Positions 1 to 64,000 are shown, counted from the first letter of the stretch. The stretch is DNA of 64,000 nt from Sphaerochaetaceae bacterium (GCA_028532915.1 JAQQAI010000054.1:1-64000); one strand, 5' to 3'. Numbers and translations: made by a program. The notes: generated from the sequence alone by a model not told the origin.

Positions 1-413
1 GGTTCTTCGATACGTGCACCGAGTCCGGGAGTTTCGTTCTGACTCAGAATCGAGACACCTGACAAAGTCGATTCATCCACAAAACCGACGACGATTGTTA
101 TCGGACCCCACAGTCCGGCTCCGGTACGCTCAACTACCGTAGCATTCGTTCCGTCGGTGTAGGTGATGATATATTTTTCACCTTCTTCCTTCACATATTT
201 CATATAGGCCTGTTCGACACCGCCTACAGTTCCATCGTGTTCGATGGAAGCCGCATCGAGAACGCTTCTTCTGAGGAAGAACAGTTCGTTGCTTTCCACC
301 CGCTCGCTCGTGGAAAGAAAGAGTGCGCTGGTGATAAGGATACAGACTATCGTGACGAGGGCCATGAAAACGACAGGGTGAACTCTCAATGCATAAAAGC
401 CGTCTTTGTTCAT
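1..413 (-). CDS. rnfG: RnfG/NqrC-type electron-transport subunit (partial, N-terminal part)
   Basis: This is the N-terminal part of a gene that runs off the left edge. It reads on the minus strand from an ATG that overlaps the rnfD stop codon (ATGA). The product begins MNKDGFYALRVHP, then has one membrane segment (about residues 15-35) and a periplasmic region containing GGVEQAY, YTDGTNATVVERTGAGLWGPI and LSQNETPGLGARI. The last two match the region of RnfG/NqrC proteins that precedes the covalent-FMN threonine motif; that motif would lie outside the window. The family carries FMN in the Na+- or H+-pumping Rnf/Nqr ferredoxin/NADH oxidoreductase complex of the inner membrane. RnfG and NqrC cannot be separated from this fragment. 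Confidence 0.85.
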   Translation of the reverse strand, partial: MNKDGFYALRVHPVVFMALVTIVCILITSALFLSTSERVESNELFFLRRSVLDAASIEHDGTVGGVEQAYMKYVKEEGEKYIITYTDGTNATVVERTGAGLWGPITIVVGFVDESTLSGVSILSQNETPGLGARIEE

Positions 414-1369
414 GCGTTACCCCCTTTTTCTATCGCGGCACGTTTTGCTTTGTTTTTCTTTTTCGCCTCCTTGATAAGATAGTCGAGAAGAGGGGCGAAC
501 ATATTTACCAGAAGGATCGCGAAGGTCACCCCTTCCGCCCAGCTGGAGAATATCCTGATAAGAACGGTGAGCAACCCGAATGCGGCTCCGTATATTATCC
601 TTCCTATATCGGTGGACTGGGATGAGCTGACGGGGTCGGTGATCATAAAGAAGGCTGCGAAAATGAAAGATCCGCTTAGAAGCGCATACAGCGGATCTGC
701 AGCCTGTGCCGTATCGGTCATCCATAGAATCGTCTGGAACAACAGGAAGGCGGCGATTGCAGAGACGACAGTCTTCCAATTGGCAGCTTTCTTGTAGATG
801 ATGAAAAGTCCGCCGAGAAGAATCAGGACCGCGCTGGTCTCACCGAAGCTACCTGCAACGTTGCCCAGCAGCAGAGAAAGATGATCCGCACTCTTCGTGA
901 TCAGAGGAGTTGCTGCAGCTACGGAATCTGCTGCAGAGGAGAACACCCCGAATCCTGCAGGAAAAGATGAGACCGCAGTCTGGGGAGATAAGAAGTGGGC
1001 CGTCATCGGTACACCGAAACTGATATAGACGAAGGCTCTTGCCGTGATCGCCGGATTGAAAATATTTCTCCCGAACCCACCGAAGACCATCTTTCCGAAG
1101 ATTACCCCGAAGGCTATTCCGACGGCGGCGATCCACAACGGAATCGTCGGAGGCAGAGAAAGGGCGAACAATGTAGCGGTCACGAACAGTGATTCTGTGA
1201 TCTTATAGCCGTATCTTTTCGACATGAACCATTCACTCAATAGTCCTGCTGCACCAACTACCAGATAGACGGCGATGAAGCGCCATCCGAAAAAATAGAT
1301 TGCTGCAAGGATCAGTGGGGAAAGTCCTATCAGGACATTCCTCATCGCCTGTTGTTTCTGAATCTTCAC
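410..1369 (-). CDS. rnfD: RnfD/NqrB-type membrane subunit of the Rnf/Nqr redox pump
   Basis: This is a polytopic inner-membrane subunit that carries covalent flavin in Rnf and Na+-NQR complexes. GGFGRNIFNPA, close to the signature of the family, is followed about 50 residues later by AAATPLITK, in which the Thr fits the FMN-attachment position of the S/DGAT motif. The length (about 320 aa) matches RnfD better than the longer NqrB. I chose a GTG start at 1369 because an AGGGAGG ribosome site sits 5 nt before it; an upstream in-frame ATG at 1393 has no such site. The stop overlaps rnfG by 4 bp. RnfC or NqrA would normally precede this gene, but upstream lies imuC, so this operon starts at the D subunit or shares a transcript with the cassette upstream. 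Confidence 0.85.
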   Translation of the reverse strand: MKIQKQQAMRNVLIGLSPLILAAIYFFGWRFIAVYLVVGAAGLLSEWFMSKRYGYKITESLFVTATLFALSLPPTIPLWIAAVGIAFGVIFGKMVFGGFGRNIFNPAITARAFVYISFGVPMTAHFLSPQTAVSSFPAGFGVFSSAADSVAAATPLITKSADHLSLLLGNVAGSFGETSAVLILLGGLFIIYKKAANWKTVVSAIAAFLLFQTILWMTDTAQAADPLYALLSGSFIFAAFFMITDPVSSSQSTDIGRIIYGAAFGLLTVLIRIFSSWAEGVTFAILLVNMFAPLLDYLIKEAKKKNKAKRAAIEKGGNA

Positions 1370-1503
1370 TATTTCCTCCCTTGATTTCTCCATCTATTGT
1401 AACTCAGGTTATGCAGTATGTAAAAATGTACTTTTCATACTATACCCTTTTTTGAATCCGAATCAAAGTGCGATTATGAATCCGTTTCAATTTGAGATGT
1501 TCT

Positions 1504-4401
1504 TCATACAATCAGTTTCCGGATAGAGCGGACCTCGACAGAGTATGCGTCGTACTCTCTTTTCACGATGCCTTCAAGGATAAGAGGGTGAGGGGAGTAA
1601 AGCAGTGCCTGATACCGTTTGTGTACGTCGGGAAAGATCAGTGTCTCGAACAGTGCCGTTTCATCTTCGAAAGAGATGAAGTCCATCAGCAGCTCATGTT
1701 TTGTGACGACGGTCCTTCTTGTGATGGGACAGCCTATCAATGTCACATGACAGCCGGTAAACTGCGGGATCTGATATGCCCGTATGCGGCGTACCGACAT
1801 GATCTTTTCCGCATAAAGGTACAGAATGTGATGATCTCTCAGAAAGGTCAGTGCCTGATACTCTCCGAGAAGCTCATCGCGTTTCTCTCTTTTCGTCATT
1901 ACTTCTTTCTTCTGAACCGGCAGTGACGGGAGGGGCTTCTCAAACAGCTGAGGCTGCTCTTCCTTTTCTGCACGACTGTTCATCAGAAGAAACTGAAGCT
2001 GTCTGCTGCGTGAGAGAGAGGCCGAGATCGAATCGAGAGCTCCGCTTGCGACAAGAGAGGTCAGATCCGAAGATCCTATGGAAAGTCTTCGGCTCAGATT
2101 TGAAAGGGAACGGAAAGGTCCCCTTCGCTCTCTTTCTGTGATGATACGGGAGACAGTCTCCCGGTGGAGCTGGGATACTGCCATGAAGCCGACTGTCACG
2201 GTATCCTTTGATGCCGTGTACTGATAGTCGCTTTCATTGATATCGACTCCTTTGAGGTTCAATCCCATCCTTCTGCATTCGCTGATATAGGCGGCTGTAT
2301 GATAGAATCCTCCACGGTTCGACAGCACCGCCGCCATGAAATATGCTCCATGGTGTGCTCTCAGGTAGGCTGACTGGAAAGAGACCATCGCATACGAGGC
2401 CGAATGGGGTTTGTTGAATGAATAACCGTCGAAGGACAGCATCATATCCCAGACCTTCTCTATGACATTCTCCTTGATACCGTTTTTCCTGCACCCTTCG
2501 AAAAAACGCTTCTCATATACTTTCAGCCGTCTTTGGCGGTCCTTTTTGGCAATGATCTTTCTGAGCATGTCGGCCTCGCTCTCACTGAAACGGGCAAGGA
2601 GGATCGCTGCCTTCGAGACATCTTCCTGATAACACATGATCCCGCAGGTCTCTTCGAGCATCGATTCGAGCAGCGGGTGGATACTCTCCCACGTTCCACC
2701 GTGAAGACGTCTCACATATTCGTTGATATAGGTGTTCGCTGCAGGTCTGATCATGGATGAGTGGATGACGATATGGTCGAAATCACCTCTCTGCGTCTTC
2801 TTCTGAAGCTGTCTCATAGCCGGGGATTCTATGTAGAAGACTCCCATGGAATCGCCGCGCCTGAGAAGCTCGACCGTCATCTCATCTCTGGTCGGATCCC
2901 ACAGGTCTTCGTCGATGACTATCCCGTCTTTGCGAAGTGAGGCCAGAGCGTCACGTATGACAGCCAGTGAACGGTTTCCCAGAAGATCGATCTTCACCAG
3001 TTTTGCCTTCTCCACACCATCCTTTTCCCATGCGGTCAGCGGGTAGCCCTCCCTTGAAAGCTTCAGCGGTACATATGAAGAACATCTTGCGGGTGTTATG
3101 ACGACCCCTCCGCAGTGTGTGGAAAGAGAACGGGGAAATCCCGTGACCGCCTGTGCCGTTTGGACTATCGAAGGCCACAGAGGATCCTGTGTGTCTCCTC
3201 TGAAAAAAGCGGAGACTGCAGCGTCACTCAGCCCGTAGGCTTTCGCACACTCTCTGAGAGCCGAGCGGTATCGGAAGAAATTATGATTCGCCACCCGTGC
3301 GCAATGTCCTTCCGGGAAGCTCTGAAAGACCTTTCGAAGAACTCCGTCGCGTTCATCCCAGGCGAAATCGACATCGATATCGGGCATATCCTCCCGCGCC
3401 AGCGTGAGAAACCGTTCGAAATAGAGATTGTGAGCGATAGGGTCGACCTGAGTGATGCGCAGGGCGTAGGCTACGATCGATGCCGCTCCCGACCCTCTTC
3501 CGCAGCTTCTGGATGCTGACAAGACGATATCATGCATGACGAGAAAATACGGTGCGAAGCCTTTCGTATCGATGATACCCAGTTCATATTCGATCCTCTC
3601 TATGATACCGTCGGAAAGTTCTCCGTACCGCTGGTGGGCTCCTGTATAGACTCTCTTTCGCAGCTCGGTCTTCGGACTCTCTTTGTTCTTCAGCGGATAG
3701 TCGGGGAATATGAGAGAATCGAACAGGGGCAGGTCGGCGCACATGCGGGCGACATTCTCGCTGTTTTGCAATGATTCGGGCCACGCGGAGAATATCTTTT
3801 CGTATTCATCTCCTGTATGGAAGAATGTCGGCTGCGCGCAATCATCCTGACCAAGCGTTCCTACGGTCTTTCCTGTCGCAATCGCCCGCAATACCCGATG
3901 AATCTCGATATCCTCTTTTTCGATATACAGAGCATCTTCGACAGCGATCAGTTCTATACCGAGTTTCTTTGCATGGGCCACCGCTTCGAAGTTGGTCGGA
4001 GTGAGTGCTCCGTACACCTTCACATTGTGCCCTGTGAGGGTTTTCAGAAGAGAGTATTCACATGCTGCAGCGACCAGTCCTTCATGAAGACTGCACAGCG
4101 AAGAGAGAGTGTCCTGCTCACTTGTGTATGAAAGAATAGTACAGAGATTCGAAAAGCCTTTTTTGGAAGAGACAAATAGCCAGATGCGCCCCTGTGCCGT
4201 AGTCAGTGTTGCCGAGACAACGACAGAGAGGCCTTCTTCATGAACTTTCTCCATGATCTCATGAAGTGCGAAGATGTTGTCCATATCGCTTATCGCGATG
4301 GTATCGACTCCACACTTCTTGCAGGTGAGGATCCACCTTTCGACAGGAATCACCCCGTACAAAAGAGAGTAATTGCTGTACAGACCCAATCGGCTAGCCA
4401 T
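1504..4401 (-). CDS. imuC: DnaE2/ImuC-like error-prone C-family DNA polymerase
   Basis: This is a C-family DNA polymerase alpha subunit of 965 aa, shorter than replicative DnaE (about 1160 aa) and closer to DnaE2/ImuC. The palm carries DMPDIDVDFAWDERD with the two catalytic Asp, and KIDLLGNRSLAV supplies the third. A C-terminal OB fold is visible (about residues 880-960). The N-terminal PHP domain is degenerate: the usual HxH of HLHVHSEYSLLDG is replaced by GLYSNYSLLYG, and DHDN by DMDN, so its metal site and any proofreading should be lost. The start overlaps the imuB stop by 8 bp, which implies translational coupling. The partner and degenerate PHP domain suggest mutagenic translesion synthesis rather than replication. 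The gene's exact subfamily needs a tree. Confidence 0.85.
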   Translation of the reverse strand: MASRLGLYSNYSLLYGVIPVERWILTCKKCGVDTIAISDMDNIFALHEIMEKVHEEGLSVVVSATLTTAQGRIWLFVSSKKGFSNLCTILSYTSEQDTLSSLCSLHEGLVAAACEYSLLKTLTGHNVKVYGALTPTNFEAVAHAKKLGIELIAVEDALYIEKEDIEIHRVLRAIATGKTVGTLGQDDCAQPTFFHTGDEYEKIFSAWPESLQNSENVARMCADLPLFDSLIFPDYPLKNKESPKTELRKRVYTGAHQRYGELSDGIIERIEYELGIIDTKGFAPYFLVMHDIVLSASRSCGRGSGAASIVAYALRITQVDPIAHNLYFERFLTLAREDMPDIDVDFAWDERDGVLRKVFQSFPEGHCARVANHNFFRYRSALRECAKAYGLSDAAVSAFFRGDTQDPLWPSIVQTAQAVTGFPRSLSTHCGGVVITPARCSSYVPLKLSREGYPLTAWEKDGVEKAKLVKIDLLGNRSLAVIRDALASLRKDGIVIDEDLWDPTRDEMTVELLRRGDSMGVFYIESPAMRQLQKKTQRGDFDHIVIHSSMIRPAANTYINEYVRRLHGGTWESIHPLLESMLEETCGIMCYQEDVSKAAILLARFSESEADMLRKIIAKKDRQRRLKVYEKRFFEGCRKNGIKENVIEKVWDMMLSFDGYSFNKPHSASYAMVSFQSAYLRAHHGAYFMAAVLSNRGGFYHTAAYISECRRMGLNLKGVDINESDYQYTASKDTVTVGFMAVSQLHRETVSRIITERERRGPFRSLSNLSRRLSIGSSDLTSLVASGALDSISASLSRSRQLQFLLMNSRAEKEEQPQLFEKPLPSLPVQKKEVMTKREKRDELLGEYQALTFLRDHHILYLYAEKIMSVRRIRAYQIPQFTGCHVTLIGCPITRRTVVTKHELLMDFISFEDETALFETLIFPDVHKRYQALLYSPHPLILEGIVKREYDAYSVEVRSIRKLIV

Positions 4402-5569
4402 GGTGCAGTGCGGTCGCCCGGGTGACCAGATGGTTTCCGAAGCGGAGTCTGAGCAGGTCGACAGACTTTTGTATCTGTCTTGTCTTTGTCACGGAGAACT
4501 CCTCGAACAGTTCTGTCTCTTCTATATAGGGGCGAAGCTGAGTCCCTTTGAGAGCGACAGCAATGACGTGAAGTCGTCGGCTGAGAGCCTTGTCCAGCCA
4601 TCCCTTCAACGTCTGTATGAGCTGATCATCCCACACGAGAAGTTCTTTGCTTCTTCCTGTGTATGTAGTCACTTTTCTGTCGGCCCAATAGATGGTGATA
4701 GCGAGAGCATGACATCCCATAGATTCCTTTCGCAACTGCAGTCCTATATCTTCCGCGCCACGGATCAGAGCTGCTTCGATCGTATCGAGGCGCTGTGATC
4801 CCCGGTTGAAATCGATGCGGGTGCTTACACTCCTTTCTTCAAACCTGCGGGTGTTCACGGGAGTGAGATCTTCTCCTCTCGCACTGTTTCTCAAGGCGAT
4901 TCCGTTCTTTCCCAGCAAAGCTTCAGCCTGCTGATCATCAAGATCGGCTACGGTCCCGATCTTTCTGATCCCTGCGACCCTCAGCAGACGGCGGTTCGCG
5001 TAGGATAGCCCCGGAAGCAGCGAGATGTCCTGAGAGAAGAGAAAGTCTTTCTCTTCTCCTTTAGGTATATGGGTAATCCCCGACGGTCTGATAGCCCTTG
5101 TCGCGATCTTGGCCACGAGCTTGTTGGATGCCACGGCCACAGCCGGCTGCAGCGAAAGCCGTTCACAGATAGTTCTTGACATGAGAACGGCACTGTCGAT
5201 AGCAGGACCGAAAAGACGGGAAGTGCCGTCCATATCAAGATAGAGATGTCCTCCCGGACTGTTTTCTACTGCGGGTGTGTAGCCGGATGCGATCTCGTAC
5301 AGTGATCTTTGCATCACAAACGAAGCCCGTTCGTCCGGAGGTATGACCTGAAGATGAGGAACCATCCTGAAAGCTGTAGACAGGTACATACCCTTTTCGA
5401 TTCCTTCCCTGCGGGCGCAGGCGGAAGAGCTTATCACAACAGATCTTCCGTCGCCCTCATAGGCGATGACAAAAGCCTTTTCCTGCAGGCTCCGGTCTTC
5501 TGCAATGGCTACCGAGGCGAAGAAGTCGGTGATATTGACATGAATGATCGATGCTCCTTCTTTGTCCAT
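4394..5569 (-). CDS. imuB: ImuB-like, catalytically inactive Y-family polymerase homologue
   Basis: This 391-aa protein has Y-family (DinB/UmuC) polymerase architecture. Palm start IIHVNITDFFASVA aligns with DinB IIHVDMDCFFAAVE, so the first metal-binding Asp is Asn. The second motif reads GGHLYLDMDGTSRLFG, where DinB has SLDEAYLDV, so the paired Asp-Glu is Gly-His. The LDxxGxxxLFG form is typical of ImuB. Helix-hairpin-helix (LPGLSYANRRLLRVAGI) and little-finger regions (to SVDLLRLRFG) are intact. ImuB is known to be a non-catalytic scaffold linking the beta clamp to ImuC. Here it lies directly before the DnaE2-like gene with an 8-bp overlap, and 6 bp after a DUF72 gene. No imuA (RecA-like/SulA-like partner) is next to it. 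Confidence 0.8.
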   Translation of the reverse strand: MDKEGASIIHVNITDFFASVAIAEDRSLQEKAFVIAYEGDGRSVVISSSACARREGIEKGMYLSTAFRMVPHLQVIPPDERASFVMQRSLYEIASGYTPAVENSPGGHLYLDMDGTSRLFGPAIDSAVLMSRTICERLSLQPAVAVASNKLVAKIATRAIRPSGITHIPKGEEKDFLFSQDISLLPGLSYANRRLLRVAGIRKIGTVADLDDQQAEALLGKNGIALRNSARGEDLTPVNTRRFEERSVSTRIDFNRGSQRLDTIEAALIRGAEDIGLQLRKESMGCHALAITIYWADRKVTTYTGRSKELLVWDDQLIQTLKGWLDKALSRRLHVIAVALKGTQLRPYIEETELFEEFSVTKTRQIQKSVDLLRLRFGNHLVTRATALHHG

Positions 5570-5575
5570 ATTTCT

Positions 5576-6358
5576 CTACCTTATCCTGAGGATCTTCCCC
5601 AGTTCCCGGGCTCCCTGAACTGCCTGTCCTCTGCGGTGATTGTTGAAATAGACCAGCACACTTTCACTGTATGTCGCGACCGTCCGTATACGCGATGCTA
5701 TAGCTTCGAGTTCCTTCGTACTGTAAAGATAATCATACCGGTTTGCGGCATCCGATCCCCACCAGTTCTCCCTGTTCCTTCCGTGAAGCCTGATATAAGA
5801 CAGCCGGGAAGTGTGAACATCCATGATCGGCGGAGTCCGGGGAGCCTGCGGAAGATCGAGTGAGGTCAGTGCGATATCTCTGTTTTTCAACGCTTCGATA
5901 GTGCGGCTGTTGTACCATTTGCTGTTTCGAAATTCTACGGCGAGAGGGTAGGAGGAAAATTCCCGAAGGAGCGCATCGAGATAACGTCTCCGGTCGGTCT
6001 CATAGTGAAACGAATAGGGAAACTGAAAAAGAACAGCGGCAAGCTGTCCGTTGTCAGCCGGGATTTCCAGCGCATCACGGAACTGACCGGCGTTCTTTTG
6101 CCACAGATTGAAATCGACGGTATGGGTAAGTGACTCATGCGCCTTGATGGAGAATTTGAAAGACTGAGGTACGTCACAGCTCATCTTCTGCAGCTGTTCT
6201 TTCCGAGGCATTCTGTAATAACTGAAATTCAGTTCTACAGTGGGAAACTCTGTTGAATAGAGGGACAGGAAATCGCAGGAGCGAGTTCCCTCCGGATAGA
6301 CGGGACCGACCCATTCCGTGTAGCTGTATCCTGATGTTCCGATATATATTGTAGCCAT
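5576..6358 (-). CDS. DUF72 (YecE-like) TIM-barrel protein
   Basis: This 260-aa DUF72 family protein begins MATIYIGTSGYSYTEW, matching the family start (IGTSGWxYxxW). Further family features are PRKEQLQKM, QFPYSFHY and AVEFRNSKWY, and a C-terminal VYFNNHRRGQAVQGA (the family's fNN.. .GxAv.NA). Structures of the family are TIM barrels; the biochemical function is unsettled, although DUF72 genes recur near DNA-repair genes. I took the start at 6358 because conservation begins there; a longer frame to 6379 would run into the palindrome. It is the first gene of a DUF72-imuB-imuC unit, which suggests a role in the damage response (inference). Confidence 0.85.
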   Translation of the reverse strand: MATIYIGTSGYSYTEWVGPVYPEGTRSCDFLSLYSTEFPTVELNFSYYRMPRKEQLQKMSCDVPQSFKFSIKAHESLTHTVDFNLWQKNAGQFRDALEIPADNGQLAAVLFQFPYSFHYETDRRRYLDALLREFSSYPLAVEFRNSKWYNSRTIEALKNRDIALTSLDLPQAPRTPPIMDVHTSRLSYIRLHGRNRENWWGSDAANRYDYLYSTKELEAIASRIRTVATYSESVLVYFNNHRRGQAVQGARELGKILRIR

Positions 6359-6370
6359 GATTCTTATAAT

Positions 6371-6388
6371 ACTATACATATGTATAGT
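6371..6388. promoter_or_regulatory. Perfect 18-bp palindrome, candidate operator of the imuBC cassette
   Basis: The sequence ACTATACATATGTATAGT equals its own reverse complement. It lies 12 bp before the DUF72 start codon, where a repressor would block transcription of DUF72-imuB-imuC. The minus strand also has TATAGT and TATTAT sequences that could serve as a -10 box here. Damage cassettes of this kind are usually LexA-controlled, so this is a candidate SOS box. No LexA gene is in the window and the motif is not a known LexA consensus I can match. Confidence 0.5.
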
Positions 6389-6569
6389 AAATCAAGAGAA
6401 GTGCCTGAAACTGGCGATAAAATGAGACACCTGCTTTTCCCGGATGGAGTATAGGGGAACACCTCGAAATCTTGTCATTTCTCTTGTCGCAGAGGACTTT
6501 CTGTCTATATACTGAAATTTATACTGGATGCAAATCAAGTTGAATGATGAATATATAAAGGAATAACAT

Positions 6570-7688
6570 ATGAAAAAGAAGATTGTTCTGGGAGTATCTG
6601 TTGTGCTGCTTTCCCTCATGATCACATCCTGTTTTCTCAGACAGGATGATGAAGAGAGTATGCAGACAGACCAGGTGGCAGCTTCCTCCGAGACCATGGA
6701 GGCTCTTGCAGGGTCCACCGATTATACGCAGATCGTCTCGTCCGCGGTGCCGGTCGAAAGAAAGCCGCTGCAGTCTACGGTGTATGCGAGCGGCATCGTA
6801 CGGGGAGCAACCGAGGCTGTCGTGAAGGCCAACAGTCCCGGAACGATCAAGTCGATAGATTTCGAACTCGGACAGATTATCGAGGAAGGTGATCATCTGC
6901 TGACGGTGGAAAACACGGCCGAGACCTTTTCGGTACAACAACTGGAGAAGCAGGTTGAAAACAGCAGAGCTCTTGTGGAGGTGAACGAGAAGCTCTATGA
7001 AAAAGGAGCAATCTCGCTGTCGGAGCTGAACACGGGCAGGTCGACATTGAGCGGACTCGAAGCGCAGCTGACACGGGCCCGCTCCTCGCTGCGCGATACT
7101 TTCATAACATCTCCGATTTCCGGAAGGGTCGGAGAGAAGGATTCCACCCTGGTAATCGGTGATACTGTGCGGTCGGGTCAGATCATCGCCCGGATCGTCG
7201 ATCTTGAGAGACTGAGAATAACACTTTCTCTCGGACAGTCACAGATCTTCATGGTGAGAGAGGGGTATGATGCTCTGATCACCATCGACACACCGCAGAA
7301 AGAGTACACCGTGAATGGAATCGTGAAAGCCATCAGTGCAGCCAGCGATGAGAGTACCGGATCCTGGAGTGTCATCATCGATTTTGACAACCCCGACAGT
7401 TCGATCATCAGAGCGGGGATGTCAGTCGATGTTTCGATCATCGACGAGAATGCACCCGAATATCTTATAGTGCCGAACGCGGCTATGGTATACCGCAACG
7501 ACAAAACCTATGTGTACCGGTTGAATGATACAAGCGCCCAGCTGGTGGAGGTCAATATCATCGATACCTATGGCGATAATACCGCGATAGAAGTGATTGA
7601 CGCCGAATTTGATCTTGAGAATGAGAAAGTCCTGATCAGCGGCCTCAGTCAGGTTCAGGACGGTTCTCCTGTAGTTGCCGACCACTAG
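6570..7688 (+). CDS. RND efflux periplasmic adaptor (MFP) lipoprotein
   Basis: This 372-aa protein is a membrane-fusion (HlyD/AcrA-type) adaptor joining an inner-membrane RND pump to an outer-membrane channel. A signal peptide ends in the lipobox MITSC, so it should be lipid-anchored. A biotinyl-lipoyl domain (around VKANSPGTIKSIDFELGQIIEEGD, split by the coiled-coil hairpin QQLEKQVENSRALVEVNEKL) is followed by the second half (ITSPISGRVGEK), a beta-barrel domain and a membrane-proximal domain (IVPNAAMVYRNDKTYVY). AAAGGA precedes the ATG. It is first in a three-gene operon with the pump (9 bp downstream) and the TolC-like channel. The substrate is unknown. Confidence 0.93.
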   Translation: MKKKIVLGVSVVLLSLMITSCFLRQDDEESMQTDQVAASSETMEALAGSTDYTQIVSSAVPVERKPLQSTVYASGIVRGATEAVVKANSPGTIKSIDFELGQIIEEGDHLLTVENTAETFSVQQLEKQVENSRALVEVNEKLYEKGAISLSELNTGRSTLSGLEAQLTRARSSLRDTFITSPISGRVGEKDSTLVIGDTVRSGQIIARIVDLERLRITLSLGQSQIFMVREGYDALITIDTPQKEYTVNGIVKAISAASDESTGSWSVIIDFDNPDSSIIRAGMSVDVSIIDENAPEYLIVPNAAMVYRNDKTYVYRLNDTSAQLVEVNIIDTYGDNTAIEVIDAEFDLENEKVLISGLSQVQDGSPVVADH

Positions 7689-7697
7689 GAGGGTATG

Positions 7698-10600
7698 ATG
7701 AATAGTAACGAACCGCACAAGACAGCTCAGCCAGTATTCAGCATCGGCCGATTCAGTGTGACAAAGCCCGTACTGGTGAATATCCTGATGATCACGATCC
7801 TTGCTCTCGGAGGTTTCTCTCTGATGAGACTCCCTCAGGAGCAGTTTGCCGAGGTCCCGTTCTACTGGGTCAACGTGATCGTTCCCTATCCCGGAGCGAG
7901 TGCGGCAGATATCGAATCGTCGGTGACGATTCCTGTCGAGAACGCCTTCACGGGAATCAGCAAGCTCAAGGCGATCTCATCGACCACCAGCGAAGGGCTC
8001 TCTGTGGTGAGAGTCGAATTCGATGACGGCATTTCAAACGAGGAGTTTCTGACCCTCTATCAGGATGCCCAGACCCGTTTCAGTCAGGTGGAACTCCCTG
8101 AAGGTACGCTCGACCCTGTCCTTGATGATTTTTCCTCTGCGGATTTTCTTCCCGTGATCGAGGTGGTAGTCAGCGGAAACATTCCATATGATCAGCTTCA
8201 GGATACGGCTACAAGTCTCCGAGACCAGCTGCTGCGGGTTCAGGATGTCGCCGATGTCGATATCATAGGATTGCCGGAACGACAGATCCTTGTGAATCTC
8301 GACCCTGTGAAGACAGCCTCTCTGGGTCTGTCGATCGCTGAAGTGACCAGAGCCATCCAGGAGGAGAACAGCACGATCTCCGGAGGAACTCTGAACACGG
8401 GATCCAGAGAATACCTTCTCAGGACGATCGGCTCGATCTCGACTGTCGATGATATATCTGATGTGATCGTCCGCCGTTCTTCAAGCGGAAACGGAGTTGT
8501 GAGAGTCAACGATATCGCCGAAGTCATCGACGGATTTGATGACGATTCGTCAGTTTCCCGGTTCAACGGGGAAACTTCAGTGTCACTGAGGATCACGAAA
8601 GTTCCCAGAGGAAGCAGTGTTGCGGTGGTCACCGGGACGAAGGAGATCGTCGAAGAAGCTCAGAAGAACTTCAATGCCGGAGCGAAAATCACACTTTTCA
8701 ACGACTCGACGGTGCAGATAGCCTCTTCACTGTCTGTTCTCACTACCAATGCGCTGCTTGGGCTCGTCATCCTCGTGATCGTGCTGTGGCTTTTCATCGG
8801 GCTTCGAAATGCTCTGATGACTGCTCTGGGAATTCCCGTCGCCTTCGCTCTTACATTTCTCGTTCTCGATCTCAGCGGCGAGACGATCAATACGAATACG
8901 CTGTTCGGACTTGTCCTCGTTCTCGGTCTCATCGTCGACCACGCAATCGTCGTCATAGAGAATTCCTACCGGTTGCGCCTGAGCGGCTATGACAGACATC
9001 AGAGTGCGATAATGGGGACCGACCAGGTCGTTTGGCCCGTCATCGCTGCCACGGGAACGACTGTCGCGGCATTCTTGCCGCTGATGATCATTCCCGGGAC
9101 GATCGGAAAGTTTCTTCGGGTGATCCCTCTGACTGTTACGATAGCTCTGCTCGCCAGTACAGCCGAATCGCTGATCATTCTTCCAAGTCACTTCGCCGAG
9201 TGGGGCAGAAAGAGAGAAGCAAAGAGGAAAGAGAAAAAGAAAGAAGCCGGACAATGGTTCACTCCGATTCAAAACAGATACGGAAAGATCCTTTCCGGAT
9301 TCTACAGATTCAAAAAGAGTACTCTGCTTCTTGCAGTCCTGATCACTGTCGGTTCGTTCTCTCTTATTTCCACATTGAATACCGATCTCTTCTCTGCTGA
9401 AGATTTCAGTTACTTCACCATCGATATCACGACCCCTGCAGGAAGTTCCATCGATACTACCGATACTGTCGTCAGGCAGTTCGAGGAAGTTCTGCTTTCC
9501 AAACTCGGTCAGGGTGAGATCGTCTCCATAAGCAGCAGTGTAGGCACCTCCTCTTCGAGTACCGGTTCTTCCGCATCCAACACCGCCGAGATAACGGTTG
9601 ATCTGTACGAGATGGATGAGGGGAGGACCCGGAGTATCGATGAGATCATCGAAGAGATCAAACAGGAAACCTATTATATCGCAGGAGCCGAGCAGGTCTT
9701 CTTCCGGAAGGCCCAGAACGGGCCTCCTTCTTCCCAGCCGCTGGGATACCGCCTCAGCGGAGATGATTATGATGGTCTCATAGAAGCATCGAAGGACATC
9801 ATGGGTTTTCTTGGCACGATCGATACAGTGAATACGATTGAAAGCGATTATCAGAAAGGTTCTCCAGAACTGAGGATCTATCTCAACGAAGAAAGAGCTA
9901 GTGCTCTTGGACTGAACGTATCGACAATCGGTTCGTTCATCCGTTCCCGCTTCGAAGGAGTCGAAGCAGGTATCTTTTTCGAAAACAACAAAGAGATCCC
10001 GATCGTCGTCCGGATCGACTACGACCGGCAGGCTAAATATGCAGATCTGGAGCAGTCGATGATTCCGACTTCCGACGGAAGACTCGTACCTTTCAGTTCC
10101 GTGGCAAGAATCGAACTGGGTTCCTCGTTCGGATCCATCAAACGCGTTGACGGCAAACGGGAGATCCAGGTTTCTGCCGATATAGAGGAAGGTGTGGAGA
10201 CCAGCACGATCGATCAGGCTGTAAGCGAATACTGGGAAAACAACCTGAAGGACGACTATGAAGGGATATCCTTCTCTGCAGGGGGCGATTTTGCAGAATT
10301 CTCGTCCCTCCTCCTTGATATCCTGAGGGTGTTCCTTCTCGGTATATTCCTTATCTATCTCATCCTGGGAGCACAGTTCAACAGCTACTCACAGCCTCTT
10401 CTCATTCTGCTTTCCATACCTTTCGCATTCGTCGGTGTGATTCTCTTTCTCTTCTTTTCGGGGACTCCGTTTTCGACAACTGTCATCTATGCCGGTGTCG
10501 CCCTGGCCGGGATCGCCGTAAACGATGCGATCGTCCTCATCAGCTTCATAAACGAGCTGGTTGCGGAAGGGAAAAGAGTGAAAGATGCTGTCGTAGAGGC

Positions 10601-10829
10601 TGCCAAGAAGCGAATCAGGCCGATACTGCTCACTTCATTGACGACTATCGGTGGATTGTTGCCCACAGCTGTCGGTATCGGCGGCACCTCCGTAGTATGG
10701 GGTCCCATGGCAAGTACCATCATGTTCGGACTTATCTTCAGCACACTCAGTGCACTGTTTGTCATACCTCTACTTTACGGACTGCTGTATGACAGAAAAT
10801 CAAAAGATCCGCAAGGGAGTACAGTATGA
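7698..10829 (+). CDS. RND-family multidrug efflux pump (AcrB/MexB-like)
   Basis: This is a proton-driven inner-membrane RND transporter of about 1043 aa. Two homologous halves each hold one transmembrane segment, a large periplasmic porter/docking loop (YPGASAADIESSVTIPVE) and then a TM bundle. In TM4 the usual VDD is VDH (LGLIVDHAIVVIEN), keeping only the first of the two proton-relay Asp. In TM10 the position of the AcrB lysine is Asn (GIAVNDAIVL). Both changes occur in non-proteobacterial RND pumps but would alter the relay. AGGAGG at 7687-7692 fits the ATG at 7698 better than the adjacent ATG at 7695. The stop overlaps the next start by 4 bp (ATGA). Drug, dye or lipid efflux is inferred from family only. 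Confidence 0.93.
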   Translation: MNSNEPHKTAQPVFSIGRFSVTKPVLVNILMITILALGGFSLMRLPQEQFAEVPFYWVNVIVPYPGASAADIESSVTIPVENAFTGISKLKAISSTTSEGLSVVRVEFDDGISNEEFLTLYQDAQTRFSQVELPEGTLDPVLDDFSSADFLPVIEVVVSGNIPYDQLQDTATSLRDQLLRVQDVADVDIIGLPERQILVNLDPVKTASLGLSIAEVTRAIQEENSTISGGTLNTGSREYLLRTIGSISTVDDISDVIVRRSSSGNGVVRVNDIAEVIDGFDDDSSVSRFNGETSVSLRITKVPRGSSVAVVTGTKEIVEEAQKNFNAGAKITLFNDSTVQIASSLSVLTTNALLGLVILVIVLWLFIGLRNALMTALGIPVAFALTFLVLDLSGETINTNTLFGLVLVLGLIVDHAIVVIENSYRLRLSGYDRHQSAIMGTDQVVWPVIAATGTTVAAFLPLMIIPGTIGKFLRVIPLTVTIALLASTAESLIILPSHFAEWGRKREAKRKEKKKEAGQWFTPIQNRYGKILSGFYRFKKSTLLLAVLITVGSFSLISTLNTDLFSAEDFSYFTIDITTPAGSSIDTTDTVVRQFEEVLLSKLGQGEIVSISSSVGTSSSSTGSSASNTAEITVDLYEMDEGRTRSIDEIIEEIKQETYYIAGAEQVFFRKAQNGPPSSQPLGYRLSGDDYDGLIEASKDIMGFLGTIDTVNTIESDYQKGSPELRIYLNEERASALGLNVSTIGSFIRSRFEGVEAGIFFENNKEIPIVVRIDYDRQAKYADLEQSMIPTSDGRLVPFSSVARIELGSSFGSIKRVDGKREIQVSADIEEGVETSTIDQAVSEYWENNLKDDYEGISFSAGGDFAEFSSLLLDILRVFLLGIFLIYLILGAQFNSYSQPLLILLSIPFAFVGVILFLFFSGTPFSTTVIYAGVALAGIAVNDAIVLISFINELVAEGKRVKDAVVEAAKKRIRPILLTSLTTIGGLLPTAVGIGGTSVVWGPMASTIMFGLIFSTLSALFVIPLLYGLLYDRKSKDPQGSTV

Positions 10830-12439
10830 AAAGAGAACGAAGATCCTTACTGCATATCATCATCACATCAGTTCTAATCGTGGGAACGGCATCCCTCTCA
10901 GGTGCTGTCACACCGTCCCTCTATCCCGATGTGAACGATCTTGAGGTCATCTCCTCTTCGAATATGAGTATGCTGGATACAGATTCTCTCGAACAGTTCC
11001 TGTTATCCTGGGCTCCCGGCGAAAGCCGGCAGTTCAGTGATCTCAGAAATGAAGTCGTGACGAATTCTACGGCACTGGAGAGTCTCAGATCATTATCAAA
11101 GATCCAGGATGCACAATATGAGCAGACGAAGAGGGAAGGATATCCGAAATTCTCATTCGTGACCTCTCCATCTTCTCCTCTGTACGGCTATTCGGACTAT
11201 ACGACCGATGTCTACGGTGTTAGATATTCATCGCTTACTCATACGGTTTCGCTGGCAGCGGCTGTGTCGCAGCAGCTTCCTACAGCAGGATCATTAGACC
11301 TTTCTCTTTCGAACATCACCACCTATACATCGGATGATGGAGGCTCCTCGTGGACCTGGGAGCAATCTCCGTCGGCCACGCTCTCATTAAGTCAGCCGCT
11401 GTTCGTGAACGGTAAGATCCTCGATTCCGCTCTGGCATCGAAGGCTCTGAAATTGAGTGAACTGCTCAAAGAAGATGCCGATACCACTCTTGAAGATTCC
11501 ATCGGTTCCTCTTCCCGCAGAGCTGTCGCTCTGGTCCATACCTATCTTAATCTGAAAGAGAGCCGCTGGCTGCTTCATAAAGAGGCACTTCTGAGTGAGA
11601 AATCGCTGGAGAACGAAAAAGAGAATGCCATGAAAGGCCTTATCAGTGACAATGACCTTGTTCAACAGAAGAATCGGCACCGGCAGCTTCTTATCCAGCT
11701 CGAGACGATCGATAATGAGATAAACGCCATAGAGGATTCTCTTCGAAGTTCAGGTCTCTCTTCTCCTTTCGTCCCACCGGTTATAGATATTGATGATATC
11801 ACCTACGTCTCATCATTCAATGCAGATGGCCTTGTGGACAATGAAAATTATCTGCAGATAGCCCTTACCAACGACCAGGATTATCAGAAGGCATTACGGA
11901 ACCTTGAGGTTGCCCGTATCGAGAACGAACTCGGACAGGTCGCAGATGCACCGCTTCTGCAGCTTTCACTGAACTATTCTCCCTATTATTCTCCCTCTTC
12001 GGGGAATACACTCGAACAGTCTTTCTCCTCTCTGTTTTCCTCCTCCACCGAACACAATGTGAGCTTTTCAGTCTCTTTCACAGCTGCCGATTTCTCCCGT
12101 TCCCTCTCGAAGACGAGCAGCGAAATCGCACAGCAGCAGCTGCTTCAGGCGCAGATAGAGCTCCAGAATGCCTATGATAAGGTGAAAGAGAAGCTGCGAG
12201 ATCTCCAGTCGAGGATCAACACTGCATTGGATACGCTGATGGTCAATCAGGCAGAATACGAACTCGCCGATGAGAATGTCGAGATAGAACAACTGAAAGC
12301 TTCAGTAGGCCTCAGCGATGAACAGAAGATAGAGCGGGCCTCGATCGAAAGGTACCAAAGCGCCTTTGCTCTGATCGCCTCTGTCAGAACGATCTATGAA
12401 TTGAAACTCGAGCTCGAAAGTCTCATCCTGATTCTCTGA
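10826..12439 (+). CDS. TolC-like outer-membrane efflux protein
   Basis: This 537-aa outer-membrane factor completes the tripartite pump. A signal peptide (about 30 residues, ending near SLSGAVTPS) is followed by a repeated helical/coiled-coil architecture. The two TolC halves are recognisable from alpha-helical stretches (residues about 75-110, 230-305, 355-385 and 430-520) and beta segments such as FSVSFTAADFSRSLSKTSSE. The C-terminal half ends in long helices (EIAQQQLLQAQIELQNAYDK). Its ATG overlaps the pump stop codon, so translation is coupled. A GC-rich hairpin follows 8 bp after the stop. Confidence 0.9.
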   Translation: MKRERRSLLHIIITSVLIVGTASLSGAVTPSLYPDVNDLEVISSSNMSMLDTDSLEQFLLSWAPGESRQFSDLRNEVVTNSTALESLRSLSKIQDAQYEQTKREGYPKFSFVTSPSSPLYGYSDYTTDVYGVRYSSLTHTVSLAAAVSQQLPTAGSLDLSLSNITTYTSDDGGSSWTWEQSPSATLSLSQPLFVNGKILDSALASKALKLSELLKEDADTTLEDSIGSSSRRAVALVHTYLNLKESRWLLHKEALLSEKSLENEKENAMKGLISDNDLVQQKNRHRQLLIQLETIDNEINAIEDSLRSSGLSSPFVPPVIDIDDITYVSSFNADGLVDNENYLQIALTNDQDYQKALRNLEVARIENELGQVADAPLLQLSLNYSPYYSPSSGNTLEQSFSSLFSSSTEHNVSFSVSFTAADFSRSLSKTSSEIAQQQLLQAQIELQNAYDKVKEKLRDLQSRINTALDTLMVNQAEYELADENVEIEQLKASVGLSDEQKIERASIERYQSAFALIASVRTIYELKLELESLILIL

Positions 12440-12447
12440 TCAGTCAG

Positions 12448-12466
12448 CCGGTGATCCGTTCACCGG
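12448..12466 (+). terminator. Hairpin after the RND operon
   Basis: CCGGTGA and TCACCGG form a perfect 7-bp stem around a 5-nt loop, followed by AGGGCTTTCT. The T tract is poor, so this is a weak intrinsic terminator at best, but its place directly after the last pump gene supports the role. Confidence 0.6.
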
Positions 12467-12586
12467 AGGGCTTTCTAGATATCAAAGATCAAACCTGGAA
12501 AATGTTTAAAACGGCCTCGTTTTTCCTTCCACATTTCTGAAGATATAGTATAGTTATACTGCCGGCAGATAAAGGAGGATCCCTTC

Positions 12587-13408
12587 ATGTCAGAACAGGC
12601 GATCGTTGCCATTGACAGTTCTCTTGATCTCTCAAAGGTTCTTTTCTCCATAAAAACCCTCCGTCAGCTGAATATACACTCGCTCATTCTTCTCTATCTT
12701 CCCAGGTACCAGCGTCTCACAATAGATATCTTTCCTTATATTGCACAGATGGAACAAAAGAGACTCGATGATCTGAAAATGTCTCTCATCACCGCGAACT
12801 TCAAAGTGAAAGAATATCTCATCTTCGATTCCCTGCTCACAAAGGCTGTCAGAGTGGCTGAAAGTACCCGTGTTTCCACGATCGTGACTTTCGCTGATCA
12901 TCCTAAACCGGAAAGAATCTCTCTCAGTCCTATTGTTTTGAACCACAGGCCGCTGCAGCTGCTCATACTGCCTCTCAAAGAGGGTGATGAGGTCAATGAT
13001 GTATCCCGGCATCTTCTTTATCTGACCGATTCATCACTTTCAGTTCGAAGTGCGTTCTCCCGTCTGCTTCTGCTGGTAAGTTCCGTCCCGTTCCATAGCG
13101 CCACGATCATGTCGGTATATGACGAAAAGCTGGTGGGAGACCGCGAGGTTCTGGAAAGACAGAAGCTGGAATCGATGGCGAATCATCTCAAATCGGTTGG
13201 AGTCCATACGGTAGATACCTGCTTGCGGTGCAGCACTTTTTCACAATGTTCATTCACTTTGCCAGGCAGTCGGGATATCTCTTTCGCGATCGTCCCGTTC
13301 GAAACCGCACTTCACCTTTTCGGTGGAAAGATCCTCGGTAAATCAAGAATCTCGGTCGGACAGTTCACAGTTCCGCTTCTCCTTCTAAACGGTGACAAAC
13401 AGGTCTGA
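12587..13408 (+). CDS. Tandem universal-stress-protein-like protein
   Basis: This 273-aa soluble protein looks like two Usp (UspA) folds in tandem. The first begins AIVAIDSSLDLSKVLFSIKTLRQL and contains RVAESTRVSTIVTFADHP, the place where Usp proteins have their DLIVMGxHG segment. The second begins LLYLTDSSLSVRSAFSRLLLL and ends VGQFTVPLLLL, like the terminal strand of Usp. A clear ATP loop (GxxGxxxxS) is absent, so nucleotide binding is doubtful. AAAGGAGG precedes the start. The gene stands alone, 77 bp before the sucrose-phosphate synthase start, and may be co-transcribed with it, which would suit an osmotic-stress role (inference). Confidence 0.65.
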   Translation: MSEQAIVAIDSSLDLSKVLFSIKTLRQLNIHSLILLYLPRYQRLTIDIFPYIAQMEQKRLDDLKMSLITANFKVKEYLIFDSLLTKAVRVAESTRVSTIVTFADHPKPERISLSPIVLNHRPLQLLILPLKEGDEVNDVSRHLLYLTDSSLSVRSAFSRLLLLVSSVPFHSATIMSVYDEKLVGDREVLERQKLESMANHLKSVGVHTVDTCLRCSTFSQCSFTLPGSRDISFAIVPFETALHLFGGKILGKSRISVGQFTVPLLLLNGDKQV

Positions 13409-13485
13409 ACAACGAAGAAAAAAGGGTAATTTGACACTTGCGGCGTATTATGCCATGCTTAAATATAGGTAAAAAGAGGTTTTAT

Positions 13486-15654
13486 ATGTATATAGCAATG
13501 ATCAATATTCACGGGCTTTTAAGAGGTGAGAACATCGAAATGGGGAGGGATGCGGACACCGGAGGTCAGACGAGATATGTCGTCGACCTTGCCAGGGAAC
13601 TGAGCACCCGTGATGACCTTCAGGTCGATATTTTCACAAGAAAGATCTCGGACAGGAAGGTGAGCCCCGATTATAACAGGGCAGTGGAGCCCATCAGCGA
13701 CAGCGTCAAGATCGTCCGGCTTCCCTGCGGCGGAAAGAAGTATATCCGAAAGGAGAAACTGTGGCCTTTTCTCGATGAATATGTTGATTATCTGATCGAA
13801 TATTTCGTGAAACAGAAAAGAGTCCCGGATGTGATTCACGGACATTACGCAGATGGAGGGTATATCGCCAGCGAGATCGCATCCTACTTTCATATCCCTC
13901 TGATCTTCACAGGGCATTCTCTCGGACGGAACAAACTCGATTATCTGAGATCGTACGATATGAGCGATGAGAAGATAGAGGAGTATTACAATATCTCAAA
14001 AAGGATTGCTCAGGAGGAGAGGACGATCGCGAATGCCGATATGGTCATAACGAGTACCAACTACGAACGAGAAGAGCTGTACAGCAGCTACGAACACAGA
14101 GATCTTGATCGTTTCTTCGTAATCCCTCCCGGGTTGGAACTCGATAAGTTCTTTCCCTATTACCACTATGAGATTTCCAGCAGTACGATCCCGGAGGATC
14201 AGAAGATGGCACAGTACTCGATGCTCAGCGAGATCAACCGGTTTTTGACCAATGCGGACAAACCGATCATCATGGCCCTGTGCCGTCCCGAGGCGCGAAA
14301 GAATATCGATACCCTCATAGAGCTGTATGGAAAGAGCAAGGAGCTTCAGGCGATCGCCAACCTGGCGATCTTCGCAGGTATCCGTGATGATATCAACACG
14401 ATGGAGGAGGGGGAGAAGCAGGTCCTGACCGACATGCTCCTCCTTATGGACAGGTATGACCTGTACGGAAAGATGGCGATTCCCAAGCATCACAATCCGG
14501 AACGGGATGTACCCGAACTCTACAGGATCGTAGCGCTGAAACAGGGTGTTTTCGTCTCTGCAGCCGCACTAGAGAATTTCGGACTCACCTTCATCGAAGC
14601 ATCTGCCGTCGGGCTTCCGTTCATCGGTACAGACAAAGGCGGAGTTCAGGATATCAGGAAGAACTGCGACTGCGGACTGCTTGTCGATATAGAGAAACCG
14701 AAACAGATAAGTGATGCCATCATGAAGATTCTCACCGATAAACAGCTGTGGTCGACTCTGTCGGAGCATGGTGTCGAACGCATCAGAGAAGTCTACAACT
14801 GGAAATCTCATACAGACCTGTATCTGTCTCATGTCGCGAGGGTGATAGAACAACAGAACAGCAAGGGAGAAGAGAACCGGTACGAAATGAGCATGGGCAG
14901 AAGGATGAACAAGATATCTCACCTTCTCATCTGCGATATAGACAACACGATCACCGGAGACGAAGAAGGAATCAAAGAACTGCGTGAACTGATACGAAGC
15001 CGTTCCAAAGATCTCGGATTCGGTGTGGCCACCGGTCGGTCTGTGGAATCTGCAGTGAATATCCTTACTTCCTTGTCCTTTCCGATGCCTGATGTGCTCA
15101 TAACGAGCGTCGGTTCGGAAATCTATTACGGCAAAGGAAGAATACAGGATAAAGGATGGGCACAGTACATCAGAAGGCGGTGGTACCCCGAAAAGATCAA
15201 GAACATTGTCGGTGAATTCGAACAGCTTGTTCTGCAGGATGGTGACGGAAGTCAGAGGCCTTTCAAGATAAGCTATGACATCGTCGGCTGCAACGACCCT
15301 GAAAGGCTGAAACAGGAGGTCTCAGACCGGCTCACCGCCGTGAAATGTCCTCATCACGTGATTATCTCTCACGGAACCTTCTTCGATATCCTTCCCTACA
15401 GAGCCGATAAAGGAGCTGCCGTGAAATATATCTCGTGGAAGTGGAATATCGAACCCAAGTCGATCATCACAGCCGGAGATTCGGGAAACGACGCAGATAT
15501 GCTCTCCAACCCGTTCAAGGGGATCGTCGTGGGAAACCATGAAGAATCGTTGGATGCTCTCAGACGGAAACGACACATCTATTTTGCCAAAGATCATCAT
15601 GCCTTCGGGATCATTGAGGGGCTTAAGAAGCATTCAGTCATACCAGACGATTGA
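13486..15654 (+). CDS. Bidomain sucrose-phosphate synthase with C-terminal sucrose-phosphatase-like HAD domain
   Basis: This 722-aa protein has an N-terminal GT4 glycosyltransferase region (residues 1-480) typical of sucrose-phosphate synthase. It contains DADTGGQTRYVVDLARELS, HGHYADGGYIASEIA, TGHSLGRNK and the E-x7-E motif ENFGLTFIEA. A C-terminal HAD region (from about 490) carries DIDNTITG (nucleophile motif) and AGDSGNDADML (metal motif), so sucrose-6-phosphate may be made and dephosphorylated by the same chain. Sucrose is a known compatible solute. The start at 13486 has AAAGAGG 7 nt upstream and begins MYIAMINIHGL, where conservation starts; a longer frame to 13438 is unlikely. Its 3' end overlaps the aconitase gene by 17 bp on the other strand. 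Confidence 0.9.
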   Translation: MYIAMINIHGLLRGENIEMGRDADTGGQTRYVVDLARELSTRDDLQVDIFTRKISDRKVSPDYNRAVEPISDSVKIVRLPCGGKKYIRKEKLWPFLDEYVDYLIEYFVKQKRVPDVIHGHYADGGYIASEIASYFHIPLIFTGHSLGRNKLDYLRSYDMSDEKIEEYYNISKRIAQEERTIANADMVITSTNYEREELYSSYEHRDLDRFFVIPPGLELDKFFPYYHYEISSSTIPEDQKMAQYSMLSEINRFLTNADKPIIMALCRPEARKNIDTLIELYGKSKELQAIANLAIFAGIRDDINTMEEGEKQVLTDMLLLMDRYDLYGKMAIPKHHNPERDVPELYRIVALKQGVFVSAAALENFGLTFIEASAVGLPFIGTDKGGVQDIRKNCDCGLLVDIEKPKQISDAIMKILTDKQLWSTLSEHGVERIREVYNWKSHTDLYLSHVARVIEQQNSKGEENRYEMSMGRRMNKISHLLICDIDNTITGDEEGIKELRELIRSRSKDLGFGVATGRSVESAVNILTSLSFPMPDVLITSVGSEIYYGKGRIQDKGWAQYIRRRWYPEKIKNIVGEFEQLVLQDGDGSQRPFKISYDIVGCNDPERLKQEVSDRLTAVKCPHHVIISHGTFFDILPYRADKGAAVKYISWKWNIEPKSIITAGDSGNDADMLSNPFKGIVVGNHEESLDALRRKRHIYFAKDHHAFGIIEGLKKHSVIPDD

Positions 15655-18172
15655 GAGCGTACCGTAGAATCCCTCCGTTGAGGTAATAGGAGATCTCACT
15701 TTCGGTATCAAGCCTGCTGATGAGCGAGACTTCCTTAGAACCCTTCTCATCTTTGATGATCATCTCGATATGCTGATTCGGAATCAAAGTGGAAGGCAGG
15801 TGTATATCGAACAGCTCTCTTCCTGTGACCTGGAAGGAATCTTTCCCTTCCCCTTCGAGGAACTGAAGAGGAATGATACCCATTCCCAAAAGGTTGCTCT
15901 TGTGAATGCGTTCGAATGACTGTGCGATGACCGCTTTGACACCAAGCAGTGCGGTTCCTTTCGCCGCCCAGTCTCTTGAGGAGCCGGTTCCGTATTCTTT
16001 ACCCGCTATGATTATCAGGTCTCTTCCCTCTTTCTTATATTCTTCGGCCACATCGTAGATATATCCGATATAACCTTCAGGGTACTTGGTGGTGTATCCG
16101 CCTTCTTTTCCTTCAGCGATAAGGTTGTGCAGCCGGACGTTCGCGAATGTTCCCCGTGCCATGACCTCATGATTTCCCCGCCGGGACCCGTATGAATTGA
16201 ATCTCTCTTTGCTGATTCCCTTCTCTTTGAGATATCTGCCTGCAGGGTAGTTCTCATCGATAGCGCCTGCCGGAGATATATGGTCCGTCGTAACCGAATC
16301 TGCGAAGACGGCAAGAGCTCTTGCGTCTGTGATCGGTGTTACGACTCTCAGATTCTGGTCAAGATCGTTGAAAAATGGAGCCGGGGCAATATAGGTCGAC
16401 TCTTCATTCCATTCGTAATGGTTCGAGAGAGCCTTCCACCTTGAATCTCCATCTCTGATCGATCCATATACATTCGTGTACAGATCGCGTTTGAGATATT
16501 TTTGTTCGATCTGTGCTATCTCAGCCTTCGAAGGCCAGATGTCTTTGAGAAACACATCCTTGTCTATAGGTTCTTCCATCAGGTTTCTGTTGATATTCCC
16601 GGCGATCGCGTAGGCGACCACCAGCAGGGGACTGGCAAGGAACGCCCCTTTCACGCTCTGATGGATCCTTCCGGAGAAGTTCCTGTTTCCCGAAAGCACA
16701 GCTGCCAGTTCTGTTCCAGCCTGCGCGAGTTTCTGTGCCTGCAAAAGAAGCGGTCCGCTGTTGCCGATGCAGGTGGTGCATCCGTAGGCGTCCACATAGA
16801 ATCCGAGCTGATTCAGATAGGGAAGAAGACCGCTGTCAGAAAGATATCCGGTGACGACTTTCGAGCCCGGAGCAAAGCTGGTTTTGACCCACGGCTTTAC
16901 GGTGCATCCCTTTTCGACTGCCTTCTTTGCAAGCAGGGCGGCTCCTATCATCACTTTCGGGTTGCTTGTGTTGGTACAGCTGGTGATCGCAGCAATGACG
17001 ATGTCTCCATCGTGACCGGCTGTGTTCAGGCTCTTTTTGAACTGATCTTTTACAACCAAAGGAACATCAGCCACACTGATGCGGTCCTGAGGACGGTATG
17101 GTCCTGCAACGCTCAAAGTCAGAGAGCTCAGGTCGAATTCAACAACTCTGTCGTAGGACACGAAGGAATTCGGGTGATAAAACAGATTGTTTTTGATGGC
17201 ATACTCTTTTGTCCTAGCGGCACAATCATCTCTTCCTGTAAAAGACAGATATTCGATCGTTTTGGAATCTATCGGGAAATAGGCGCAGGTCGCACCGTAT
17301 TCAGGGCACATATTTGCGATCGTAGCTCTGTCGGCAATATCGAGCGTCTCATATCCTTCTCCGAAGAATTCGATGAAAGCTCCCACTACATCGGTCTTTC
17401 GGAGAAACTCCGTGACCGCCAGCGCCGCATCGGTAGAAGTGCACATTTCGGGGATCTTACCGGTGAGTCTGACTCCGATGACTTTGACTGCCCCTACCGC
17501 ATAGGGAAGAGACAGCATCGTCGATTCCGCCTCTATTCCTCCGACACCCCAGCCGAGGACACCCAGCGCGTTGATCATCGTCGTATGGCTGTCGGTCCCT
17601 ATGAGGGTATCGGGAAACAGAATACCGTCTTTCTGCCTGACCACCTGAGCAAGGTGTTCGATATTCACCTGATGGCATATCCCGCTTCCCGGAGGAACGA
17701 TCGACAGGTTGTCGAATTCTTTTTCAGCCCATTTCAGCAGATGGTAGCGCTCCTCGTTCTGCTGATACTCTCTATCCTTGTTGCAGTTCAGAGATCCCTC
17801 TCTTCCGGAGCATTCGATGGATACCGAGTGATCGATTACAAGATCTACCGGAATTTTCGGTGAGACGAGGTTCCCTGAAAAATAGATCTGTTCCATCGAT
17901 TCTTTTGCCGAGGCGAGATCGACGACCGCAGGAACACCCGTGAAATCCTGCATCAGAACACGTGCGGGGTAAAATGGTATTTCCGCGACGTTTTCGTTAT
18001 GGGCCCACCGGAGAATCGTGGCAGTCTCGATCCCGCTGTCCTTCTGATTCCTGATGAGGTTCTCCAGGAGGATCCGCTTGCAGTAGGGCATGATCATCAC
18101 AGAAGGTCCGATCATATCCCTGATTGAAAAATAATCGTAGGCTACATTCTGTATCTTCAGTCTTTTTTTCAT
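15638..18172 (-). CDS. acnA: Aconitate hydratase (AcnA/IRP type)
   Basis: This 844-aa protein catalyses citrate-isocitrate interconversion with a [4Fe-4S] cluster. The three cluster cysteines are visible in ITSCTNTSNP and YGCTTCIGNSGPL. GTDSHTTMINALGVLGWGVGGIEAE and the swivel-domain segment AGKEYGTGSSRDWAAKGT are diagnostic of the AcnA/IRP1 branch. It is somewhat shorter than typical AcnA (about 890-900 aa). CAAGGAGG precedes the ATG. It is 28 bp downstream of the secreted HExxH/barrel gene, on the same strand and probably transcribed with it although no functional link is obvious. Its stop lies inside the 3' end of the sucrose-phosphate synthase gene. Confidence 0.95.
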   Translation of the reverse strand: MKKRLKIQNVAYDYFSIRDMIGPSVMIMPYCKRILLENLIRNQKDSGIETATILRWAHNENVAEIPFYPARVLMQDFTGVPAVVDLASAKESMEQIYFSGNLVSPKIPVDLVIDHSVSIECSGREGSLNCNKDREYQQNEERYHLLKWAEKEFDNLSIVPPGSGICHQVNIEHLAQVVRQKDGILFPDTLIGTDSHTTMINALGVLGWGVGGIEAESTMLSLPYAVGAVKVIGVRLTGKIPEMCTSTDAALAVTEFLRKTDVVGAFIEFFGEGYETLDIADRATIANMCPEYGATCAYFPIDSKTIEYLSFTGRDDCAARTKEYAIKNNLFYHPNSFVSYDRVVEFDLSSLTLSVAGPYRPQDRISVADVPLVVKDQFKKSLNTAGHDGDIVIAAITSCTNTSNPKVMIGAALLAKKAVEKGCTVKPWVKTSFAPGSKVVTGYLSDSGLLPYLNQLGFYVDAYGCTTCIGNSGPLLLQAQKLAQAGTELAAVLSGNRNFSGRIHQSVKGAFLASPLLVVAYAIAGNINRNLMEEPIDKDVFLKDIWPSKAEIAQIEQKYLKRDLYTNVYGSIRDGDSRWKALSNHYEWNEESTYIAPAPFFNDLDQNLRVVTPITDARALAVFADSVTTDHISPAGAIDENYPAGRYLKEKGISKERFNSYGSRRGNHEVMARGTFANVRLHNLIAEGKEGGYTTKYPEGYIGYIYDVAEEYKKEGRDLIIIAGKEYGTGSSRDWAAKGTALLGVKAVIAQSFERIHKSNLLGMGIIPLQFLEGEGKDSFQVTGRELFDIHLPSTLIPNQHIEMIIKDEKGSKEVSLISRLDTESEISYYLNGGILRYALNRLV

Positions 18173-18200
18173 GAACCCCTCCTTGGTGACCCCGGTGCGT

Positions 18201-20867
18201 TCAGTATATCAGATCGGTCTCAATACCTAATCGTATCGCATAATCCCCTGTTGTGCTACTTATTTCACCGCCGATAAATGGAGCAAGAGTGATGCCGCTG
18301 CCCATCAGATAGTCGAACGAAAGCTTACCTCCGAAGATAATCGTATCAGACCAGTAGGAACTGGTCTCATCGATGTAGAACGAGCCTGCCGCATAGGTCT
18401 TGAAGGTGATCTCACGAAAGCCTCCCCATAAGAAAGGCAGATCGAGACCGCTGACCGATGCTAGATAGGAAAGTCTCACGTTCATTTTTGCTTTCCCGTC
18501 ATCTCCGATTCCCGTCAGATAATCGGGAGGGAGGATGGACTGAGGTGATACAGCATTGGAAAAGAGTCCGCCGTGACTGTAGGCTCCTTCTGTTTCAATC
18601 CGGATCAGATGATTGCGGATGAACGAGGGTACCGAGACTGTCAACTTCGCGAATGAGAAGAAGTTATGGGACCAGCTTGTCAGATAGATGAGATCCTGAA
18701 GGGTATAGCGTGTGCTGACCGAGGTGCGCCCCAGTGTCTCAATGGGAGCGCTTTTTTCACGGTATGTGTAAGAGGCTGAAGCGGCAAAACTCATCCTATT
18801 TGTTCCATCGCTATTCAGAAACGATCCTTTTGAGGCGAAAGATGCCGAAGATGTTCCCTGCGGCCGCTGTGCATTCCACAGGGGGAGAGAGAATGACAGT
18901 GAGGCACTGCTGCCGAGGTAGGGGGAATTCAGGGTTCCATCGAAGGTCAGCTGAAACGGACCGGGACTGTACTGGTAGGTGAGATCAGCCCGAATCAGGT
19001 TGTCTTCGAACGAATAGCCTGCCTGAGTTTCGACCATATGTCTGTGCAGAACAGAATCCCACAATGTCCAGATTCCCGGCTGTATCGAATTCTCATCCGT
19101 GTAGGGAAGGGGAAGCCACAGCAGGAATCTCGGAAGGTCAAGATATGAAGTCTGTTCGAACTGTCTGATCTGAGATTCGACATTGAAACCGGTGCTGCTT
19201 TGATCTTCTGTGATCCTTGCCTCTATCTTGGACAATGAATCCGATTTCACCGAGCAGATTGAGGGGAAACCGTTCACATACGTCTGGTAATACAGCGTAT
19301 CAGCGATGAGAATTCCATCAAAGATTCCGATGGGATCTTCCAAGAGAAGGGAGACTTCTTTTGTGTCGAGATCGATCTCATAAAGGGAGAACGGAGTGTT
19401 TTCGTCACTTGTGAACAGAAGACGGTCCTCACCGACAAATCGCGGATTGCGGATCTCCGACATGCTCAAGCCTGTGAGAGGCACGATTGTGTCTCCTACT
19501 ATTAGAACGAGTGACGATCTTCCCTTTTTGATTCTCACGGCTGCACCCTTTTCCCCGTCGGGTGAATAGGTCGGAAAGTAGAAGCTTTCACCGCTGTGGT
19601 CGCTGATGATGCGTTTTTCCATCGTCTCCAGATCAATCTGTATCAGCCGGTAGCGGTCACTGACTATCTCTGTGGCAAGTATCCGGTTGCCGTCGGGGTG
19701 GATCGAAATGCGATCCAGCTTCATTTTGTCTGTGAGTCTTTTGTATTCTCCGGTTTTCATGTTGTATGACCACAGGTCCCTGTAACCGATAGGAGCATTG
19801 TCGAGGGCCGAACTGTCAGAGTATTCATAGTGCTGGAATATGAAATAGACAAGCGACCGGTACGCATCGACAGCTATTGCCGTCTCGTCAGGGCTGTTGA
19901 TGCGTGAGAGCAGAGGTTCTTCACCTAAATGGGAGAGTGTGATCCCCTTATCGAGGGTGTAGCGGGAAAGATAGAGAGAGCCATCATTCGCTATGATCAT
20001 AGAAGACGAATTCGCATCAGCACTTACGACGGTCCTTTCGACTGTATCTGCAACGGACAGCTCTTCGACCGCCTTTGAGTAGATTGTCTCGGCAGTGAGT
20101 CCCGTTTCTTTCTCGATCGCATTCGAAAGGCCGAAAAAAGGAAAGAGAGTGAACGATCTGTTGATTCTGTTGAATGTGTCGTAGCCGAAATTCTCGATGA
20201 TGTAGTTCACCATCAGGTACCCTGTCAGATAGATCCTTCCAGACGGAGCGGTGAGTGACTGGTAGGCTCCTTTCGATAATGACCACATCGCACCGTCAGC
20301 CGCTGCCGAGCGGATAGTGGAGAGGAATCTCTGACTGTCACCTCTTCCACCGGAGGCAAGGTGCGTCTCGTTGTAGGTCGTGATTCCCTCGATCCACCAT
20401 CCCGGCATGAAGGCCATGTTCATCGTCGTTATTTCCGGACCGAAGATCGGTTTCAGGACAGAAGGGGGTCCTACAGGGTTCGTAAGGTGGATATAATGGG
20501 TCAGTTCATGAGTGAACAGAGAATAGAGCCAGTTATCTACCCGGGATCCGAGAAAAAGGGAAGATGGAGAAGTGATGAACAGTGTCACTTTCGAGGGCAT
20601 GGTGGAGTAATACCCGTTAGCCCAGGTCGGTCTGCCTGTGATGACCACGGGGATCTTCTCCTGCGGTCGGTACGAAAGACCTTCGGTAACCTTGTCATAG
20701 ACTTCATCAGCGAACGATGCGACCATCATTCCCTCATCACTGAACTCGCTTTCGAATATGATGAGATGGTGGTCAGTCTCTATCTGCTTGTATCCGGCAG
20801 CTGCTGTCAGTTCAAAGACAACCATGCATAGCCCCAGAAAAATCAGTGATTTCCTTTTCATATTCAT
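18201..20867 (-). CDS. Secreted HExxH peptidase-like protein with TolB-type propeller and C-terminal outer-membrane barrel
   Basis: This protein of about 888 aa has a signal peptide (MNMKRKSLIFLGLCMVVFELTAAA) and a gluzincin-like zinc motif HELTHYIH, followed about 30 residues later by GWWIEGITTYNE, where E and the small helix fit the third zinc ligand. The middle region (about 290-590) has WD40/TolB-like propeller blades (e.g. YRLIQIDLETMEKRIISD, FSLYEIDLDTKEVSLLLED). From about residue 640 on there are alternating amphipathic strands ending in ETDLIY, with the terminal aromatic residue expected of BAM substrates. An enzyme fused to a propeller and its own barrel is inferred. Starts at 20867 (MNMKRK) or 20861 (MKRKS) are both possible; no ribosome site is seen. 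The function is unknown. Confidence 0.75.
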   Translation of the reverse strand: MNMKRKSLIFLGLCMVVFELTAAAGYKQIETDHHLIIFESEFSDEGMMVASFADEVYDKVTEGLSYRPQEKIPVVITGRPTWANGYYSTMPSKVTLFITSPSSLFLGSRVDNWLYSLFTHELTHYIHLTNPVGPPSVLKPIFGPEITTMNMAFMPGWWIEGITTYNETHLASGGRGDSQRFLSTIRSAAADGAMWSLSKGAYQSLTAPSGRIYLTGYLMVNYIIENFGYDTFNRINRSFTLFPFFGLSNAIEKETGLTAETIYSKAVEELSVADTVERTVVSADANSSSMIIANDGSLYLSRYTLDKGITLSHLGEEPLLSRINSPDETAIAVDAYRSLVYFIFQHYEYSDSSALDNAPIGYRDLWSYNMKTGEYKRLTDKMKLDRISIHPDGNRILATEIVSDRYRLIQIDLETMEKRIISDHSGESFYFPTYSPDGEKGAAVRIKKGRSSLVLIVGDTIVPLTGLSMSEIRNPRFVGEDRLLFTSDENTPFSLYEIDLDTKEVSLLLEDPIGIFDGILIADTLYYQTYVNGFPSICSVKSDSLSKIEARITEDQSSTGFNVESQIRQFEQTSYLDLPRFLLWLPLPYTDENSIQPGIWTLWDSVLHRHMVETQAGYSFEDNLIRADLTYQYSPGPFQLTFDGTLNSPYLGSSASLSFSLPLWNAQRPQGTSSASFASKGSFLNSDGTNRMSFAASASYTYREKSAPIETLGRTSVSTRYTLQDLIYLTSWSHNFFSFAKLTVSVPSFIRNHLIRIETEGAYSHGGLFSNAVSPQSILPPDYLTGIGDDGKAKMNVRLSYLASVSGLDLPFLWGGFREITFKTYAAGSFYIDETSSYWSDTIIFGGKLSFDYLMGSGITLAPFIGGEISSTTGDYAIRLGIETDLIY

Positions 20868-21034
20868 AATATATACTATAGGCAAAATATGGGTGCTTCT
20901 CAATCATAAAAAAAAATACTTGATCGATAAAGACTCGAAGATAATGTAACCGATAGGTAATAAAAACATTTCATTATTGTATACTCTCGTGTAAAATGGA
21001 AGAAGCAAAGAATTTAATTAGCATGGAGGCTTAT

Positions 21035-21583
21035 ATGAAAAGTATGAAGAGAATCATTGTCATCATGATCATCTGTGTGACAATGGGTACAGCTTTCGCC
21101 GCAACACCCAGCGTGTTCGATGTCGGAATCCTTAACTATTATAAGATTCAGAATCTGGTGGATCAGGATTTCGCATCCTATACTCCCGGAGTCCGTCTCG
21201 AAACTCATATCACACCATGGTTCGGTCTTGGCGCAGATGTTCTGCTTGAAGCTCCTTTTGCCGCAGGCGCCCCCGCCGGCACCTACAATTTCATCGGAAC
21301 AACCGATGTCTCTTTCAGAGCCTCTCTCGGTTTCTTCGAACCGTTTTTGGCAGTCGGTCCGGCTTATCAGGTTACAGTGGATTCAACTTCAGTGACACTC
21401 ACCACAGATGTTTCCTACAGCGCCAGAGCGGGATTCGATTTCAATATCACCGATATTCTGACTGTCGGAGCAGAGGGAAAGCTGATCGTCAATGATCTTC
21501 CCGGTCTCATAGATGGTTCGGTCACGAGCGTAGACTGGCTTGACGCCACCTATGTGGGCCTTTCGATAAAAGCCAAATTCTGA
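21035..21583 (+). CDS. Small outer-membrane beta-barrel protein
   Basis: This 182-aa exported protein has a signal peptide ending in TAFAATPS, then alternating beta strands (ASYTPGVRLETHITPWFGLGADVLLEAPF, ASLGFFEPFLAVGPAYQVTV, SYSARAGFDFNITDILTVGAEGKLIV) and a terminal Phe (LSIKAKF), which suits an 8-stranded OmpA/OmpW-like barrel. The ATG at 21035 has GGAGG 5 nt upstream; earlier in-frame starts do not. It stands alone, divergent from the HExxH/barrel gene and followed by a strong terminator, so it is probably a well-expressed single-gene unit. No specific function is recognised. Confidence 0.75.
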   Translation: MKSMKRIIVIMIICVTMGTAFAATPSVFDVGILNYYKIQNLVDQDFASYTPGVRLETHITPWFGLGADVLLEAPFAAGAPAGTYNFIGTTDVSFRASLGFFEPFLAVGPAYQVTVDSTSVTLTTDVSYSARAGFDFNITDILTVGAEGKLIVNDLPGLIDGSVTSVDWLDATYVGLSIKAKF

Positions 21584-21604
21584 TAGTTTCAGAACGTTCA
21601 GGTA

Positions 21605-21639
21605 ACAGGAGTATCCCGATTGTGCGATACTCCTGTTTT
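21605..21639. terminator. Strong bidirectional intrinsic terminator
   Basis: ACAGGAGTATC pairs with GATACTCCTGT (11 bp, 10-nt loop), followed by TTTTATTTCTTCT on the plus strand. It serves the barrel gene ending at 21583. The opposite-strand DUF3783-like gene ends on the same spot (stop 21638-21640), so the hairpin may serve both. Confidence 0.85.
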
Positions 21640-21859
21640 ATTTCTTCTCGCTGCCTGGAGGATTATTCTTCAGGTATTCGTGTTCTTCACCCACATCCTG
21701 TACAACCTCGCCCAGTCTCATCTTAAGAGAATGTTCTGTCGTCATCGCGAAGGCGATGTCGACCTCTTTGCCGAATTGCTGTTTCACGGCTCTCATCAAT
21801 GCGAAGATCTCTTCGTTGGTAAAGCCGTGGGCTATGACCACTTTATGTTCTTTGTTCAT
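21638..21859 (-). CDS. Small DUF3783-like protein
   Basis: This 73-aa soluble protein (KVVIAHGFTNEEIFALMRAVKQQFG, IAFAMTTEHSLKMRLGEVVQDV, EEHEYLK) resembles small DUF3783 family members, which pair a beta-alpha unit with a conserved T.ehslkm.l.... block. The role is unknown. It has no clear ribosome site (GAGAAC 4 nt upstream). Its start faces that of the DUF89 gene about 70 bp away, so the two are divergent. Its coding nature is supported by the close fit between its stop and the terminator and by its protein-like composition. Confidence 0.6.
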   Translation of the reverse strand: MNKEHKVVIAHGFTNEEIFALMRAVKQQFGKEVDIAFAMTTEHSLKMRLGEVVQDVGEEHEYLKNNPPGSEKK

Positions 21860-21930
21860 GTTCTCAATGTATCAGAGAGATTCGGCCCGTTCAAGAGACA
21901 CACACTGCTCATTGTGCTATAGTGACACCT

Positions 21931-22833
21931 ATGAATACCTTCACATCGTGCATTCCATGTTTCTTCCATCAGGTCGAGGAGGCCAAAGTCCTTTTCTCCC
22001 TTGATGACGCTCAGACACGCCAGATTATGAACATCCTCGGCGATTCTCTCAAACATTACACCGACGAACAGAGTCCTCCTGAGCTTGCGGTCGTTACTCA
22101 AAGAGAACTTGAAAGAGTTCTCGGCTGTGATGATCCCTACGATTCTATAAAGAAGGAGAGCAATGAGAAGGCGCTGAGAATGTACCCTCAGCTGAAAGAG
22201 AGTGTCATTTCAAGTAAGGACCCTCTCAGAAAGGCGATAGAGCTTTCATGCGGGGGGAATATCATCGACTACGGTGTTCTCGGGAACACTCTGGATGTCC
22301 GCAGGGAGATCGAGCGGATAGTGAGTGATTCAGAGGCACAGATCAATGATGAAGACCCCTCATTGTTCTCGATAGACCATTTCAGAGAAAGATTGAGAGA
22401 ATCCTCTACAGTCCTGTTCATTGCCGACAATGCCGGAGAGATAGTGTTCGACCGCCTCCTTATCGAGACCATACATGAGAAATTCCCGTCGATAAGGATC
22501 ACCGTTGCGGTCCGCGGCAGACCTATTTTGAATGATGCGCTTATCGCAGATGCTCTTTCGGTTCATATAGATGAAACGGCCAGGGTCATAACAAGCGGAG
22601 TGCCCACTCCCGGAACAGTCCTTTCACTATCTACTGCCGAGTTTGAACAGGAATTCAGTTCCTCCGACATGGTCATAAGCAAAGGGCAGGGAAATTACGA
22701 ATCGCTCAGTAAAGAGAGCAGAGAGATCTTCTTCCTTCTCACGGCCAAATGTCATGTGATAGCTGACGATATAGGATGCAATCTGAAAGACCTGATCCTC
22801 CTTGCACGAAATCTAAAGGATGAATCTTTTTAG
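21931..22833 (+). CDS. DUF89/ARMT1-like damage-control phosphatase
   Basis: This 300-aa DUF89 family protein begins with a cysteine-bearing segment (SCIPCFFHQ) typical of the bacterial/archaeal subgroup I. The metal/phosphate-binding core is present: FIADNAGEIVFDRLLI, AVRGRPILNDAL and SKGQGNYESL. The family hydrolyses phosphorylated metabolites, especially damaged sugar phosphates; the subgroup substrate here is unknown. The ATG at 21931 begins the conserved part. A TATAGT sequence 7 nt upstream of the ATG, with no ribosome site, suggests a leaderless or nearly leaderless mRNA. The last 21 bp overlap the convergent HAD gene. Confidence 0.88.
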   Translation: MNTFTSCIPCFFHQVEEAKVLFSLDDAQTRQIMNILGDSLKHYTDEQSPPELAVVTQRELERVLGCDDPYDSIKKESNEKALRMYPQLKESVISSKDPLRKAIELSCGGNIIDYGVLGNTLDVRREIERIVSDSEAQINDEDPSLFSIDHFRERLRESSTVLFIADNAGEIVFDRLLIETIHEKFPSIRITVAVRGRPILNDALIADALSVHIDETARVITSGVPTPGTVLSLSTAEFEQEFSSSDMVISKGQGNYESLSKESREIFFLLTAKCHVIADDIGCNLKDLILLARNLKDESF

Positions 22834-23607
22834 GGCTTCGGCTACACCCTCCTCATCGCAGCTTCCCGTCAGATATCGTGCTGTCTTTTTCACCTGATCC
22901 GAGGCATTGCTCATTGCGACAGAATGCCCTGCGAGCGCCAGCATCTCGAGATCGTTCGATTCGTCTCCGAAAGCCATCACCTCATCCGCTTTCAGGTCGT
23001 ACATCTGAAGCAGTTTGCTCAGAGCAGCACCCTTCGTGGCTCCTTCGCTCATCATCTCGAAATAGGTCGGGTGAGAATAGACCATGTGAATATTCTCTCC
23101 GAAAGTTGTAAGAAGATGACGTCGGATCTTTTCGGTATGTTCCAATTCGCCGATGAACATAGCCTTGGTGAATTCGAGAGGGTGCAGTGATGTGAAATCA
23201 TCAATGACGACTCCGATGGAGCTTGTCAGCGGTTCGAGAAAATCGGCATTCTTCGCATCAGGACGATAGTAGACCCGATGATGTCGGAAGGCCTGAAGAG
23301 AAGCCTCAGTCTTTTCTGCCAGAGAAACGATCTCTCTGCAGATCTCTTCGCTCATCGTACGATGAAAGAGGTCTTTCTTTTCGATCGGATCATAGATACA
23401 CGAACCGTTATAGCAGATGACGGCATCGGTCGTACCTATCTGCTCGATGAAACGCTGACAGGTGGCAAGCGATCTGCCCGTCGCCACAAAGACTCTGATT
23501 CCTTTGTCCATGACACGATTGAGGACTTCAAGAGTGTGCCTGGTGATGATCTTGGAAGAGGGAAGGAGCGTTCCGTCCAGATCGATTGCGATTGCCTTGA
23601 TATCCAT
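22813..23607 (-). CDS. Cof-type HAD-superfamily sugar-phosphatase
   Basis: This 264-aa Cof/YbiV-type HAD hydrolase carries motif I AIDLDGTLL, motif II VATGRS, motif III lysine in SEGATKGAALSKLL, and motif IV AFGDESNDLEML. These proteins dephosphorylate small phosphorylated sugars, pyridoxal phosphate or FMN, usually with broad specificity. GAAAGGTGA precedes the ATG. The 3' end overlaps the convergent DUF89 gene by 21 bp; both are metabolite phosphatases, which may be a coincidence of neighbourhood or a related clean-up role (inference). Confidence 0.92.
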   Translation of the reverse strand: MDIKAIAIDLDGTLLPSSKIITRHTLEVLNRVMDKGIRVFVATGRSLATCQRFIEQIGTTDAVICYNGSCIYDPIEKKDLFHRTMSEEICREIVSLAEKTEASLQAFRHHRVYYRPDAKNADFLEPLTSSIGVVIDDFTSLHPLEFTKAMFIGELEHTEKIRRHLLTTFGENIHMVYSHPTYFEMMSEGATKGAALSKLLQMYDLKADEVMAFGDESNDLEMLALAGHSVAMSNASDQVKKTARYLTGSCDEEGVAEALKRFIL

Positions 23608-23715
23608 ACATTCACCTTTCTGTTATACTAGTGTGAACACACCCTATCATACATGAATGAAATTATTAAGAGGGTCGTTTATTGATAGTGTGTTTGAAAA
23701 AATCCGAGGTGAGTG

Positions 23716-24084
23716 ATGATGAATCTGAAAATTATCGAAGCAGATTTTGCTGTATGTAAAATTGAACACATGAAATCGATCTCTCTGGAAGATGATTTCC
23801 TGTTCATTGGGAAGACCGATGAGGAACTTTCCATAGTCTGCAGCACAGATTCAGTTCCCGAGGGAGTACTGGAATGCGAGATGCCTTGGAGGGCATTCAG
23901 AATACAGGGTCCCCTCGATTTCTCTCTGGTGGGTATCCTTGCCCGAATAGCAGGACATCTGGCTGAACACGGAATCAGTCTTTTCGCAGTGAGCACATAC
24001 GACACCGATTATATTCTGGTGAAAAGTGAGGTCTTCGATAAAGCGGTAAGAGTTCTCACCGGGTGCTCTTATACGTTCGCCTGA
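23716..24084 (+). CDS. ACT-domain protein (amino-acid-binding type)
   Basis: This protein of about 122 aa has one or two ACT folds. Its second half, RIQGPLDFSLVGILARIAGHLAEHGISLFAVSTYDTDYILVK, matches the ACT_7/CASTOR-type pattern of small stand-alone ACT proteins (G.ldf..vGil..i...l...gIs.f..stydtDyilv). Such proteins sense small ligands, often amino acids. GAGGTGA precedes a GTG-ATG-ATG run, so starts at 23716 and 23719 are equally possible. It stands alone and its last 16 bp overlap the convergent LuxR-type regulator gene. Confidence 0.85.
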   Translation: MMNLKIIEADFAVCKIEHMKSISLEDDFLFIGKTDEELSIVCSTDSVPEGVLECEMPWRAFRIQGPLDFSLVGILARIAGHLAEHGISLFAVSTYDTDYILVKSEVFDKAVRVLTGCSYTFA

Positions 24085-24989
24085 CGTTTTTCTTTTTCTG
24101 CAAGGACTTTCGATACCAGTTCTACCCGACTTCGCGTGCCGGTCTTCTCGAAGATATGGGATACATGGGTTCGTGCTGTCGTGAAAGAGATGAAGAGTTT
24201 TTCACCGATTTCCTTGTTCGTGTACCCTTCGACGATAAGATCGATGACCTCCTTTTCTCTCTTGCTGATTCCGTAGGTGCTGATAAAATCGTCTTCCACC
24301 TTTTCCGATAGAGGGACCCTTCCTATAGTCGCAAGATAATGGATGAGCACCCTGGAGACGACCAGCCCCCATGAGCCGATTATGATGAAATCGAGGGAGA
24401 CAGTGTTTTCGTATCCGAACCTGTCGAGGTAAGTGTAGATCACCGCCGACAGGGGGGCGAAGATCAGTGTCGACAGGCCCATCTGCCGGACCATCATGTA
24501 CGCCGCGCGATTCCATTCGGGACGATCGACTCTGTACATCAGAACCCCGATCAGAAACAGGTATGCAGAGATGAAGAAGATGAAAGCGGTATCGAGGAGA
24601 TTGAACAGACCTGCCGTGCTGAGATTGTAATAGAGGAACGATCTGACAGCCTGTACTGCTATGATCGCTGAAGTAGCAGCGGCCGCTATGGTTCTGTTTC
24701 GCCCGTCAATCTCCACAAGGACAAGGTAGCCGAGAAGGTAGATCGACAATGCAATGAAAACCGACAGAGATACTTCTACAGCCGCAGGGAGAGCTGTCGT
24801 GACCGTTGAGGTTTGCAGATAGAGGACGATGAGGATCCTTCCCAGACTGAACAGAAGAATGAGAAACATGAATGAGAAGTATCGTGTCAGCTTCATCTTC
24901 AGGCAGGTATGAAGAAAGAGCATGCTCGCACTTCCGATACATCCTATCGAAAACAGGAATATGTGAATAAAAAGGATGACCGATTCCAT
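24069..24989 (-). CDS. Membrane-bound LuxR-family transcriptional regulator
   Basis: This 306-aa protein has about seven hydrophobic helices (residues 1-225) followed by a LuxR-type helix-turn-helix domain at the C terminus (KREKEVIDLIVEGYTNKEIGEKLFIS, then TARTHVSHIFEKTGTRSRVELV). This arrangement fits a membrane receptor that binds DNA directly. No receiver domain or phosphorylation site is present. GGAGATAA precedes the ATG. It lies 19 bp after the ICMT-like gene and is probably co-transcribed with it. The inverted repeat upstream of that gene (25687-25738) is a candidate target (inference). Confidence 0.88.
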   Translation of the reverse strand: MESVILFIHIFLFSIGCIGSASMLFLHTCLKMKLTRYFSFMFLILLFSLGRILIVLYLQTSTVTTALPAAVEVSLSVFIALSIYLLGYLVLVEIDGRNRTIAAAATSAIIAVQAVRSFLYYNLSTAGLFNLLDTAFIFFISAYLFLIGVLMYRVDRPEWNRAAYMMVRQMGLSTLIFAPLSAVIYTYLDRFGYENTVSLDFIIIGSWGLVVSRVLIHYLATIGRVPLSEKVEDDFISTYGISKREKEVIDLIVEGYTNKEIGEKLFISFTTARTHVSHIFEKTGTRSRVELVSKVLAEKEKRQANV

Positions 24990-25008
24990 ACTGCATTATC
25001 TCCGTTTG

Positions 25009-25623
25009 TCATAACTTCGGAAAGAACATTCCTGTTTCGTCCTTATAGACCACATATTCCATTCCAAATTCCATTTCCATCTGCCGCTCTTCTTTCTTTG
25101 CCTGTCTAATATACACTATGAGGATGACCGGCCACAACAATAATTGTCCTAAAGTGAGCCATTCGGCCATCATTCCCAATGTGATGAGGAAAATGCCGGT
25201 GTACTGGGGATGTCTGATATATGCATAGACCCCGCTTTTGACCAGATGTCCTTCCCCCGGTTTTCGACTCCAGTAATCTTTGTAGATTAGATTCCACCCT
25301 GATATGATCAGTACGGTTCCTGTTACCATAAGGATAATCCCTAGATACATTCCCCAATATCCGATCGAATTGTAAAGAGTGTGTCCCCACAATAGTCCTT
25401 CGGGCAAATTTACCTTGAAGGCCCATGCAGCGAAATATAGAGAGAAAGGGATGCCGAACATCTCGAAAGCGAAAGCGATGATGAATGCCAGATAGGAGCT
25501 TTTTGGCTTTATTCCTGATTTTCTGTGAAAAGGAAGAAACAGCAGTATCGAGCCATACAGAATAATCCAGATAATGAAGGCCCCCCATTGATGAAAATGT
25601 TCTGAAGTCTGTTCTACAGTCAT
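25009..25623 (-). CDS. ICMT/PEMT-like membrane methyltransferase-family protein
   Basis: This 204-aa polytopic membrane protein has the isoprenylcysteine carboxyl methyltransferase/phospholipid methyltransferase fold. A C-terminal core has LVKSGVYAYIRHPQYTGIFLITLGMM followed by the E-E-x-x-M-E pair (KKEERQMEMEFGMEY), the SAM-binding signature of the family. Such proteins methylate lipids, isoprenoid-modified groups or other small substrates; the bacterial members are mostly uncharacterised. GGGAGGG 6 nt before the ATG at 25623 fixes the start. The gene is upstream of the LuxR regulator in the same operon and divergent from a peptidase gene. Confidence 0.82.
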   Translation of the reverse strand: MTVEQTSEHFHQWGAFIIWIILYGSILLFLPFHRKSGIKPKSSYLAFIIAFAFEMFGIPFSLYFAAWAFKVNLPEGLLWGHTLYNSIGYWGMYLGIILMVTGTVLIISGWNLIYKDYWSRKPGEGHLVKSGVYAYIRHPQYTGIFLITLGMMAEWLTLGQLLLWPVILIVYIRQAKKEERQMEMEFGMEYVVYKDETGMFFPKL

Positions 25624-25686
25624 TGCATACCCTCCCTGTTTATATTCACGAATTCTGGGAAGTTTGAAGAAATTCCGCAATCGGAC

Positions 25687-25738
25687 ATTCGTATGATTTT
25701 CTCATGAGTTTTAAAAAATGAATGAAAATCATACGGAT
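25687..25738. repeat. Inverted repeat between divergent genes (candidate operator)
   Basis: ATTCGTATGATTTTC (25687-25701) and GAAAATCATACGGAT (25724-25738) are inverted copies matching at 14 of 15 positions, 22 nt apart. They sit in the intergenic region between the ICMT-like/LuxR operon and the peptidase operon. They could bind a regulator at two sites or form an RNA hairpin. Confidence 0.5.
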
Positions 25739-25793
25739 GTAGAATATGAGAAGCCTCCTATTACCTGTAGATTCCCAATCAAGGAGTCAAGAA

Positions 25794-26552
25794 ATGAAAA
25801 AGAAGAAGATAGTTTATATGATTGCTGTGGTACTGGCCCTCGTGATCATCAATTGCATCCCTCTCATCAGTTTCACATCGAAAGGAATGCGGCAGTATGA
25901 TGTATCGGATGTCCGGTTATACTGCCTTCCTGAAGACAAGGAACATGGACAGCAGCTGATAACACAGATTCTCGAAAGAAGAGAGAGCCTGGCAGCAACG
26001 CTTTCGGGAACCGATATAGAAGGTATCGATGTGGTTGTCTATCCGTCGCACACCTCTTTGCATATCAACACATTCGGTCTCATCGGATACTTCCTTCCCG
26101 ACTGGTACATCGGGAAGAACACCAAAAACCGGGTATTGATCACTTCGCCGGCACATCCCGGACCGGTTCATTCGGCAGATTCAGTGAGCAAGGCGGCGGT
26201 CCATGAATATGTGCATGTGCTGACAGACCGGATCAATCGTGATATCGGATACTGGTTGAAAGAAGGCCTTGCTCTCTATCTGGCGCAGCAGGTCCCTTCA
26301 GCAGAAGATGTTCTCGAATATTCCCAGGGTGTTCAGTATGACGATTTCACTACACACAATCCATTCACTTTCGCCAATTACGGAGGGTATTCTATGGCCT
26401 ACTCCTATATCGAATATCTTGAGACTGTCTACGGGTGGGAACAGGTCGTGAATCTCATTCAAAAGGGATCTTCGTATGAGTCTGTTTTGGGAATCAGTGA
26501 GAAGGACACCTTCGTAAAGTGGAAAGAGTGGGTGAGGCGGAGAGAAGGATAA
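25794..26552 (+). CDS. Exported gluzincin-type (HExxH) peptidase
   Basis: This 252-aa protein has an N-terminal membrane/signal segment (KIVYMIAVVLALVIINCIPLISF) and an extracytoplasmic peptidase-MA-like domain. The zinc motif is HEYVHVLTDRI, with DIGYWLKEGLALYLA following, where the second E fits the third ligand. AAGGAGT precedes the ATG at 25794; the longer frame to 25746 lacks one. It is first of three genes: the next ORF starts 1 bp after its stop. Substrates are unknown. Confidence 0.8.
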   Translation: MKKKKIVYMIAVVLALVIINCIPLISFTSKGMRQYDVSDVRLYCLPEDKEHGQQLITQILERRESLAATLSGTDIEGIDVVVYPSHTSLHINTFGLIGYFLPDWYIGKNTKNRVLITSPAHPGPVHSADSVSKAAVHEYVHVLTDRINRDIGYWLKEGLALYLAQQVPSAEDVLEYSQGVQYDDFTTHNPFTFANYGGYSMAYSYIEYLETVYGWEQVVNLIQKGSSYESVLGISEKDTFVKWKEWVRRREG

Positions 26553-26553
26553 G

Positions 26554-27027
26554 ATGAGAAACATGCTGATTACTATAGGAATGAAGACTGGAATCCTGCT
26601 GCTGTGTATCCTCCTCCCCGGATGCTATTCGGATTACCTTTCCAAGAGCAGATTCTACTATAACCGGCAGTTGATCGTTCAGGAGGCAGATTCTTTCTCC
26701 TATTTCAACAGGATAGAGACAAGAGAGGAAAATTTTCTTTCGTTGAGGTTCACGAACTTCTACGGCAAAGATACACTTCTCAGATTCGATGGTGCTGATA
26801 ATGTAAATTTCGGAATCGATGTGTCTTTTCACCATCTGCATGGCAGATTCGTTCTCTATCTCGTGGATCCCGACGATAATATCATCGCACTGATCGAGGA
26901 GGACGGAGAAAGAACGTATACCTTCAGAATGAGAAGCGGGCCTTATCGGCTGGTATCGGCGGGGATAGAGGCCTCGGGAACTATTTCGATCATCACCGAA
27001 AGACAGGAAGAATCAGCATGGGAATAA
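26554..27027 (+). CDS. Lipoprotein of unknown function
   Basis: This 157-aa protein has a signal peptide ending in the lipobox LLPGC (about residue 24), so it is probably an anchored lipoprotein. The rest is a beta-rich domain with no recognised family (LRFTNFYGKDTLLRFDG, GRFVLYLVDPDDNIIALIEE, YRLVSAGIEASGTISI), which looks like a jelly-roll or beta-sandwich. AAGGA lies before the ATG. It lies between two protease genes, overlapping the S41 gene by 10 bp, so it may be a partner or substrate-binding protein of one of them (inference). Confidence 0.7.
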   Translation: MRNMLITIGMKTGILLLCILLPGCYSDYLSKSRFYYNRQLIVQEADSFSYFNRIETREENFLSLRFTNFYGKDTLLRFDGADNVNFGIDVSFHHLHGRFVLYLVDPDDNIIALIEEDGERTYTFRMRSGPYRLVSAGIEASGTISIITERQEESAWE

Positions 27028-28331
27028 TACGGATACTCATATGTCTGGCTGCCATTGTATTACCTGTAACCGGCTGCACAACAGGAGAAGAGATAAATGC
27101 CCGATACGAAAAAGAACTCCTGCGTAAGGATTTCAGGCAGTTCAGAAATCACATCGAAAAAGAAAGCGCCTTCCTCTTTGCCGATATCGAAATGATAGAT
27201 GAACTGCTAGATGAAACCGAAAAACAGATCAAAGACACGATGAGCGAGCTTGAGTTCTACCGGCTTTTGAATCCCGTGGTAGCGCGCTTGAGGTGCGGAC
27301 ATTCGTTTCTCAGTGTCTCCACATCGTTTCAGCAGAATATGGCTGAGTCAGTGAAATACTTCCCGCTGTCGGTCAGAATATCCGATGACAAACTGTTTGT
27401 GATTGAAGACCGTTCAACGGAAAAAATATCCTGCGGGGCGCAGATCATGTCGATCAATCAGATAGATAGCCGGACGATCATCAAAAAGATAATGAGTAAT
27501 ATGTCGAGTGACGGAGATGATGTTTCTCGTCACCGTTACGATGCTGAACGCCATTTTGCATCGATGTATTATTTGTTTGTCGATGAAAGTCAGGCATTCA
27601 CTGTCGAACTGCTTGATGATGAATCTCTATACGAAGTCACCCTGGATGGAATCAGTGACGCCACACTTGCCAAAACCCCGATGACAATCATGTTCGATAC
27701 TGCATCTTCCCCGTGGAGTCTACGAATCGACGATACATACGCACATGCTGTGATTCCGACTTTCGCGATGGATGATGTTCGCCGGTTTGAAAGAGAGCTC
27801 AAGATTTTTTTTAAAACAGTCAAAGAGAGAAAGACAGGTTCTCTTATAGTGGATCTGAGAGGGAATTACGGAGGATCTGTGCGCCCTGTTGTCACACTCT
27901 TTTCCTATCTGATCGACAGACCTCTCCGGTTCTTTTCCAATGATAATCCTTTCTATCTGTTCAGGTGGAAAAGAGAGATCAAAAAAGCTGATTACGCCTT
28001 CGATGGTGATCTGTATGTACTGATGGACGAGGGCTGTTTCTCGATGACCGGTTTCCTTCTTTCTCTTCTGAAAGAACACGATATAGGGACACTCTACGGA
28101 GTGAAAAGTTCGGGAGGAAACAAGTGCAGTGACGCTTCCAGAAACCGGGTGCTGAGAAACACCGGATTACGACTGCGTTACTCTACCGATATCTTCCAGT
28201 CTGCCGTTGAGAGCATACCTCAAGGAGAAGGTGTACAAAGCGATATCGTCGTGAATATGACAATCGCTGATTACCTTTCCCTCAATGATCCTGTTCTCAA
28301 TGCTGTATTGGAAAGAATCGGATCAGATTGA
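27018..28331 (+). CDS. S41-family (C-terminal-processing-type) peptidase-like lipoprotein
   Basis: This 437-aa lipoprotein (lipobox VTGC, about residue 20) carries an S41/tail-specific protease domain. SLIVDLRGNYGGSVRPVV is the family's DLRxNxGG motif, and YVLMDEGCFSMTGFLLSLL holds the position of the catalytic Ser and following residues. Its N-terminal part (EKELLRKDFRQFRNHIEKESAFLF..LRCGHSFLS) matches secreted S41 members that lack PDZ-based processing. The usual lysine (about 25 residues further on) may be the one in GVKSSGGNK. The gene overlaps the preceding lipoprotein gene by 10 bp. Its stop is 11 bp from the stop of the convergent mscS-like gene. Confidence 0.82.
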   Translation: MGIIRILICLAAIVLPVTGCTTGEEINARYEKELLRKDFRQFRNHIEKESAFLFADIEMIDELLDETEKQIKDTMSELEFYRLLNPVVARLRCGHSFLSVSTSFQQNMAESVKYFPLSVRISDDKLFVIEDRSTEKISCGAQIMSINQIDSRTIIKKIMSNMSSDGDDVSRHRYDAERHFASMYYLFVDESQAFTVELLDDESLYEVTLDGISDATLAKTPMTIMFDTASSPWSLRIDDTYAHAVIPTFAMDDVRRFERELKIFFKTVKERKTGSLIVDLRGNYGGSVRPVVTLFSYLIDRPLRFFSNDNPFYLFRWKREIKKADYAFDGDLYVLMDEGCFSMTGFLLSLLKEHDIGTLYGVKSSGGNKCSDASRNRVLRNTGLRLRYSTDIFQSAVESIPQGEGVQSDIVVNMTIADYLSLNDPVLNAVLERIGSD

Positions 28332-28342
28332 TCCGATTCGAT

Positions 28343-29242
28343 TTATACCGAATCCTCTTCGAAAGAGAGATCGACCTGCTTCCTTCTCTCTTTTGCCCCA
28401 TGTTGCGAGATCTCGACTGCCGGACGCAGGGTGAGATGAGGGAACGGGATCTCGATACCGTTTTTGTCGAATTCTTCTTTGATGGTAATCAGAAGGGAAC
28501 TTTTGAGCGCGGCAAAATCGGCCGTATTTCCCCAGACTCCGAAAAAGAGATCTATGCTGCTCGATCCGTATCCTGAGACCATGAAGAACGGCTTAGGATC
28601 TGTGAGCGCCAGAGGTTCTTTTTCTGCGACCTGAAAGAGGATATCACGCGCCTTTTCAATATCGTCGTAATATGATATTCCGATTTTCAGCGGGACGCGC
28701 CGTACAGGATACTTGGTGATCGTGGTGATTTCTGAGCGGATGAGTGTCTCGTTGGGGATTCTCATGTGCAGTCCGTCGAAGGTTTTGAGCTTCACCGACA
28801 GAAGGTCCACACTGGTGACCGTCCCGACGAACTCTCCAACCTCGATGATGTCTCCGACCTGAAAGGACTGTTCTGTCAACAGAAAGATGCCGCTGATGAG
28901 ATTACCCATGGAATTCTGTGATGCGATACCGATGGCGACTGTCGCGATACCGGCAGTTCCCAAAAGAGCCGAGAGAGGAACTTCGAGACGGTTGAGGACG
29001 AGAATGGAGATGATGAAGATCCCGACGAACTTGACTGTCTTGCGTATCAGCATCTGAGTCTGGCCGTTTAGTTTCAGCTTCGTGCTTCGGTCGATGATCT
29101 TCAGAATCGTTTTCAAAACTATCGAACCGACCACGATGAAAAGAACGATGACCAGGAGGTTCGGAATGAGCCTGTCATAGAGAAAACTGGTAAAAGTGTC
29201 TGATAGAACGGTATTTGATGAAGTCGTTGATTCAAGCAGCAT
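28343..29242 (-). CDS. mscS: MscS-family mechanosensitive ion channel
   Basis: This 299-aa small-conductance mechanosensitive channel has an N-terminal helix, then TM helices and the pore-lining TM3 (ALLGTAGIATVAIGIASQNSMGNLISGI, Ala/Gly-rich as in MscS). The beta domain follows (FQVGDIIEVGEFVGTVTSVDLLSVKLKTFDGLHMRIPN), then a C-terminal alpha/beta domain. It releases solutes on hypo-osmotic shock. It is the last gene of a long minus-strand operon: 21 bp after corA, which is itself 21 bp after mrpD. GGAGAT precedes the ATG. Confidence 0.93.
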   Translation of the reverse strand: MLLESTTSSNTVLSDTFTSFLYDRLIPNLLVIVLFIVVGSIVLKTILKIIDRSTKLKLNGQTQMLIRKTVKFVGIFIISILVLNRLEVPLSALLGTAGIATVAIGIASQNSMGNLISGIFLLTEQSFQVGDIIEVGEFVGTVTSVDLLSVKLKTFDGLHMRIPNETLIRSEITTITKYPVRRVPLKIGISYYDDIEKARDILFQVAEKEPLALTDPKPFFMVSGYGSSSIDLFFGVWGNTADFAALKSSLLITIKEEFDKNGIEIPFPHLTLRPAVEISQHGAKERRKQVDLSFEEDSV

Positions 29243-29263
29243 ATGAATATCTCCTATAGATGG

Positions 29264-30325
29264 TCAGAGCCATTTTTTCTTCCGGAATACGAGTATCATG
29301 ATCACAGCGACGATGGCAAGGGCGCCGAGGAAGATGAAATAGCCGTACCGGTAGGTGAGTTCGGGGATGTAGGAAAAGTTTGTTCCGTACAGTCCTGCAA
29401 GGAAACTCAGAGGGATGAAGATGACACTGAACACGGTAAGAAACCTCATCACCTCATTGAGCCTGTTTGCAGCCGATGCGCTCAGTGAATCTCTCTGGTC
29501 TTTCAGCATCTCCCGGTAGTTCTCAAGTGTTTCTACAGCCAGATTCCCGCTTTCCAGAAGGTCTCTCAGATAGAGCCGGCTGCTTTCGGATATGACTTCG
29601 GTCTCATCTCTCATCAGTTCTCTCAGCGCATCCCTCGACGGACGGATGTTCGACTGCAGAAAGTTCAGTTCGCTTCTCGACTCATTGATCCGGGTGAGAA
29701 GCGCTTCATTCGGATCCGCTATCACTTTCTGCTCGTTCTCTTCTATCTGGGACCCGAGAGCTTCTATGAGATTCAGGTAATTGCCCACAATAGCATCGAA
29801 CAGAGCATACGAAAGGTAGCCGGCATCACTTCTTCTGATTTTACCCTTTCCTTTCCTTATACGCTCTCTTACCTGTTCGAACACATCTCCCGGCCGTTCC
29901 TGAAACGTTATGACCAGGTGATCCGAGATGATGCAGGTCAGTTGTTCACTGTGGATTCTGCTGTCGCTCTCCTCGATCCTCATCATCTTCAGGATGATAC
30001 TGCTGTAATCATCGAAGGAGGCGGTCTTCGCTCTACCTCCTGTATTGATGATATCCTCGAGTGTGAGAGTGTGAAGAGAGAAGATGGTTCCGATGGATCT
30101 GATGAGGGATGTGTCATGTACTCCGTTCACATTGAACCAGTTGATGCACCCGCTGTCGAAAAGAGTTCTCATCTGTGATACATCATCGATTATCTGCTCA
30201 CTGACAGTTTTTTCACTGTACTGAATGAGGCTCACTGAAGAACTGGATACTTTCTGTTTTCCCGTAAAGATGAGATCACCGGGAACCCGATGGACTGCCT
30301 TCCTGTTTTTGATATACCTCGACAT
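29264..30325 (-). CDS. corA: CorA-family magnesium/cobalt transporter with GTN in place of GMN
   Basis: This 353-aa CorA channel has an N-terminal cytoplasmic domain (VNGVHDTSLIRSIGTIFSLHTLTLEDI) and a long helix. Two C-terminal TM helices follow (RFLTVFSVIFIPLSFLAGLYGTNFSYIPEL, then RYGYFIFLGALAIVAVIMILVF) and a KKKWL tail. The family signature YGMNF reads YGTNF: the Met of the GMN ion-selectivity motif is Thr. This is a substantive change at the pore entrance; it could alter selectivity or mark a divergent subfamily. The ATG at 30325 has AGAGGTG just upstream. It lies 21 bp after mrpD and 21 bp before mscS, in the ion-homeostasis operon. Confidence 0.9.
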   Translation of the reverse strand: MSRYIKNRKAVHRVPGDLIFTGKQKVSSSSVSLIQYSEKTVSEQIIDDVSQMRTLFDSGCINWFNVNGVHDTSLIRSIGTIFSLHTLTLEDIINTGGRAKTASFDDYSSIILKMMRIEESDSRIHSEQLTCIISDHLVITFQERPGDVFEQVRERIRKGKGKIRRSDAGYLSYALFDAIVGNYLNLIEALGSQIEENEQKVIADPNEALLTRINESRSELNFLQSNIRPSRDALRELMRDETEVISESSRLYLRDLLESGNLAVETLENYREMLKDQRDSLSASAANRLNEVMRFLTVFSVIFIPLSFLAGLYGTNFSYIPELTYRYGYFIFLGALAIVAVIMILVFRKKKWL

Positions 30326-30346
30326 AGACACCTCTCTTTTCTGATT

Positions 30347-32065
30347 CTAAATGAGTATGACCCCTCTTACAAGCAGATATATTCCCAGCCCAGTGACCGA
30401 AAGGATAACCGATATCAGCATGCTCTGCAGATTAACCTCCACAGTTTCCGTCAGATGCATCAGGTGAGAGATCGTTCTGGATCTGATCGAGATGTAAAGG
30501 ATAGTTCCGATGATGATGGTGGTGACACTCTTCATCCATATCTCACTCTCATAGAATTCAAGATGGATATCGCTTTGCGAAGAGAACACCGATGAAAGAA
30601 GGCCTGTGATGATCGGACTGTGATATACGGCAGTCACCGTCAAAGCAGCGATGAGAAGAACATAGGATAGAACGGGAACTTTTTCTTTTCTGATCGTCTG
30701 AGTGTTTTCAACAGGCCCGGGACGAAAGAATATGGCAGAGAGCTTGAGAAACGATGCAGTGGTGAACACTCCGGTGATGAACAAAATCGTGTATATCCAC
30801 TGATGGTGAAACGACGAAGTTATCAGATTCTTTGAATAGTATCCGTTGAAAAACGGAATGGCGGTGATCGAAAGAGCGGAAAGGAAAAACGCGATGATCG
30901 TCAGCAGATGCTTTCTGTCTGCAGAAATGAGTATTCTGGCTGCATTTCGATTCTTATAGACATTGCGCTGGGCTGTCACATCAATGATGGTGCCGCAGCT
31001 GAGAAAGAGTGTCGATTTGAAAAGAGCATGGAAGATGATATGGAGGATTGAAGCGGTATAGAGAATCCTTCCTGCTTCGGTGGCGAGAGAGAGTTCCATC
31101 GCATAGCCCCATGCCGCCGTGATATACCCCATCTGACTGATCGAATGGTAGGCAAGAAGTTTTTTTATATCACTCTGACAGAATGCGAAGATGACGGCGA
31201 AGAACGCACTCAGGGCCCCGAGAATCTTGATGACGGTTCCGATGGACTGAGAGAAATCGAACAGCTGGACAAAAGGGGTGAGTGCGATCAGAGGAATCTT
31301 TATGAGAATTCCTGAAAGAATAGCTGAGACAGGATGCATTGCCATCGCATGCGCGTTCGGAAGCCAGAAATGGAGGGGGAAGAGAGCACTGCGCATCAGA
31401 ATAGCGACGATGATGGACGATGCGGCGAACACGGTCGCAGGAGACATCGCTGTTCCCTTCAGTGTCTCCCGTATCTGATGATAATTCAGAGAACCTGTAA
31501 GACGGTAGATCAAGTATGTACCGAGAAGGAAGAAGATCATGGCCGCAGACGAGGAAAGAAGATAATACAGAGAGGCGACCGAGGAGCGGACCTTTGAACT
31601 GAAGGCTATGAGAACATAGCTTGTGATCCCCATGATCTCGAGGGCCACAAAAAGGTTGAACAGATCTCTGGTGAACAATGTTGCTCCGATCGAGAACAGC
31701 TGAATCATGAGAATGATCGAGAATTCGATCTGTTTCGTCTTCTTCCTGTCATTGTAGGCCCATGAGGTGAAGGAGATGAACAGGGCAACGAAAAAAATGA
31801 TCAGACCATCCAGGGAGAATGTGTAGGAGATTGCGACCTCACTGTGATGGGCACCTATGTAAAACGAAACAGGGCCTCTCTGGTTCACCTTCGTCAGTAC
31901 GAGGATCGTGAAGAACAGCGAGATCAGAAATCCCGAGATGGTCGAAAGATAGTAGATGACAAAACTGAGTCTTTCGTGATGATGAACAGTCTTCGCGAGC
32001 AGGAGAAAACCTGAGGCTAAAAGGGGCGCCATCAGAAAGATGAAGGCTATACTCTCAAGATTCAT
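30347..32065 (-). CDS. mrpD: Mrp antiporter subunit D (NuoN/M-like)
   Basis: This 572-aa membrane protein is the large proton-pump-like subunit of the multi-subunit Na+(K+)/H+ antiporter, homologous to NuoL/M/N. It has about 14 TM helices, with family segments LFVALEIMGITSYVLIAFS, LFPLHFWLPNAHAMAMHPVSAILSG (the conserved HAMAPSxVSALLSG-type loop with its Lys/His region) and LLAYHSISQMGYITAAWG. The ATG at 32065 has GAGAGGTGA upstream and overlaps mrpC by 11 bp; a longer frame to 32107 is a false extension. Confidence 0.93.
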   Translation of the reverse strand: MNLESIAFIFLMAPLLASGFLLLAKTVHHHERLSFVIYYLSTISGFLISLFFTILVLTKVNQRGPVSFYIGAHHSEVAISYTFSLDGLIIFFVALFISFTSWAYNDRKKTKQIEFSIILMIQLFSIGATLFTRDLFNLFVALEIMGITSYVLIAFSSKVRSSVASLYYLLSSSAAMIFFLLGTYLIYRLTGSLNYHQIRETLKGTAMSPATVFAASSIIVAILMRSALFPLHFWLPNAHAMAMHPVSAILSGILIKIPLIALTPFVQLFDFSQSIGTVIKILGALSAFFAVIFAFCQSDIKKLLAYHSISQMGYITAAWGYAMELSLATEAGRILYTASILHIIFHALFKSTLFLSCGTIIDVTAQRNVYKNRNAARILISADRKHLLTIIAFFLSALSITAIPFFNGYYSKNLITSSFHHQWIYTILFITGVFTTASFLKLSAIFFRPGPVENTQTIRKEKVPVLSYVLLIAALTVTAVYHSPIITGLLSSVFSSQSDIHLEFYESEIWMKSVTTIIIGTILYISIRSRTISHLMHLTETVEVNLQSMLISVILSVTGLGIYLLVRGVILI

Positions 32066-32396
32066 CGTCACCTCTCTTCTCGATGGTATCGATATCGAAG
32101 GTTTCAAAGCGGCCCCACAGGTGGACGATCAGAGCAAGAGAGAAACTGGTGATACACACTCCGATCACGATCGCAGTCAACATCAGAGCCTGTACCATGG
32201 GATCGACCATCCGTGCCCCCTGTTCGCCGGTGAATGCCGGTGCATCACCGATTGAAGATCCGCTTATGATGAACAGAAGGACGACCGATGTGTTCACTAT
32301 GCCCAGAGCGATAACTTTCTTGATCACGCTCCTGTGAAAGATCAGAGCATACATGCCGATGATAAAGAGAATTCCGAGCAGAATGTATCGTATCAT
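32055..32396 (-). CDS. mrpC: Mrp antiporter subunit C (NuoK-like)
   Basis: This 113-aa, three-helix protein is the NuoK-like subunit of Mrp antiporters. GIVNTSVVLLFII and VQALMLTAIVIGVCITSFSLALIV, with the DPMVQALMLTAIVIG pattern, are diagnostic of MrpC/MnhC. The ATG at 32396 overlaps the mrpB stop (ATGA), which fixes the start against the longer frame to 32426. Its 3' end overlaps mrpD by 11 bp. Confidence 0.93.
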   Translation of the reverse strand: MIRYILLGILFIIGMYALIFHRSVIKKVIALGIVNTSVVLLFIISGSSIGDAPAFTGEQGARMVDPMVQALMLTAIVIGVCITSFSLALIVHLWGRFETFDIDTIEKRGDDES

Positions 32397-33139
32397 GTTC
32401 TCCTCCTGCTCATCATCGCTATACACATCAGAGAGATTCCCGAACCTACTTTAAGCCCGATAAGAGCATTCAGGGCGATGATGTAATACTCATATTTCAC
32501 ACCGGCCGCCTCGAGCGGGTTGGAAAAGAATATCCCGGAAGTCAGGATCGACAACAGTGATACCAGTATGAACAGGACGAACGCTGAGGCCTCTATCGTG
32601 GAGAGAATTTTGTTCTGTCTCATCTCGGTAACTTTGCTGTACGGGTTTCCCAGGATGAAAAGCATGATCCCCGAGGCGATGATCGTTCCTCCCTGAAACC
32701 CTCCACCCGGCGAGATGTGGCCCTGTCCCATAACATAAAACCCGAAAAGAAGTACGACGGGACCGATCTTTCCGGTTACGACCTCGAGAAGGTGGGTTCG
32801 AAGCTTGTGAGAAGAGCGTTTTTCCTTCACAAGTGAAAAATCATAGGTGACAGCTGTCGTCGGATCGTCCGAGATCTTCTTGACTGATTCGACCACACTC
32901 ATAGTCCCTATGATCGCTACGATGAGCACGATCGTTTCACCCAGAGTATCGAAGGCACGGTAGGCGAGGTAGATCGCACTGACCAGATTCTTTGCTCCGG
33001 TATCCTTTTCACCGTCCGAGACCAGACGGGTTCGTACATCCGTCGGCCACGGGGTATCATCGGGGATGAACAGACATCCTGCTAGAAGGACAAGTGCGAA
33101 GATCACGATCACGTGAACTGCGGCAGTCTTCATCTTCAT
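32393..33139 (-). CDS. mrpB: MbhE-MrpB fusion-type antiporter subunit
   Basis: This protein of about 248 aa combines a first part (VIVIFALVLLAGCLF, then VSAIYLAYRAFDTLGETIVLIVAIIGTMSVV), which matches the MbhE/MrpA C-terminal segment (YRxFDTLGEtxVl..A). A second part matches MrpB (PVVLLFGFYVMGQGHISPGGGFQGGTIIASGIMLFIL). The ATG at 33139 overlaps the preceding stop (ATGA) and has AAGGAAGG upstream; the longer frame to 33238 is spurious. MbhE-type parts are usually seen where full-length MrpA is split or absent, as in many archaeal and Thermotoga-type Mrp modules. Confidence 0.88.
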   Translation of the reverse strand: MKMKTAAVHVIVIFALVLLAGCLFIPDDTPWPTDVRTRLVSDGEKDTGAKNLVSAIYLAYRAFDTLGETIVLIVAIIGTMSVVESVKKISDDPTTAVTYDFSLVKEKRSSHKLRTHLLEVVTGKIGPVVLLFGFYVMGQGHISPGGGFQGGTIIASGIMLFILGNPYSKVTEMRQNKILSTIEASAFVLFILVSLLSILTSGIFFSNPLEAAGVKYEYYIIALNALIGLKVGSGISLMCIAMMSRRRT

Positions 33140-33366
33140 ATATCCTTCCTTGATGTGTGTTTCAGAGCCCAGACGAAGATGATCGTAGTGACACCCGCGC
33201 CGACGGCAGCTTCGGTGATTGCGACATCGAAGGCCCAATGAAGTGTGAAAATCAATGCACTGAGCAGACTTATCGCCGAAAGGGCGATGACACTATGGAT
33301 CAGATCCCTGGAGATGAGGGAGAATACCGCAAGAACTATGATGAGAACAAGGAGCATTTCAGTCAT
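33136..33366 (-). CDS. Small MbhD/MrpA-C-terminal-domain (DUF4040) antiporter subunit
   Basis: This 76-aa, two- or three-helix protein (SRDLIHSVIALSAISLLSALIFTLHWAFDVAITEAAVGAGVTTIIFVWAL) matches the DUF4040/MbhD segment that forms the C-terminal part of long MrpA. The AFDVAITEAAVGAGV motif is typical. It stands here as a free subunit; no large MrpA N-terminal (NuoL-like) gene is present in the operon. It overlaps mrpG by 8 bp and mrpB by 4 bp. Confidence 0.88.
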   Translation of the reverse strand: MTEMLLVLIIVLAVFSLISRDLIHSVIALSAISLLSALIFTLHWAFDVAITEAAVGAGVTTIIFVWALKHTSRKDI

Positions 33367-33655
33367 CTGATTCCTCCATTCCGGTCTGCCAGATCAATCT
33401 CGACACGATATAGGTCGAAGTCGGACTGCTTATCAGAAAGAAGAAGATGATCAGGATGAACCTGACGAGAAAGGAGGGGGAGGGAGAGAGAATCAGCAAT
33501 CCCACAAACAGAGAGAACACCGCCGTCGTTCCGCATAGAGCTCCTGTCTGCATCATCTGCAGAGGTTCTTTCGACCTGAACAGGCCGATCATTCCGACGA
33601 TGCCGAAGAATACCGAGAGAAGAAAGAAGATCACAGCCGACAGTTCACGAATCAT
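33359..33655 (-). CDS. mrpG: Mrp antiporter subunit G
   Basis: This 98-aa protein with three predicted TM helices belongs to the MrpG/MnhG (PhaG) family: FFLLSVFFGIVGMIGLFRSKEPLQMMQTGALCGTTAVF matches the conserved G..G.l.R..d.y.R.ha... core, and LIFFFLISSPTSTYIVSRLIWQTG matches the C-terminal helix with its P-T-AH-like pattern. It overlaps mrpF by 11 bp and the MbhD-like gene by 8 bp. Confidence 0.9.
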   Translation of the reverse strand: MIRELSAVIFFLLSVFFGIVGMIGLFRSKEPLQMMQTGALCGTTAVFSLFVGLLILSPSPSFLVRFILIIFFFLISSPTSTYIVSRLIWQTGMEESDD

Positions 33656-33938
33656 GTGATTCCTCCCGGTCCTTTTTATGTCTCACCTGCGGAAGAAATC
33701 TTGCGATCGCAAGAAGTCCGAGAAAACCGAAGATGTCGTAAACGAGCGCCACATCGAGAATGAATATCTGATCGCTGTCGACGGCGATCAGAGCGAGGAG
33801 GGCAAGTATGACACTCGAGAGGATCATCAGAGCGATAAGTTTCTCGCTTCTGTTTTTAGCTATGACGATCTTCACGACCGAGGCGGCTGCGAAGATGATG
33901 AAGATGTACTTCATGACGGTGAGAACAGTTGAGATCAT
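33645..33938 (-). CDS. mrpF: Mrp antiporter subunit F
   Basis: This 97-aa small membrane protein of the MrpF/MnhF family has three TM helices and the conserved LDVALVYDIFGFLGLLAIARFL segment (typical xDiALvyallsFlgtvaxArfl). The ATG overlaps the mrpE stop (ATGA). MrpF may help assemble the antiporter. A charged tail (RHKKDREESHDS) overlaps mrpG by 11 bp. Confidence 0.92.
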   Translation of the reverse strand: MISTVLTVMKYIFIIFAAASVVKIVIAKNRSEKLIALMILSSVILALLALIAVDSDQIFILDVALVYDIFGFLGLLAIARFLPQVRHKKDREESHDS

Positions 33939-34450
33939 GCGAAGACCCTCCCTATGGTACGCTCCAGAAACCCCTTGATCTTCTCTCCGGATTCCTTGTT
34001 GTGAGATGTGTCGGCAAGCAGCCAGTGAACACTCAGATGATCATCATTGAGATCTAGGCAGATCGTCCCCGGGGTGATCGTGATCGACAGAGACAGCAGC
34101 ATTCTTGCCGCATCCGAACGAAGCCGCGTTCTGAAATGGACGATCCGAGGGGTACTTGTGCCGGTGAACACAGCTTTGCAGGTGTGAAACGAACTCTTAT
34201 ACAGAAGATAGATCATCACAAGAAGATACCATATGAGAAAGAGAGGATGGGCTATGAGGTAGCGGGCACTCGCCTGGTGGGATGGAATGAAGATCTTGTA
34301 TGTGATAAGAGAGATCAGAGCTGTTCCTGCGATTCCCATCAAGAGCGAATAGAGAGTGAATGATCCTGAAAGAAGGATCCACACCCCCATCAGAAAGAGA
34401 AACGTCAGAGAGAATCTTATGAAATTCCACAGGAGTCCTGCCTTGTTCAA
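33935..34450 (-). CDS. mrpE: Mrp antiporter subunit E
   Basis: This 171-aa MrpE/MnhE family protein has N-terminal TM helices (FLFLMGVWILLSGSFTLYSLLMGI), HPLFLIWYLLVMIYLLYKSSF and a cytoplasmic domain with SITITPGTICLDLNDDHLSVHWL, the TPGT motif of the family. Translation probably starts at TTG (34450), immediately after the ptsN-like stop, with GGAGG 5 nt before it inside the ptsN end, so the two are coupled. It overlaps mrpF by 4 bp. Confidence 0.9.
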   Translation of the reverse strand: MNKAGLLWNFIRFSLTFLFLMGVWILLSGSFTLYSLLMGIAGTALISLITYKIFIPSHQASARYLIAHPLFLIWYLLVMIYLLYKSSFHTCKAVFTGTSTPRIVHFRTRLRSDAARMLLSLSITITPGTICLDLNDDHLSVHWLLADTSHNKESGEKIKGFLERTIGRVFA

Positions 34451-34894
34451 TCACCCCTCCTTCGAAAAGAGACAAGAGTGAAATTCCTGAGGTGTGGTCG
34501 CATCGATAAGACGGTTTCTTATTTCCCTGTTGTGAAGCATGCGGGCGAGCTGTGAGAGAAGTCTCAGGTGCACGGATGCATTCGCAGACGGTCCTGCCAG
34601 CAGAAAAACCAGTATTACCTCATCGCCGATATCGTCCCACGTAACTGGTCTGCTCAGGGATGCACAGGTGACTACCGTCTCTTTCAAAGAAGCGATGTGC
34701 GCGTGAGGAATGGCGCAGAAATCACCTATATAGGTAGCTATTTCCTTTTCCCTGTTCATGATCGCATTAAAAAGATCATCGTCTGGTCCGACTGAACAAG
34801 TCTTACACAGCCGGTCGATTACCTCCTCCTTAGAATCATATTCGAGATGAATATGGATTGATTGTACAGGCAGCTTCGATTGTAAAAGTGTCAT
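34451..34894 (-). CDS. PTS EIIA (PtsN/fructose-type)-like regulatory protein
   Basis: This 147-aa cytoplasmic protein has a PTS EIIA-2 (PtsN/FruA type) fold. The phosphorylatable His is in CAIPHAHI (usual AIPHxx). Preceding it are REKEIATYIGDF (R.....T.iG.g) and later VFLLAGPSANASVHLRLLSQLARMLHN, another family signature. No EIIB/EIIC or transporter gene is present, so a regulatory rather than sugar-uptake role is likely. EIIA(Ntr) proteins are known to control potassium transporters in other bacteria. It overlaps the PII-like gene by 4 bp and abuts mrpE, which suggests it controls the antiporter (inference). Confidence 0.9.
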   Translation of the reverse strand: MTLLQSKLPVQSIHIHLEYDSKEEVIDRLCKTCSVGPDDDLFNAIMNREKEIATYIGDFCAIPHAHIASLKETVVTCASLSRPVTWDDIGDEVILVFLLAGPSANASVHLRLLSQLARMLHNREIRNRLIDATTPQEFHSCLFSKEG

Positions 34895-35241
34895 AGAGTA
34901 TCCTCCTCATCCCGGATCAATCCGGCAGCCCAGTCGATCTCGAGAGAGAACATGATTCCTGTTCCCGGATTATCCAGTGGTCCGATGATGCTCTCCACGA
35001 GTTTTTTTACCCGGTCTACCACTTTCTGGGAGGAGACGACCGAGAGTATTGTCTTGTTGTAGGGTTTATTTCCCTTCATAAACTCCTTGAAACCGGAGAA
35101 TAGAGGGATTTCATAGGTGAGAAATCGGCCCATTCCTTCAGAATCGAGGATCGTTGCCCCGGTGACTCCCGCCTCGATATAAGCCTGAATGACCTCTTCG
35201 AGGAATTCTTCGTTGTTAAGAACAAAGACGAATAACTTCAT
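34891..35241 (-). CDS. PII-like signalling protein
   Basis: This 116-aa protein resembles PII-like signal-transduction proteins. The N-terminal strand MKLFVFVLNNEEFLEEVIQAYIEAGVTGATILDSEGMGR has the PII fold pattern (a strand, helix, then GvtGatv.d..G.G), followed by a loop where canonical PII has its T-loop tyrosine, here LTYEIPLFSGFKEFMKGN. The C-terminal half (KTILSVVSSQKVVDRVKKLVESII, TGIMFSLEID) is the second beta-alpha-beta. Canonical nitrogen-sensor motifs are not preserved, so it belongs among the PII-like proteins associated with transporters. The ATG is at 35241 (GGGAGGTG upstream). It is the first gene of the Mrp-corA-mscS operon. Confidence 0.82.
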   Translation of the reverse strand: MKLFVFVLNNEEFLEEVIQAYIEAGVTGATILDSEGMGRFLTYEIPLFSGFKEFMKGNKPYNKTILSVVSSQKVVDRVKKLVESIIGPLDNPGTGIMFSLEIDWAAGLIRDEEDTL

Positions 35242-35294
35242 CACACCTCCCTTCTATCGGCGGATGTGAAATAGTAACACACCTTTTTACCTGT

Positions 35295-35316
35295 TCACAA
35301 TAATTAATTATTGTGA
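35295..35316. promoter_or_regulatory. Perfect 22-bp palindrome between mrp operon and flavodoxin gene
   Basis: TCACAATAATTAATTATTGTGA, a 22-base palindrome with complete self-complementarity, spans 35295-35316; its arms are TCACAATAATT and AATTATTGTGA. It is 54 bp upstream of the PII-like gene and 61 bp upstream of the divergent flavodoxin. This position fits a single operator controlling both directions. No regulator gene is adjacent. Confidence 0.6.
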
Positions 35317-35376
35317 TAACAGAAAGAAATGTGTTGTGTTATGATTGAATCACAGATATGAGAGGAGGCACGGCCC

Positions 35377-35853
35377 ATGAAAACGCTTATCGTTTACGAA
35401 TCAAAAAAAGGATACACTAAATCTTGTGCCGAACAGATAGCGGGGGAACTTGGAAAGACAACCGTGATTGTCACAGCAAAGATGGCATATAAGGAAGTAC
35501 TCGACCAATATGATCTGGTCATCATCGGATCTGCAGTGTACGCGGGAAAAGTTCCTTCCCGAATAAGGAAATTCTGCAAAGTGAGGTCGGAAGAGCTGCT
35601 CAATCGTCCTCTTGCCCTGTTCATGTGCGGAACAGGTGAGGAGTTCAAAGATTCCTATTACGAGAAAAATTACCCGCAGTCTTTGCTGGAACACTCGTTG
35701 GAGAAAGGATGGTTCGGCGGTCTGATAGTTCTGAATCAGCACAGGGGAATCACGAAAATGGTTCTCTCATCCATTCTCAAGGGCAAACAGGAACTGCACG
35801 TCGAGAAGCAGGAGAATATCTCCGGGTTTGTTTCTTCGATCACAGGTAAGTAA
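35377..35853 (+). CDS. Flavodoxin-domain protein (HemG/protoporphyrinogen-dehydrogenase-like)
   Basis: This 158-aa flavodoxin-fold protein starts MKTLIVYESKKGYTKSCAEQIAGEL, whose FMN phosphate loop (T/S xx G xT) fits flavodoxin_5-type proteins, and has DLVIIGSAVYAGKVPSRIRKFC, typical of the HemG-like group (GsaiyaGk...i..f). Members reduce flavin-dependent partners; HemG oxidises protoporphyrinogen. No haem genes are near, so no substrate can be assigned. AGGAGG precedes the ATG. The gene is monocistronic, divergent from the Mrp operon and convergent with pckG. Confidence 0.88.
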   Translation: MKTLIVYESKKGYTKSCAEQIAGELGKTTVIVTAKMAYKEVLDQYDLVIIGSAVYAGKVPSRIRKFCKVRSEELLNRPLALFMCGTGEEFKDSYYEKNYPQSLLEHSLEKGWFGGLIVLNQHRGITKMVLSSILKGKQELHVEKQENISGFVSSITGK

Positions 35854-35882
35854 AAAAAATGACTGCTGCAGAGCAGCAGTCA
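35852..35882 (-). terminator. Intrinsic terminator of pckG
   Basis: TGACTGCTGC (35860-35869) pairs with GCAGCAGTCA (35873-35882), a 10-bp stem with a 3-nt loop. It is bordered on the left by eight A residues, which read on the minus strand as a T8 tract. This is a textbook rho-independent terminator for the minus-strand pckG gene; it also lies 6 bp beyond the flavodoxin stop. Confidence 0.9.
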
Positions 35883-35906
35883 GATGTATAGATCGGCAGA
35901 TGACCT

Positions 35907-37805
35907 CTAGCCTTTGAAATCTCCCGGAAGAATTTCGTCACCGTAGGTATCTCTTGCTTTTGCAATCTTAGCAATCGCTTCATCCCAGTAGTCGAAGATC
36001 TCTTTCGGAGCATTCTTGTCCATCTTGGCGAAGTATGCTTTCGTTCTTTCAAGCTTCTCGATCCATTTCGTACAGCGGAAAGTGAACAGGTATGTGTAAT
36101 CCTCTTCGCTGAAATCTTCATCGAGGTGTTTTTTGAACAGGTCTTTCAGATCTTTGTACAATGGGATCTTTCCTGTGGGTGTGTCGTAGGAATCATATTC
36201 ATTGTGGATTCTTCCATCCGCCCAGTGAAGCCAGACTTTCTTGGCAAGCTTGCTTGTCATGAAATTACCATCTTTGCTTCTCATGAAGTAGTTGGTGCTG
36301 AAAATCTTCGGAGTATCTTTTACACCTTCGCCGAAAGCGATGTTGTTCAGAGTGTACTGACCCAGAGGATAGGATACGAAGTCCATGTTAGCCATGGGGG
36401 AAGGAGTTCTCACACCCTCTGCGCCCAATGTAGCACTTGTCGTCTCTGATTCGAGTGTAGCAGCCTTGAGAAGGATACCATCTTTCCAGTTGGGAGATTC
36501 TTCGACAGGGACGGTGATATCGCTGTCGCGTCCGCCGTAGAGAACACCTTCGACCTTGACACCATCTTTGGCTTCGAAGCCTTCTTTGTCGATGTTATCG
36601 AGATAGTCGAGACGCATCGTGTAACGGGCATTTCCGTGTGCAAGACCGACTTCTTTACCTGTTGAGTCAACAGTTCCCTTCTTCCACTGACCGAAATGGT
36701 TTCTTCCTTCTTCAGGAGCATCTACTCCCATGCCGAGCCAGTAGGGTTTGTTGTCCGGTCCCTGAAGGATGTTCGAGAAGATCACTTCCTGATTCTTCAT
36801 GAGGTTTTCGAAGATGACAGGGTCATCTTTCTCGTTGACATCCTTGATGATACCGAACATACCGAATTCAACGTTTACCGCTCTGAATTCACCATCGATG
36901 TTTCTGAAATAGGCAATGTCATCACCAACGATCTGCTCGCCGGGAATCATAGCGGTTGAAGTCTTACCGCAGGCTGAAGGATAGGCACCGGTGAAGTAGG
37001 TCTTGCGTCCTTTTTCTTCATCAATAGCTGCCATGACGAACATGTGTTCGCACAACCAGCCCTCTTTGCCGCTCTTGTTGATAGCAAGGCGCATGCTGTG
37101 CTTTTTGAGACCTACGGAGTTACCTGCATACTGAGCGTTCATCGAATAGACGATGTTGTTCTGTGTGTCCATATAGATTCTTCTCTTGTCGAGATTTACT
37201 GAACAACCGTTCTCGTCGAGTTCTCCGGCGCTGTGGATGAAACGGAAGAAGTCATCTTTTTCATCTTCCTTCATTTTCAGAAAGTGGTTGTATGCAGATC
37301 TGTAGAGAATGAACTCCGAGTGAGCGACATACCAGCTGTCTGTGAACTGAATACAAGGGATAGTGAACGGTGATTCTGTAGGGCCTTCACTGAAGAACTG
37401 GACTACAGCGTCTTTGCCGCTCATATTGCCTTTTGCAATATCCATGATCTCTGCATATCCTTCTTCGTACTCGATCGAGTTCATGGAAGCCATGTTGTCA
37501 AGATTCTCTTTGTAGACCATAAAACGGGTGTTTTTCTTGTCTCGTGCCTGATCTCCGTATCCGTCCCAGTGAATGGTCTGCTTTGAATTAGCCAGCTGAT
37601 GCTCTTCGCCCTTGGCTAATGCTTGATCACGTACGTATTGTACATCTTCTTCACTGTCGCTACAGACAAAGATTGACTTAGGGTCGCAGTGCTCTGCGAA
37701 AAATCCCACAAAATCAATTACTTTCTGATTATTCAAAGCGTCGAGTTTCTGATAACTCGCATCACTCATCTTGTTTTTGAGGATTTCTCTGTAATCTTTT
37801 TGCAT
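35907..37805 (-). CDS. pckG: Phosphoenolpyruvate carboxykinase (GTP)
   Basis: This 632-aa GTP-dependent PEPCK converts oxaloacetate and GTP to phosphoenolpyruvate, CO2 and GDP. The kinase-1a/P-loop reads GAYPSACGKTSTAM, including the catalytic Cys of the GTP class. GDDIAYFRN and the substrate region KHSMRLAINK fit the family, as does its length. ATP-type PckA is unrelated in sequence. AAGGAG precedes the ATG. It is a single-gene transcript: a terminator lies downstream, and a 1.3-kb non-coding region lies upstream. With aconitase it suggests active C4/C6 acid metabolism, though in fermenting bacteria the enzyme can run in the carboxylating direction. Confidence 0.97.
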   Translation of the reverse strand: MQKDYREILKNKMSDASYQKLDALNNQKVIDFVGFFAEHCDPKSIFVCSDSEEDVQYVRDQALAKGEEHQLANSKQTIHWDGYGDQARDKKNTRFMVYKENLDNMASMNSIEYEEGYAEIMDIAKGNMSGKDAVVQFFSEGPTESPFTIPCIQFTDSWYVAHSEFILYRSAYNHFLKMKEDEKDDFFRFIHSAGELDENGCSVNLDKRRIYMDTQNNIVYSMNAQYAGNSVGLKKHSMRLAINKSGKEGWLCEHMFVMAAIDEEKGRKTYFTGAYPSACGKTSTAMIPGEQIVGDDIAYFRNIDGEFRAVNVEFGMFGIIKDVNEKDDPVIFENLMKNQEVIFSNILQGPDNKPYWLGMGVDAPEEGRNHFGQWKKGTVDSTGKEVGLAHGNARYTMRLDYLDNIDKEGFEAKDGVKVEGVLYGGRDSDITVPVEESPNWKDGILLKAATLESETTSATLGAEGVRTPSPMANMDFVSYPLGQYTLNNIAFGEGVKDTPKIFSTNYFMRSKDGNFMTSKLAKKVWLHWADGRIHNEYDSYDTPTGKIPLYKDLKDLFKKHLDEDFSEEDYTYLFTFRCTKWIEKLERTKAYFAKMDKNAPKEIFDYWDEAIAKIAKARDTYGDEILPGDFKG

Positions 37806-38198
37806 ACTTTCTCCTTGTATATCTGAAAAAAATTATTATCTTACAGATAATTTTATATTACTTTGCGAATCGTAACAACCCATCAGAGGCACTGCAGTAT
37901 GATTCTGTTCATTATTGTTGTATATTTAACGATAGAGGCATGAATTCGTGTAATCTTTTACTTTTATGTATAAATAAAAGCCAGTGTTCAACAATCAGCT
38001 ACAAAGAAGGAATTCATAATATTTCTCCCTTTTGAATATATAGTTCCTATCTAATGGTCATTCATGTGAGAATTGTCATATAAAGAGGAGGATGATCCCG
38101 GCTCATTTGAACCTCAAAAGTGAAGAACATCATCTATCATGTGTAATGTCACAATCTCTTAGAAAGTTCTGACCGTACGATCTTAAAAATTCCCGGAA

Positions 38199-38505
38199 GA
38201 AAAAAGCACAGGTTCAAAAAAATACCCGATAATGCAAAAAAAATACCGCAATCGGGTAATACTGTTCTGACAAGAGTGATTTTGCCTGATGATATTAAAG
38301 ATAATATCGGATGTGATTGTTGTCAGATGAAAGAAGTGTTTTTGGTGGCGGCAGGACCACTGTTTCACTTATAATAATGATTTAAGTGAATTTAGCAATG
38401 ATAAGATCTGACAAAGAGATTACAAAATCAGGAAAACAGCCTCTGTCATAGAGCAACAATTGACATGTGTACCTAACATCTATCATAATCGTGAACTTCT
38501 TACAT
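38199..38505. repeat. Copy 1 of a diverged ~400-bp direct duplication
   Basis: Blocks shared with copy 2 lie in order and at conserved spacing: GAAAAAAGCA-N6-CAAAAAAATACCCG (38199-38228), TTGTCAGATGAA (38320-38331) and GCCTCTGTCA-N11-TTGACATGTGTACCTA-N19-ACTTCTTACAT (38439-38505). The last block has the same internal spacer lengths in both copies although the spacers differ. Confidence 0.65.
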
Positions 38506-38593
38506 TTTATATCGAAATAACGAAACCTCTTTCAAAGGTGGTCATTCGTGTGTCAGGTTCTGCACTTCTGTCGAAATAGTTGCAGAAGATCAG

Positions 38594-38922
38594 GAAAAAA
38601 GCATAAGAGCAAAAAAATACCCGTAAAAGGCAAATAAGTACTGTCGTACCTTAAAATGATTCTGTCAACAGTTGTAAAATTCTGAATCTAAAGTAATTGA
38701 ATGATCCAAAACCTTTGTCAGATGAACTGAGTTGTTTATAAAGGTAATACAATAATAAAATACCTAAATGATTAATATAAAAAGAAATATTAAAAAATAA
38801 TATTCCAAAACATCGCTAAAGTTCTTCCAAACATAAGAAAAAGCTGAGGTTTTACGCCTCTGTCACACCAGCCGAGTTGACATGTGTACCTACATTGTAC
38901 AAAGGTCGGCTACTTCTTACAT
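38594..38922. repeat. Copy 2 of the diverged ~400-bp direct duplication
   Basis: The counterpart blocks are at 38594-38623, 38715-38726 and 38856-38922. Offsets from copy 1 are 395 nt for the first two blocks and 417 nt for the third, so a net 22-nt length difference arose in between. In this copy AGCCGA (38870-38875) can pair with TCGGCT (38906-38911) around the conserved TTGACATGTGTACCTA. Confidence 0.65.
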
Positions 38923-39107
38923 CATCTATCATTTTCTGAAAGAAAAAATGTAGAAGGTTGAAAAAGGATTTCGAATGAAATGATTCGGACGGCATGTAAT
39001 ATGGCATCCTGAACCTGCCGGAATTTTTGTTTTGAACTGCTTACAGGATAGAACTCGGAGGTAGCTCCGATTTGAGAGGTGAATGACCATCTAAAGATGT
39101 CGGTAAA

Positions 39108-39659
39108 TCAGAGAAGAGAGAATATCTCATCGAGCTTTCGGGATGTGAATTCCCCCTGAACCCATCCTTTTACATCTCCTCCGGAGTCGACCACCGCCAC
39201 AACAGCTTCCTGACCGAACGGAAGACCGGCCTCTTTGGCGAACTTCTCCGCGTCTTTGACAAAGAGAACCGCAATATTCTCTTCTGATACGGTTTGGGAA
39301 TAGGTCTTGGCAAGACCGTTTCGGATGAATCCTTTGACAAAACCCGGTGCGCCGGCTATCACCGGAAGATGATAGATCTGAATCGAAGGGTCATACATCG
39401 GGCTGGAGATGAGCTGCTGGTGCCACAGCAGCAATTCCTGCTGCTGTCTTTCTCCTCCCTCTCTTGAATCGCTCAGGACGAAAGCGAAGATTGCGGAATC
39501 TCCATCGAGGAAGTCTCCGGGGAATGTGATCGTCTTTCCTTCGCCTGTCTTTGTCTTGAGATCATCAAAACTCGAGGCTGATAAGACCGGTATCAATACG
39601 GTCAGGAGGATGATTGCTGTAATGAACCTTATGTGTTCTGTTTTATGAATACTGTACAT
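39108..39659 (-). CDS. Exported thioredoxin-fold-like protein without CxxC
   Basis: This 183-aa protein has a signal peptide (HIRFITAIILLTVLIPVLSASS) and a domain reminiscent of secreted thioredoxin-like proteins (ITFPGDFLDGDSAIFAFVLSDSREGGERQQQELLLW, IYHLPVIAGAPGFVKGFIRNGL, AVVAVVDSGGDVKGWVQGEF). The place where thioredoxins have CxxC reads SDSREGG, so no redox centre is present. The family is unclear (it recalls YtfJ/ATP10-like proteins) and no function is assigned. It is divergent from the clostripain-type gene, 96 bp away. No ribosome site is clear before the ATG. Confidence 0.6.
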   Translation of the reverse strand: MYSIHKTEHIRFITAIILLTVLIPVLSASSFDDLKTKTGEGKTITFPGDFLDGDSAIFAFVLSDSREGGERQQQELLLWHQQLISSPMYDPSIQIYHLPVIAGAPGFVKGFIRNGLAKTYSQTVSEENIAVLFVKDAEKFAKEAGLPFGQEAVVAVVDSGGDVKGWVQGEFTSRKLDEIFSLL

Positions 39660-39755
39660 ATATGAAAAGAATACAGCATCATCAAATCCGGAACAACCTG
39701 TTTATCATAGAATAATCACTTGCATGCGCTCTTTTGTTGTTTTACGATACTTGGG

Positions 39756-41159
39756 ATGAATATCCGCAGATTTGATTTCTTTTATGCAGCACTTTTGTCA
39801 GTTGCCATCATCTGTTCCCTCTCCTGTACTCTACAGATGCCGTTACGGCAGAGCGAAAGGGAGTGGGTGTTTATGATCTACATGGATGCAGATAATAATC
39901 TGGAGAATGCCTCGATCGAAGATTTTCACGAAATGAGCTACGGATTGTATCAGAAGTGGCTTGACGATTATCAGATCGACAGGAAGTTTGCGATCGTTGT
40001 TCAATATGATGATTATTTCAGGAAGCAACAGGGGCGATATGAGATTCAGAAGAGTAGCTTTTTCGATGAATCTTCCACTCTCACAGGAAAGATCGAAGGT
40101 ACCGGAAATGAAGTCGATATGGGCTCTGCTCAGACACTGAAAGATTTTATCAATTTTTGTAAGGAAGAATACCCGAGTGAACACTATGCTTTGTTTCTCT
40201 GGAATCACGGGGGAGGGGTGAGAAGCTCTTCAGATGAGATTTTCGACCGTGCGATCTGCTGGGATGAATCGACCGAAGACGGCGATCCTCTCTACACCGG
40301 AGAGATAAGCGACGTGCTCACAGAAGATGAGTCGGTAGACCTGATCGCCATGGATGCATGTCTGATGGGTATGGCGGAGATTGCCTATCAGTACAGACCG
40401 AAAGAAGGGGCCTTCGGTTCTCAGATCATCACCTTCTCGCCGGCGACAGAGGCGGGAGACGGGTATGAATACGATCATCTCATCTCTTCCTTGGGGGATC
40501 TGGAAACCCTGACCGCCGAAGAACTGGGAAACAAGATCGTTAGAAGCTATGAAGCGAGTTACGAAGATCGGCAGGGAGAGACGCAGACAGCAGTGGATCT
40601 GACGAAGATGGAGAACCTCAAGGCGGCCTGGGATGCTCTCGCTTCTGAGCTCACCGGTCTCAAAGATGATATCGGGGAAAATGTGAGAGGAAGCGGTGAA
40701 GAGGTTTACGCATTGCATTATTTTCAGGAAGGTTATGCGTATCAGTGGAACGATTATGCGATCTTCGACCTGTATGATGTGGTGCTATCCATAAGAGATA
40801 GAGACTACTCTGCTGTCGTCAACGAAAGATGTGATGATCTTCTTGATTCTGTCGATGACGCTGTGATCACATCGTTTTACGGAGGAGATGAAGATGATTT
40901 CGAGGACGGGAAGAATGGTCTGGGTTTCTTCTTTCCCGACGGAGACACAACCTGGTCCGATCAGTATTTCTATACATCATTGGACAATGACCAATTCATC
41001 CTTTGGGCCGATGAGAACCGCAGCAGCTGGGACGGGTACGGGAATATCGAAATGTGCGACGGAGATGATGATCACGTAGTCGAATCATGGTTCGAACTGC
41101 TTCAGTACTGGTATAACCCGACCAGAGATGAGACAGTTCATCCGGGGCCGATGTGGTGA
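39756..41159 (+). CDS. Clostripain-family (C11) cysteine peptidase lipoprotein
   Basis: This 467-aa protein is of the C11 (clostripain) family: the catalytic His is in ALFLWNHGGG and the catalytic Cys in LIAMDACLMGMAE. An N-terminal signal (MNIRRFDFFYAALLSVAIICSLSC) ends in a lipobox-like SLSC, so it is probably a surface or periplasmic lipoprotein. WVFMIYMDADNNLE fits the conserved family start. C11 peptidases cut after Arg/Lys and often need self-activation. The ATG at 39756 is preferred over 39720 because the signal peptide starts there. Its role is unknown; nutrient release from host or detrital protein is plausible (inference). Confidence 0.85.
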   Translation: MNIRRFDFFYAALLSVAIICSLSCTLQMPLRQSEREWVFMIYMDADNNLENASIEDFHEMSYGLYQKWLDDYQIDRKFAIVVQYDDYFRKQQGRYEIQKSSFFDESSTLTGKIEGTGNEVDMGSAQTLKDFINFCKEEYPSEHYALFLWNHGGGVRSSSDEIFDRAICWDESTEDGDPLYTGEISDVLTEDESVDLIAMDACLMGMAEIAYQYRPKEGAFGSQIITFSPATEAGDGYEYDHLISSLGDLETLTAEELGNKIVRSYEASYEDRQGETQTAVDLTKMENLKAAWDALASELTGLKDDIGENVRGSGEEVYALHYFQEGYAYQWNDYAIFDLYDVVLSIRDRDYSAVVNERCDDLLDSVDDAVITSFYGGDEDDFEDGKNGLGFFFPDGDTTWSDQYFYTSLDNDQFILWADENRSSWDGYGNIEMCDGDDDHVVESWFELLQYWYNPTRDETVHPGPMW

Positions 41160-41189
41160 CACACCGGCCGTCCGGCTTTGAATTATCTT

Positions 41190-42470
41190 TTACAGTGACT
41201 GAAGAGCCTGGTCGATATCTGCAAGGATATCAGCGGCATCTTCGATTCCGACTGAAAGACGGATGAAATCGCTGCTGATACCGGCTTCTTCAAGTTGTTC
41301 GTCGCTGAGCTGTCTATGAGTCGTGCTCGCGGGATGGAGGACGGAGGTCCTTGCATCGGCTACGTGAACGACGATAGATGCGAGTTTAAGTGCATTCATG
41401 AATTTCATGGCGCTCTTGCGTCCCCCCTTCACACCGAATGAGACCACTCCGCTTGCCTGACCTTTCTCCAGATACTGCTGGGCGAGAGGATAGTTCTTGT
41501 CCGAAGAAAGTCCCGGATAGGTGATCCAGCTGACTTTTTCGTTTCCAGACAGGAACTGGGCTACTTTCAAAGCATTCTCACTGTGGCGCTGCATTCTGAG
41601 TGCCAGAGTCTCAAGGCCCAGATTGAGAATGAATGCGCTGAACGGCTGGTAGGTCGATCCGAGATCTCTCATAAGTTGGACCCTTGCCTTTACGATGAAT
41701 GCAGCTTCTTTGAACTGGGTGGTGTAGGTCACCCCGTGATATGAAGGATCGCTCTCACTCAGCTCGGGATACCGGTTATCTTTTTCCCAATCGAAAGAGC
41801 CTCCGTCGACGATGACACCACCGACGACAGTCGCATGCCCGTCCATATACTTGCTCGAAGAGTGGATGACGACATCCGCTCCGTACTGAAGCGGTCTGCA
41901 CAGTATCGGCGTGGCGAAGGTATTGTCTATCATGAGAGGTACGCCATTACTGTGGGCAAGACGGGCGAACCTTGAAATATCGAGAACCGCAAGAGACGGA
42001 TTGGCGATGGTCTCGCCGAAGACCAGTCTGGTATTCTCATCAAAATAGCTCTGAATCTCTTCATCGCTCATAGCATCGTTTACGAATCTGGCTTCGATGC
42101 CCATCTTCTTCAACGTGACCGAGAACAGGTTCGTCGTCCCTCCGTAGAGATTTGACATGCAGACGAAATTCTGACCTGAACTGCATATATTGAGAATCGC
42201 GATCAACGTCGCAGCCTGTCCAGAGGAGGTACACATAGCTGCCACTCCACCTTCAAGGTCGGCGATCTTCTGTTCGACATACTCAACGGTAGGATTTGAG
42301 ATCCGGGTATACATATGCCCTGCACTTTCCAGATCGAAAAGTTTGGCCAATTCGTCCCCGCTGTCATATTTATAGGTGGTTCCCTGGTAAAGGGGAAGAG
42401 TTCTTAACTCACCGTTTGCTGGTTGATATCCTGATTGGATACATTTGGTGGCTGAGGTGTATTCACTCAT
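41190..42470 (-). CDS. O-acetylhomoserine sulfhydrylase / homocysteine synthase
   Basis: This 426-codon Cys/Met-metabolism PLP enzyme contains [23 protein letters not shown], the [15 protein letters not shown] segment, the PLP Asp region [11 protein letters not shown] and the Schiff-base lysine in [16 protein letters not shown], followed by the C-terminal [14 protein letters not shown]. These are diagnostic of the O-acetylhomoserine sulfhydrylase branch, which joins O-acetylhomoserine and sulfide to homocysteine for methionine synthesis. AGGAGT precedes the ATG at 42470; the 72-nt upstream extension is spurious. It is a single gene. I saw no recognisable SAM riboswitch upstream. Confidence 0.93.
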
Positions 42471-42857
42471 ACTAACTCCTTTCACAGCATGAAATTTAAT
42501 TTTGTATTGATAGCACATTTTTACATGTTTAATCAATGTCATAACGGATTCTTTGGATAATAAATGATTACTCGTATCTCCAAACAGATAAAATTCAGTT
42601 TGAGTTTATCTCTTTTATGGTACAATTCAGATATCCGCTTTCCCTTTATATTCTCGGCAGGTTTCCTATCAGAACAGTACAGCCTCTTTATGCTTTTCTT
42701 CGTCTGAATATATCCCTTTTTCAGTCAAGAACTCTTATAAGAAAAAATTTATAATTCTATATAATATAAAAAAATATATAAAAATTCTTGACAAATGATT
42801 AGTAATAATAAACACTTTATTTATACCTATTCAGGAAAAACAAACGCGGAGGAAACT
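42471..42857. other. AT-rich intergenic region
   Basis: These 387 bp lie between the divergent sulfhydrylase and lipoprotein genes. They are AT-rich towards the right (about 42735-42800 holds AATTTATAATTCTATATAATATAAAAAAAT, which offers many -10-like sequences for the lipoprotein gene). I see no gene, repeat or riboswitch in it. Confidence 0.5.
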
Positions 42858-43277
42858 ATGAAAAGAAAAGTAGTGATTATTCTCATCATTTCCTTGGCAA
42901 TGATCATCAGTTGCACAGGATGTGAAAGTGAAATCGGATCAACGATCGATCTGACCGGAAATGACCAGATCCTTACTTCATATCTGTGGGTGAAGGATCT
43001 TGACGGGGAAGAGGACAGCTACCTCGCATTCGAGGCGGCACCGATGGCTGCTGCCGAGAACAGATTCACCATGAGTATCTACGAAAACGAAGGATCGCCG
43101 CAGTCGATGATGGGTCTCATCATCCGTGATCCTGACGGATCACTCACGGCGACATTCGGCGGAAACAGTTATTCTGTCAGAATCAGCTCCAGTGAGAGCG
43201 AAGTTGTCACACTGTCCCTTACAGAGGTCTCAGAGGATCCGCAGATTCTTTATTTCTCTCCTGTAGATCCGTTCTAA
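42858..43277 (+). CDS. Small lipoprotein of unknown function
   Basis: This 139-aa protein has a signal peptide ending in a lipobox (LAMIISC or SCTGC) and a beta-rich mature domain (QILTSYLWVKDLDGEED, NRFTMSIYENEGSPQ, SVRISSSESEVVTLSLTEV). No family is recognised. GGAGGA lies upstream of the ATG at 42858, which fixes the start against a longer frame to 42795. It stands alone, with a long inverted repeat 13 bp after the stop. Confidence 0.7.
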   Translation: MKRKVVIILIISLAMIISCTGCESEIGSTIDLTGNDQILTSYLWVKDLDGEEDSYLAFEAAPMAAAENRFTMSIYENEGSPQSMMGLIIRDPDGSLTATFGGNSYSVRISSSESEVVTLSLTEVSEDPQILYFSPVDPF

Positions 43278-43290
43278 AAGAAGAATCTCT

Positions 43291-43356
43291 CTGGAGAGTC
43301 CCGTCCGATTTAAAAAAAGATAGGAAACATAAAGCGGTTTCGGACGGGCTCTCCAG
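43291..43356 (+). repeat. Long inverted repeat after the lipoprotein gene
   Basis: CTGGAGAG-T-CCCGTCCGA (43291-43308) can pair with TCGGACGGG-CTCTCCAG (43340-43356), a 17-bp stem with one bulged T and a 31-nt AT-rich loop. No T tract follows, so it is not a standard intrinsic terminator. It could be an mRNA-stabilising element, a factor-assisted terminator or a small mobile remnant. Confidence 0.55.
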
Positions 43357-43575
43357 CATGTCATCTAAAGTTTTGTTGATAACTTTTTAACATTTTTAAT
43401 GCCGTAAATTAGTGTCTTATCTCATAATATTTAGTATATTCAATATATGATATGATCTATCTCTTTTCATCAATAGAAGATATTGACAAGAGGTTATTTG
43501 AGTATTAAAATCATTGTGATATCAAAAAGATATCATGTTGCATGTACAGATATTCTGTGGAAAAGGAGAGAAACT

Positions 43576-44292
43576 ATGGCAGCCGGTTCATCTACGATAA
43601 TCGCCTTAAGAGATGTATATAAGGTATATCCTTTAGGAAAGACCGAGGTTCACGCGGTAAACGGTGTGAGTGCGAACATCACCAGAGGAGATTTCATCAG
43701 TATCGCAGGTCCTTCAGGGTCGGGAAAATCCACGATCCTGAATATGATCGGCTGTATAGACACTCCGACTGAAGGGACCGTCGAGATTAACGGGCAGATC
43801 ACCACCGGTCTGAAAGACGATGAGATAACACGGCTTCGTCATCAGACCCTCGGTTTCATCTTTCAGAGTTTCAATCTTATCCCTGTCCTTAACGTCTATG
43901 AGAATATCGAATTCCCCCTTTTGCTCGATAATAAAAAGAAACAGAGTCAGAAAGAGAGAAGAGAGTGGATCGATTATCTCATTGAAGAGGTGGGGCTCGA
44001 AAAATGGCGGACTCACAAACCGATGGAACTGAGCGGAGGCCAGCGCCAGAGAGTCGCTATCGCCCGTGCTCTGGTCACTAAACCCCTCATCGTACTTGCG
44101 GATGAACCTACCGCGAATCTTGATTCGGCCACTGGAGAGGCGATCATTGATCTTATGAAGAAGATGAACACCGATGTGGGCACCACATTCATATTCTCCA
44201 CTCATGATCAGACCATCGTCGATATCGCAGATCATGTCATCCGTCTGAAAGATGGTGTGGTGACAGAGAACCGGCGAAAGAAGAGGAGCTAG
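43576..44292 (+). CDS. ABC transporter ATPase (LolD/MacB type)
   Basis: This 238-aa ABC ATPase has Walker A GPSGSGKST, Q-loop FIFQSFNLIP, signature LSGGQRQRVAIARAL and Walker B LIVLADEPTANLDS. The INMIGCIDTPTEG-type segment and the length are typical of LolD/MacB/FtsE-like mechanotransmission exporters rather than importers. AAGGAGAG precedes the ATG at 43576; the ORF upstream to 43483 is a false extension. It is first in an operon with two FtsX-type permeases, a LolA-like carrier and an outer-membrane barrel. Confidence 0.93.
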   Translation: MAAGSSTIIALRDVYKVYPLGKTEVHAVNGVSANITRGDFISIAGPSGSGKSTILNMIGCIDTPTEGTVEINGQITTGLKDDEITRLRHQTLGFIFQSFNLIPVLNVYENIEFPLLLDNKKKQSQKERREWIDYLIEEVGLEKWRTHKPMELSGGQRQRVAIARALVTKPLIVLADEPTANLDSATGEAIIDLMKKMNTDVGTTFIFSTHDQTIVDIADHVIRLKDGVVTENRRKKRS

Positions 44293-44295
44293 AAG

Positions 44296-45780
44296 ATGTC
44301 TTGGATACTTGTAAGGATCGCTTTCAGGAATCTGCGCGAACATCTGGCAAAAACGCTGATCATCGGATCACTTATCATGCTGGGCGTCATGCTTCTTGTC
44401 GTCGGTAATTCTTTCATGGATACGATTCAGAAGGGGATAGAGAAAAACTATACGGAAAATTATACGGGAGACCTGTTCATCGTGAACAACTCAGTCGAGG
44501 AGATCTCACTGATCTTCTCCTATGACGCTATGTCGAAAGGGCCGAGAAGTGTTCCCGAATATGAGAAGGTCGAGAAGATCGTCAACTCATTCGATCAGGT
44601 AGATAAGACCACAGGACAACTCAACGGGCTCGCCACCGCAAAATGGGGTGAGCTCGGGGAAGCCTTCGTCGTGCTCTTCGGTGTGAATCCATCCTCCTAT
44701 ACCCGGATGTTTCCCGATGGGGTCAACATTCTCGAAGGTTCGTTCCTGCCGGAAGATGGGAGCGAAGGGATCGTCCTCTCGAAGACCGTCGCTCAGCAGT
44801 TTTCCGATACGGCCGGTCAACAGATCCAAGTCGGTGATACCATTCTGCTGACTACGATCAACACCGTTTCGGGAGCCAAGATCAGAGAGGTCACTGTCAG
44901 AGGAATCCATGACTACGGTGATGCTTCCTTCGATCTGCAGTTCATATCCTTCATCGATGAGAACAATCTGAGAATCATGAACGGTATGGTCGCGAACAAT
45001 ATCGAGGATCTGGACCTTGAAGAGACTGAAAAGGAGGATCTGGGAAATGTAAGCGAGGACGAGCTGTTCTCACTGTTCTCTGACGAGAATCTGTTCACCG
45101 TAACTGATGATGTTTCTTCAATTCAGGACGATGATGATTACGATTCTCTTCTCGGAGACACCAGTGACCGGGATATCGCCCTGGAAGTCGATCCTCATGC
45201 ATGGAATTATCTGCTGGTCAAACTCGCAGATTCCGGCGATACCGATTCGATGGTGCGAAAGATCAACAGAGAACTTGAAAAGCAGGGAATCGATGCGACC
45301 GCATATCCGTGGATAAAAGGCGCGGGGATGAGCGCGAAGCTTGCCGATACTCTTTCGATCGTGTTCAATGTGCTCATCATAGTCATCGCGATCGTTGCTG
45401 TGATTATTATCATGAACACTCTTGTCATCTCGGTGTCCGAAAGGTTCTCAGAGATAGGGACAATGAGAGCTATCGGGGCGAAGAAGAATTTCATCAGGAA
45501 GATGATCACGCTGGAGACGATGATGATCACTCTCACCTTCGGGACTATCGGAGTAATACTCGGGATCATCACTCTGGTGATCTTCAGAATGGTGGGGATC
45601 GAAGCGACCAACCAGTTTCTCCAGATCCTTCTCGGAGGAGATATATTCAGACCGTCTATCTCGGTCAGCGCAATATTCACTTCGGTCATCTCCGTCACGA
45701 TCGTAGGAATCGCCGCGAGTCTGTATCCTGTCTCGATCGCGCTGAAGATCTCTCCGCTGGAAGCGATGAACAAAGGGTAG
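44296..45780 (+). CDS. FtsX/LolC-E-type ABC permease 1
   Basis: This 494-aa permease has the MacB/LolCE topology: one N-terminal TM helix (TLIIGSLIMLGVMLLVVGNSF), a large extracytoplasmic domain (about 45-345) and three C-terminal TM helices with the FtsX-like coupling segment SERFSEIGTMRAIGAKKNFI. The extracytoplasmic domain holds an extra acidic insertion (about 235-300, LFSLFSDENLF..DDDDYDSLLGD) unlike compact LolC/E. It starts 3 bp after the ATPase stop. It probably moves a lipid or lipoprotein out of the inner membrane together with permease 2. Confidence 0.88.
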   Translation: MSWILVRIAFRNLREHLAKTLIIGSLIMLGVMLLVVGNSFMDTIQKGIEKNYTENYTGDLFIVNNSVEEISLIFSYDAMSKGPRSVPEYEKVEKIVNSFDQVDKTTGQLNGLATAKWGELGEAFVVLFGVNPSSYTRMFPDGVNILEGSFLPEDGSEGIVLSKTVAQQFSDTAGQQIQVGDTILLTTINTVSGAKIREVTVRGIHDYGDASFDLQFISFIDENNLRIMNGMVANNIEDLDLEETEKEDLGNVSEDELFSLFSDENLFTVTDDVSSIQDDDDYDSLLGDTSDRDIALEVDPHAWNYLLVKLADSGDTDSMVRKINRELEKQGIDATAYPWIKGAGMSAKLADTLSIVFNVLIIVIAIVAVIIIMNTLVISVSERFSEIGTMRAIGAKKNFIRKMITLETMMITLTFGTIGVILGIITLVIFRMVGIEATNQFLQILLGGDIFRPSISVSAIFTSVISVTIVGIAASLYPVSIALKISPLEAMNKG

Positions 45781-45791
45781 GGGATGAAACT

Positions 45792-47111
45792 ATGAACAAT
45801 ATTTTGAAAATAGCATATAGAAATGTGAAAAGACAGAAACGGAGAAGCAACCTTCTGGGTCTCGCGATCGCCTTCGGTGTAATGATGATCGTTCTGGTCA
45901 ACGGACTGACAAGCGGTCTCATCGATAACACCATGAGGAACTTCGAGACTCTGCTCGGAGGCCACGTCTATATCTCCGGAGATGTGATGCTGTCGAACAA
46001 GAAAGTTGTGAACCGCATCACCCAGGTGGAGATAGTGGATGCTGTGCTTCCCTCTGTCGATTCGTATGTCAAAGAATATCAGAAAAGGTCGGCGATCGAA
46101 GGAAAGTTCATTTTCAGATCGAATGTATCCCAGCAGGTCGTCTACGGAATAGACTGGGATGAGGAACAGAACCTCATAGAATCGCTCAAGATCGTGCAGG
46201 GTTCGATGGACGGAATAAGGGATGAACATGCGATCGTGATCCCGGAAAAAGCTGCCGAGGAGCTCGGAATAGTCATCGGGGAAGAGTTTCTGATCAGTTT
46301 CGAGAACGTTACCGGTCAGGCGAATGTGGGAACATTTGTTCTGAAAGCTACCTACGAAGATGTTTCCGGCCTGGGCTTTACCGCCTCGTATTCAGACATC
46401 GGATATATCAATTCACTTCTCTCTCTTGAGGAGAATGAGTTTCAGGCATTGAGCCTGGTTCTCTATGATATGAACATGATGGACCCTGTTGCCGCGATGA
46501 TAGAAGAAGGTATAGCCGAACAGGGAGGGTATCTGAAGCCTGAAAGTGATGAGGACGAGAATGATCCGCAATCTCAGATGCAGGCGATGTTCAGCTCCGG
46601 GGTCGATGAGGAACCCTGGGATGATACCCGCTTCGAAGTCGGCACACTCAATGATTTCATGGATGCGGTGACTCAGATAGTCGCCATCCTGCAGGGAATC
46701 GCTCTGGGAGTGTTTCTGGTGATGCTTCTGATCACTATGGTGGGGTTGATCAATACCTTTCACATGATCATGATCGAGAGGGTGAAGGAGATCGGTACGA
46801 TGAGAGCGGTAGGGATGCTCAGACGTGATGTATCGAAGCAGTTCATTGCCGAAGGGATGATTCTCGCTCTCAGAGGAGCATTCTTCGGAATCGCGGCTGC
46901 TATAGTCATCACTCTGATAGTCTCACTGTTTACCATTCCGCCGGAATCCGATTTCGGATTCATTCTCAACAATGGAAAGATATCCATTATCATCGAACCG
47001 CTTTCGGTTCTCATGATACTGATAATCGTAAGTGTGGTGACTCTCATAGCGGTGTGGAGACCCTCACGTAAAGCAGCGAAGATGTCTCCTGCAGACGCTC
47101 TTCGATCGTAA
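45792..47111 (+). CDS. FtsX/LolC-E-type ABC permease 2
   Basis: This 439-aa second permease has the same layout: TM1 (RRSNLLGLAIAFGVMMIVLVNGL), an extracytoplasmic domain (about 40-285), then TM helices with the ERVKEIGTMRAVGMLRRDV coupling segment and a C-terminal AKMSPADALRS. The ATG at 45792 starts the permease; a frame running back to 45309 is the shadow of permease 1. With permease 1 it should form the heterodimeric LolCE-like core. The gene lies 11 bp after permease 1. Confidence 0.88.
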   Translation: MNNILKIAYRNVKRQKRRSNLLGLAIAFGVMMIVLVNGLTSGLIDNTMRNFETLLGGHVYISGDVMLSNKKVVNRITQVEIVDAVLPSVDSYVKEYQKRSAIEGKFIFRSNVSQQVVYGIDWDEEQNLIESLKIVQGSMDGIRDEHAIVIPEKAAEELGIVIGEEFLISFENVTGQANVGTFVLKATYEDVSGLGFTASYSDIGYINSLLSLEENEFQALSLVLYDMNMMDPVAAMIEEGIAEQGGYLKPESDEDENDPQSQMQAMFSSGVDEEPWDDTRFEVGTLNDFMDAVTQIVAILQGIALGVFLVMLLITMVGLINTFHMIMIERVKEIGTMRAVGMLRRDVSKQFIAEGMILALRGAFFGIAAAIVITLIVSLFTIPPESDFGFILNNGKISIIIEPLSVLMILIIVSVVTLIAVWRPSRKAAKMSPADALRS

Positions 47112-47140
47112 ATCAATGAAATATAAGGAAGATACGAGAT

Positions 47141-47890
47141 ATGAAAAAAATAATGACAGTCCTGGCAGTCTCAGTTCTGCTGCTACCTCTTTATTCTATT
47201 TCGATAGAAAGAGGTAGAGAGATCATCAATGAGGTTGATGAGAATACGACTTTCTCCGGAATCGATCTGTCAGCACAGCTGACGATCATCAGCGAGGACC
47301 CCTCGGACGGGATCGATAAATCGAAGGTCCTCCAGTTCAGAAACGACGATGATGACAAGTTCCTCATGCTCATAGTTGAACCTGTCGCCCAGAAAGGGCA
47401 GGGTTACCTGATGATTGATGACAATCTGTGGTTCTATGACCCTCAGAGCCGAAAGTTCAGCCATACATCGATGAAGGAACAGTTCAACGACAGTGATGCG
47501 AACAACTCCGATTTCCAGGAAAGTTCACTGATTGAAGATTATGATGTGATTCAGGTCGAAGAGGCGAAACTGGGATCGTTCGATGTGTATAAGATCGTCA
47601 TGGAGGCGAACAATAACGAGGTTACCTATCCGAAACAGATTCTCTGGGTGACGCAGAAGAACTCTCTCGTTCTCAAAAGTGAAGATTACAGTGCCAGTGA
47701 CCGGCTCCTCAGGACTTCCTACTACCCGTCCTACACGAAAGCCGCCGACACCTTCATTCCCAACAAGATGATATTCATCGACAACCTTGTGGAGAACAAG
47801 AAGACCACCATCACCATCAGCGATATTTCCGTGAAAGATCTGCCCGATTCTCTGTTCACCAAAGCGTACGTTGAACGGGTCAACAATTAA
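47141..47890 (+). CDS. LolA-like periplasmic lipid/lipoprotein carrier
   Basis: This 249-aa periplasmic protein has a signal peptide (MKKIMTVLAVSVLLLPLYSIS) and an outer-membrane-lipoprotein-sorting fold: DLSAQLTIISE, FLMLIVEPVAQKGQGYLMIDDNLWFYDPQSRKFSHTS, then FDVYKIVMEA and TYPKQILWVTQKNSLVLKSEDYSASDRLLRTS. This is the LolA-like/DUF4292-like pattern of half-barrel proteins that shield a lipid tail. A 30-bp gap separates it from permease 2; the ATG has AAGGAAGA upstream. In this operon it is the natural periplasmic shuttle between the ABC complex and the barrel. Confidence 0.85.
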   Translation: MKKIMTVLAVSVLLLPLYSISIERGREIINEVDENTTFSGIDLSAQLTIISEDPSDGIDKSKVLQFRNDDDDKFLMLIVEPVAQKGQGYLMIDDNLWFYDPQSRKFSHTSMKEQFNDSDANNSDFQESSLIEDYDVIQVEEAKLGSFDVYKIVMEANNNEVTYPKQILWVTQKNSLVLKSEDYSASDRLLRTSYYPSYTKAADTFIPNKMIFIDNLVENKKTTITISDISVKDLPDSLFTKAYVERVNN

Positions 47891-47901
47891 GGAGGATCCC
47901 T

Positions 47902-49275
47902 ATGGCCAGATATTCGAAAACCGCAGTGACGGTTCTTCTGATCTTTCTCTGTTCGGCTTTTACTGCAGGTGCAGATGCGTTCGAAGACGAGCTGTTCGGT
48001 ACATCTGATCAGTCTGAATCGGCATTCTTTACGGACGATGAGGAGGATCTGTTCGGCTCATCGGATGAACAGTCGCTATTCTCTGAAGACGGAGATTTCA
48101 TTGTCGATGTCGAACAGACCGACAAGAGCCTCGATACACTGCTTCTTTCAGAAGAAGATGAGACGGTCCGTATCGGAGGCAATTTCAGCTTCACCGCCAA
48201 GCCCGGTTTCACATGGGACTATGACGACCAGATGGAAGGGACCTTCTCGGGTTCGATCGAAACTCTCACCTTCATCGATGCCAGAGTCAGCGATGATGTG
48301 AGAGTTTACAGCTCTTTCACCTATGATCACTCTCTGGCAGAAAACACTTTTGAATTCGCCATGAAAGAGGCCTTCGCAGATCTGACCTTCGGCGACAATA
48401 TCTTCATACGGGCCGGAAAGCAGATCATCAACTGGGGGGTCGGCTATTTCTTCTCTCCTGCGGACGTGCTCAACCTGAGCGACATCGATCCGACGAACGT
48501 GAGCGATGATGTCGAAGGACCTGTAGCGGTGAAAATGAATGTCTCGCTCGGGATCGACAACCTGTATGCCTATGTGATTCTCCCCCCGTCTATCGAAGAC
48601 CCTTCAGATCTTGCATATGCGGTCAAATACGAAAAAGTTATCGGGGGAACCGAACTCGGATTCGGCGGATACTACCGTTACGACAATCCTCCTTCGGCTC
48701 AGATCACATTCTCCTCGGGAATAGGGGAGATAGCCTTGTTCGGAGAAGGAGTCCTTCAGTACGGTTCGAACAAGACTTTCATTACCGGAAATGATACTAC
48801 AGCAACCTACGATGACCGTTTCTACTTTCTTGGTACAGTCGGAGGGATGTATACCTACAGCTCTTCTGAAAGTGATTTCTCCCTTTCGGCGGTAGGACAG
48901 TATTTCTACAACGGAGAAGGATACGAAGATACCGAAATGTATGACTATGTACCGTCGGTTCTTACTCAGATCGAACTCTCTGATCTTCTGCTGCCCGGCC
49001 GCCATTACATCGGAGCTACCCTTTCAGCTTCATTCACAGATGATCTAGGAGCCTCTGTTCTGGTGATCTCCAATATGACAGATTTTTCGGGTCTCGTGAT
49101 CCCTTCGATCACCTATTCGGGAATAGACAACCTGAGCATCTCGCTTTCGGCGAATCTCAACTACGGTTCAGACGGAACCGAATATGTCTTCGCTCTCGAT
49201 GAGACGTATCAAATAGTGTATCCCCGGTATCTTTCCCCGTCGCTTTCGATAACGTTCGGTTCGATCAGTTTCTGA
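47902..49275 (+). CDS. Outer-membrane beta-barrel partner of the LolA-like exporter
   Basis: This 457-aa protein has a signal peptide ending near TAGADAF, then an acidic linker with a duplicated motif (EDELFGTSDQS and EEDLFGSSDEQS), and a beta-barrel region from about residue 90 (IGGNFSFTAKPGFTWDY, IFIRAGKQIINWGVGYFFSPADVLN, ... SLSITFGSISF with terminal Phe). GKQIINWG and FSPADVLN recall DUF1302-type barrels, which elsewhere sit beside LolA-like and RND/MMPL genes. AAGGAGG precedes the ATG. It ends the operon, directly before a hairpin. Confidence 0.8.
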   Translation: MARYSKTAVTVLLIFLCSAFTAGADAFEDELFGTSDQSESAFFTDDEEDLFGSSDEQSLFSEDGDFIVDVEQTDKSLDTLLLSEEDETVRIGGNFSFTAKPGFTWDYDDQMEGTFSGSIETLTFIDARVSDDVRVYSSFTYDHSLAENTFEFAMKEAFADLTFGDNIFIRAGKQIINWGVGYFFSPADVLNLSDIDPTNVSDDVEGPVAVKMNVSLGIDNLYAYVILPPSIEDPSDLAYAVKYEKVIGGTELGFGGYYRYDNPPSAQITFSSGIGEIALFGEGVLQYGSNKTFITGNDTTATYDDRFYFLGTVGGMYTYSSSESDFSLSAVGQYFYNGEGYEDTEMYDYVPSVLTQIELSDLLLPGRHYIGATLSASFTDDLGASVLVISNMTDFSGLVIPSITYSGIDNLSISLSANLNYGSDGTEYVFALDETYQIVYPRYLSPSLSITFGSISF

Positions 49276-49281
49276 AAAGAG

Positions 49282-49309
49282 AATATGGGGTGAGAAATCA
49301 CCCCATATT
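49282..49309. terminator. Hairpin between convergent genes
   Basis: AATATGGGGTGA pairs perfectly with TCACCCCATATT around a GAAA tetraloop (12-bp stem). Neither side has a long T tract. It lies between the barrel gene (ends 49275) and the convergent nucleotidase gene (ends 49329), so it can terminate both. Confidence 0.75.
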
Positions 49310-49328
49310 ACTTCAGAATACACTTTCT

Positions 49329-51116
49329 CTATTTGAGGATGCCGTCCTTCATCAGATCATTGATGTTCAATGAATTCGAATATGGCACTTCAAGCGTTCC
49401 GTCATTCACCATTTCAATGATCTCATCGCGGTAGGGACTGGATAGATCGACACCCACGATCTTCCAGTTGTTGTCGACTGTCGGGTGGATCACTCCCTCT
49501 TCTTTGATGTACTGAACAAGCATGTCCCTGATTGAATTAGGAGATTCCCATTCTCTTTTTCCTTCAACAAGATTCTGGGCCTTCAGGGCGGATGAGTAGC
49601 GGTAATTATTCACAGCCAGAGTGAGATTCTGATCATCTCTTAGAGGTTCCCCTTTGAACATCACATTTCTGATCCGACTGCCTTCGGGCTGTGAAAGATC
49701 GATCTCGTAATCGACACCTGCGAACATATCGTACAGATAACCGGGTTTTTCCGGGTTGAAGCTGATGGAGATGTCGCCCTTCTTCCACTGATTATAACAG
49801 GCAGCGGACCACTCCATGTAATCTTTCAGTTCACGTCCGGTGACAGGGACTCTGTAGAGGGTATTGTCATATTTATAAATGCCGAAAATCGTCCCGTAGT
49901 TGATGTCGCCTTTCAGGATGTTGCTGGTATCGGAGAACAGTGCCGCTGCCGAGACATCGGCACCACTGTTTTCCAGCTGGACCTTGTTGATGAGATCCAT
50001 AACAGCAGTATCTCTCAGTTTTCCTTCAGGGATTCCCCGTATTTCGTTTTCAGGCTGAAAATCGACACTGGCTTGCCCGAAGATTCCCCCGGAAGGCTGC
50101 CCGTCTTCCCCCTTTGTTCCGCCGCTGATAAAATCTCTGGTTGCCTGATGTGATTCGGCGATGAAATCGAGAGACCTGAACTGCTCTGACGGCTCATAAT
50201 CGTCCATATCGATGACCTGAACCGAAGAGGCAATCACCTCTTTGTTCTCATCGACAGTAAGATCGAACCGGACGACCTCTCTTCCAAGATTCCTTGCCGA
50301 ACCGACCACGGTGTTTCCCATCTTTTCCTGCAGCGTCGTATGAGCATGCCCGAGAAGCAGTACATCGATATCGGGATTCATCTCGAGTATCTTCATCCCT
50401 CCGTCGCTTCCGAAATCTTCGTCATATTCAGGATAGAGTCCTACGTGAGCTACCACGATGATGACATCGGCCTTATCCTTCACGATATTTACGACCCTCT
50501 GCGTAGCAGGGCCGACCGGTGCAAAATTGAATGCATCAACTTTCTCTCCATCCCAACGGGGCGCATTGGGATTTGTCATTCCGATGATGGCTATTCTCAG
50601 TCCACCTCTGTTCACGATGGTGTAGGGGAGAGCCGCCATGGCACCGTCAACACGGGAGAGGTTTCCCGCGAGCACAGGGAAATCAGCAAGACTCTGCAGC
50701 CGGCAGATAAGATCTTCACCGAAGTTGAATTCATGGTTGCCCAGCGTCATACTGTCGTAGTCCAGATAGTTCATTGCCGAGATCACCGGGTGAGGGCCTT
50801 CCTGCTTGTTGTAGATGTCATCGGTCAGAATCGTTCCCTGCACAGTGTCCCCGTTATCGACGAGGATCACATAGGGCTCTTCACTTCGCACCTGTTTCAC
50901 ATAGGAAGCGATACGTGCCATACCGTTGTTGGTCGTCTCCTTGTCATTCTCATAACTGAATCCCCAGATATTTCCATGAATATCTGTGGTCCCTATGATC
51001 GTAAGATCCATCGGACCGGAGAATTCTCTGGTTCCTTCAGCCCAAAGCGACGGGGTGACCAGAAGAATGATCATGAGAGCGATTCCTATAAGGAATCTGT
51101 TGCGTGATTGTTTCAT
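49329..51116 (-). CDS. Periplasmic 5'-nucleotidase / 2',3'-cyclic phosphodiesterase (UshA/CpdB family)
   Basis: This 595-aa protein has a signal peptide (IGIALMIILLVTPSLWAEG) and two domains. The metallophosphoesterase domain shows GTTDIHGN, VDNGDTVQG, GNHEFNFG, VAHVGLYPE and LGHAHT, the five metal-ligand blocks. The C-terminal 5_nucleotid_C domain (DVSAAALF, YDNTLYRVPVTGRELKDYMEWS, NYRYSS) binds the substrate. It hydrolyses nucleotides or cyclic nucleotides in the periplasm to scavenge nucleosides and phosphate. The ATG at 51116 has GGAGGT upstream; the frame to 51131 begins inside that ribosome site. UshA-, CpdB- and YfkN-type specificities cannot be separated here. Confidence 0.92.
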   Translation of the reverse strand: MKQSRNRFLIGIALMIILLVTPSLWAEGTREFSGPMDLTIIGTTDIHGNIWGFSYENDKETTNNGMARIASYVKQVRSEEPYVILVDNGDTVQGTILTDDIYNKQEGPHPVISAMNYLDYDSMTLGNHEFNFGEDLICRLQSLADFPVLAGNLSRVDGAMAALPYTIVNRGGLRIAIIGMTNPNAPRWDGEKVDAFNFAPVGPATQRVVNIVKDKADVIIVVAHVGLYPEYDEDFGSDGGMKILEMNPDIDVLLLGHAHTTLQEKMGNTVVGSARNLGREVVRFDLTVDENKEVIASSVQVIDMDDYEPSEQFRSLDFIAESHQATRDFISGGTKGEDGQPSGGIFGQASVDFQPENEIRGIPEGKLRDTAVMDLINKVQLENSGADVSAAALFSDTSNILKGDINYGTIFGIYKYDNTLYRVPVTGRELKDYMEWSAACYNQWKKGDISISFNPEKPGYLYDMFAGVDYEIDLSQPEGSRIRNVMFKGEPLRDDQNLTLAVNNYRYSSALKAQNLVEGKREWESPNSIRDMLVQYIKEEGVIHPTVDNNWKIVGVDLSSPYRDEIIEMVNDGTLEVPYSNSLNINDLMKDGILK

Positions 51117-51226
51117 CTGCCATACCTCCATAAAACAATATTGTATTTAGACCAAATGGTTTTTACTAACGTAACGGCAGCATCAGAGGAATCTCTTTGA
51201 ATAACAATACCCAACTGCTTCACGGG

Positions 51227-51718
51227 TCATACGACAACATTGCTGTCCGACTTGATCTGTGCCATGGCAAGAAGGTTGTCGGTGCAGCGAAGTCTTCTTG
51301 AAATATCGCGGGCGAGATTGAGCATCATCATCGTATAGAGCGGAAGGTCGATTTTGGAAAGCTGGTAGAAATCTTTGTTATCAAGTGAAACGAGTGAAGT
51401 CTCCTTCCTCGCTATCGCCGAGGCCGCACAGGGCTGTACGTCGATAAGTTCCATCTCTCCGAAGGAATCACCTTCTTTTAGTGTTACGATGTTCCTGATC
51501 TTCAGCATGTTCTCGGGAGCATGCTTCACAATAGAAACAGATCCCTTTACGATGAAGTAGACAGTGGCATTGAACTCTCCCTGTCTGAGAATATAAGTTC
51601 CTTCTGTCACGGTTCGTTCTTTGATATACGGACGCACGGTATCAAGCTGGCGGTCGGTAAGACCACCGAAAAGACTGTATCTATTAAAGAATGAATTGGC
51701 AATCAGACATTCACTCAT
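51227..51718 (-). CDS. Cyclic-nucleotide-binding-domain protein with degenerate phosphate cassette
   Basis: This 163-aa protein is essentially one CAP_ED/cNMP domain (YSLFGGLTDRQLDTVRPYIKERTVTEGTYILRQGE, VYFIVKGSVSIV, LKEGDSFGEMELIDVQPCAASAIA), followed by two helices and no HTH domain. The phosphate-binding cassette normally reads FGE.AL....RsAt; here the Arg that contacts the cyclic phosphate is Cys/Ala (PCAAS), so cAMP binding is doubtful. It is likely co-transcribed after the QueG-like gene (15-bp gap). A sensor or scaffold role is possible, but there is no direct evidence. Confidence 0.8.
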   Translation of the reverse strand: MSECLIANSFFNRYSLFGGLTDRQLDTVRPYIKERTVTEGTYILRQGEFNATVYFIVKGSVSIVKHAPENMLKIRNIVTLKEGDSFGEMELIDVQPCAASAIARKETSLVSLDNKDFYQLSKIDLPLYTMMMLNLARDISRRLRCTDNLLAMAQIKSDSNVVV

Positions 51719-51733
51719 ATATCAATCATACTC

Positions 51734-52669
51734 TCACGTCATCGGGAAATCAAGAGAGTGAGTGTGCTTCATGTGGGCCTTTCTGATCCTATCGAACGGG
51801 GATTTGAAAAAGGTGCAGCTGTTGATACAGATAGAGCATCCGTAACGGGTGGAGAATGGAACAGCACATCGAGTGTAATCGAGATGATGGTTGTCTGATG
51901 TATCTTCTATAGCATGAGACGGGCAGGCGGTGACACACCTGTTGCAGCTTTTGCAGAAATCTCTGATCCACATATATTCATTCTCTTTACTGAAGGGAAG
52001 GTTCTCGATATCAGTAAATACTGCAGCAATGCGGATGCAGGGGCCGAATGTGGGCGTGATCAGAAGGCCGCTTTTTCCCACCGCCCCCAAATTGGCCTTC
52101 TGTGCGAGATGAGGGTATTTCACTTCTCCTCCCAGAGCCGGTCCTGCTTCTCCGTGAAAATTGTTTTCATTCAGATATCGTTTGATGCTGTTTACCGCAC
52201 GATTCAGTGCATAATAGGTTCTGAAGATCTCCTTTTGAGACTTTTTTGAAGGAGCCGATTCCATGATCGTTCGATCCATATGCATGAGCAGGACGATCGC
52301 ATTCGGATAGACGATCTTCTGATTCGAGAAGATATCCGAACGAGCCGTCTTCGCCCATCCTATCTCATCTATACCCAAAGAGAATATGAATTCTTTCAAT
52401 TCACACAGACCTTCTTCGTCTATACTGGTTCTGAATGATTCAGGTTGATCATTGACCTCTTTGTACGATCTTTTCAACTCTCTTATGCATCCTGCCAGGT
52501 ATGGTCCTATACGAAAAACCGATCGCAATACACTCGAAAACTTTCCGTACCGCAGCACGATATCGGGGACGAACTGCCCTTCTGATGAGTTCTCATCAGG
52601 GAGAATATAGCGGGTAGTTTTCTTCTCATACGAATGGATCGACGGAAGGTGTTTCCTGATATCAATCAT
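51734..52669 (-). CDS. QueG-like / reductive-dehalogenase-like iron-sulfur protein
   Basis: This 311-aa protein has two [4Fe-4S] ferredoxin-type motifs at its C-terminal third: CKSCNRCVTACP and CAVPFSTRYGCSICINSC. The middle (HLAQKANLGAVGKSGLLITPTFGPCIRIAAVFTD) matches epoxyqueuosine reductase QueG and related proteins (AGLGW.GKnsLLI.p..Gsw..l..i.Td). QueG needs cobalamin, and the family shares its fold with reductive dehalogenases. The N-terminal portion diverges from QueG, so it may be a paralogue with another substrate. AAGGAGT precedes the ATG. It is divergent from the cobalamin riboswitch at about 52795, so both may respond to B12 status (inference). Confidence 0.8.
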   Translation of the reverse strand: MIDIRKHLPSIHSYEKKTTRYILPDENSSEGQFVPDIVLRYGKFSSVLRSVFRIGPYLAGCIRELKRSYKEVNDQPESFRTSIDEEGLCELKEFIFSLGIDEIGWAKTARSDIFSNQKIVYPNAIVLLMHMDRTIMESAPSKKSQKEIFRTYYALNRAVNSIKRYLNENNFHGEAGPALGGEVKYPHLAQKANLGAVGKSGLLITPTFGPCIRIAAVFTDIENLPFSKENEYMWIRDFCKSCNRCVTACPSHAIEDTSDNHHLDYTRCAVPFSTRYGCSICINSCTFFKSPFDRIRKAHMKHTHSLDFPMT

Positions 52670-52791
52670 GCTTACTCCTTTCTATCATGATAGCCGATTA
52701 AAGATATTTATCAAATGACTGTTACCGACAATTCTGTCGCTCAAAACGATAACAGCTGGACACGAAAAGAAAACTGTTCTATTCTGTTCAG

Positions 52792-52950
52792 ACATTCATA
52801 AGGATGAGAGAGCGAGGAAGAGGAGTGAGAATCTCCCGCGGACCCGCCACTGTGAGGAAGGAACACCGATACACGAAGCCACTGGAACATAGGTTCCGGG
52901 AAGGCGTACCGGTGAAGGCCTCCAAGCCAGGATATTTGCCTCTTGTCATC
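52792..52950 (+). promoter_or_regulatory. Cobalamin riboswitch
   Basis: The B12-box and conserved core are visible in order: GAGTGAGAATCTCCCGCGG (52826-52844), ACCCGCCACTGTGAGG (52845 on), GAAGCCACTGGAA (52878 on), GGGAAGGCG (52899 on) and AGCCAGGATA (52924 on). These match the adenosylcobalamin aptamer (CCCGCCACTGT, AAGCCACTG, GGGAAGG, AGCCAGGA). After it, CTAAACACAG...CTGAGTTGTTTTAG can form an imperfect hairpin, a candidate expression platform. It lies about 100 bp before a lipoprotein gene and so would shut off the uptake operon at 53055-60636 when B12 is ample. Confidence 0.93.
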
Positions 52951-53054
52951 TTACTAAACACAGCTTCGTGGTCTGAGTTGTTTTAGGGTAGACTCTTCAT
53001 ATACACCCATACCCGCATCCGTTCAGATTCATTTGAAGCACAAAGGAGATTTTG

Positions 53055-53606
53055 ATGAAACACATCAATCGCTGGCGTGCCGTACTCGGTACAATCGTAT
53101 TGGCAGCTCTTGTCGTCTTTGCTTCGACAGGATGTTCTCTGTTCCTATCTTCCACGATGCCGCCCGAAGGGAGCTACGAACTTGTGGGCGATTATGGAAC
53201 TGAAACCTGGGATATCGATGAGGATACCATCAGTTATGACAGCGGCTATACTTCATATGAAGCCGATATCATCTCTACAGTCGTAGATTCCTTCAATGCC
53301 GGTGACAGCACGATCGTAAGTTCAGGTTCATCTCCATCGGGAGATTACGGGTATATGGTGATTCAATATACAACAGTATCTGATGAAGGAACAGGAGAAG
53401 TGGGCAAGTACAACATCTTCCGCTGGCAGGAGAATGCCGATGATGCATCCGCGATGGATTTCACTCAGGGGTATAAGGATGCAGATGGGGAGTCTCCCTA
53501 TATCAATGCACTCTTCGATACCGCACAGGATGCTGTCGATGGGGCTACCAATGACAACGGCTACTTCTCATTTGCCTCTGAAGGGGCTGTTTTACAGACA
53601 TTATAA
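53055..53606 (+). CDS. First lipoprotein of the B12-riboswitch operon
   Basis: This 183-aa protein has a signal peptide with lipobox FASTGC (about residue 27). The mature domain (GSYELVGDYGTETWDIDEDTISYDSG, GDYGYMVIQYTTVSDEGTGEVGKYNIFRWQENADD) is a lipocalin- or beta-sandwich-like stretch with no recognised family. The ATG at 53055 has AAAGGAGA upstream. It comes immediately after the cobalamin riboswitch, so it should be B12-repressed, and is probably an accessory to uptake; it might bind cobamides, but that is inference. Confidence 0.75.
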   Translation: MKHINRWRAVLGTIVLAALVVFASTGCSLFLSSTMPPEGSYELVGDYGTETWDIDEDTISYDSGYTSYEADIISTVVDSFNAGDSTIVSSGSSPSGDYGYMVIQYTTVSDEGTGEVGKYNIFRWQENADDASAMDFTQGYKDADGESPYINALFDTAQDAVDGATNDNGYFSFASEGAVLQTL

Positions 53607-53615
53607 GGGACATCG

Positions 53616-54563
53616 ATGAAAAAAGCCCTTGTCCCCATGATTGTCGCATTCTCATTTCTCTTTGCCGCCTGCTCCACTGATGCAGTTACTCAGTCGCCTT
53701 ATATCGTCGGGGTGACCGAATATGTGTACGGAGTAGGGCAGCATGCTCAATTGGTATCAGAAGGGGAAGAAGAGAATCTGATCGGAGCAACGACGAATTA
53801 TGTGAGACTTGGCGGCTGGGGCGGTTATATCACCGGCCGGTTCGACCACAGTGTGGTCAACCAGGAAGCTGAACATGACGGATACGATCTTGCAATCTAT
53901 CCTCAAGGCGGAGCGGGAAACGAACCGGCTGTGATATACGTGATGAGTGATACCAACGAGAATCAGAAGGCTGATGATGTATGGTATCAGATCAAAGGAA
54001 GCGAATACGATTCGCAGCAGACTGTCACCGTACGGTACTACAAGAACGAGGATTCTGAAGGTTCGATCTTTTACACGATAGACGGAGTAAGTGACGACTC
54101 ATATATCCTTACTGCGAGTGAGTCCTACAACGGTCCTTCATCTTTATGGTGGTGGCCTTTCTACGACACGCTCGATTTCGAATCCATCGAAGGAGCGTCC
54201 GCCGGTGATGACGAGAAGGGAACATACATATCATTCACTGCTGTGATGCTGCCCGATTCAAAAGAGTTCTCAGGCACTTCATGGATCGATATCCCTGACA
54301 GATTCCTGTATGGATACGGTGAGAATTACGGCGGTGAAGATTATCATCTCGTTCCGTTCGGAAAGTCCGAGAAGATGGCGAATTTGATCGACATCTCGGA
54401 TGCAGTTGATGATAAAGGAGATGATGTCTATCTTCCTTCGATCGATTTTATCAAAATTCAGACCGGAGTGTTTCAGGTGTGCGGTGATCTCAATGAGATA
54501 TCCAGCGAGATTGCAGCTGTTGCCGATCTAAGTATGCTGGGGGACGAATGGGAACTCGAATGA
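53616..54563 (+). CDS. B12-operon surface lipoprotein similar to Bacteroidetes 'cell surface protein'
   Basis: This 315-aa lipoprotein (lipobox FAAC near residue 19) contains GRFDHSVVNQEAEHDGYDLAIYPQ, EPAVIYVMSDTNENQKADDVWYQIKGS and a tryptophan-rich WWWPFYDT segment. The Dx[ND]xNxxxDDxWY...GSEY pattern is the one I know from lipoproteins of Bacteroidetes loci under cobalamin riboswitches. The DTNENQKADD stretch resembles a Ca2+-binding loop. A surface cobalamin-binding or escort role is likely but not proven. Its stop overlaps the next gene's start (ATGA). Confidence 0.8.
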   Translation: MKKALVPMIVAFSFLFAACSTDAVTQSPYIVGVTEYVYGVGQHAQLVSEGEEENLIGATTNYVRLGGWGGYITGRFDHSVVNQEAEHDGYDLAIYPQGGAGNEPAVIYVMSDTNENQKADDVWYQIKGSEYDSQQTVTVRYYKNEDSEGSIFYTIDGVSDDSYILTASESYNGPSSLWWWPFYDTLDFESIEGASAGDDEKGTYISFTAVMLPDSKEFSGTSWIDIPDRFLYGYGENYGGEDYHLVPFGKSEKMANLIDISDAVDDKGDDVYLPSIDFIKIQTGVFQVCGDLNEISSEIAAVADLSMLGDEWELE

Positions 54564-55312
54564 GAAAGTATCTTGCATCTATTCTGATCTTTTCAGTATT
54601 TGTCTCTCTATCCGCACAGATGCCGCAGTATGCGAACGCGAGTGAGAGGGCTTTCCCGTTTCTGGAGGCCCTCGATGTACTCGATACGATGAGCGCGATC
54701 GACTCTCTTTCGTACGTTGTCAGCGAAATTAGTGTTCGCACGATCGTTGATAATGATGCGGTCATTGCGGACACCTTATCCTATCCTCCTTTCATTTCGA
54801 TCGCTTCGGCATATCCATCATTCATATTCGTTGACGAAGAGAGTTTTCCGCAGCTGCTTGTAAAACAGAAGGTCGTGGTTTATCCCGGTGTCCATCCGCT
54901 TTTCAGACTACAGCTCATTCTTAAGTTCGGACGGATATTCGGCAGACAGAAGATGGCTGTGGAACTGTATGAGAAGGAAAAGGAAGAGTATCAGAAGCTT
55001 CTTGATTATCTTTCCTATCAGAAGTTCGAAAAACCTCAGGTGACGCTTTTTAGTGAAGATGAATATCTTGAGGCGTTTTTCATCGATGCGGGAGCTTCAC
55101 TCTCGTATGAGAACAACCCGCCTTCTACATCTATCATCTTCAGCTTTGATGGAAGATACTATTCGTTCGACAAGAGGGAGAACGGATCCGGATACAGCGA
55201 TGTTAACTCATCGGCAGTTATCCACCCCCATTACCTGCTGTCAGATATCATCACTCTTTTATACAGCGGTGACCGATCTTCTCTCACCTACATTGAAGAG
55301 GTGAGTTCATGA
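54560..55312 (+). CDS. Short BtuF-like periplasmic binding protein
   Basis: This 250-aa protein has a signal peptide (RKYLASILIFSVFVSLSAQ). The mature part has features of class-III (BtuF/FepB-type) binding proteins: FISIASAYPSFIFVDEESFPQLLVKQKVVVYPGVH, then a linker helix KFGRIFGRQKMAVELYEKEKEEYQKLLDYL, then a second lobe. It is shorter than typical BtuF and lacks a lipobox. No btuC or btuD gene follows in the window, so the ABC importer it would serve must be encoded elsewhere. It is coupled at both ends by ATGA overlaps (54560-54563, 55309-55312). The assignment is an inference from context plus weak resemblance. Confidence 0.6.
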   Translation: MRKYLASILIFSVFVSLSAQMPQYANASERAFPFLEALDVLDTMSAIDSLSYVVSEISVRTIVDNDAVIADTLSYPPFISIASAYPSFIFVDEESFPQLLVKQKVVVYPGVHPLFRLQLILKFGRIFGRQKMAVELYEKEKEEYQKLLDYLSYQKFEKPQVTLFSEDEYLEAFFIDAGASLSYENNPPSTSIIFSFDGRYYSFDKRENGSGYSDVNSSAVIHPHYLLSDIITLLYSGDRSSLTYIEEVSS

Positions 55313-57345
55313 GAAGAGCTTCTGTTCTGTTTCTGTTTATCCTGCTCTCTTTTCATGCGCTCTGTGCAGAAGATGTTCAGACCTATGTGATCACCGCGGA
55401 GGCTGTTACGGATAAAACGGAGTATTCGTACGACAGGAGGGTCATCGACGTCAGTGAGATGAATGTGAGTGAATCGGATACACTTGAGGACCTTCTTGCA
55501 CAGGATGCTCAGGTGACACTGATATCAAGCGGATCGTCGATGATGTCGACGACCGTAAGCCTTCGCGGATCCGATGCAGAGCATGTGGTCATCTTCGTAG
55601 ACGGAAGAAGAGTGAATTCGCTCCAGACCGGCTCATACGATCTGTCGGCGATCCCTCTCTACAATGTGCAGAAGGTTGAGATCCTGCAGGGCGGGATGAG
55701 TGCAGCTTACGGAGAGAACGCCATCGGCGGTGTGATCAACATCATCACCAAAGAAGGGCGTGAAGGAGCCTCCTCTTTCAGTGCCGATGTATCATACGGA
55801 TCATTTCAGACTGTGAAAGGATCTGCCTATCTCGAAAAGAGCTGGATCATCTCCTCTCTGGATTCCCATCCGTTCACTCAACAGGCTCTCAATTATCCTG
55901 AATCATCTCTTCAGCTCTCTTTCGGTGCCTATGGAGAAAGCAGTGACGGAGATTTCACCTATACCCATGAACTGACACAGAACGAACAGATCAGAATCAA
56001 TGCCGGAGGATACAGAGCCGGTACAAGCGGGAAACTTGACTATGTGATCAGCAAATCGAAAGATATCGGAATCAAAGCGGATTTTCAGCTGTATACGGAT
56101 GAAAAGGGTGTGCCGGGTACTGTAGAATTTCCTTTGTCGGATTCTCTTATGAGTGACGACAAAGTCCTCGCAGCGCTTTCTTTCTATGCCGAGAATAATC
56201 CTGTTGCCGATTTTACTGCTGACATTTCGGTCTCGTCTGTCAACAGGACATATGATCCTGATACGGAAAGTACCGATGAGACCCGTTTTGATCACCATTA
56301 TAATGATACATATACACTTTCTGCAGATGCGAAACGGACAGACGTATTCGGCCCTCTGATAAATACACTTTCACTACATACCGATATTCAGCTGGATTCC
56401 CTTGTTTCGACCGCATTGGAGACTCCTTCGGATGACGGAACTGTCGAAGAGGGCTCTTTCTCCCGCTTCCATACAGCGCTGGCAGTGCATGATGAACTAT
56501 CCTACGAAAAAGATAACCTCTCTTTATCTTTTCTTCCATCGTTGAGATATGAGAACAGCGAGATCACCGATGAGGATTCTTCCTATCTGAAACAGAGCAC
56601 CAACAGTGCATGGAACATCGGGTTCGCAGTGAATCTGGGTAAATCTTTTTCTATCAGAGCGAATACGGGGACCTCGTTCAGAGTCCCCTCCTTCGATGAT
56701 CTTTTCTGGTCTTCAACCGCCTTCGCGGTCGGAAATCCCTATCTGGAGGACGAGACGGCTGAAACATTCGATATCAAAGTAGATGCACAGCTTCTCTCCT
56801 CCTGGTCGGTGATGGTTTCCTATTTCTCCCAGAATCTGGACAATATGATCCTGTGGAGTCCTTCTCCTACCGGACAGTGGTCTCCCGACAATATCGGGGA
56901 GGCAAGAAAGAGAGGCGTAGACATCTCGACCTCTCTCTCTTTTCCTTTTGCCTCCGATACCCGCTCTTCGGTAAAATTGAAATACTCATATCTCGATTGT
57001 GTCGATATGACCGAAGGGACTGCCACATACCTCAAAACGATCCCGTACATACCGAAACATACCTTCTCGGCGTTTGTCTCACTTGATATCACCGAACGGG
57101 TAAGAACGACTTTGTCGGTCACCCACACTGGCTACCGGTATCTGACCGCGGAGAACACCAAGATCATCCCCTCGTATACGAAAGTCGATCTTTCAGCTTC
57201 ATGGCAGGTCACTAATCGATGGAAGGTTCTTGCAGGTATCGATAACCTGCTCGACCAGCAGTACTATGATATCCAGTTCTATCCTGTCCCCGGTATCAGC
57301 GCCCGAATATCGGTCAACTATACACGAAAAGGAGTCTCCAAATGA
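55309..57345 (+). CDS. btuB: TonB-dependent outer-membrane receptor, BtuB-like
   Basis: This 678-aa receptor has a signal peptide (SVLFLFILLSFHALCAED), a TonB box-like TYVITAEAV, and a plug domain (LEDLLAQDAQVTLISSG, STTVSLRGSDAEHVVIFVDGRRVNS, VQKVEILQGGMSAAYGENAIGGVINIITK). A 22-strand barrel follows, ending in a C-terminal KVDLSASWQ...LLDQQYYDIQFYPVPGISARISVNYT block. This is a BtuB-family layout. With the riboswitch before it, cobalamin is the predicted substrate. It overlaps its neighbours on both sides by 4 bp. Confidence 0.92.
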   Translation: MRRASVLFLFILLSFHALCAEDVQTYVITAEAVTDKTEYSYDRRVIDVSEMNVSESDTLEDLLAQDAQVTLISSGSSMMSTTVSLRGSDAEHVVIFVDGRRVNSLQTGSYDLSAIPLYNVQKVEILQGGMSAAYGENAIGGVINIITKEGREGASSFSADVSYGSFQTVKGSAYLEKSWIISSLDSHPFTQQALNYPESSLQLSFGAYGESSDGDFTYTHELTQNEQIRINAGGYRAGTSGKLDYVISKSKDIGIKADFQLYTDEKGVPGTVEFPLSDSLMSDDKVLAALSFYAENNPVADFTADISVSSVNRTYDPDTESTDETRFDHHYNDTYTLSADAKRTDVFGPLINTLSLHTDIQLDSLVSTALETPSDDGTVEEGSFSRFHTALAVHDELSYEKDNLSLSFLPSLRYENSEITDEDSSYLKQSTNSAWNIGFAVNLGKSFSIRANTGTSFRVPSFDDLFWSSTAFAVGNPYLEDETAETFDIKVDAQLLSSWSVMVSYFSQNLDNMILWSPSPTGQWSPDNIGEARKRGVDISTSLSFPFASDTRSSVKLKYSYLDCVDMTEGTATYLKTIPYIPKHTFSAFVSLDITERVRTTLSVTHTGYRYLTAENTKIIPSYTKVDLSASWQVTNRWKVLAGIDNLLDQQYYDIQFYPVPGISARISVNYTRKGVSK

Positions 57346-58457
57346 GCAGAAAAAACACATTCACGTCGGCGGCAGTATTGTTTTTGACCTTTCTATTGTG
57401 TATCGGTTGTGATCCTCAACTCACTTCTGGGTTGAGAGAGCAGGATGTCTCGAGGGAGATATTCGTCATCAACAGCCTTGCCCAGACGATCTCGTATTAT
57501 GATATCGACCGGCAGCAGCTGTACAACCGCAGCGCCGACGGCATGCCGTTTACCGTCGGCACTGCTCCGAACCAGCTTATCTACGATGACACGCGCGATT
57601 ATCTGTACTGCGTCAATTCACTGAGCAATTCGATTTCCATCTTCGATCAGGGGACGCTCGAGATGCTCGATGAGTTCTATCTGGGACCGTCGATCAATCC
57701 ATGGAGCATGACTCTCAATGACGATGATTCCACGTATGCCTATGTGAGCGCCTATGTGGGTGACACGATCGAGATCATCGATTTGGATACACTGGAGACA
57801 GTAGAGTCTGTTTCGATTCCTTCAGACGCATCAAATCCGGAGCAGATCGAATATCATGAGGGTCATGTATATCTCTCATACGTGAACTATGATGATGGTG
57901 ATTTTCTCGAGGGAGGGATCCTGGTTTACACGGCCGAAGGCGGTTCTCTCTCTCTGTTGCAGCAATTGAAGGTCCACGAGCAGGCGAATCCGCAGAGTTT
58001 CTTCATCGATGAGAACAATAGTCAGCTCCATCTGATCTGTACGGGAGTGAATGAGTCTGAAGCCGATGACGGGACGGTCGAGATCTTCTCGATGAAGGAT
58101 GACGGTTCTGTGGAATATAGAGATACCCTTGAGATCGGAGGGTCTCCCACTTTCTTCCCATACGCAATCGATTATGACGATTCGATCATCTATCTTGCCA
58201 ATACAGGCGGCTATCTCACATCATACTCACTTCAGAACGGAGAGAGAGAACCTGCTGTCGTTCATGATTCGTCCTCCCCATTGTTCGAAGATGCAGATGA
58301 ATCTCTGTTCGCCGGTGTCGCCATCTATGATGATAAGATCATGATAAGTGCCTTCAGCAGCGATGAGTTGCTGATCATAGACGAGGAGGGTGAATTGCTG
58401 AATGAGATCTCAAGCGGGGACGGACCTCATTACCTGCTCGTTCAGGAGGATGACTAG
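57342..58457 (+). CDS. BtuG-like surface lipoprotein with YVTN-type beta-propeller
   Basis: This 371-aa lipoprotein (signal ending LCIGC, about residue 23) has a beta-propeller of YVTN/YncE-like repeats: EIFVINSLAQTISYYDID, YLYCVNSLSNSISIFDQG, YAYVSAYVGDTIEIIDLD, and further blades to SDELLIIDEEGELLNEISSG. In Bacteroides the lipoprotein propeller BtuG sits on top of BtuB and binds B12 with very high affinity. This gene is the immediate neighbour of the BtuB-like gene (4-bp overlap), under a cobalamin riboswitch, which supports the same role. Sequence similarity alone cannot prove it: YVTN propellers are common. Confidence 0.78.
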   Translation: MSRKNTFTSAAVLFLTFLLCIGCDPQLTSGLREQDVSREIFVINSLAQTISYYDIDRQQLYNRSADGMPFTVGTAPNQLIYDDTRDYLYCVNSLSNSISIFDQGTLEMLDEFYLGPSINPWSMTLNDDDSTYAYVSAYVGDTIEIIDLDTLETVESVSIPSDASNPEQIEYHEGHVYLSYVNYDDGDFLEGGILVYTAEGGSLSLLQQLKVHEQANPQSFFIDENNSQLHLICTGVNESEADDGTVEIFSMKDDGSVEYRDTLEIGGSPTFFPYAIDYDDSIIYLANTGGYLTSYSLQNGEREPAVVHDSSSPLFEDADESLFAGVAIYDDKIMISAFSSDELLIIDEEGELLNEISSGDGPHYLLVQEDD

Positions 58458-58460
58458 ATC

Positions 58461-58985
58461 ATGAGAAAAGCATCACTCCTTCTTTTCCTTGTCCTGATAC
58501 TCACCGCCGGCTGCACCACGATGGAAAGCGAAAGAGAGCCTCTTACCTATGCTCCGTTCATCAAAGAACAGAGCCTTCCTCTTCCGGTGTATCTGAAAAG
58601 GTTCCTCGTTGAGAAAATAGGAGAGCATCTTCAAGTTGAATCTTTTTGCGAGGCAGATGACTATCTTCAAAGTGATACCTATCTGTTTGTATCTGTCACC
58701 ATAGAAGAGGGTGATCCTGCCGATTACAATCTCTATCCCCGCTACGATTTTCTCAGCAGGAAGACTGTGTGGGTGCATCCCGAGGGGGAGAGGAATAAAG
58801 AACTGCATCTCGATATCACCTTCTACGACGGTCGCGATCTGCGCGATTTTTCGGTGTATACACCGGTATATGCTCTGCATTCTTCGACCGTTCTTTCCGA
58901 TTCACAGCTTCTTCTCGATACAGAGGTCCTCGTTCAGATTCATATCAACGATCTGCTTGATTCTCTGAAGGAGAAGGATCTATGA
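58461..58985 (+). CDS. Operon lipoprotein of unknown function
   Basis: This 174-aa lipoprotein (lipobox LTAGC, about residue 18) has a mature domain (PVYLKRFLVEKIGEHLQVESFCEADDYLQSDTYLFVSVTIEEGDPADYN, ELHLDITFYDGRDLRDFSVYTPVYALHSSTVLSDSQLLLDTEVLVQIHINDLL) of alpha/beta type, with no family recognised. It lies between the BtuG-like and tonB genes and overlaps tonB by 4 bp. Such small lipoproteins in TonB operons may stabilise the machine, but nothing here shows that directly. Confidence 0.7.
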   Translation: MRKASLLLFLVLILTAGCTTMESEREPLTYAPFIKEQSLPLPVYLKRFLVEKIGEHLQVESFCEADDYLQSDTYLFVSVTIEEGDPADYNLYPRYDFLSRKTVWVHPEGERNKELHLDITFYDGRDLRDFSVYTPVYALHSSTVLSDSQLLLDTEVLVQIHINDLLDSLKEKDL

Positions 58986-59617
58986 AGAGAAGGAATCTTC
59001 TTCTCCTTTCCGTAACCGTCTCGATGGCGGTGCACATCATGATACTCTCATCAGCATTTGATATGGAAAAAAAGATGGAGAAGAAGGAGACCCCTCCTGC
59101 TTTGATAGCCCCTGTAGCTTCCTTCGTAGAGGAACTGCAGGGCGTTGAACCGCAGATTGAAACGGAGGGAAGCAAAATGGCAGAGGAAGAGACTACCCCT
59201 CCTGCCATTGCTCGGGACCAACAGGAAAGAAATGATGAGACGGTTGTAGAGGAAGGCGGCGAAAGCATCTCTTTCCCCGGTATCTCAGCCGTCCTGCCGG
59301 CGACAGCTGCACAGGGGTTGCCGCCTGTGCAGACATCTTCTGCAGATCATGTCGCCTTCGAACAGCTGCAGGGAGGTGAATCGCTGCCTCTTCCCGAATA
59401 TCCGCCAGATGCCCTGACTGCCGGTATAGAGGGGGAGGTGACAGTGCAGATCGTGATAGGGACCTCGGGAGAGGTCTCCTCCGCACAGATCGTGCGGTCA
59501 TCAGGGTACGACGTGCTGGATGAGGCCTGTCTATCGACAATCCGCTCATCCTGGAAATTCGACAGTAGTGAGACGATACGGGTCAGTACGAAACGTTTCG
59601 TCTTCTCTTTACGATAG
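58982..59617 (+). CDS. tonB: TonB energy-transducing protein
   Basis: This 211-aa TonB has an N-terminal TM anchor (LLLLSVTVSMAVHIMILSSAF). A Glu/Pro/Ala-rich linker (about 35-135) is shorter and less Pro/Lys-rich than in enterobacteria. The C-terminal TonB domain follows (PEYPPDALTAGIEGEVTVQIVIGTSGEVSSAQIVRSSGYDVLDEACLSTIRSSWKF). It links proton motive force captured by ExbBD to outer-membrane receptors. Its place in the B12 operon makes it a dedicated energiser of the BtuB-like receptor. Confidence 0.93.
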   Translation: MKRRNLLLLSVTVSMAVHIMILSSAFDMEKKMEKKETPPALIAPVASFVEELQGVEPQIETEGSKMAEEETTPPAIARDQQERNDETVVEEGGESISFPGISAVLPATAAQGLPPVQTSSADHVAFEQLQGGESLPLPEYPPDALTAGIEGEVTVQIVIGTSGEVSSAQIVRSSGYDVLDEACLSTIRSSWKFDSSETIRVSTKRFVFSLR

Positions 59618-59629
59618 GAGGAACGAATC

Positions 59630-60223
59630 ATGAATCAATGGATATCGAAAGGCGGCATCCTGATGTACCCGCTGCTTCTCTTTTCGGTGATATCGCTTGC
59701 GATCATCATCTATAAGCTTGTTCAGTTCAAAAGCGCCCATATCTCGCACAGGAGAATCGAAAAGGATATTCTCGTGATGGAAGAACAAGGTATTTACAGT
59801 GAGGAGCTGCAGGATGAGGGGCTGCGCCATATGATCGGCCGCCTCGGAGAGTGTGAGAATGCGACAGTGGAAGACAGTGCCCAGCGTTGGGCCGCGATGA
59901 AAAGCGGTGAAGCTGAAGAGTATCTGCATATCCTCCAGCTTATCGGTAACATCTCGCCGATGATAGGATTGTTCGGGACAGTGACAGGACTTGCCATATC
60001 ATTTTATGATATCTCAAGCGTATCATCGACAGTCGATGCATCACTGCTTGCAAACGGAATCTATCAGGCGATGATCACCACCATCGCGGGTCTTGCGGTC
60101 GGCATCCCTTCACAGATCGCGTATCATCTTCTTATCAAACGGGTTGATTCGTGGTCGTTCTCGCTGCAGATAGCTCTCGATTATATTGTGAACTCTTTTA
60201 AGAACAAGAGGAGATCATCATGA
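59630..60223 (+). CDS. exbB: ExbB/TolQ-family proton-channel protein
   Basis: This 197-aa MotA/TolQ/ExbB family protein has an N-terminal TM (ILMYPLLLFSVISLAIIIYKLVQF), a cytoplasmic loop, and the signature C-terminal TM pair ISPMIGLFGTVTGLAISFY and MITTIAGLAVGIPSQIAYH. It is the stator unit that works with ExbD and TonB. AGGAGG precedes the ATG. It overlaps exbD by 4 bp. Confidence 0.93.
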   Translation: MNQWISKGGILMYPLLLFSVISLAIIIYKLVQFKSAHISHRRIEKDILVMEEQGIYSEELQDEGLRHMIGRLGECENATVEDSAQRWAAMKSGEAEEYLHILQLIGNISPMIGLFGTVTGLAISFYDISSVSSTVDASLLANGIYQAMITTIAGLAVGIPSQIAYHLLIKRVDSWSFSLQIALDYIVNSFKNKRRSS

Positions 60224-60636
60224 TAGATATCGGCAGATACAGAAGAAGAAACAAAAGAGGAGATGTGAAACCGGGAGATCTCACATCTCTGATTGATGTA
60301 GTCTTCCTCCTTCTGATCTTCTTCATGGTCACCAGCATAAGTTCCAATCAGATAGAGACCAAAGGAGTTGAAGTAACAGAAAGTGAGGTGGGGCAGACCT
60401 ACGAGGATCCTCTGTACATACTCGTATACTCTTCTGACTGGTATATGATCGACGGAAAGGGATATAATCAGCAGCAGCTTCTTTCATTTCTCAAGCGATT
60501 CAGAGCTGATAAAAATGCTCCGATCGCTGTTGTGGGCAGTTCGAGAAGTCTCTACAATGAGGTTATGAACGCTGTGGATCCGATCATCGAGTCGGGTTTC
60601 ACGAACGTTTCGTTTGCTCTTGATGGCCGGCAATAG
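60220..60636 (+). CDS. exbD: ExbD/TolR-family protein
   Basis: This 138-aa ExbD/TolR protein has a single TM carrying the proton-conducting Asp in SLIDVVFLLLIFFMV and a periplasmic domain (YILVYSSDWYMIDGKGYNQQQLLSFLKRFRA). It completes the dedicated TonB motor of the B12 locus. Its 3' end overlaps the convergent sufBD gene by 38 bp, the longest convergent overlap in the window. Confidence 0.93.
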   Translation: MIDIGRYRRRNKRGDVKPGDLTSLIDVVFLLLIFFMVTSISSNQIETKGVEVTESEVGQTYEDPLYILVYSSDWYMIDGKGYNQQQLLSFLKRFRADKNAPIAVVGSSRSLYNEVMNAVDPIIESGFTNVSFALDGRQ

Positions 60637-61723
60637 ATGCAATGGAATCGACTTCCTTTTTCAGTGAGAAAGGAAGGTTCATGATATCATCGCCGATAAA
60701 GCCTCCGATCATCAGCGAGATAGCTGTCTGTTCATCAACAGATCGGCTCATCAGATACTCTACCTGCTGCGGAGCGATCCTTCCGATGCTCGCTTCATGG
60801 CTCAGCTGAGCTTCGCTGTTGACAGCGCTTATACCCGGAACAGATTCGATTTCCCCTCCATGATCCGTGTCGAGTATCATCCCGGCACAGTCGACATGAC
60901 CCTTACACCTGTTGTACCCGCGTACCATACCTCCCTGAAGCAGAGAACCTCCGGCGCAGATGCCCCGGTGCAGAAGCTGGGCATTGGAGTCAGCCCCTCT
61001 GAGAACCACTTCTCCTCCGATATCGAGGTTCGAATGATCTTTGCACAGAACCACACTTTTCAATATGGCAGATGAGTTATGGCCGTTCAGCGAGACAGTA
61101 GGACGACTGTTGAGACTTTTTGGCGGATGAAGAGATATGTAGGTGTTCACATACGTGCTGTTTTTTTCTACGACGGTAGCAGAATGCATGGAGACCTCGA
61201 TATCGGGAGACTGCCAGTTGTGCAGCATAATCTGAGTAAATTGGCAATTGTTTCCGATGTAGATCTCTTCGACAGAGTAATGTGCCGATTTCCCTGACGC
61301 TATATTACCCGCACATCCGCTTATCAACTGCACAGATGCATCGTCTTCGACCACGATCACCGAATGGACGTATTGGTCCTTTTTGAGCTCATCCATGTAG
61401 ACGCTCAGCTGGCAAGGCAAGACGATCCGAGCTCCCTCCAGTACATGGATGAACAGACCTACAGGGTTGTTCATCCCGGCCATGCGGGAGGTGATCTCGT
61501 CCTGGTCAAAACGGACATTTCTGAAATAGTATCGGTCCAAGAAATCGGGGACATTCTTTATTGCATCTGAAATTGTCATAATCTCCAATCCGGTTTGTGA
61601 TGTTTGTGAGATATAGGTGCTGGAATTGATGATAAAAGATTTTGCACTGCGGTCTTTCTCGCTGTATCCGGTTCTCTCCAGATCTTTTGCCATTTCCTTG
61701 TTCTTGAATATATTGAAGTTCAA
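60599..61723 (-). CDS. SufB/SufD-family Fe-S assembly scaffold (single SufBD/SmsB-like)
   Basis: This 374-aa protein of the SufB/SufD family forms, with SufC, the Fe-S cluster assembly complex. The beta-helix core ends in SEAQLSHEASIGRIAPQQVEYLMSRSVDEQTAISLMIGGF, the family signature. Cysteines in HRGICAGGSLLQGG and RCKGHVDCAGMIL are candidate cluster or sulfur sites. I chose TTG at 61723 because AAAGGAG lies 7 nt before it and it overlaps the sufC stop as TTGA; ATGs at 61750 and 61693 lack ribosome sites. Only one SufB/D-type gene accompanies sufC, unlike the usual sufB plus sufD pair. Confidence 0.87.
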   Translation of the reverse strand: MNFNIFKNKEMAKDLERTGYSEKDRSAKSFIINSSTYISQTSQTGLEIMTISDAIKNVPDFLDRYYFRNVRFDQDEITSRMAGMNNPVGLFIHVLEGARIVLPCQLSVYMDELKKDQYVHSVIVVEDDASVQLISGCAGNIASGKSAHYSVEEIYIGNNCQFTQIMLHNWQSPDIEVSMHSATVVEKNSTYVNTYISLHPPKSLNSRPTVSLNGHNSSAILKSVVLCKDHSNLDIGGEVVLRGADSNAQLLHRGICAGGSLLQGGMVRGYNRCKGHVDCAGMILDTDHGGEIESVPGISAVNSEAQLSHEASIGRIAPQQVEYLMSRSVDEQTAISLMIGGFIGDDIMNLPFSLKKEVDSIASIAGHQEQTKRS

Positions 61724-62496
61724 TATTTTTCTCCTTTGCAGTCCATGCATCTCTCGTATCCGTAAAGCGAGATTGATTCGAGTAGTTTTCTGCTCTCTCC
61801 GCTGCAGACGATGGTGCCGTTTACCATCACATGAGCCATATCTATTCGAAGGTAGTTGATGATCGCTCCGCTGTGTGTGATCAAAAGAGCTCCCGGATTC
61901 ACTTTATGATCTCCTCTTGCAGGATCGAGAAGGTCTTCTATCAGGGCGGCTATCATCTTGATCGCCTGCAGGTCCACTCCTGAATCTATCTCGTCAAGAA
62001 GACTCAGATGTGATTTCATGCACAGAAGCTGGAAAAGCTCGCTTCGCCGTATCTCACCCCCGGACAGTCCGTCGTTCAGGAATCTGTTCAAAAACCTTTC
62101 GACATCAGCTTTTTTTGCAGATGTTTCGTTCATGCATGCAGTATCAGGAAAATTCTCTTTCAAGCGGTCTACGAGTTTCTGCAGAGATACTCCGTCGACG
62201 GTAGGCGGACGCTGAAGAGCCAGCGATATACCCTCACGAGCTCTTTTATCGACTGACCATGAACTGATATCCTGTCCCTTGTACAGAATATTCCCTTTTG
62301 TGATCTCATAACCGCTGAAGCCCATGATCGTCATCAATAGAGTCGTTTTCCCGCTTCCATTAGCTCCCAACAGAACGTGAACTTCTCCGGATGGTATATG
62401 CAGATTAACATTATTAAGCAGTTCGACACCTTCATATTCCACGTGTAGACCTGTTATTTTCAGCAGTGAATGATCTTTATCATTTGTATTACTCAT
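61720..62496 (-). CDS. sufC: SufC-family ABC ATPase
   Basis: This 258-aa SufC-type ATPase has Walker A GANGSGKTT, Q-loop LALQRPP (family form ..a.Q.P..i.G), signature GLSGGEIRR and Walker B LSLLDEIDSGVD, followed by GALLITH. It energises the SufBD scaffold. It is the first gene of the two-gene unit; its stop overlaps the next start. No ribosome site is clear before the ATG, which raises the possibility of a leaderless or short leader mRNA. AACATT-GAAT-AATGTT sits just upstream on the minus strand (62500-62515), a possible operator. Confidence 0.92.
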   Translation of the reverse strand: MSNTNDKDHSLLKITGLHVEYEGVELLNNVNLHIPSGEVHVLLGANGSGKTTLLMTIMGFSGYEITKGNILYKGQDISSWSVDKRAREGISLALQRPPTVDGVSLQKLVDRLKENFPDTACMNETSAKKADVERFLNRFLNDGLSGGEIRRSELFQLLCMKSHLSLLDEIDSGVDLQAIKMIAALIEDLLDPARGDHKVNPGALLITHSGAIINYLRIDMAHVMVNGTIVCSGESRKLLESISLYGYERCMDCKGEKY

Positions 62497-62812
62497 AACA
62501 CAACATTATTCAATGTTATGAATTAGTGTCAAGTGCTCAAGTTCGCTGAAAAAGTGAAGCTTCATGTTATTGTATGAATTACAATGAATTAATGTTAATA
62601 TAAATTAACATAAAAATATTGTTATTTGTTTATTTTCTTCAAAATGAATGATAGGCTCAAAACGATCATAACGGCAGGTCGATCAATTTCACGATAAAGA
62701 GGGCATGACGGATTGAACATATTTTAATATTTATCTATATTCATTGCTAATATCATAAAAAAATAATAATATATTTGATGATATTATAAAAAAATATTAT
62801 TTGGAGGCAGGT
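62497..62812. other. AT-rich intergenic region with palindrome, between sufC and dpaL
   Basis: This 316-bp divergent intergenic region has no ORF. TGTTAAT-ATAA-ATTAACA (62593-62610) is a 7+7-bp inverted repeat, a candidate operator for one or both genes. Several AATATTAT/ATAATATT tracts follow (62750-62800), offering -10-like boxes for dpaL. Confidence 0.5.
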
Positions 62813-64000
62813 ATGAACAATTCCACCTGTGATTTCAAGTGGATAATCACTCCTCATGAGAAGAAAGATCTTTCAGCAGCAAAGAAGATGTTTCCCATAG
62901 AAGTCTCAAGGACCGCCCGACGGTTTCACCGGCAGATTCCCGGATACAGGATGAGTCCGCTCGTATCTCTGCCGAATCTGGCCACTATGTTCAAAGTTGG
63001 CGGGATATGGGTGAAAGATGAGGCTTCCCGTCTGGAGCTCAACAGTTTCAAAGTCCTGGGAGGTTCCTTTGCCCTGTACCGGTTCATCCAGGAACGGCTT
63101 CATATCAGCGATGAGCAGATGAGCTATTCCTATCTGATCTCGAACGAGGTAAAAGAAAAGCTGGGAGACATCACCTTCGCCAGTGCGACAGACGGGAATC
63201 ATGGAAGAGGGATTGCCTGGGCTGCTCAGAAGCTCGGACACCGATGTGTCATCTATGTTCACAGCGAGACCAGTCAGCGTCGAATCGATGCGATCCGGGG
63301 ATATGGAGCGACTGTGAAAGTGATCGATGGAAATTATGACGATGCTGTACGGCAGATCGTAGTCGATGCGAAAGAGAACGGATGGGAGATCATCAGCGAT
63401 ACAAGCTGGGAAGGATACTCTCAGATACCGACGTGGATCATGCAGGGGTATTCGACTATGATGGCCGAGATTCAGGAACAATTCAGTGCTCAGGGGATAA
63501 CCCGTCCCACTCACGTGTTCGTTCAGGCTGGAGTAGGGGCCCTGGCTGCATCAGTCATCGGTTACTACCACTCGCTGTGCGGTGAGAATGCACCGACATG
63601 CGTGGTCGTCGAACCCGAAGATGCGGCCTGTCTGTTCGCCAGTGCTTCGACCGAAAATAGAGAGATCAGAAATGTGGATGGGGATCTTGATACGATCATG
63701 GCCGGGCTGGCATGCGGATCACCGAGCGAGATCGCATGGAATGTTCTCAGACAGACAGTTGATGCGTTCGTCACTGTTCCCGACTACATTGCAGCAAAAG
63801 GGATGAGAGTCTATGCGACCCCTCTGAAAGGAGATCCGTTCATCGTAAGCGGCGAAAGCGGAGCTGTGACTCTGGGAGCTCTTCTTTCCATCCTGAGAGA
63901 GAATGGAGCAGACCAGCTCCGAGACTTCTTGAAGATTGACGAACACAGTCAGATCCTTTTGATAAACACGGAAGGAAATACCGATCCTGTCCTGTTCAGA
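62813..64000 (+). CDS. dpaL: Diaminopropionate ammonia-lyase (cut by window end)
   Basis: This frame is open from an ATG (GGAGG 5 nt upstream) for 396 codons to the window end, and no stop is reached; E. coli YgeX/DpaL is about 398 aa, so only a few residues are missing. It contains KDEASRLELNSFKVLGGSFAL (PLP lysine), FASATDGNHGRGIAW, GATVKVIDGNYDDAV, FVQAGVGALAAS and LAGL/GLACGSPS, all typical of the PLP-dependent tryptophan-synthase-beta fold family of DpaL. It cleaves 2,3-diaminopropionate to pyruvate and ammonia. Confidence 0.93.
   Translation, partial: MNNSTCDFKWIITPHEKKDLSAAKKMFPIEVSRTARRFHRQIPGYRMSPLVSLPNLATMFKVGGIWVKDEASRLELNSFKVLGGSFALYRFIQERLHISDEQMSYSYLISNEVKEKLGDITFASATDGNHGRGIAWAAQKLGHRCVIYVHSETSQRRIDAIRGYGATVKVIDGNYDDAVRQIVVDAKENGWEIISDTSWEGYSQIPTWIMQGYSTMMAEIQEQFSAQGITRPTHVFVQAGVGALAASVIGYYHSLCGENAPTCVVVEPEDAACLFASASTENREIRNVDGDLDTIMAGLACGSPSEIAWNVLRQTVDAFVTVPDYIAAKGMRVYATPLKGDPFIVSGESGAVTLGALLSILRENGADQLRDFLKIDEHSQILLINTEGNTDPVLFR

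Follow-up and report, generated by a model that had tools for sequence, protein, structure and literature searches.

The closest described counterparts of the locus analysed here are the BtuB-BtuG transporters of Bacteroides with their BtuH lipoproteins (PMC10404256, PMC6143338, PMC8941943), and both BtuG and lipoprotein-capped receptors have been described in the literature as exclusive to the Bacteroidetes. BtuH2 binds vitamin B12 through a domain that is also present in BtuG1, where it is fused to the BtuG propeller (PMC8941943, PMC10404256), and the face of BtuG is negatively charged (PMC10404256). Spirochaetota are listed in a paper on DUF4465, which concerns a different B12-binding family (PMC13398666). 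For a spirochaete BtuB-BtuG-BtuH system, or for the lipoprotein family that we call LP1, no account was found in the open-access literature searched.

Here, we analysed a 64,000-nucleotide stretch of DNA from a Sphaerochaetaceae bacterium (GCA_028532915.1 JAQQAI010000054.1:1-64000; hereafter the window), in which a cobalamin riboswitch is followed on the same strand by nine tightly packed open reading frames (53055-60636):

52775-52957, + strand: cobalamin riboswitch aptamer (RF00174)
53055-53606, + strand: LP1, founder of an unannotated lipoprotein family and candidate new B12-acquisition protein, first gene 3' of the riboswitch
53616-54563, + strand: BtuH-type lipoprotein with homology to a B12-binding domain
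54548-55312, + strand: shortened BtuF-family periplasmic binding protein with a Sec signal and no lipobox
55309-57345, + strand: BtuB-like TonB-dependent receptor (PF07715, 1e-19; PF00593, 6e-40)
57342-58457, + strand: BtuG-like lipoprotein seven-bladed beta-propeller, candidate receptor lid, directly 3' of BtuB
58461-58985, + strand: LP6, small lipoprotein
58982-59617, + strand: TonB (PF03544, 5e-16)
59630-60223, + strand: ExbB (PF01618, 3e-24)
60220-60636, + strand: ExbD (PF02472, 6e-15)

The riboswitch match spans the full covariance model (positions 1-189 of 189) and, at 76.4 bits (cmscan, E 4.6e-17), lies above the gathering score of 31.5. Three of the gene junctions are gaps of 9, 3 and 12 bases and the remaining five are overlaps; the first ORF begins at ATG 53055 with AAGGAG just upstream, and purine-rich, Shine-Dalgarno-like stretches precede the operon's start codons. 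A preliminary description of this DNA had proposed a cobalamin aptamer heading nine nearly gapless genes in a probably spirochaetal context, and all of these points held. Its count of three lipoproteins stands if the propeller is counted separately; including the propeller there are four, with lipobox cysteines recognized by inspection at C27 (STGC) of the 53055 product, C19 of the 53616 product, C23 of the 57342 product and C18 of the 58461 product. By inspection, no Bacteroidetes-type export signal was evident. No terminator-like site that could form the riboswitch expression platform was found in the leader, which folds no better than its shuffles (z 0.17). Pfam and NCBIfam name the receptor, TonB, ExbB, ExbD and a lactonase/YVTN-type propeller, and give no convincing match for the other four genes of the operon.

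The receptor comprises a plug and a barrel, with a TonB-box-like TYVITA near the mature N-terminus. Its best NCBIfam model is the TonB-B12 receptor model TIGR01779 (E 9e-53), at 179.7 bits against a cut-off of 599.7, and from these matches it is best described as BtuB-like, not as a certified equivalog. The genome, which is 97% complete, contains a single Plug, a single TonB_C and a single ExbD match, all within this operon, so that the TonB system probably serves a single client receptor. The BtuB-like receptor and the dedicated TonB-ExbBD named in the preliminary description were thus both recovered, and the genome's sole detectable TonB-dependent receptor, TonB and ExbD lie here. LP6 has a counterpart in the same place in one related locus (L009, 22% identity) and was not found in most other loci.

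The strongest evidence that this is a B12 capture locus was missed in the preliminary description and comes from the second gene. A profile of its 315-residue product and two relatives matches the C-terminal H-domain of BtuG1 (8blw_B, E 7.6e-38) and BtuH2 (7biz, E 1.3e-37), and hhalign of the product against Bacteroidota BtuH gives E 1.6e-49. When aligned to the BtuH2 contact residues listed in PMC8941943, the window protein keeps Q333, W511 and L578 together with the D-x-N-x-N loop, carries Q, N and D in place of N399, H476 and W577, and does not keep F401 and Y510; Gln333 is conserved in most spirochaete members, the window included. Judged by these profiles, the product is a homologue of the B12-binding domain of Bacteroides BtuH/BtuG1, and cobamide binding is predicted for it. 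Since BtuG1 joins an H-domain to a BtuG propeller, partners that are separate proteins here occur as one protein in Bacteroides. An assignment of the gene to DUF4465/BtuJ was considered and dropped, as the match is to BtuH, a different domain. The BtuH-type gene is present in 9 of the 395 genomes of the class; where it is missing, its slot is taken by different lipoproteins, which match it distantly in profile over a short stretch.

The propeller, which the preliminary description had placed in the BtuG position, is harder to assign. Its structure is predicted with confidence (pLDDT 90.5), and BtuG chains occupy ranks 1-4 and most of the best 15 in a Foldseek search of the PDB, while VIA-align Z-scores for BtuG and for a 6-phosphogluconolactonase-type protein are tied (33.0 vs 33.1). 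In hhalign comparisons, Bacteroidota BtuG is matched over the full length at E 4.8e-18, other spirochaete YVTN proteins at 4e-14 over half, and lactonases at 8e-8; among PDB entries the top raw profile match is 1l0q, a generic YVTN protein. A Bacteroidota BtuG profile run against 13 spirochaete genomes finds the window propeller as the only match in its genome (E 1.6e-8) and ranks the locus propeller best in 6 of the 8 genomes with matches. The pocket aromatics of BtuG2 (W194, Y239, W272, Y316 and Y335) are not conserved in spirochaete propellers, the window keeping one of the five as an aromatic (W272 to F) in an alignment that is uncertain at such distance; W194 and Y239 also vary in the BtuG of Persicobacter. 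DUF5074 (PF16819), the Pfam family of BtuG, matches three scanned Bacteroidota BtuG proteins and, weakly and below the cut-off, the relative L050 (E 1.9e-4), with no match in the window propeller at E 1 or better. The protein is very acidic (net charge -57), which is weakly suggestive of the described BtuG face; an unrelated propeller from the same genus comes close to it in acidity. Membership in BtuG by fold alone was dropped because the Z-scores tie with lactonases, and membership by raw HMM score was dropped because unrelated spirochaete YVTN proteins score too. The protein is nonetheless a lipoprotein seven-bladed propeller beside btuB in a riboswitch locus. Of the sets compared, BtuG is the nearest to it by full-length profile and Foldseek, with Z-scores tied and a joint clade unstable; it is probably BtuG-like by place and ancestry, and its ligand role is predicted. 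Place, profile and Foldseek ranks speak for the earlier BtuG assignment, which is probable, and the pocket aromatics and the fold Z-scores speak against it.

LP1 has no match in Pfam or NCBIfam and no clear one in the PDB; homologues were detected in 32 of the 395 genomes of the class. In 17 distinct loci, the window and 16 other distinct relatives with a riboswitch of the same clan upstream, LP1 heads the genes that follow a cobalamin riboswitch, and it adjoins btuB in nearly all loci read. The association extends to cases where BtuG is absent, as in L139, which pairs LP1 with BtuB and lacks the propeller; another of these loci, L137, carries TonB and a BtuFCD-like set. A further LP1 match (L143), with no riboswitch or BtuB nearby, is probably due to chance. 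The predicted model (pLDDT 80) is a small fold rich in beta structure, and its lipocalin-like neighbours are weak matches; the nearest of these, Tp0751 of Treponema pallidum (Foldseek E 0.17; VIA Z 9.5 over 96 residues), is too weak a match to assign LP1 to a named family. The guilt by association that links LP1 to B12 is strong, and from it we infer a binding role.

The product of 54548-55312 is blank in Pfam, including Peripla_BP_2 (PF01497), and in NCBIfam. It is, by profile comparison with true BtuFs (hhalign probability 91%, E 1e-6), a distant, shortened BtuF relative, which agrees with the label BtuF-like in the preliminary description, and its HMM finds BtuF-type proteins in L138 (E 1e-10), B. 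finegoldii (7e-5) and L053 (9e-4). A complete BtuF-BtuC-BtuD set lies on another contig of the same genome behind its own cobalamin riboswitch, and a third cobalamin riboswitch precedes the genes for a class III, anaerobic ribonucleotide reductase and its activase. The genome also encodes MetH and corrinoid methyltransferase proteins. No corrin-ring methylases were found in the genome, whose sole TP_methylase is a 16S rRNA enzyme, so that corrin-ring synthesis looks absent.

About ten families of the class carry the locus. The propeller is present in 17 of the 395 genomes, and in all of the propeller loci read it comes directly after BtuB. The general order is riboswitch, LP1, BtuH-type or other lipoprotein, [BtuF-like], BtuB, propeller, [LP6], TonB and [ExbB-ExbD]. 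One relative has the full nine-gene order of the window (G027, locus L009), another has the set divided between two contigs (G097), and L053 includes BtuFCD in the same operon. Spirochaete propellers form their own group (83/93 and 93/96 in two trees), as do spirochaete BtuBs (77/89), which suggests that the system has a long history in spirochaetes or that its transfer is ancient. In the first propeller tree BtuG and the propellers of the spirochaete loci fall on one branch (97/89), which also holds a probably misread ORF (L075, branch 4.4); in the second, which omits L075 and two other rows, a divergent YVTN protein stands between them. A joint propeller-BtuG clade is neither demanded nor rejected by an AU test (p 0.43).

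We consider it likely that the locus is a riboswitch-controlled operon for outer-membrane cobamide capture and import in spirochaetes, a reading built on the riboswitch, the homologies, the gene order, the sole receptor with its sole motor, and B12-dependent enzymes in a genome where corrin-ring methylases were not found. The riboswitch family suggests that expression would be permitted when cobamides are scarce and repressed by B12. Surface-exposed outer-membrane lipoproteins, BtuH-type and perhaps LP1, would then bind cobamides tightly, and the propeller, in contact with the BtuB-like receptor as its lid, would take up the cobamide and pass it down into the receptor. The dedicated TonB-ExbB-ExbD motor would open the receptor plug, either the shortened BtuF relative or the true BtuF would take the ligand in the periplasm, and BtuCD, encoded elsewhere under the second cobalamin riboswitch, would import it.

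Part of this scheme would change if the operon imported B12 with BtuH-type capture and the propeller were an ordinary YVTN/YncE lipoprotein, serving some structural or different function, and not a corrinoid-binding lid. The tied Z-scores, which fail to split BtuG from lactonase-type propellers, the unconserved BtuG2 pocket aromatics and the top raw PDB match to 1l0q are all compatible with such a protein. However, the propeller lies directly 3' of BtuB in all of the propeller loci read and in Persicobacter, BtuG is its closest profile over the full length, and one relative retains a weak DUF5074 match; we consider an ordinary propeller unlikely. The imported ligand could itself differ, for instance another metal-tetrapyrrole or a siderophore, as the receptor scores under the TonB-B12 cut-off and resembles several receptor classes. 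We regard this as highly improbable given the 17 distinct loci that are preceded by a cobalamin riboswitch, the BtuH homology within the locus and the BtuFCD genes inside the operon of L053.

The preliminary description had also left open whether the system was distinct or transferred. A homologous BtuH-BtuB-BtuG set exists in Bacteroidota and the locus is patchy in the class, as would be expected if a Bacteroidota B12 locus had recently been transferred into this spirochaete, yet the spirochaete propellers and BtuBs each group together in trees that sampled four Bacteroidota loci, LP1 was not detected in those four, and the locus is common to about ten families. Recent transfer from Bacteroidota is therefore not supported by the sequences, and we consider it improbable; a distinct system is favoured.

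Compared with the Bacteroides transporters, the spirochaete locus shares the riboswitch, BtuB beside a lipoprotein propeller, a BtuH-domain lipoprotein, a BtuF relative, and B12 dependence with no ring synthesis found, and the claim of a Bacteroidetes-style capture locus is supported, more strongly than the preliminary description could show, by the BtuH homology, the class-wide synteny and the genome's only TonB system. It differs in belonging to another phylum, in not keeping the BtuG2 pocket aromatics, in the added LP1 family, in carrying TonB-ExbBD in the operon with BtuCD elsewhere, and in having no visible Bacteroidetes export signal; the B. finegoldii locus, by comparison, reads as the known J-H-L-G-B-F-C-D arrangement. 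Two plasmid loci of Persicobacter (Bacteroidota, Cytophagales; L073 and L074) have the same BtuH-BtuB-BtuG order, with distantly related propellers (spirochaete propeller HMM, E about 1e-5 to 2e-6) and no LP1 or TonB match in the stretches read. Two loci in Proteobacteria-labelled MAGs (L068 and L069), with the order riboswitch, BtuB, BtuF-type proteins, ExbB, ExbD and TonB, share the dedicated motor with the window and, unlike it, have no LP1, BtuH or BtuG match. We tentatively propose, at a little under an even chance, a TonB-dependent B12 transporter, capped by a lipoprotein, whose origin or long maintenance lies outside the Bacteroidota; its propeller pocket would differ, and LP1 would be an undescribed family of cobamide-handling surface lipoproteins and, in these spirochaetes, BtuB's most constant companion. 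LP1 would then be a new protein family with a testable role, and the genome would offer a natural case of one receptor and one TonB, with motor and receptor dedicated to each other. Such a system would show by what means spirochaetes that do not synthesize B12 can compete for the vitamin, and as a class-wide counterpart of the Bacteroides transporters it would end the exclusivity attributed to the Bacteroidetes.

The B12 operon of the window is bordered by two genes on the opposite strand:
51734-52669, minus strand, 4Fe-4S protein gene, divergent from the operon
60599-61750, minus strand, sufD-like gene, convergent with exbD, the last gene of the operon

The 3' ends of exbD and the sufD-like gene overlap by 38 bases (60599-60636). 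The 4Fe-4S protein resembles reductive dehalogenases (6e-14) and QueG (9e-11) and is possibly a B12-using neighbour of the operon. Reductive dehalogenases and QueG are both cobalamin-dependent families.

In comparison loci L053, L054, L055, L061, L063, L138 and L142, the gene after LP1, the unannotated lipoprotein family behind the riboswitch, encodes a lipoprotein dissimilar in sequence to BtuH, with only a short and distant profile match to it. No Pfam annotation was found for the three scanned, and these lipoproteins are candidate alternative cobamide binders. Locus L137 (genome G043) has the order riboswitch-LP1-lipoprotein-TonB-BtuF-like-ABC permease-ATPase, with neither a BtuB nor a propeller match within the stretch read. 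In L068 and L069, from Proteobacteria-labelled MAGs, a cobalamin riboswitch and BtuB occur alongside a ~680-residue protein, which in L069 joins a BtuF-like to a CbiS-like part, followed by ExbB-ExbD-TonB.

Two spirochaete loci of genome G344 encode long lipoproteins with a BtuH-type domain at their end, with no BtuB or BtuG matches near either gene:
L047, 2793-4610, long lipoprotein with BtuH-type domain
L048, 1481-3544, long lipoprotein with BtuH-type domain

Both are reminiscent of the long BtuH proteins of Bacteroides.
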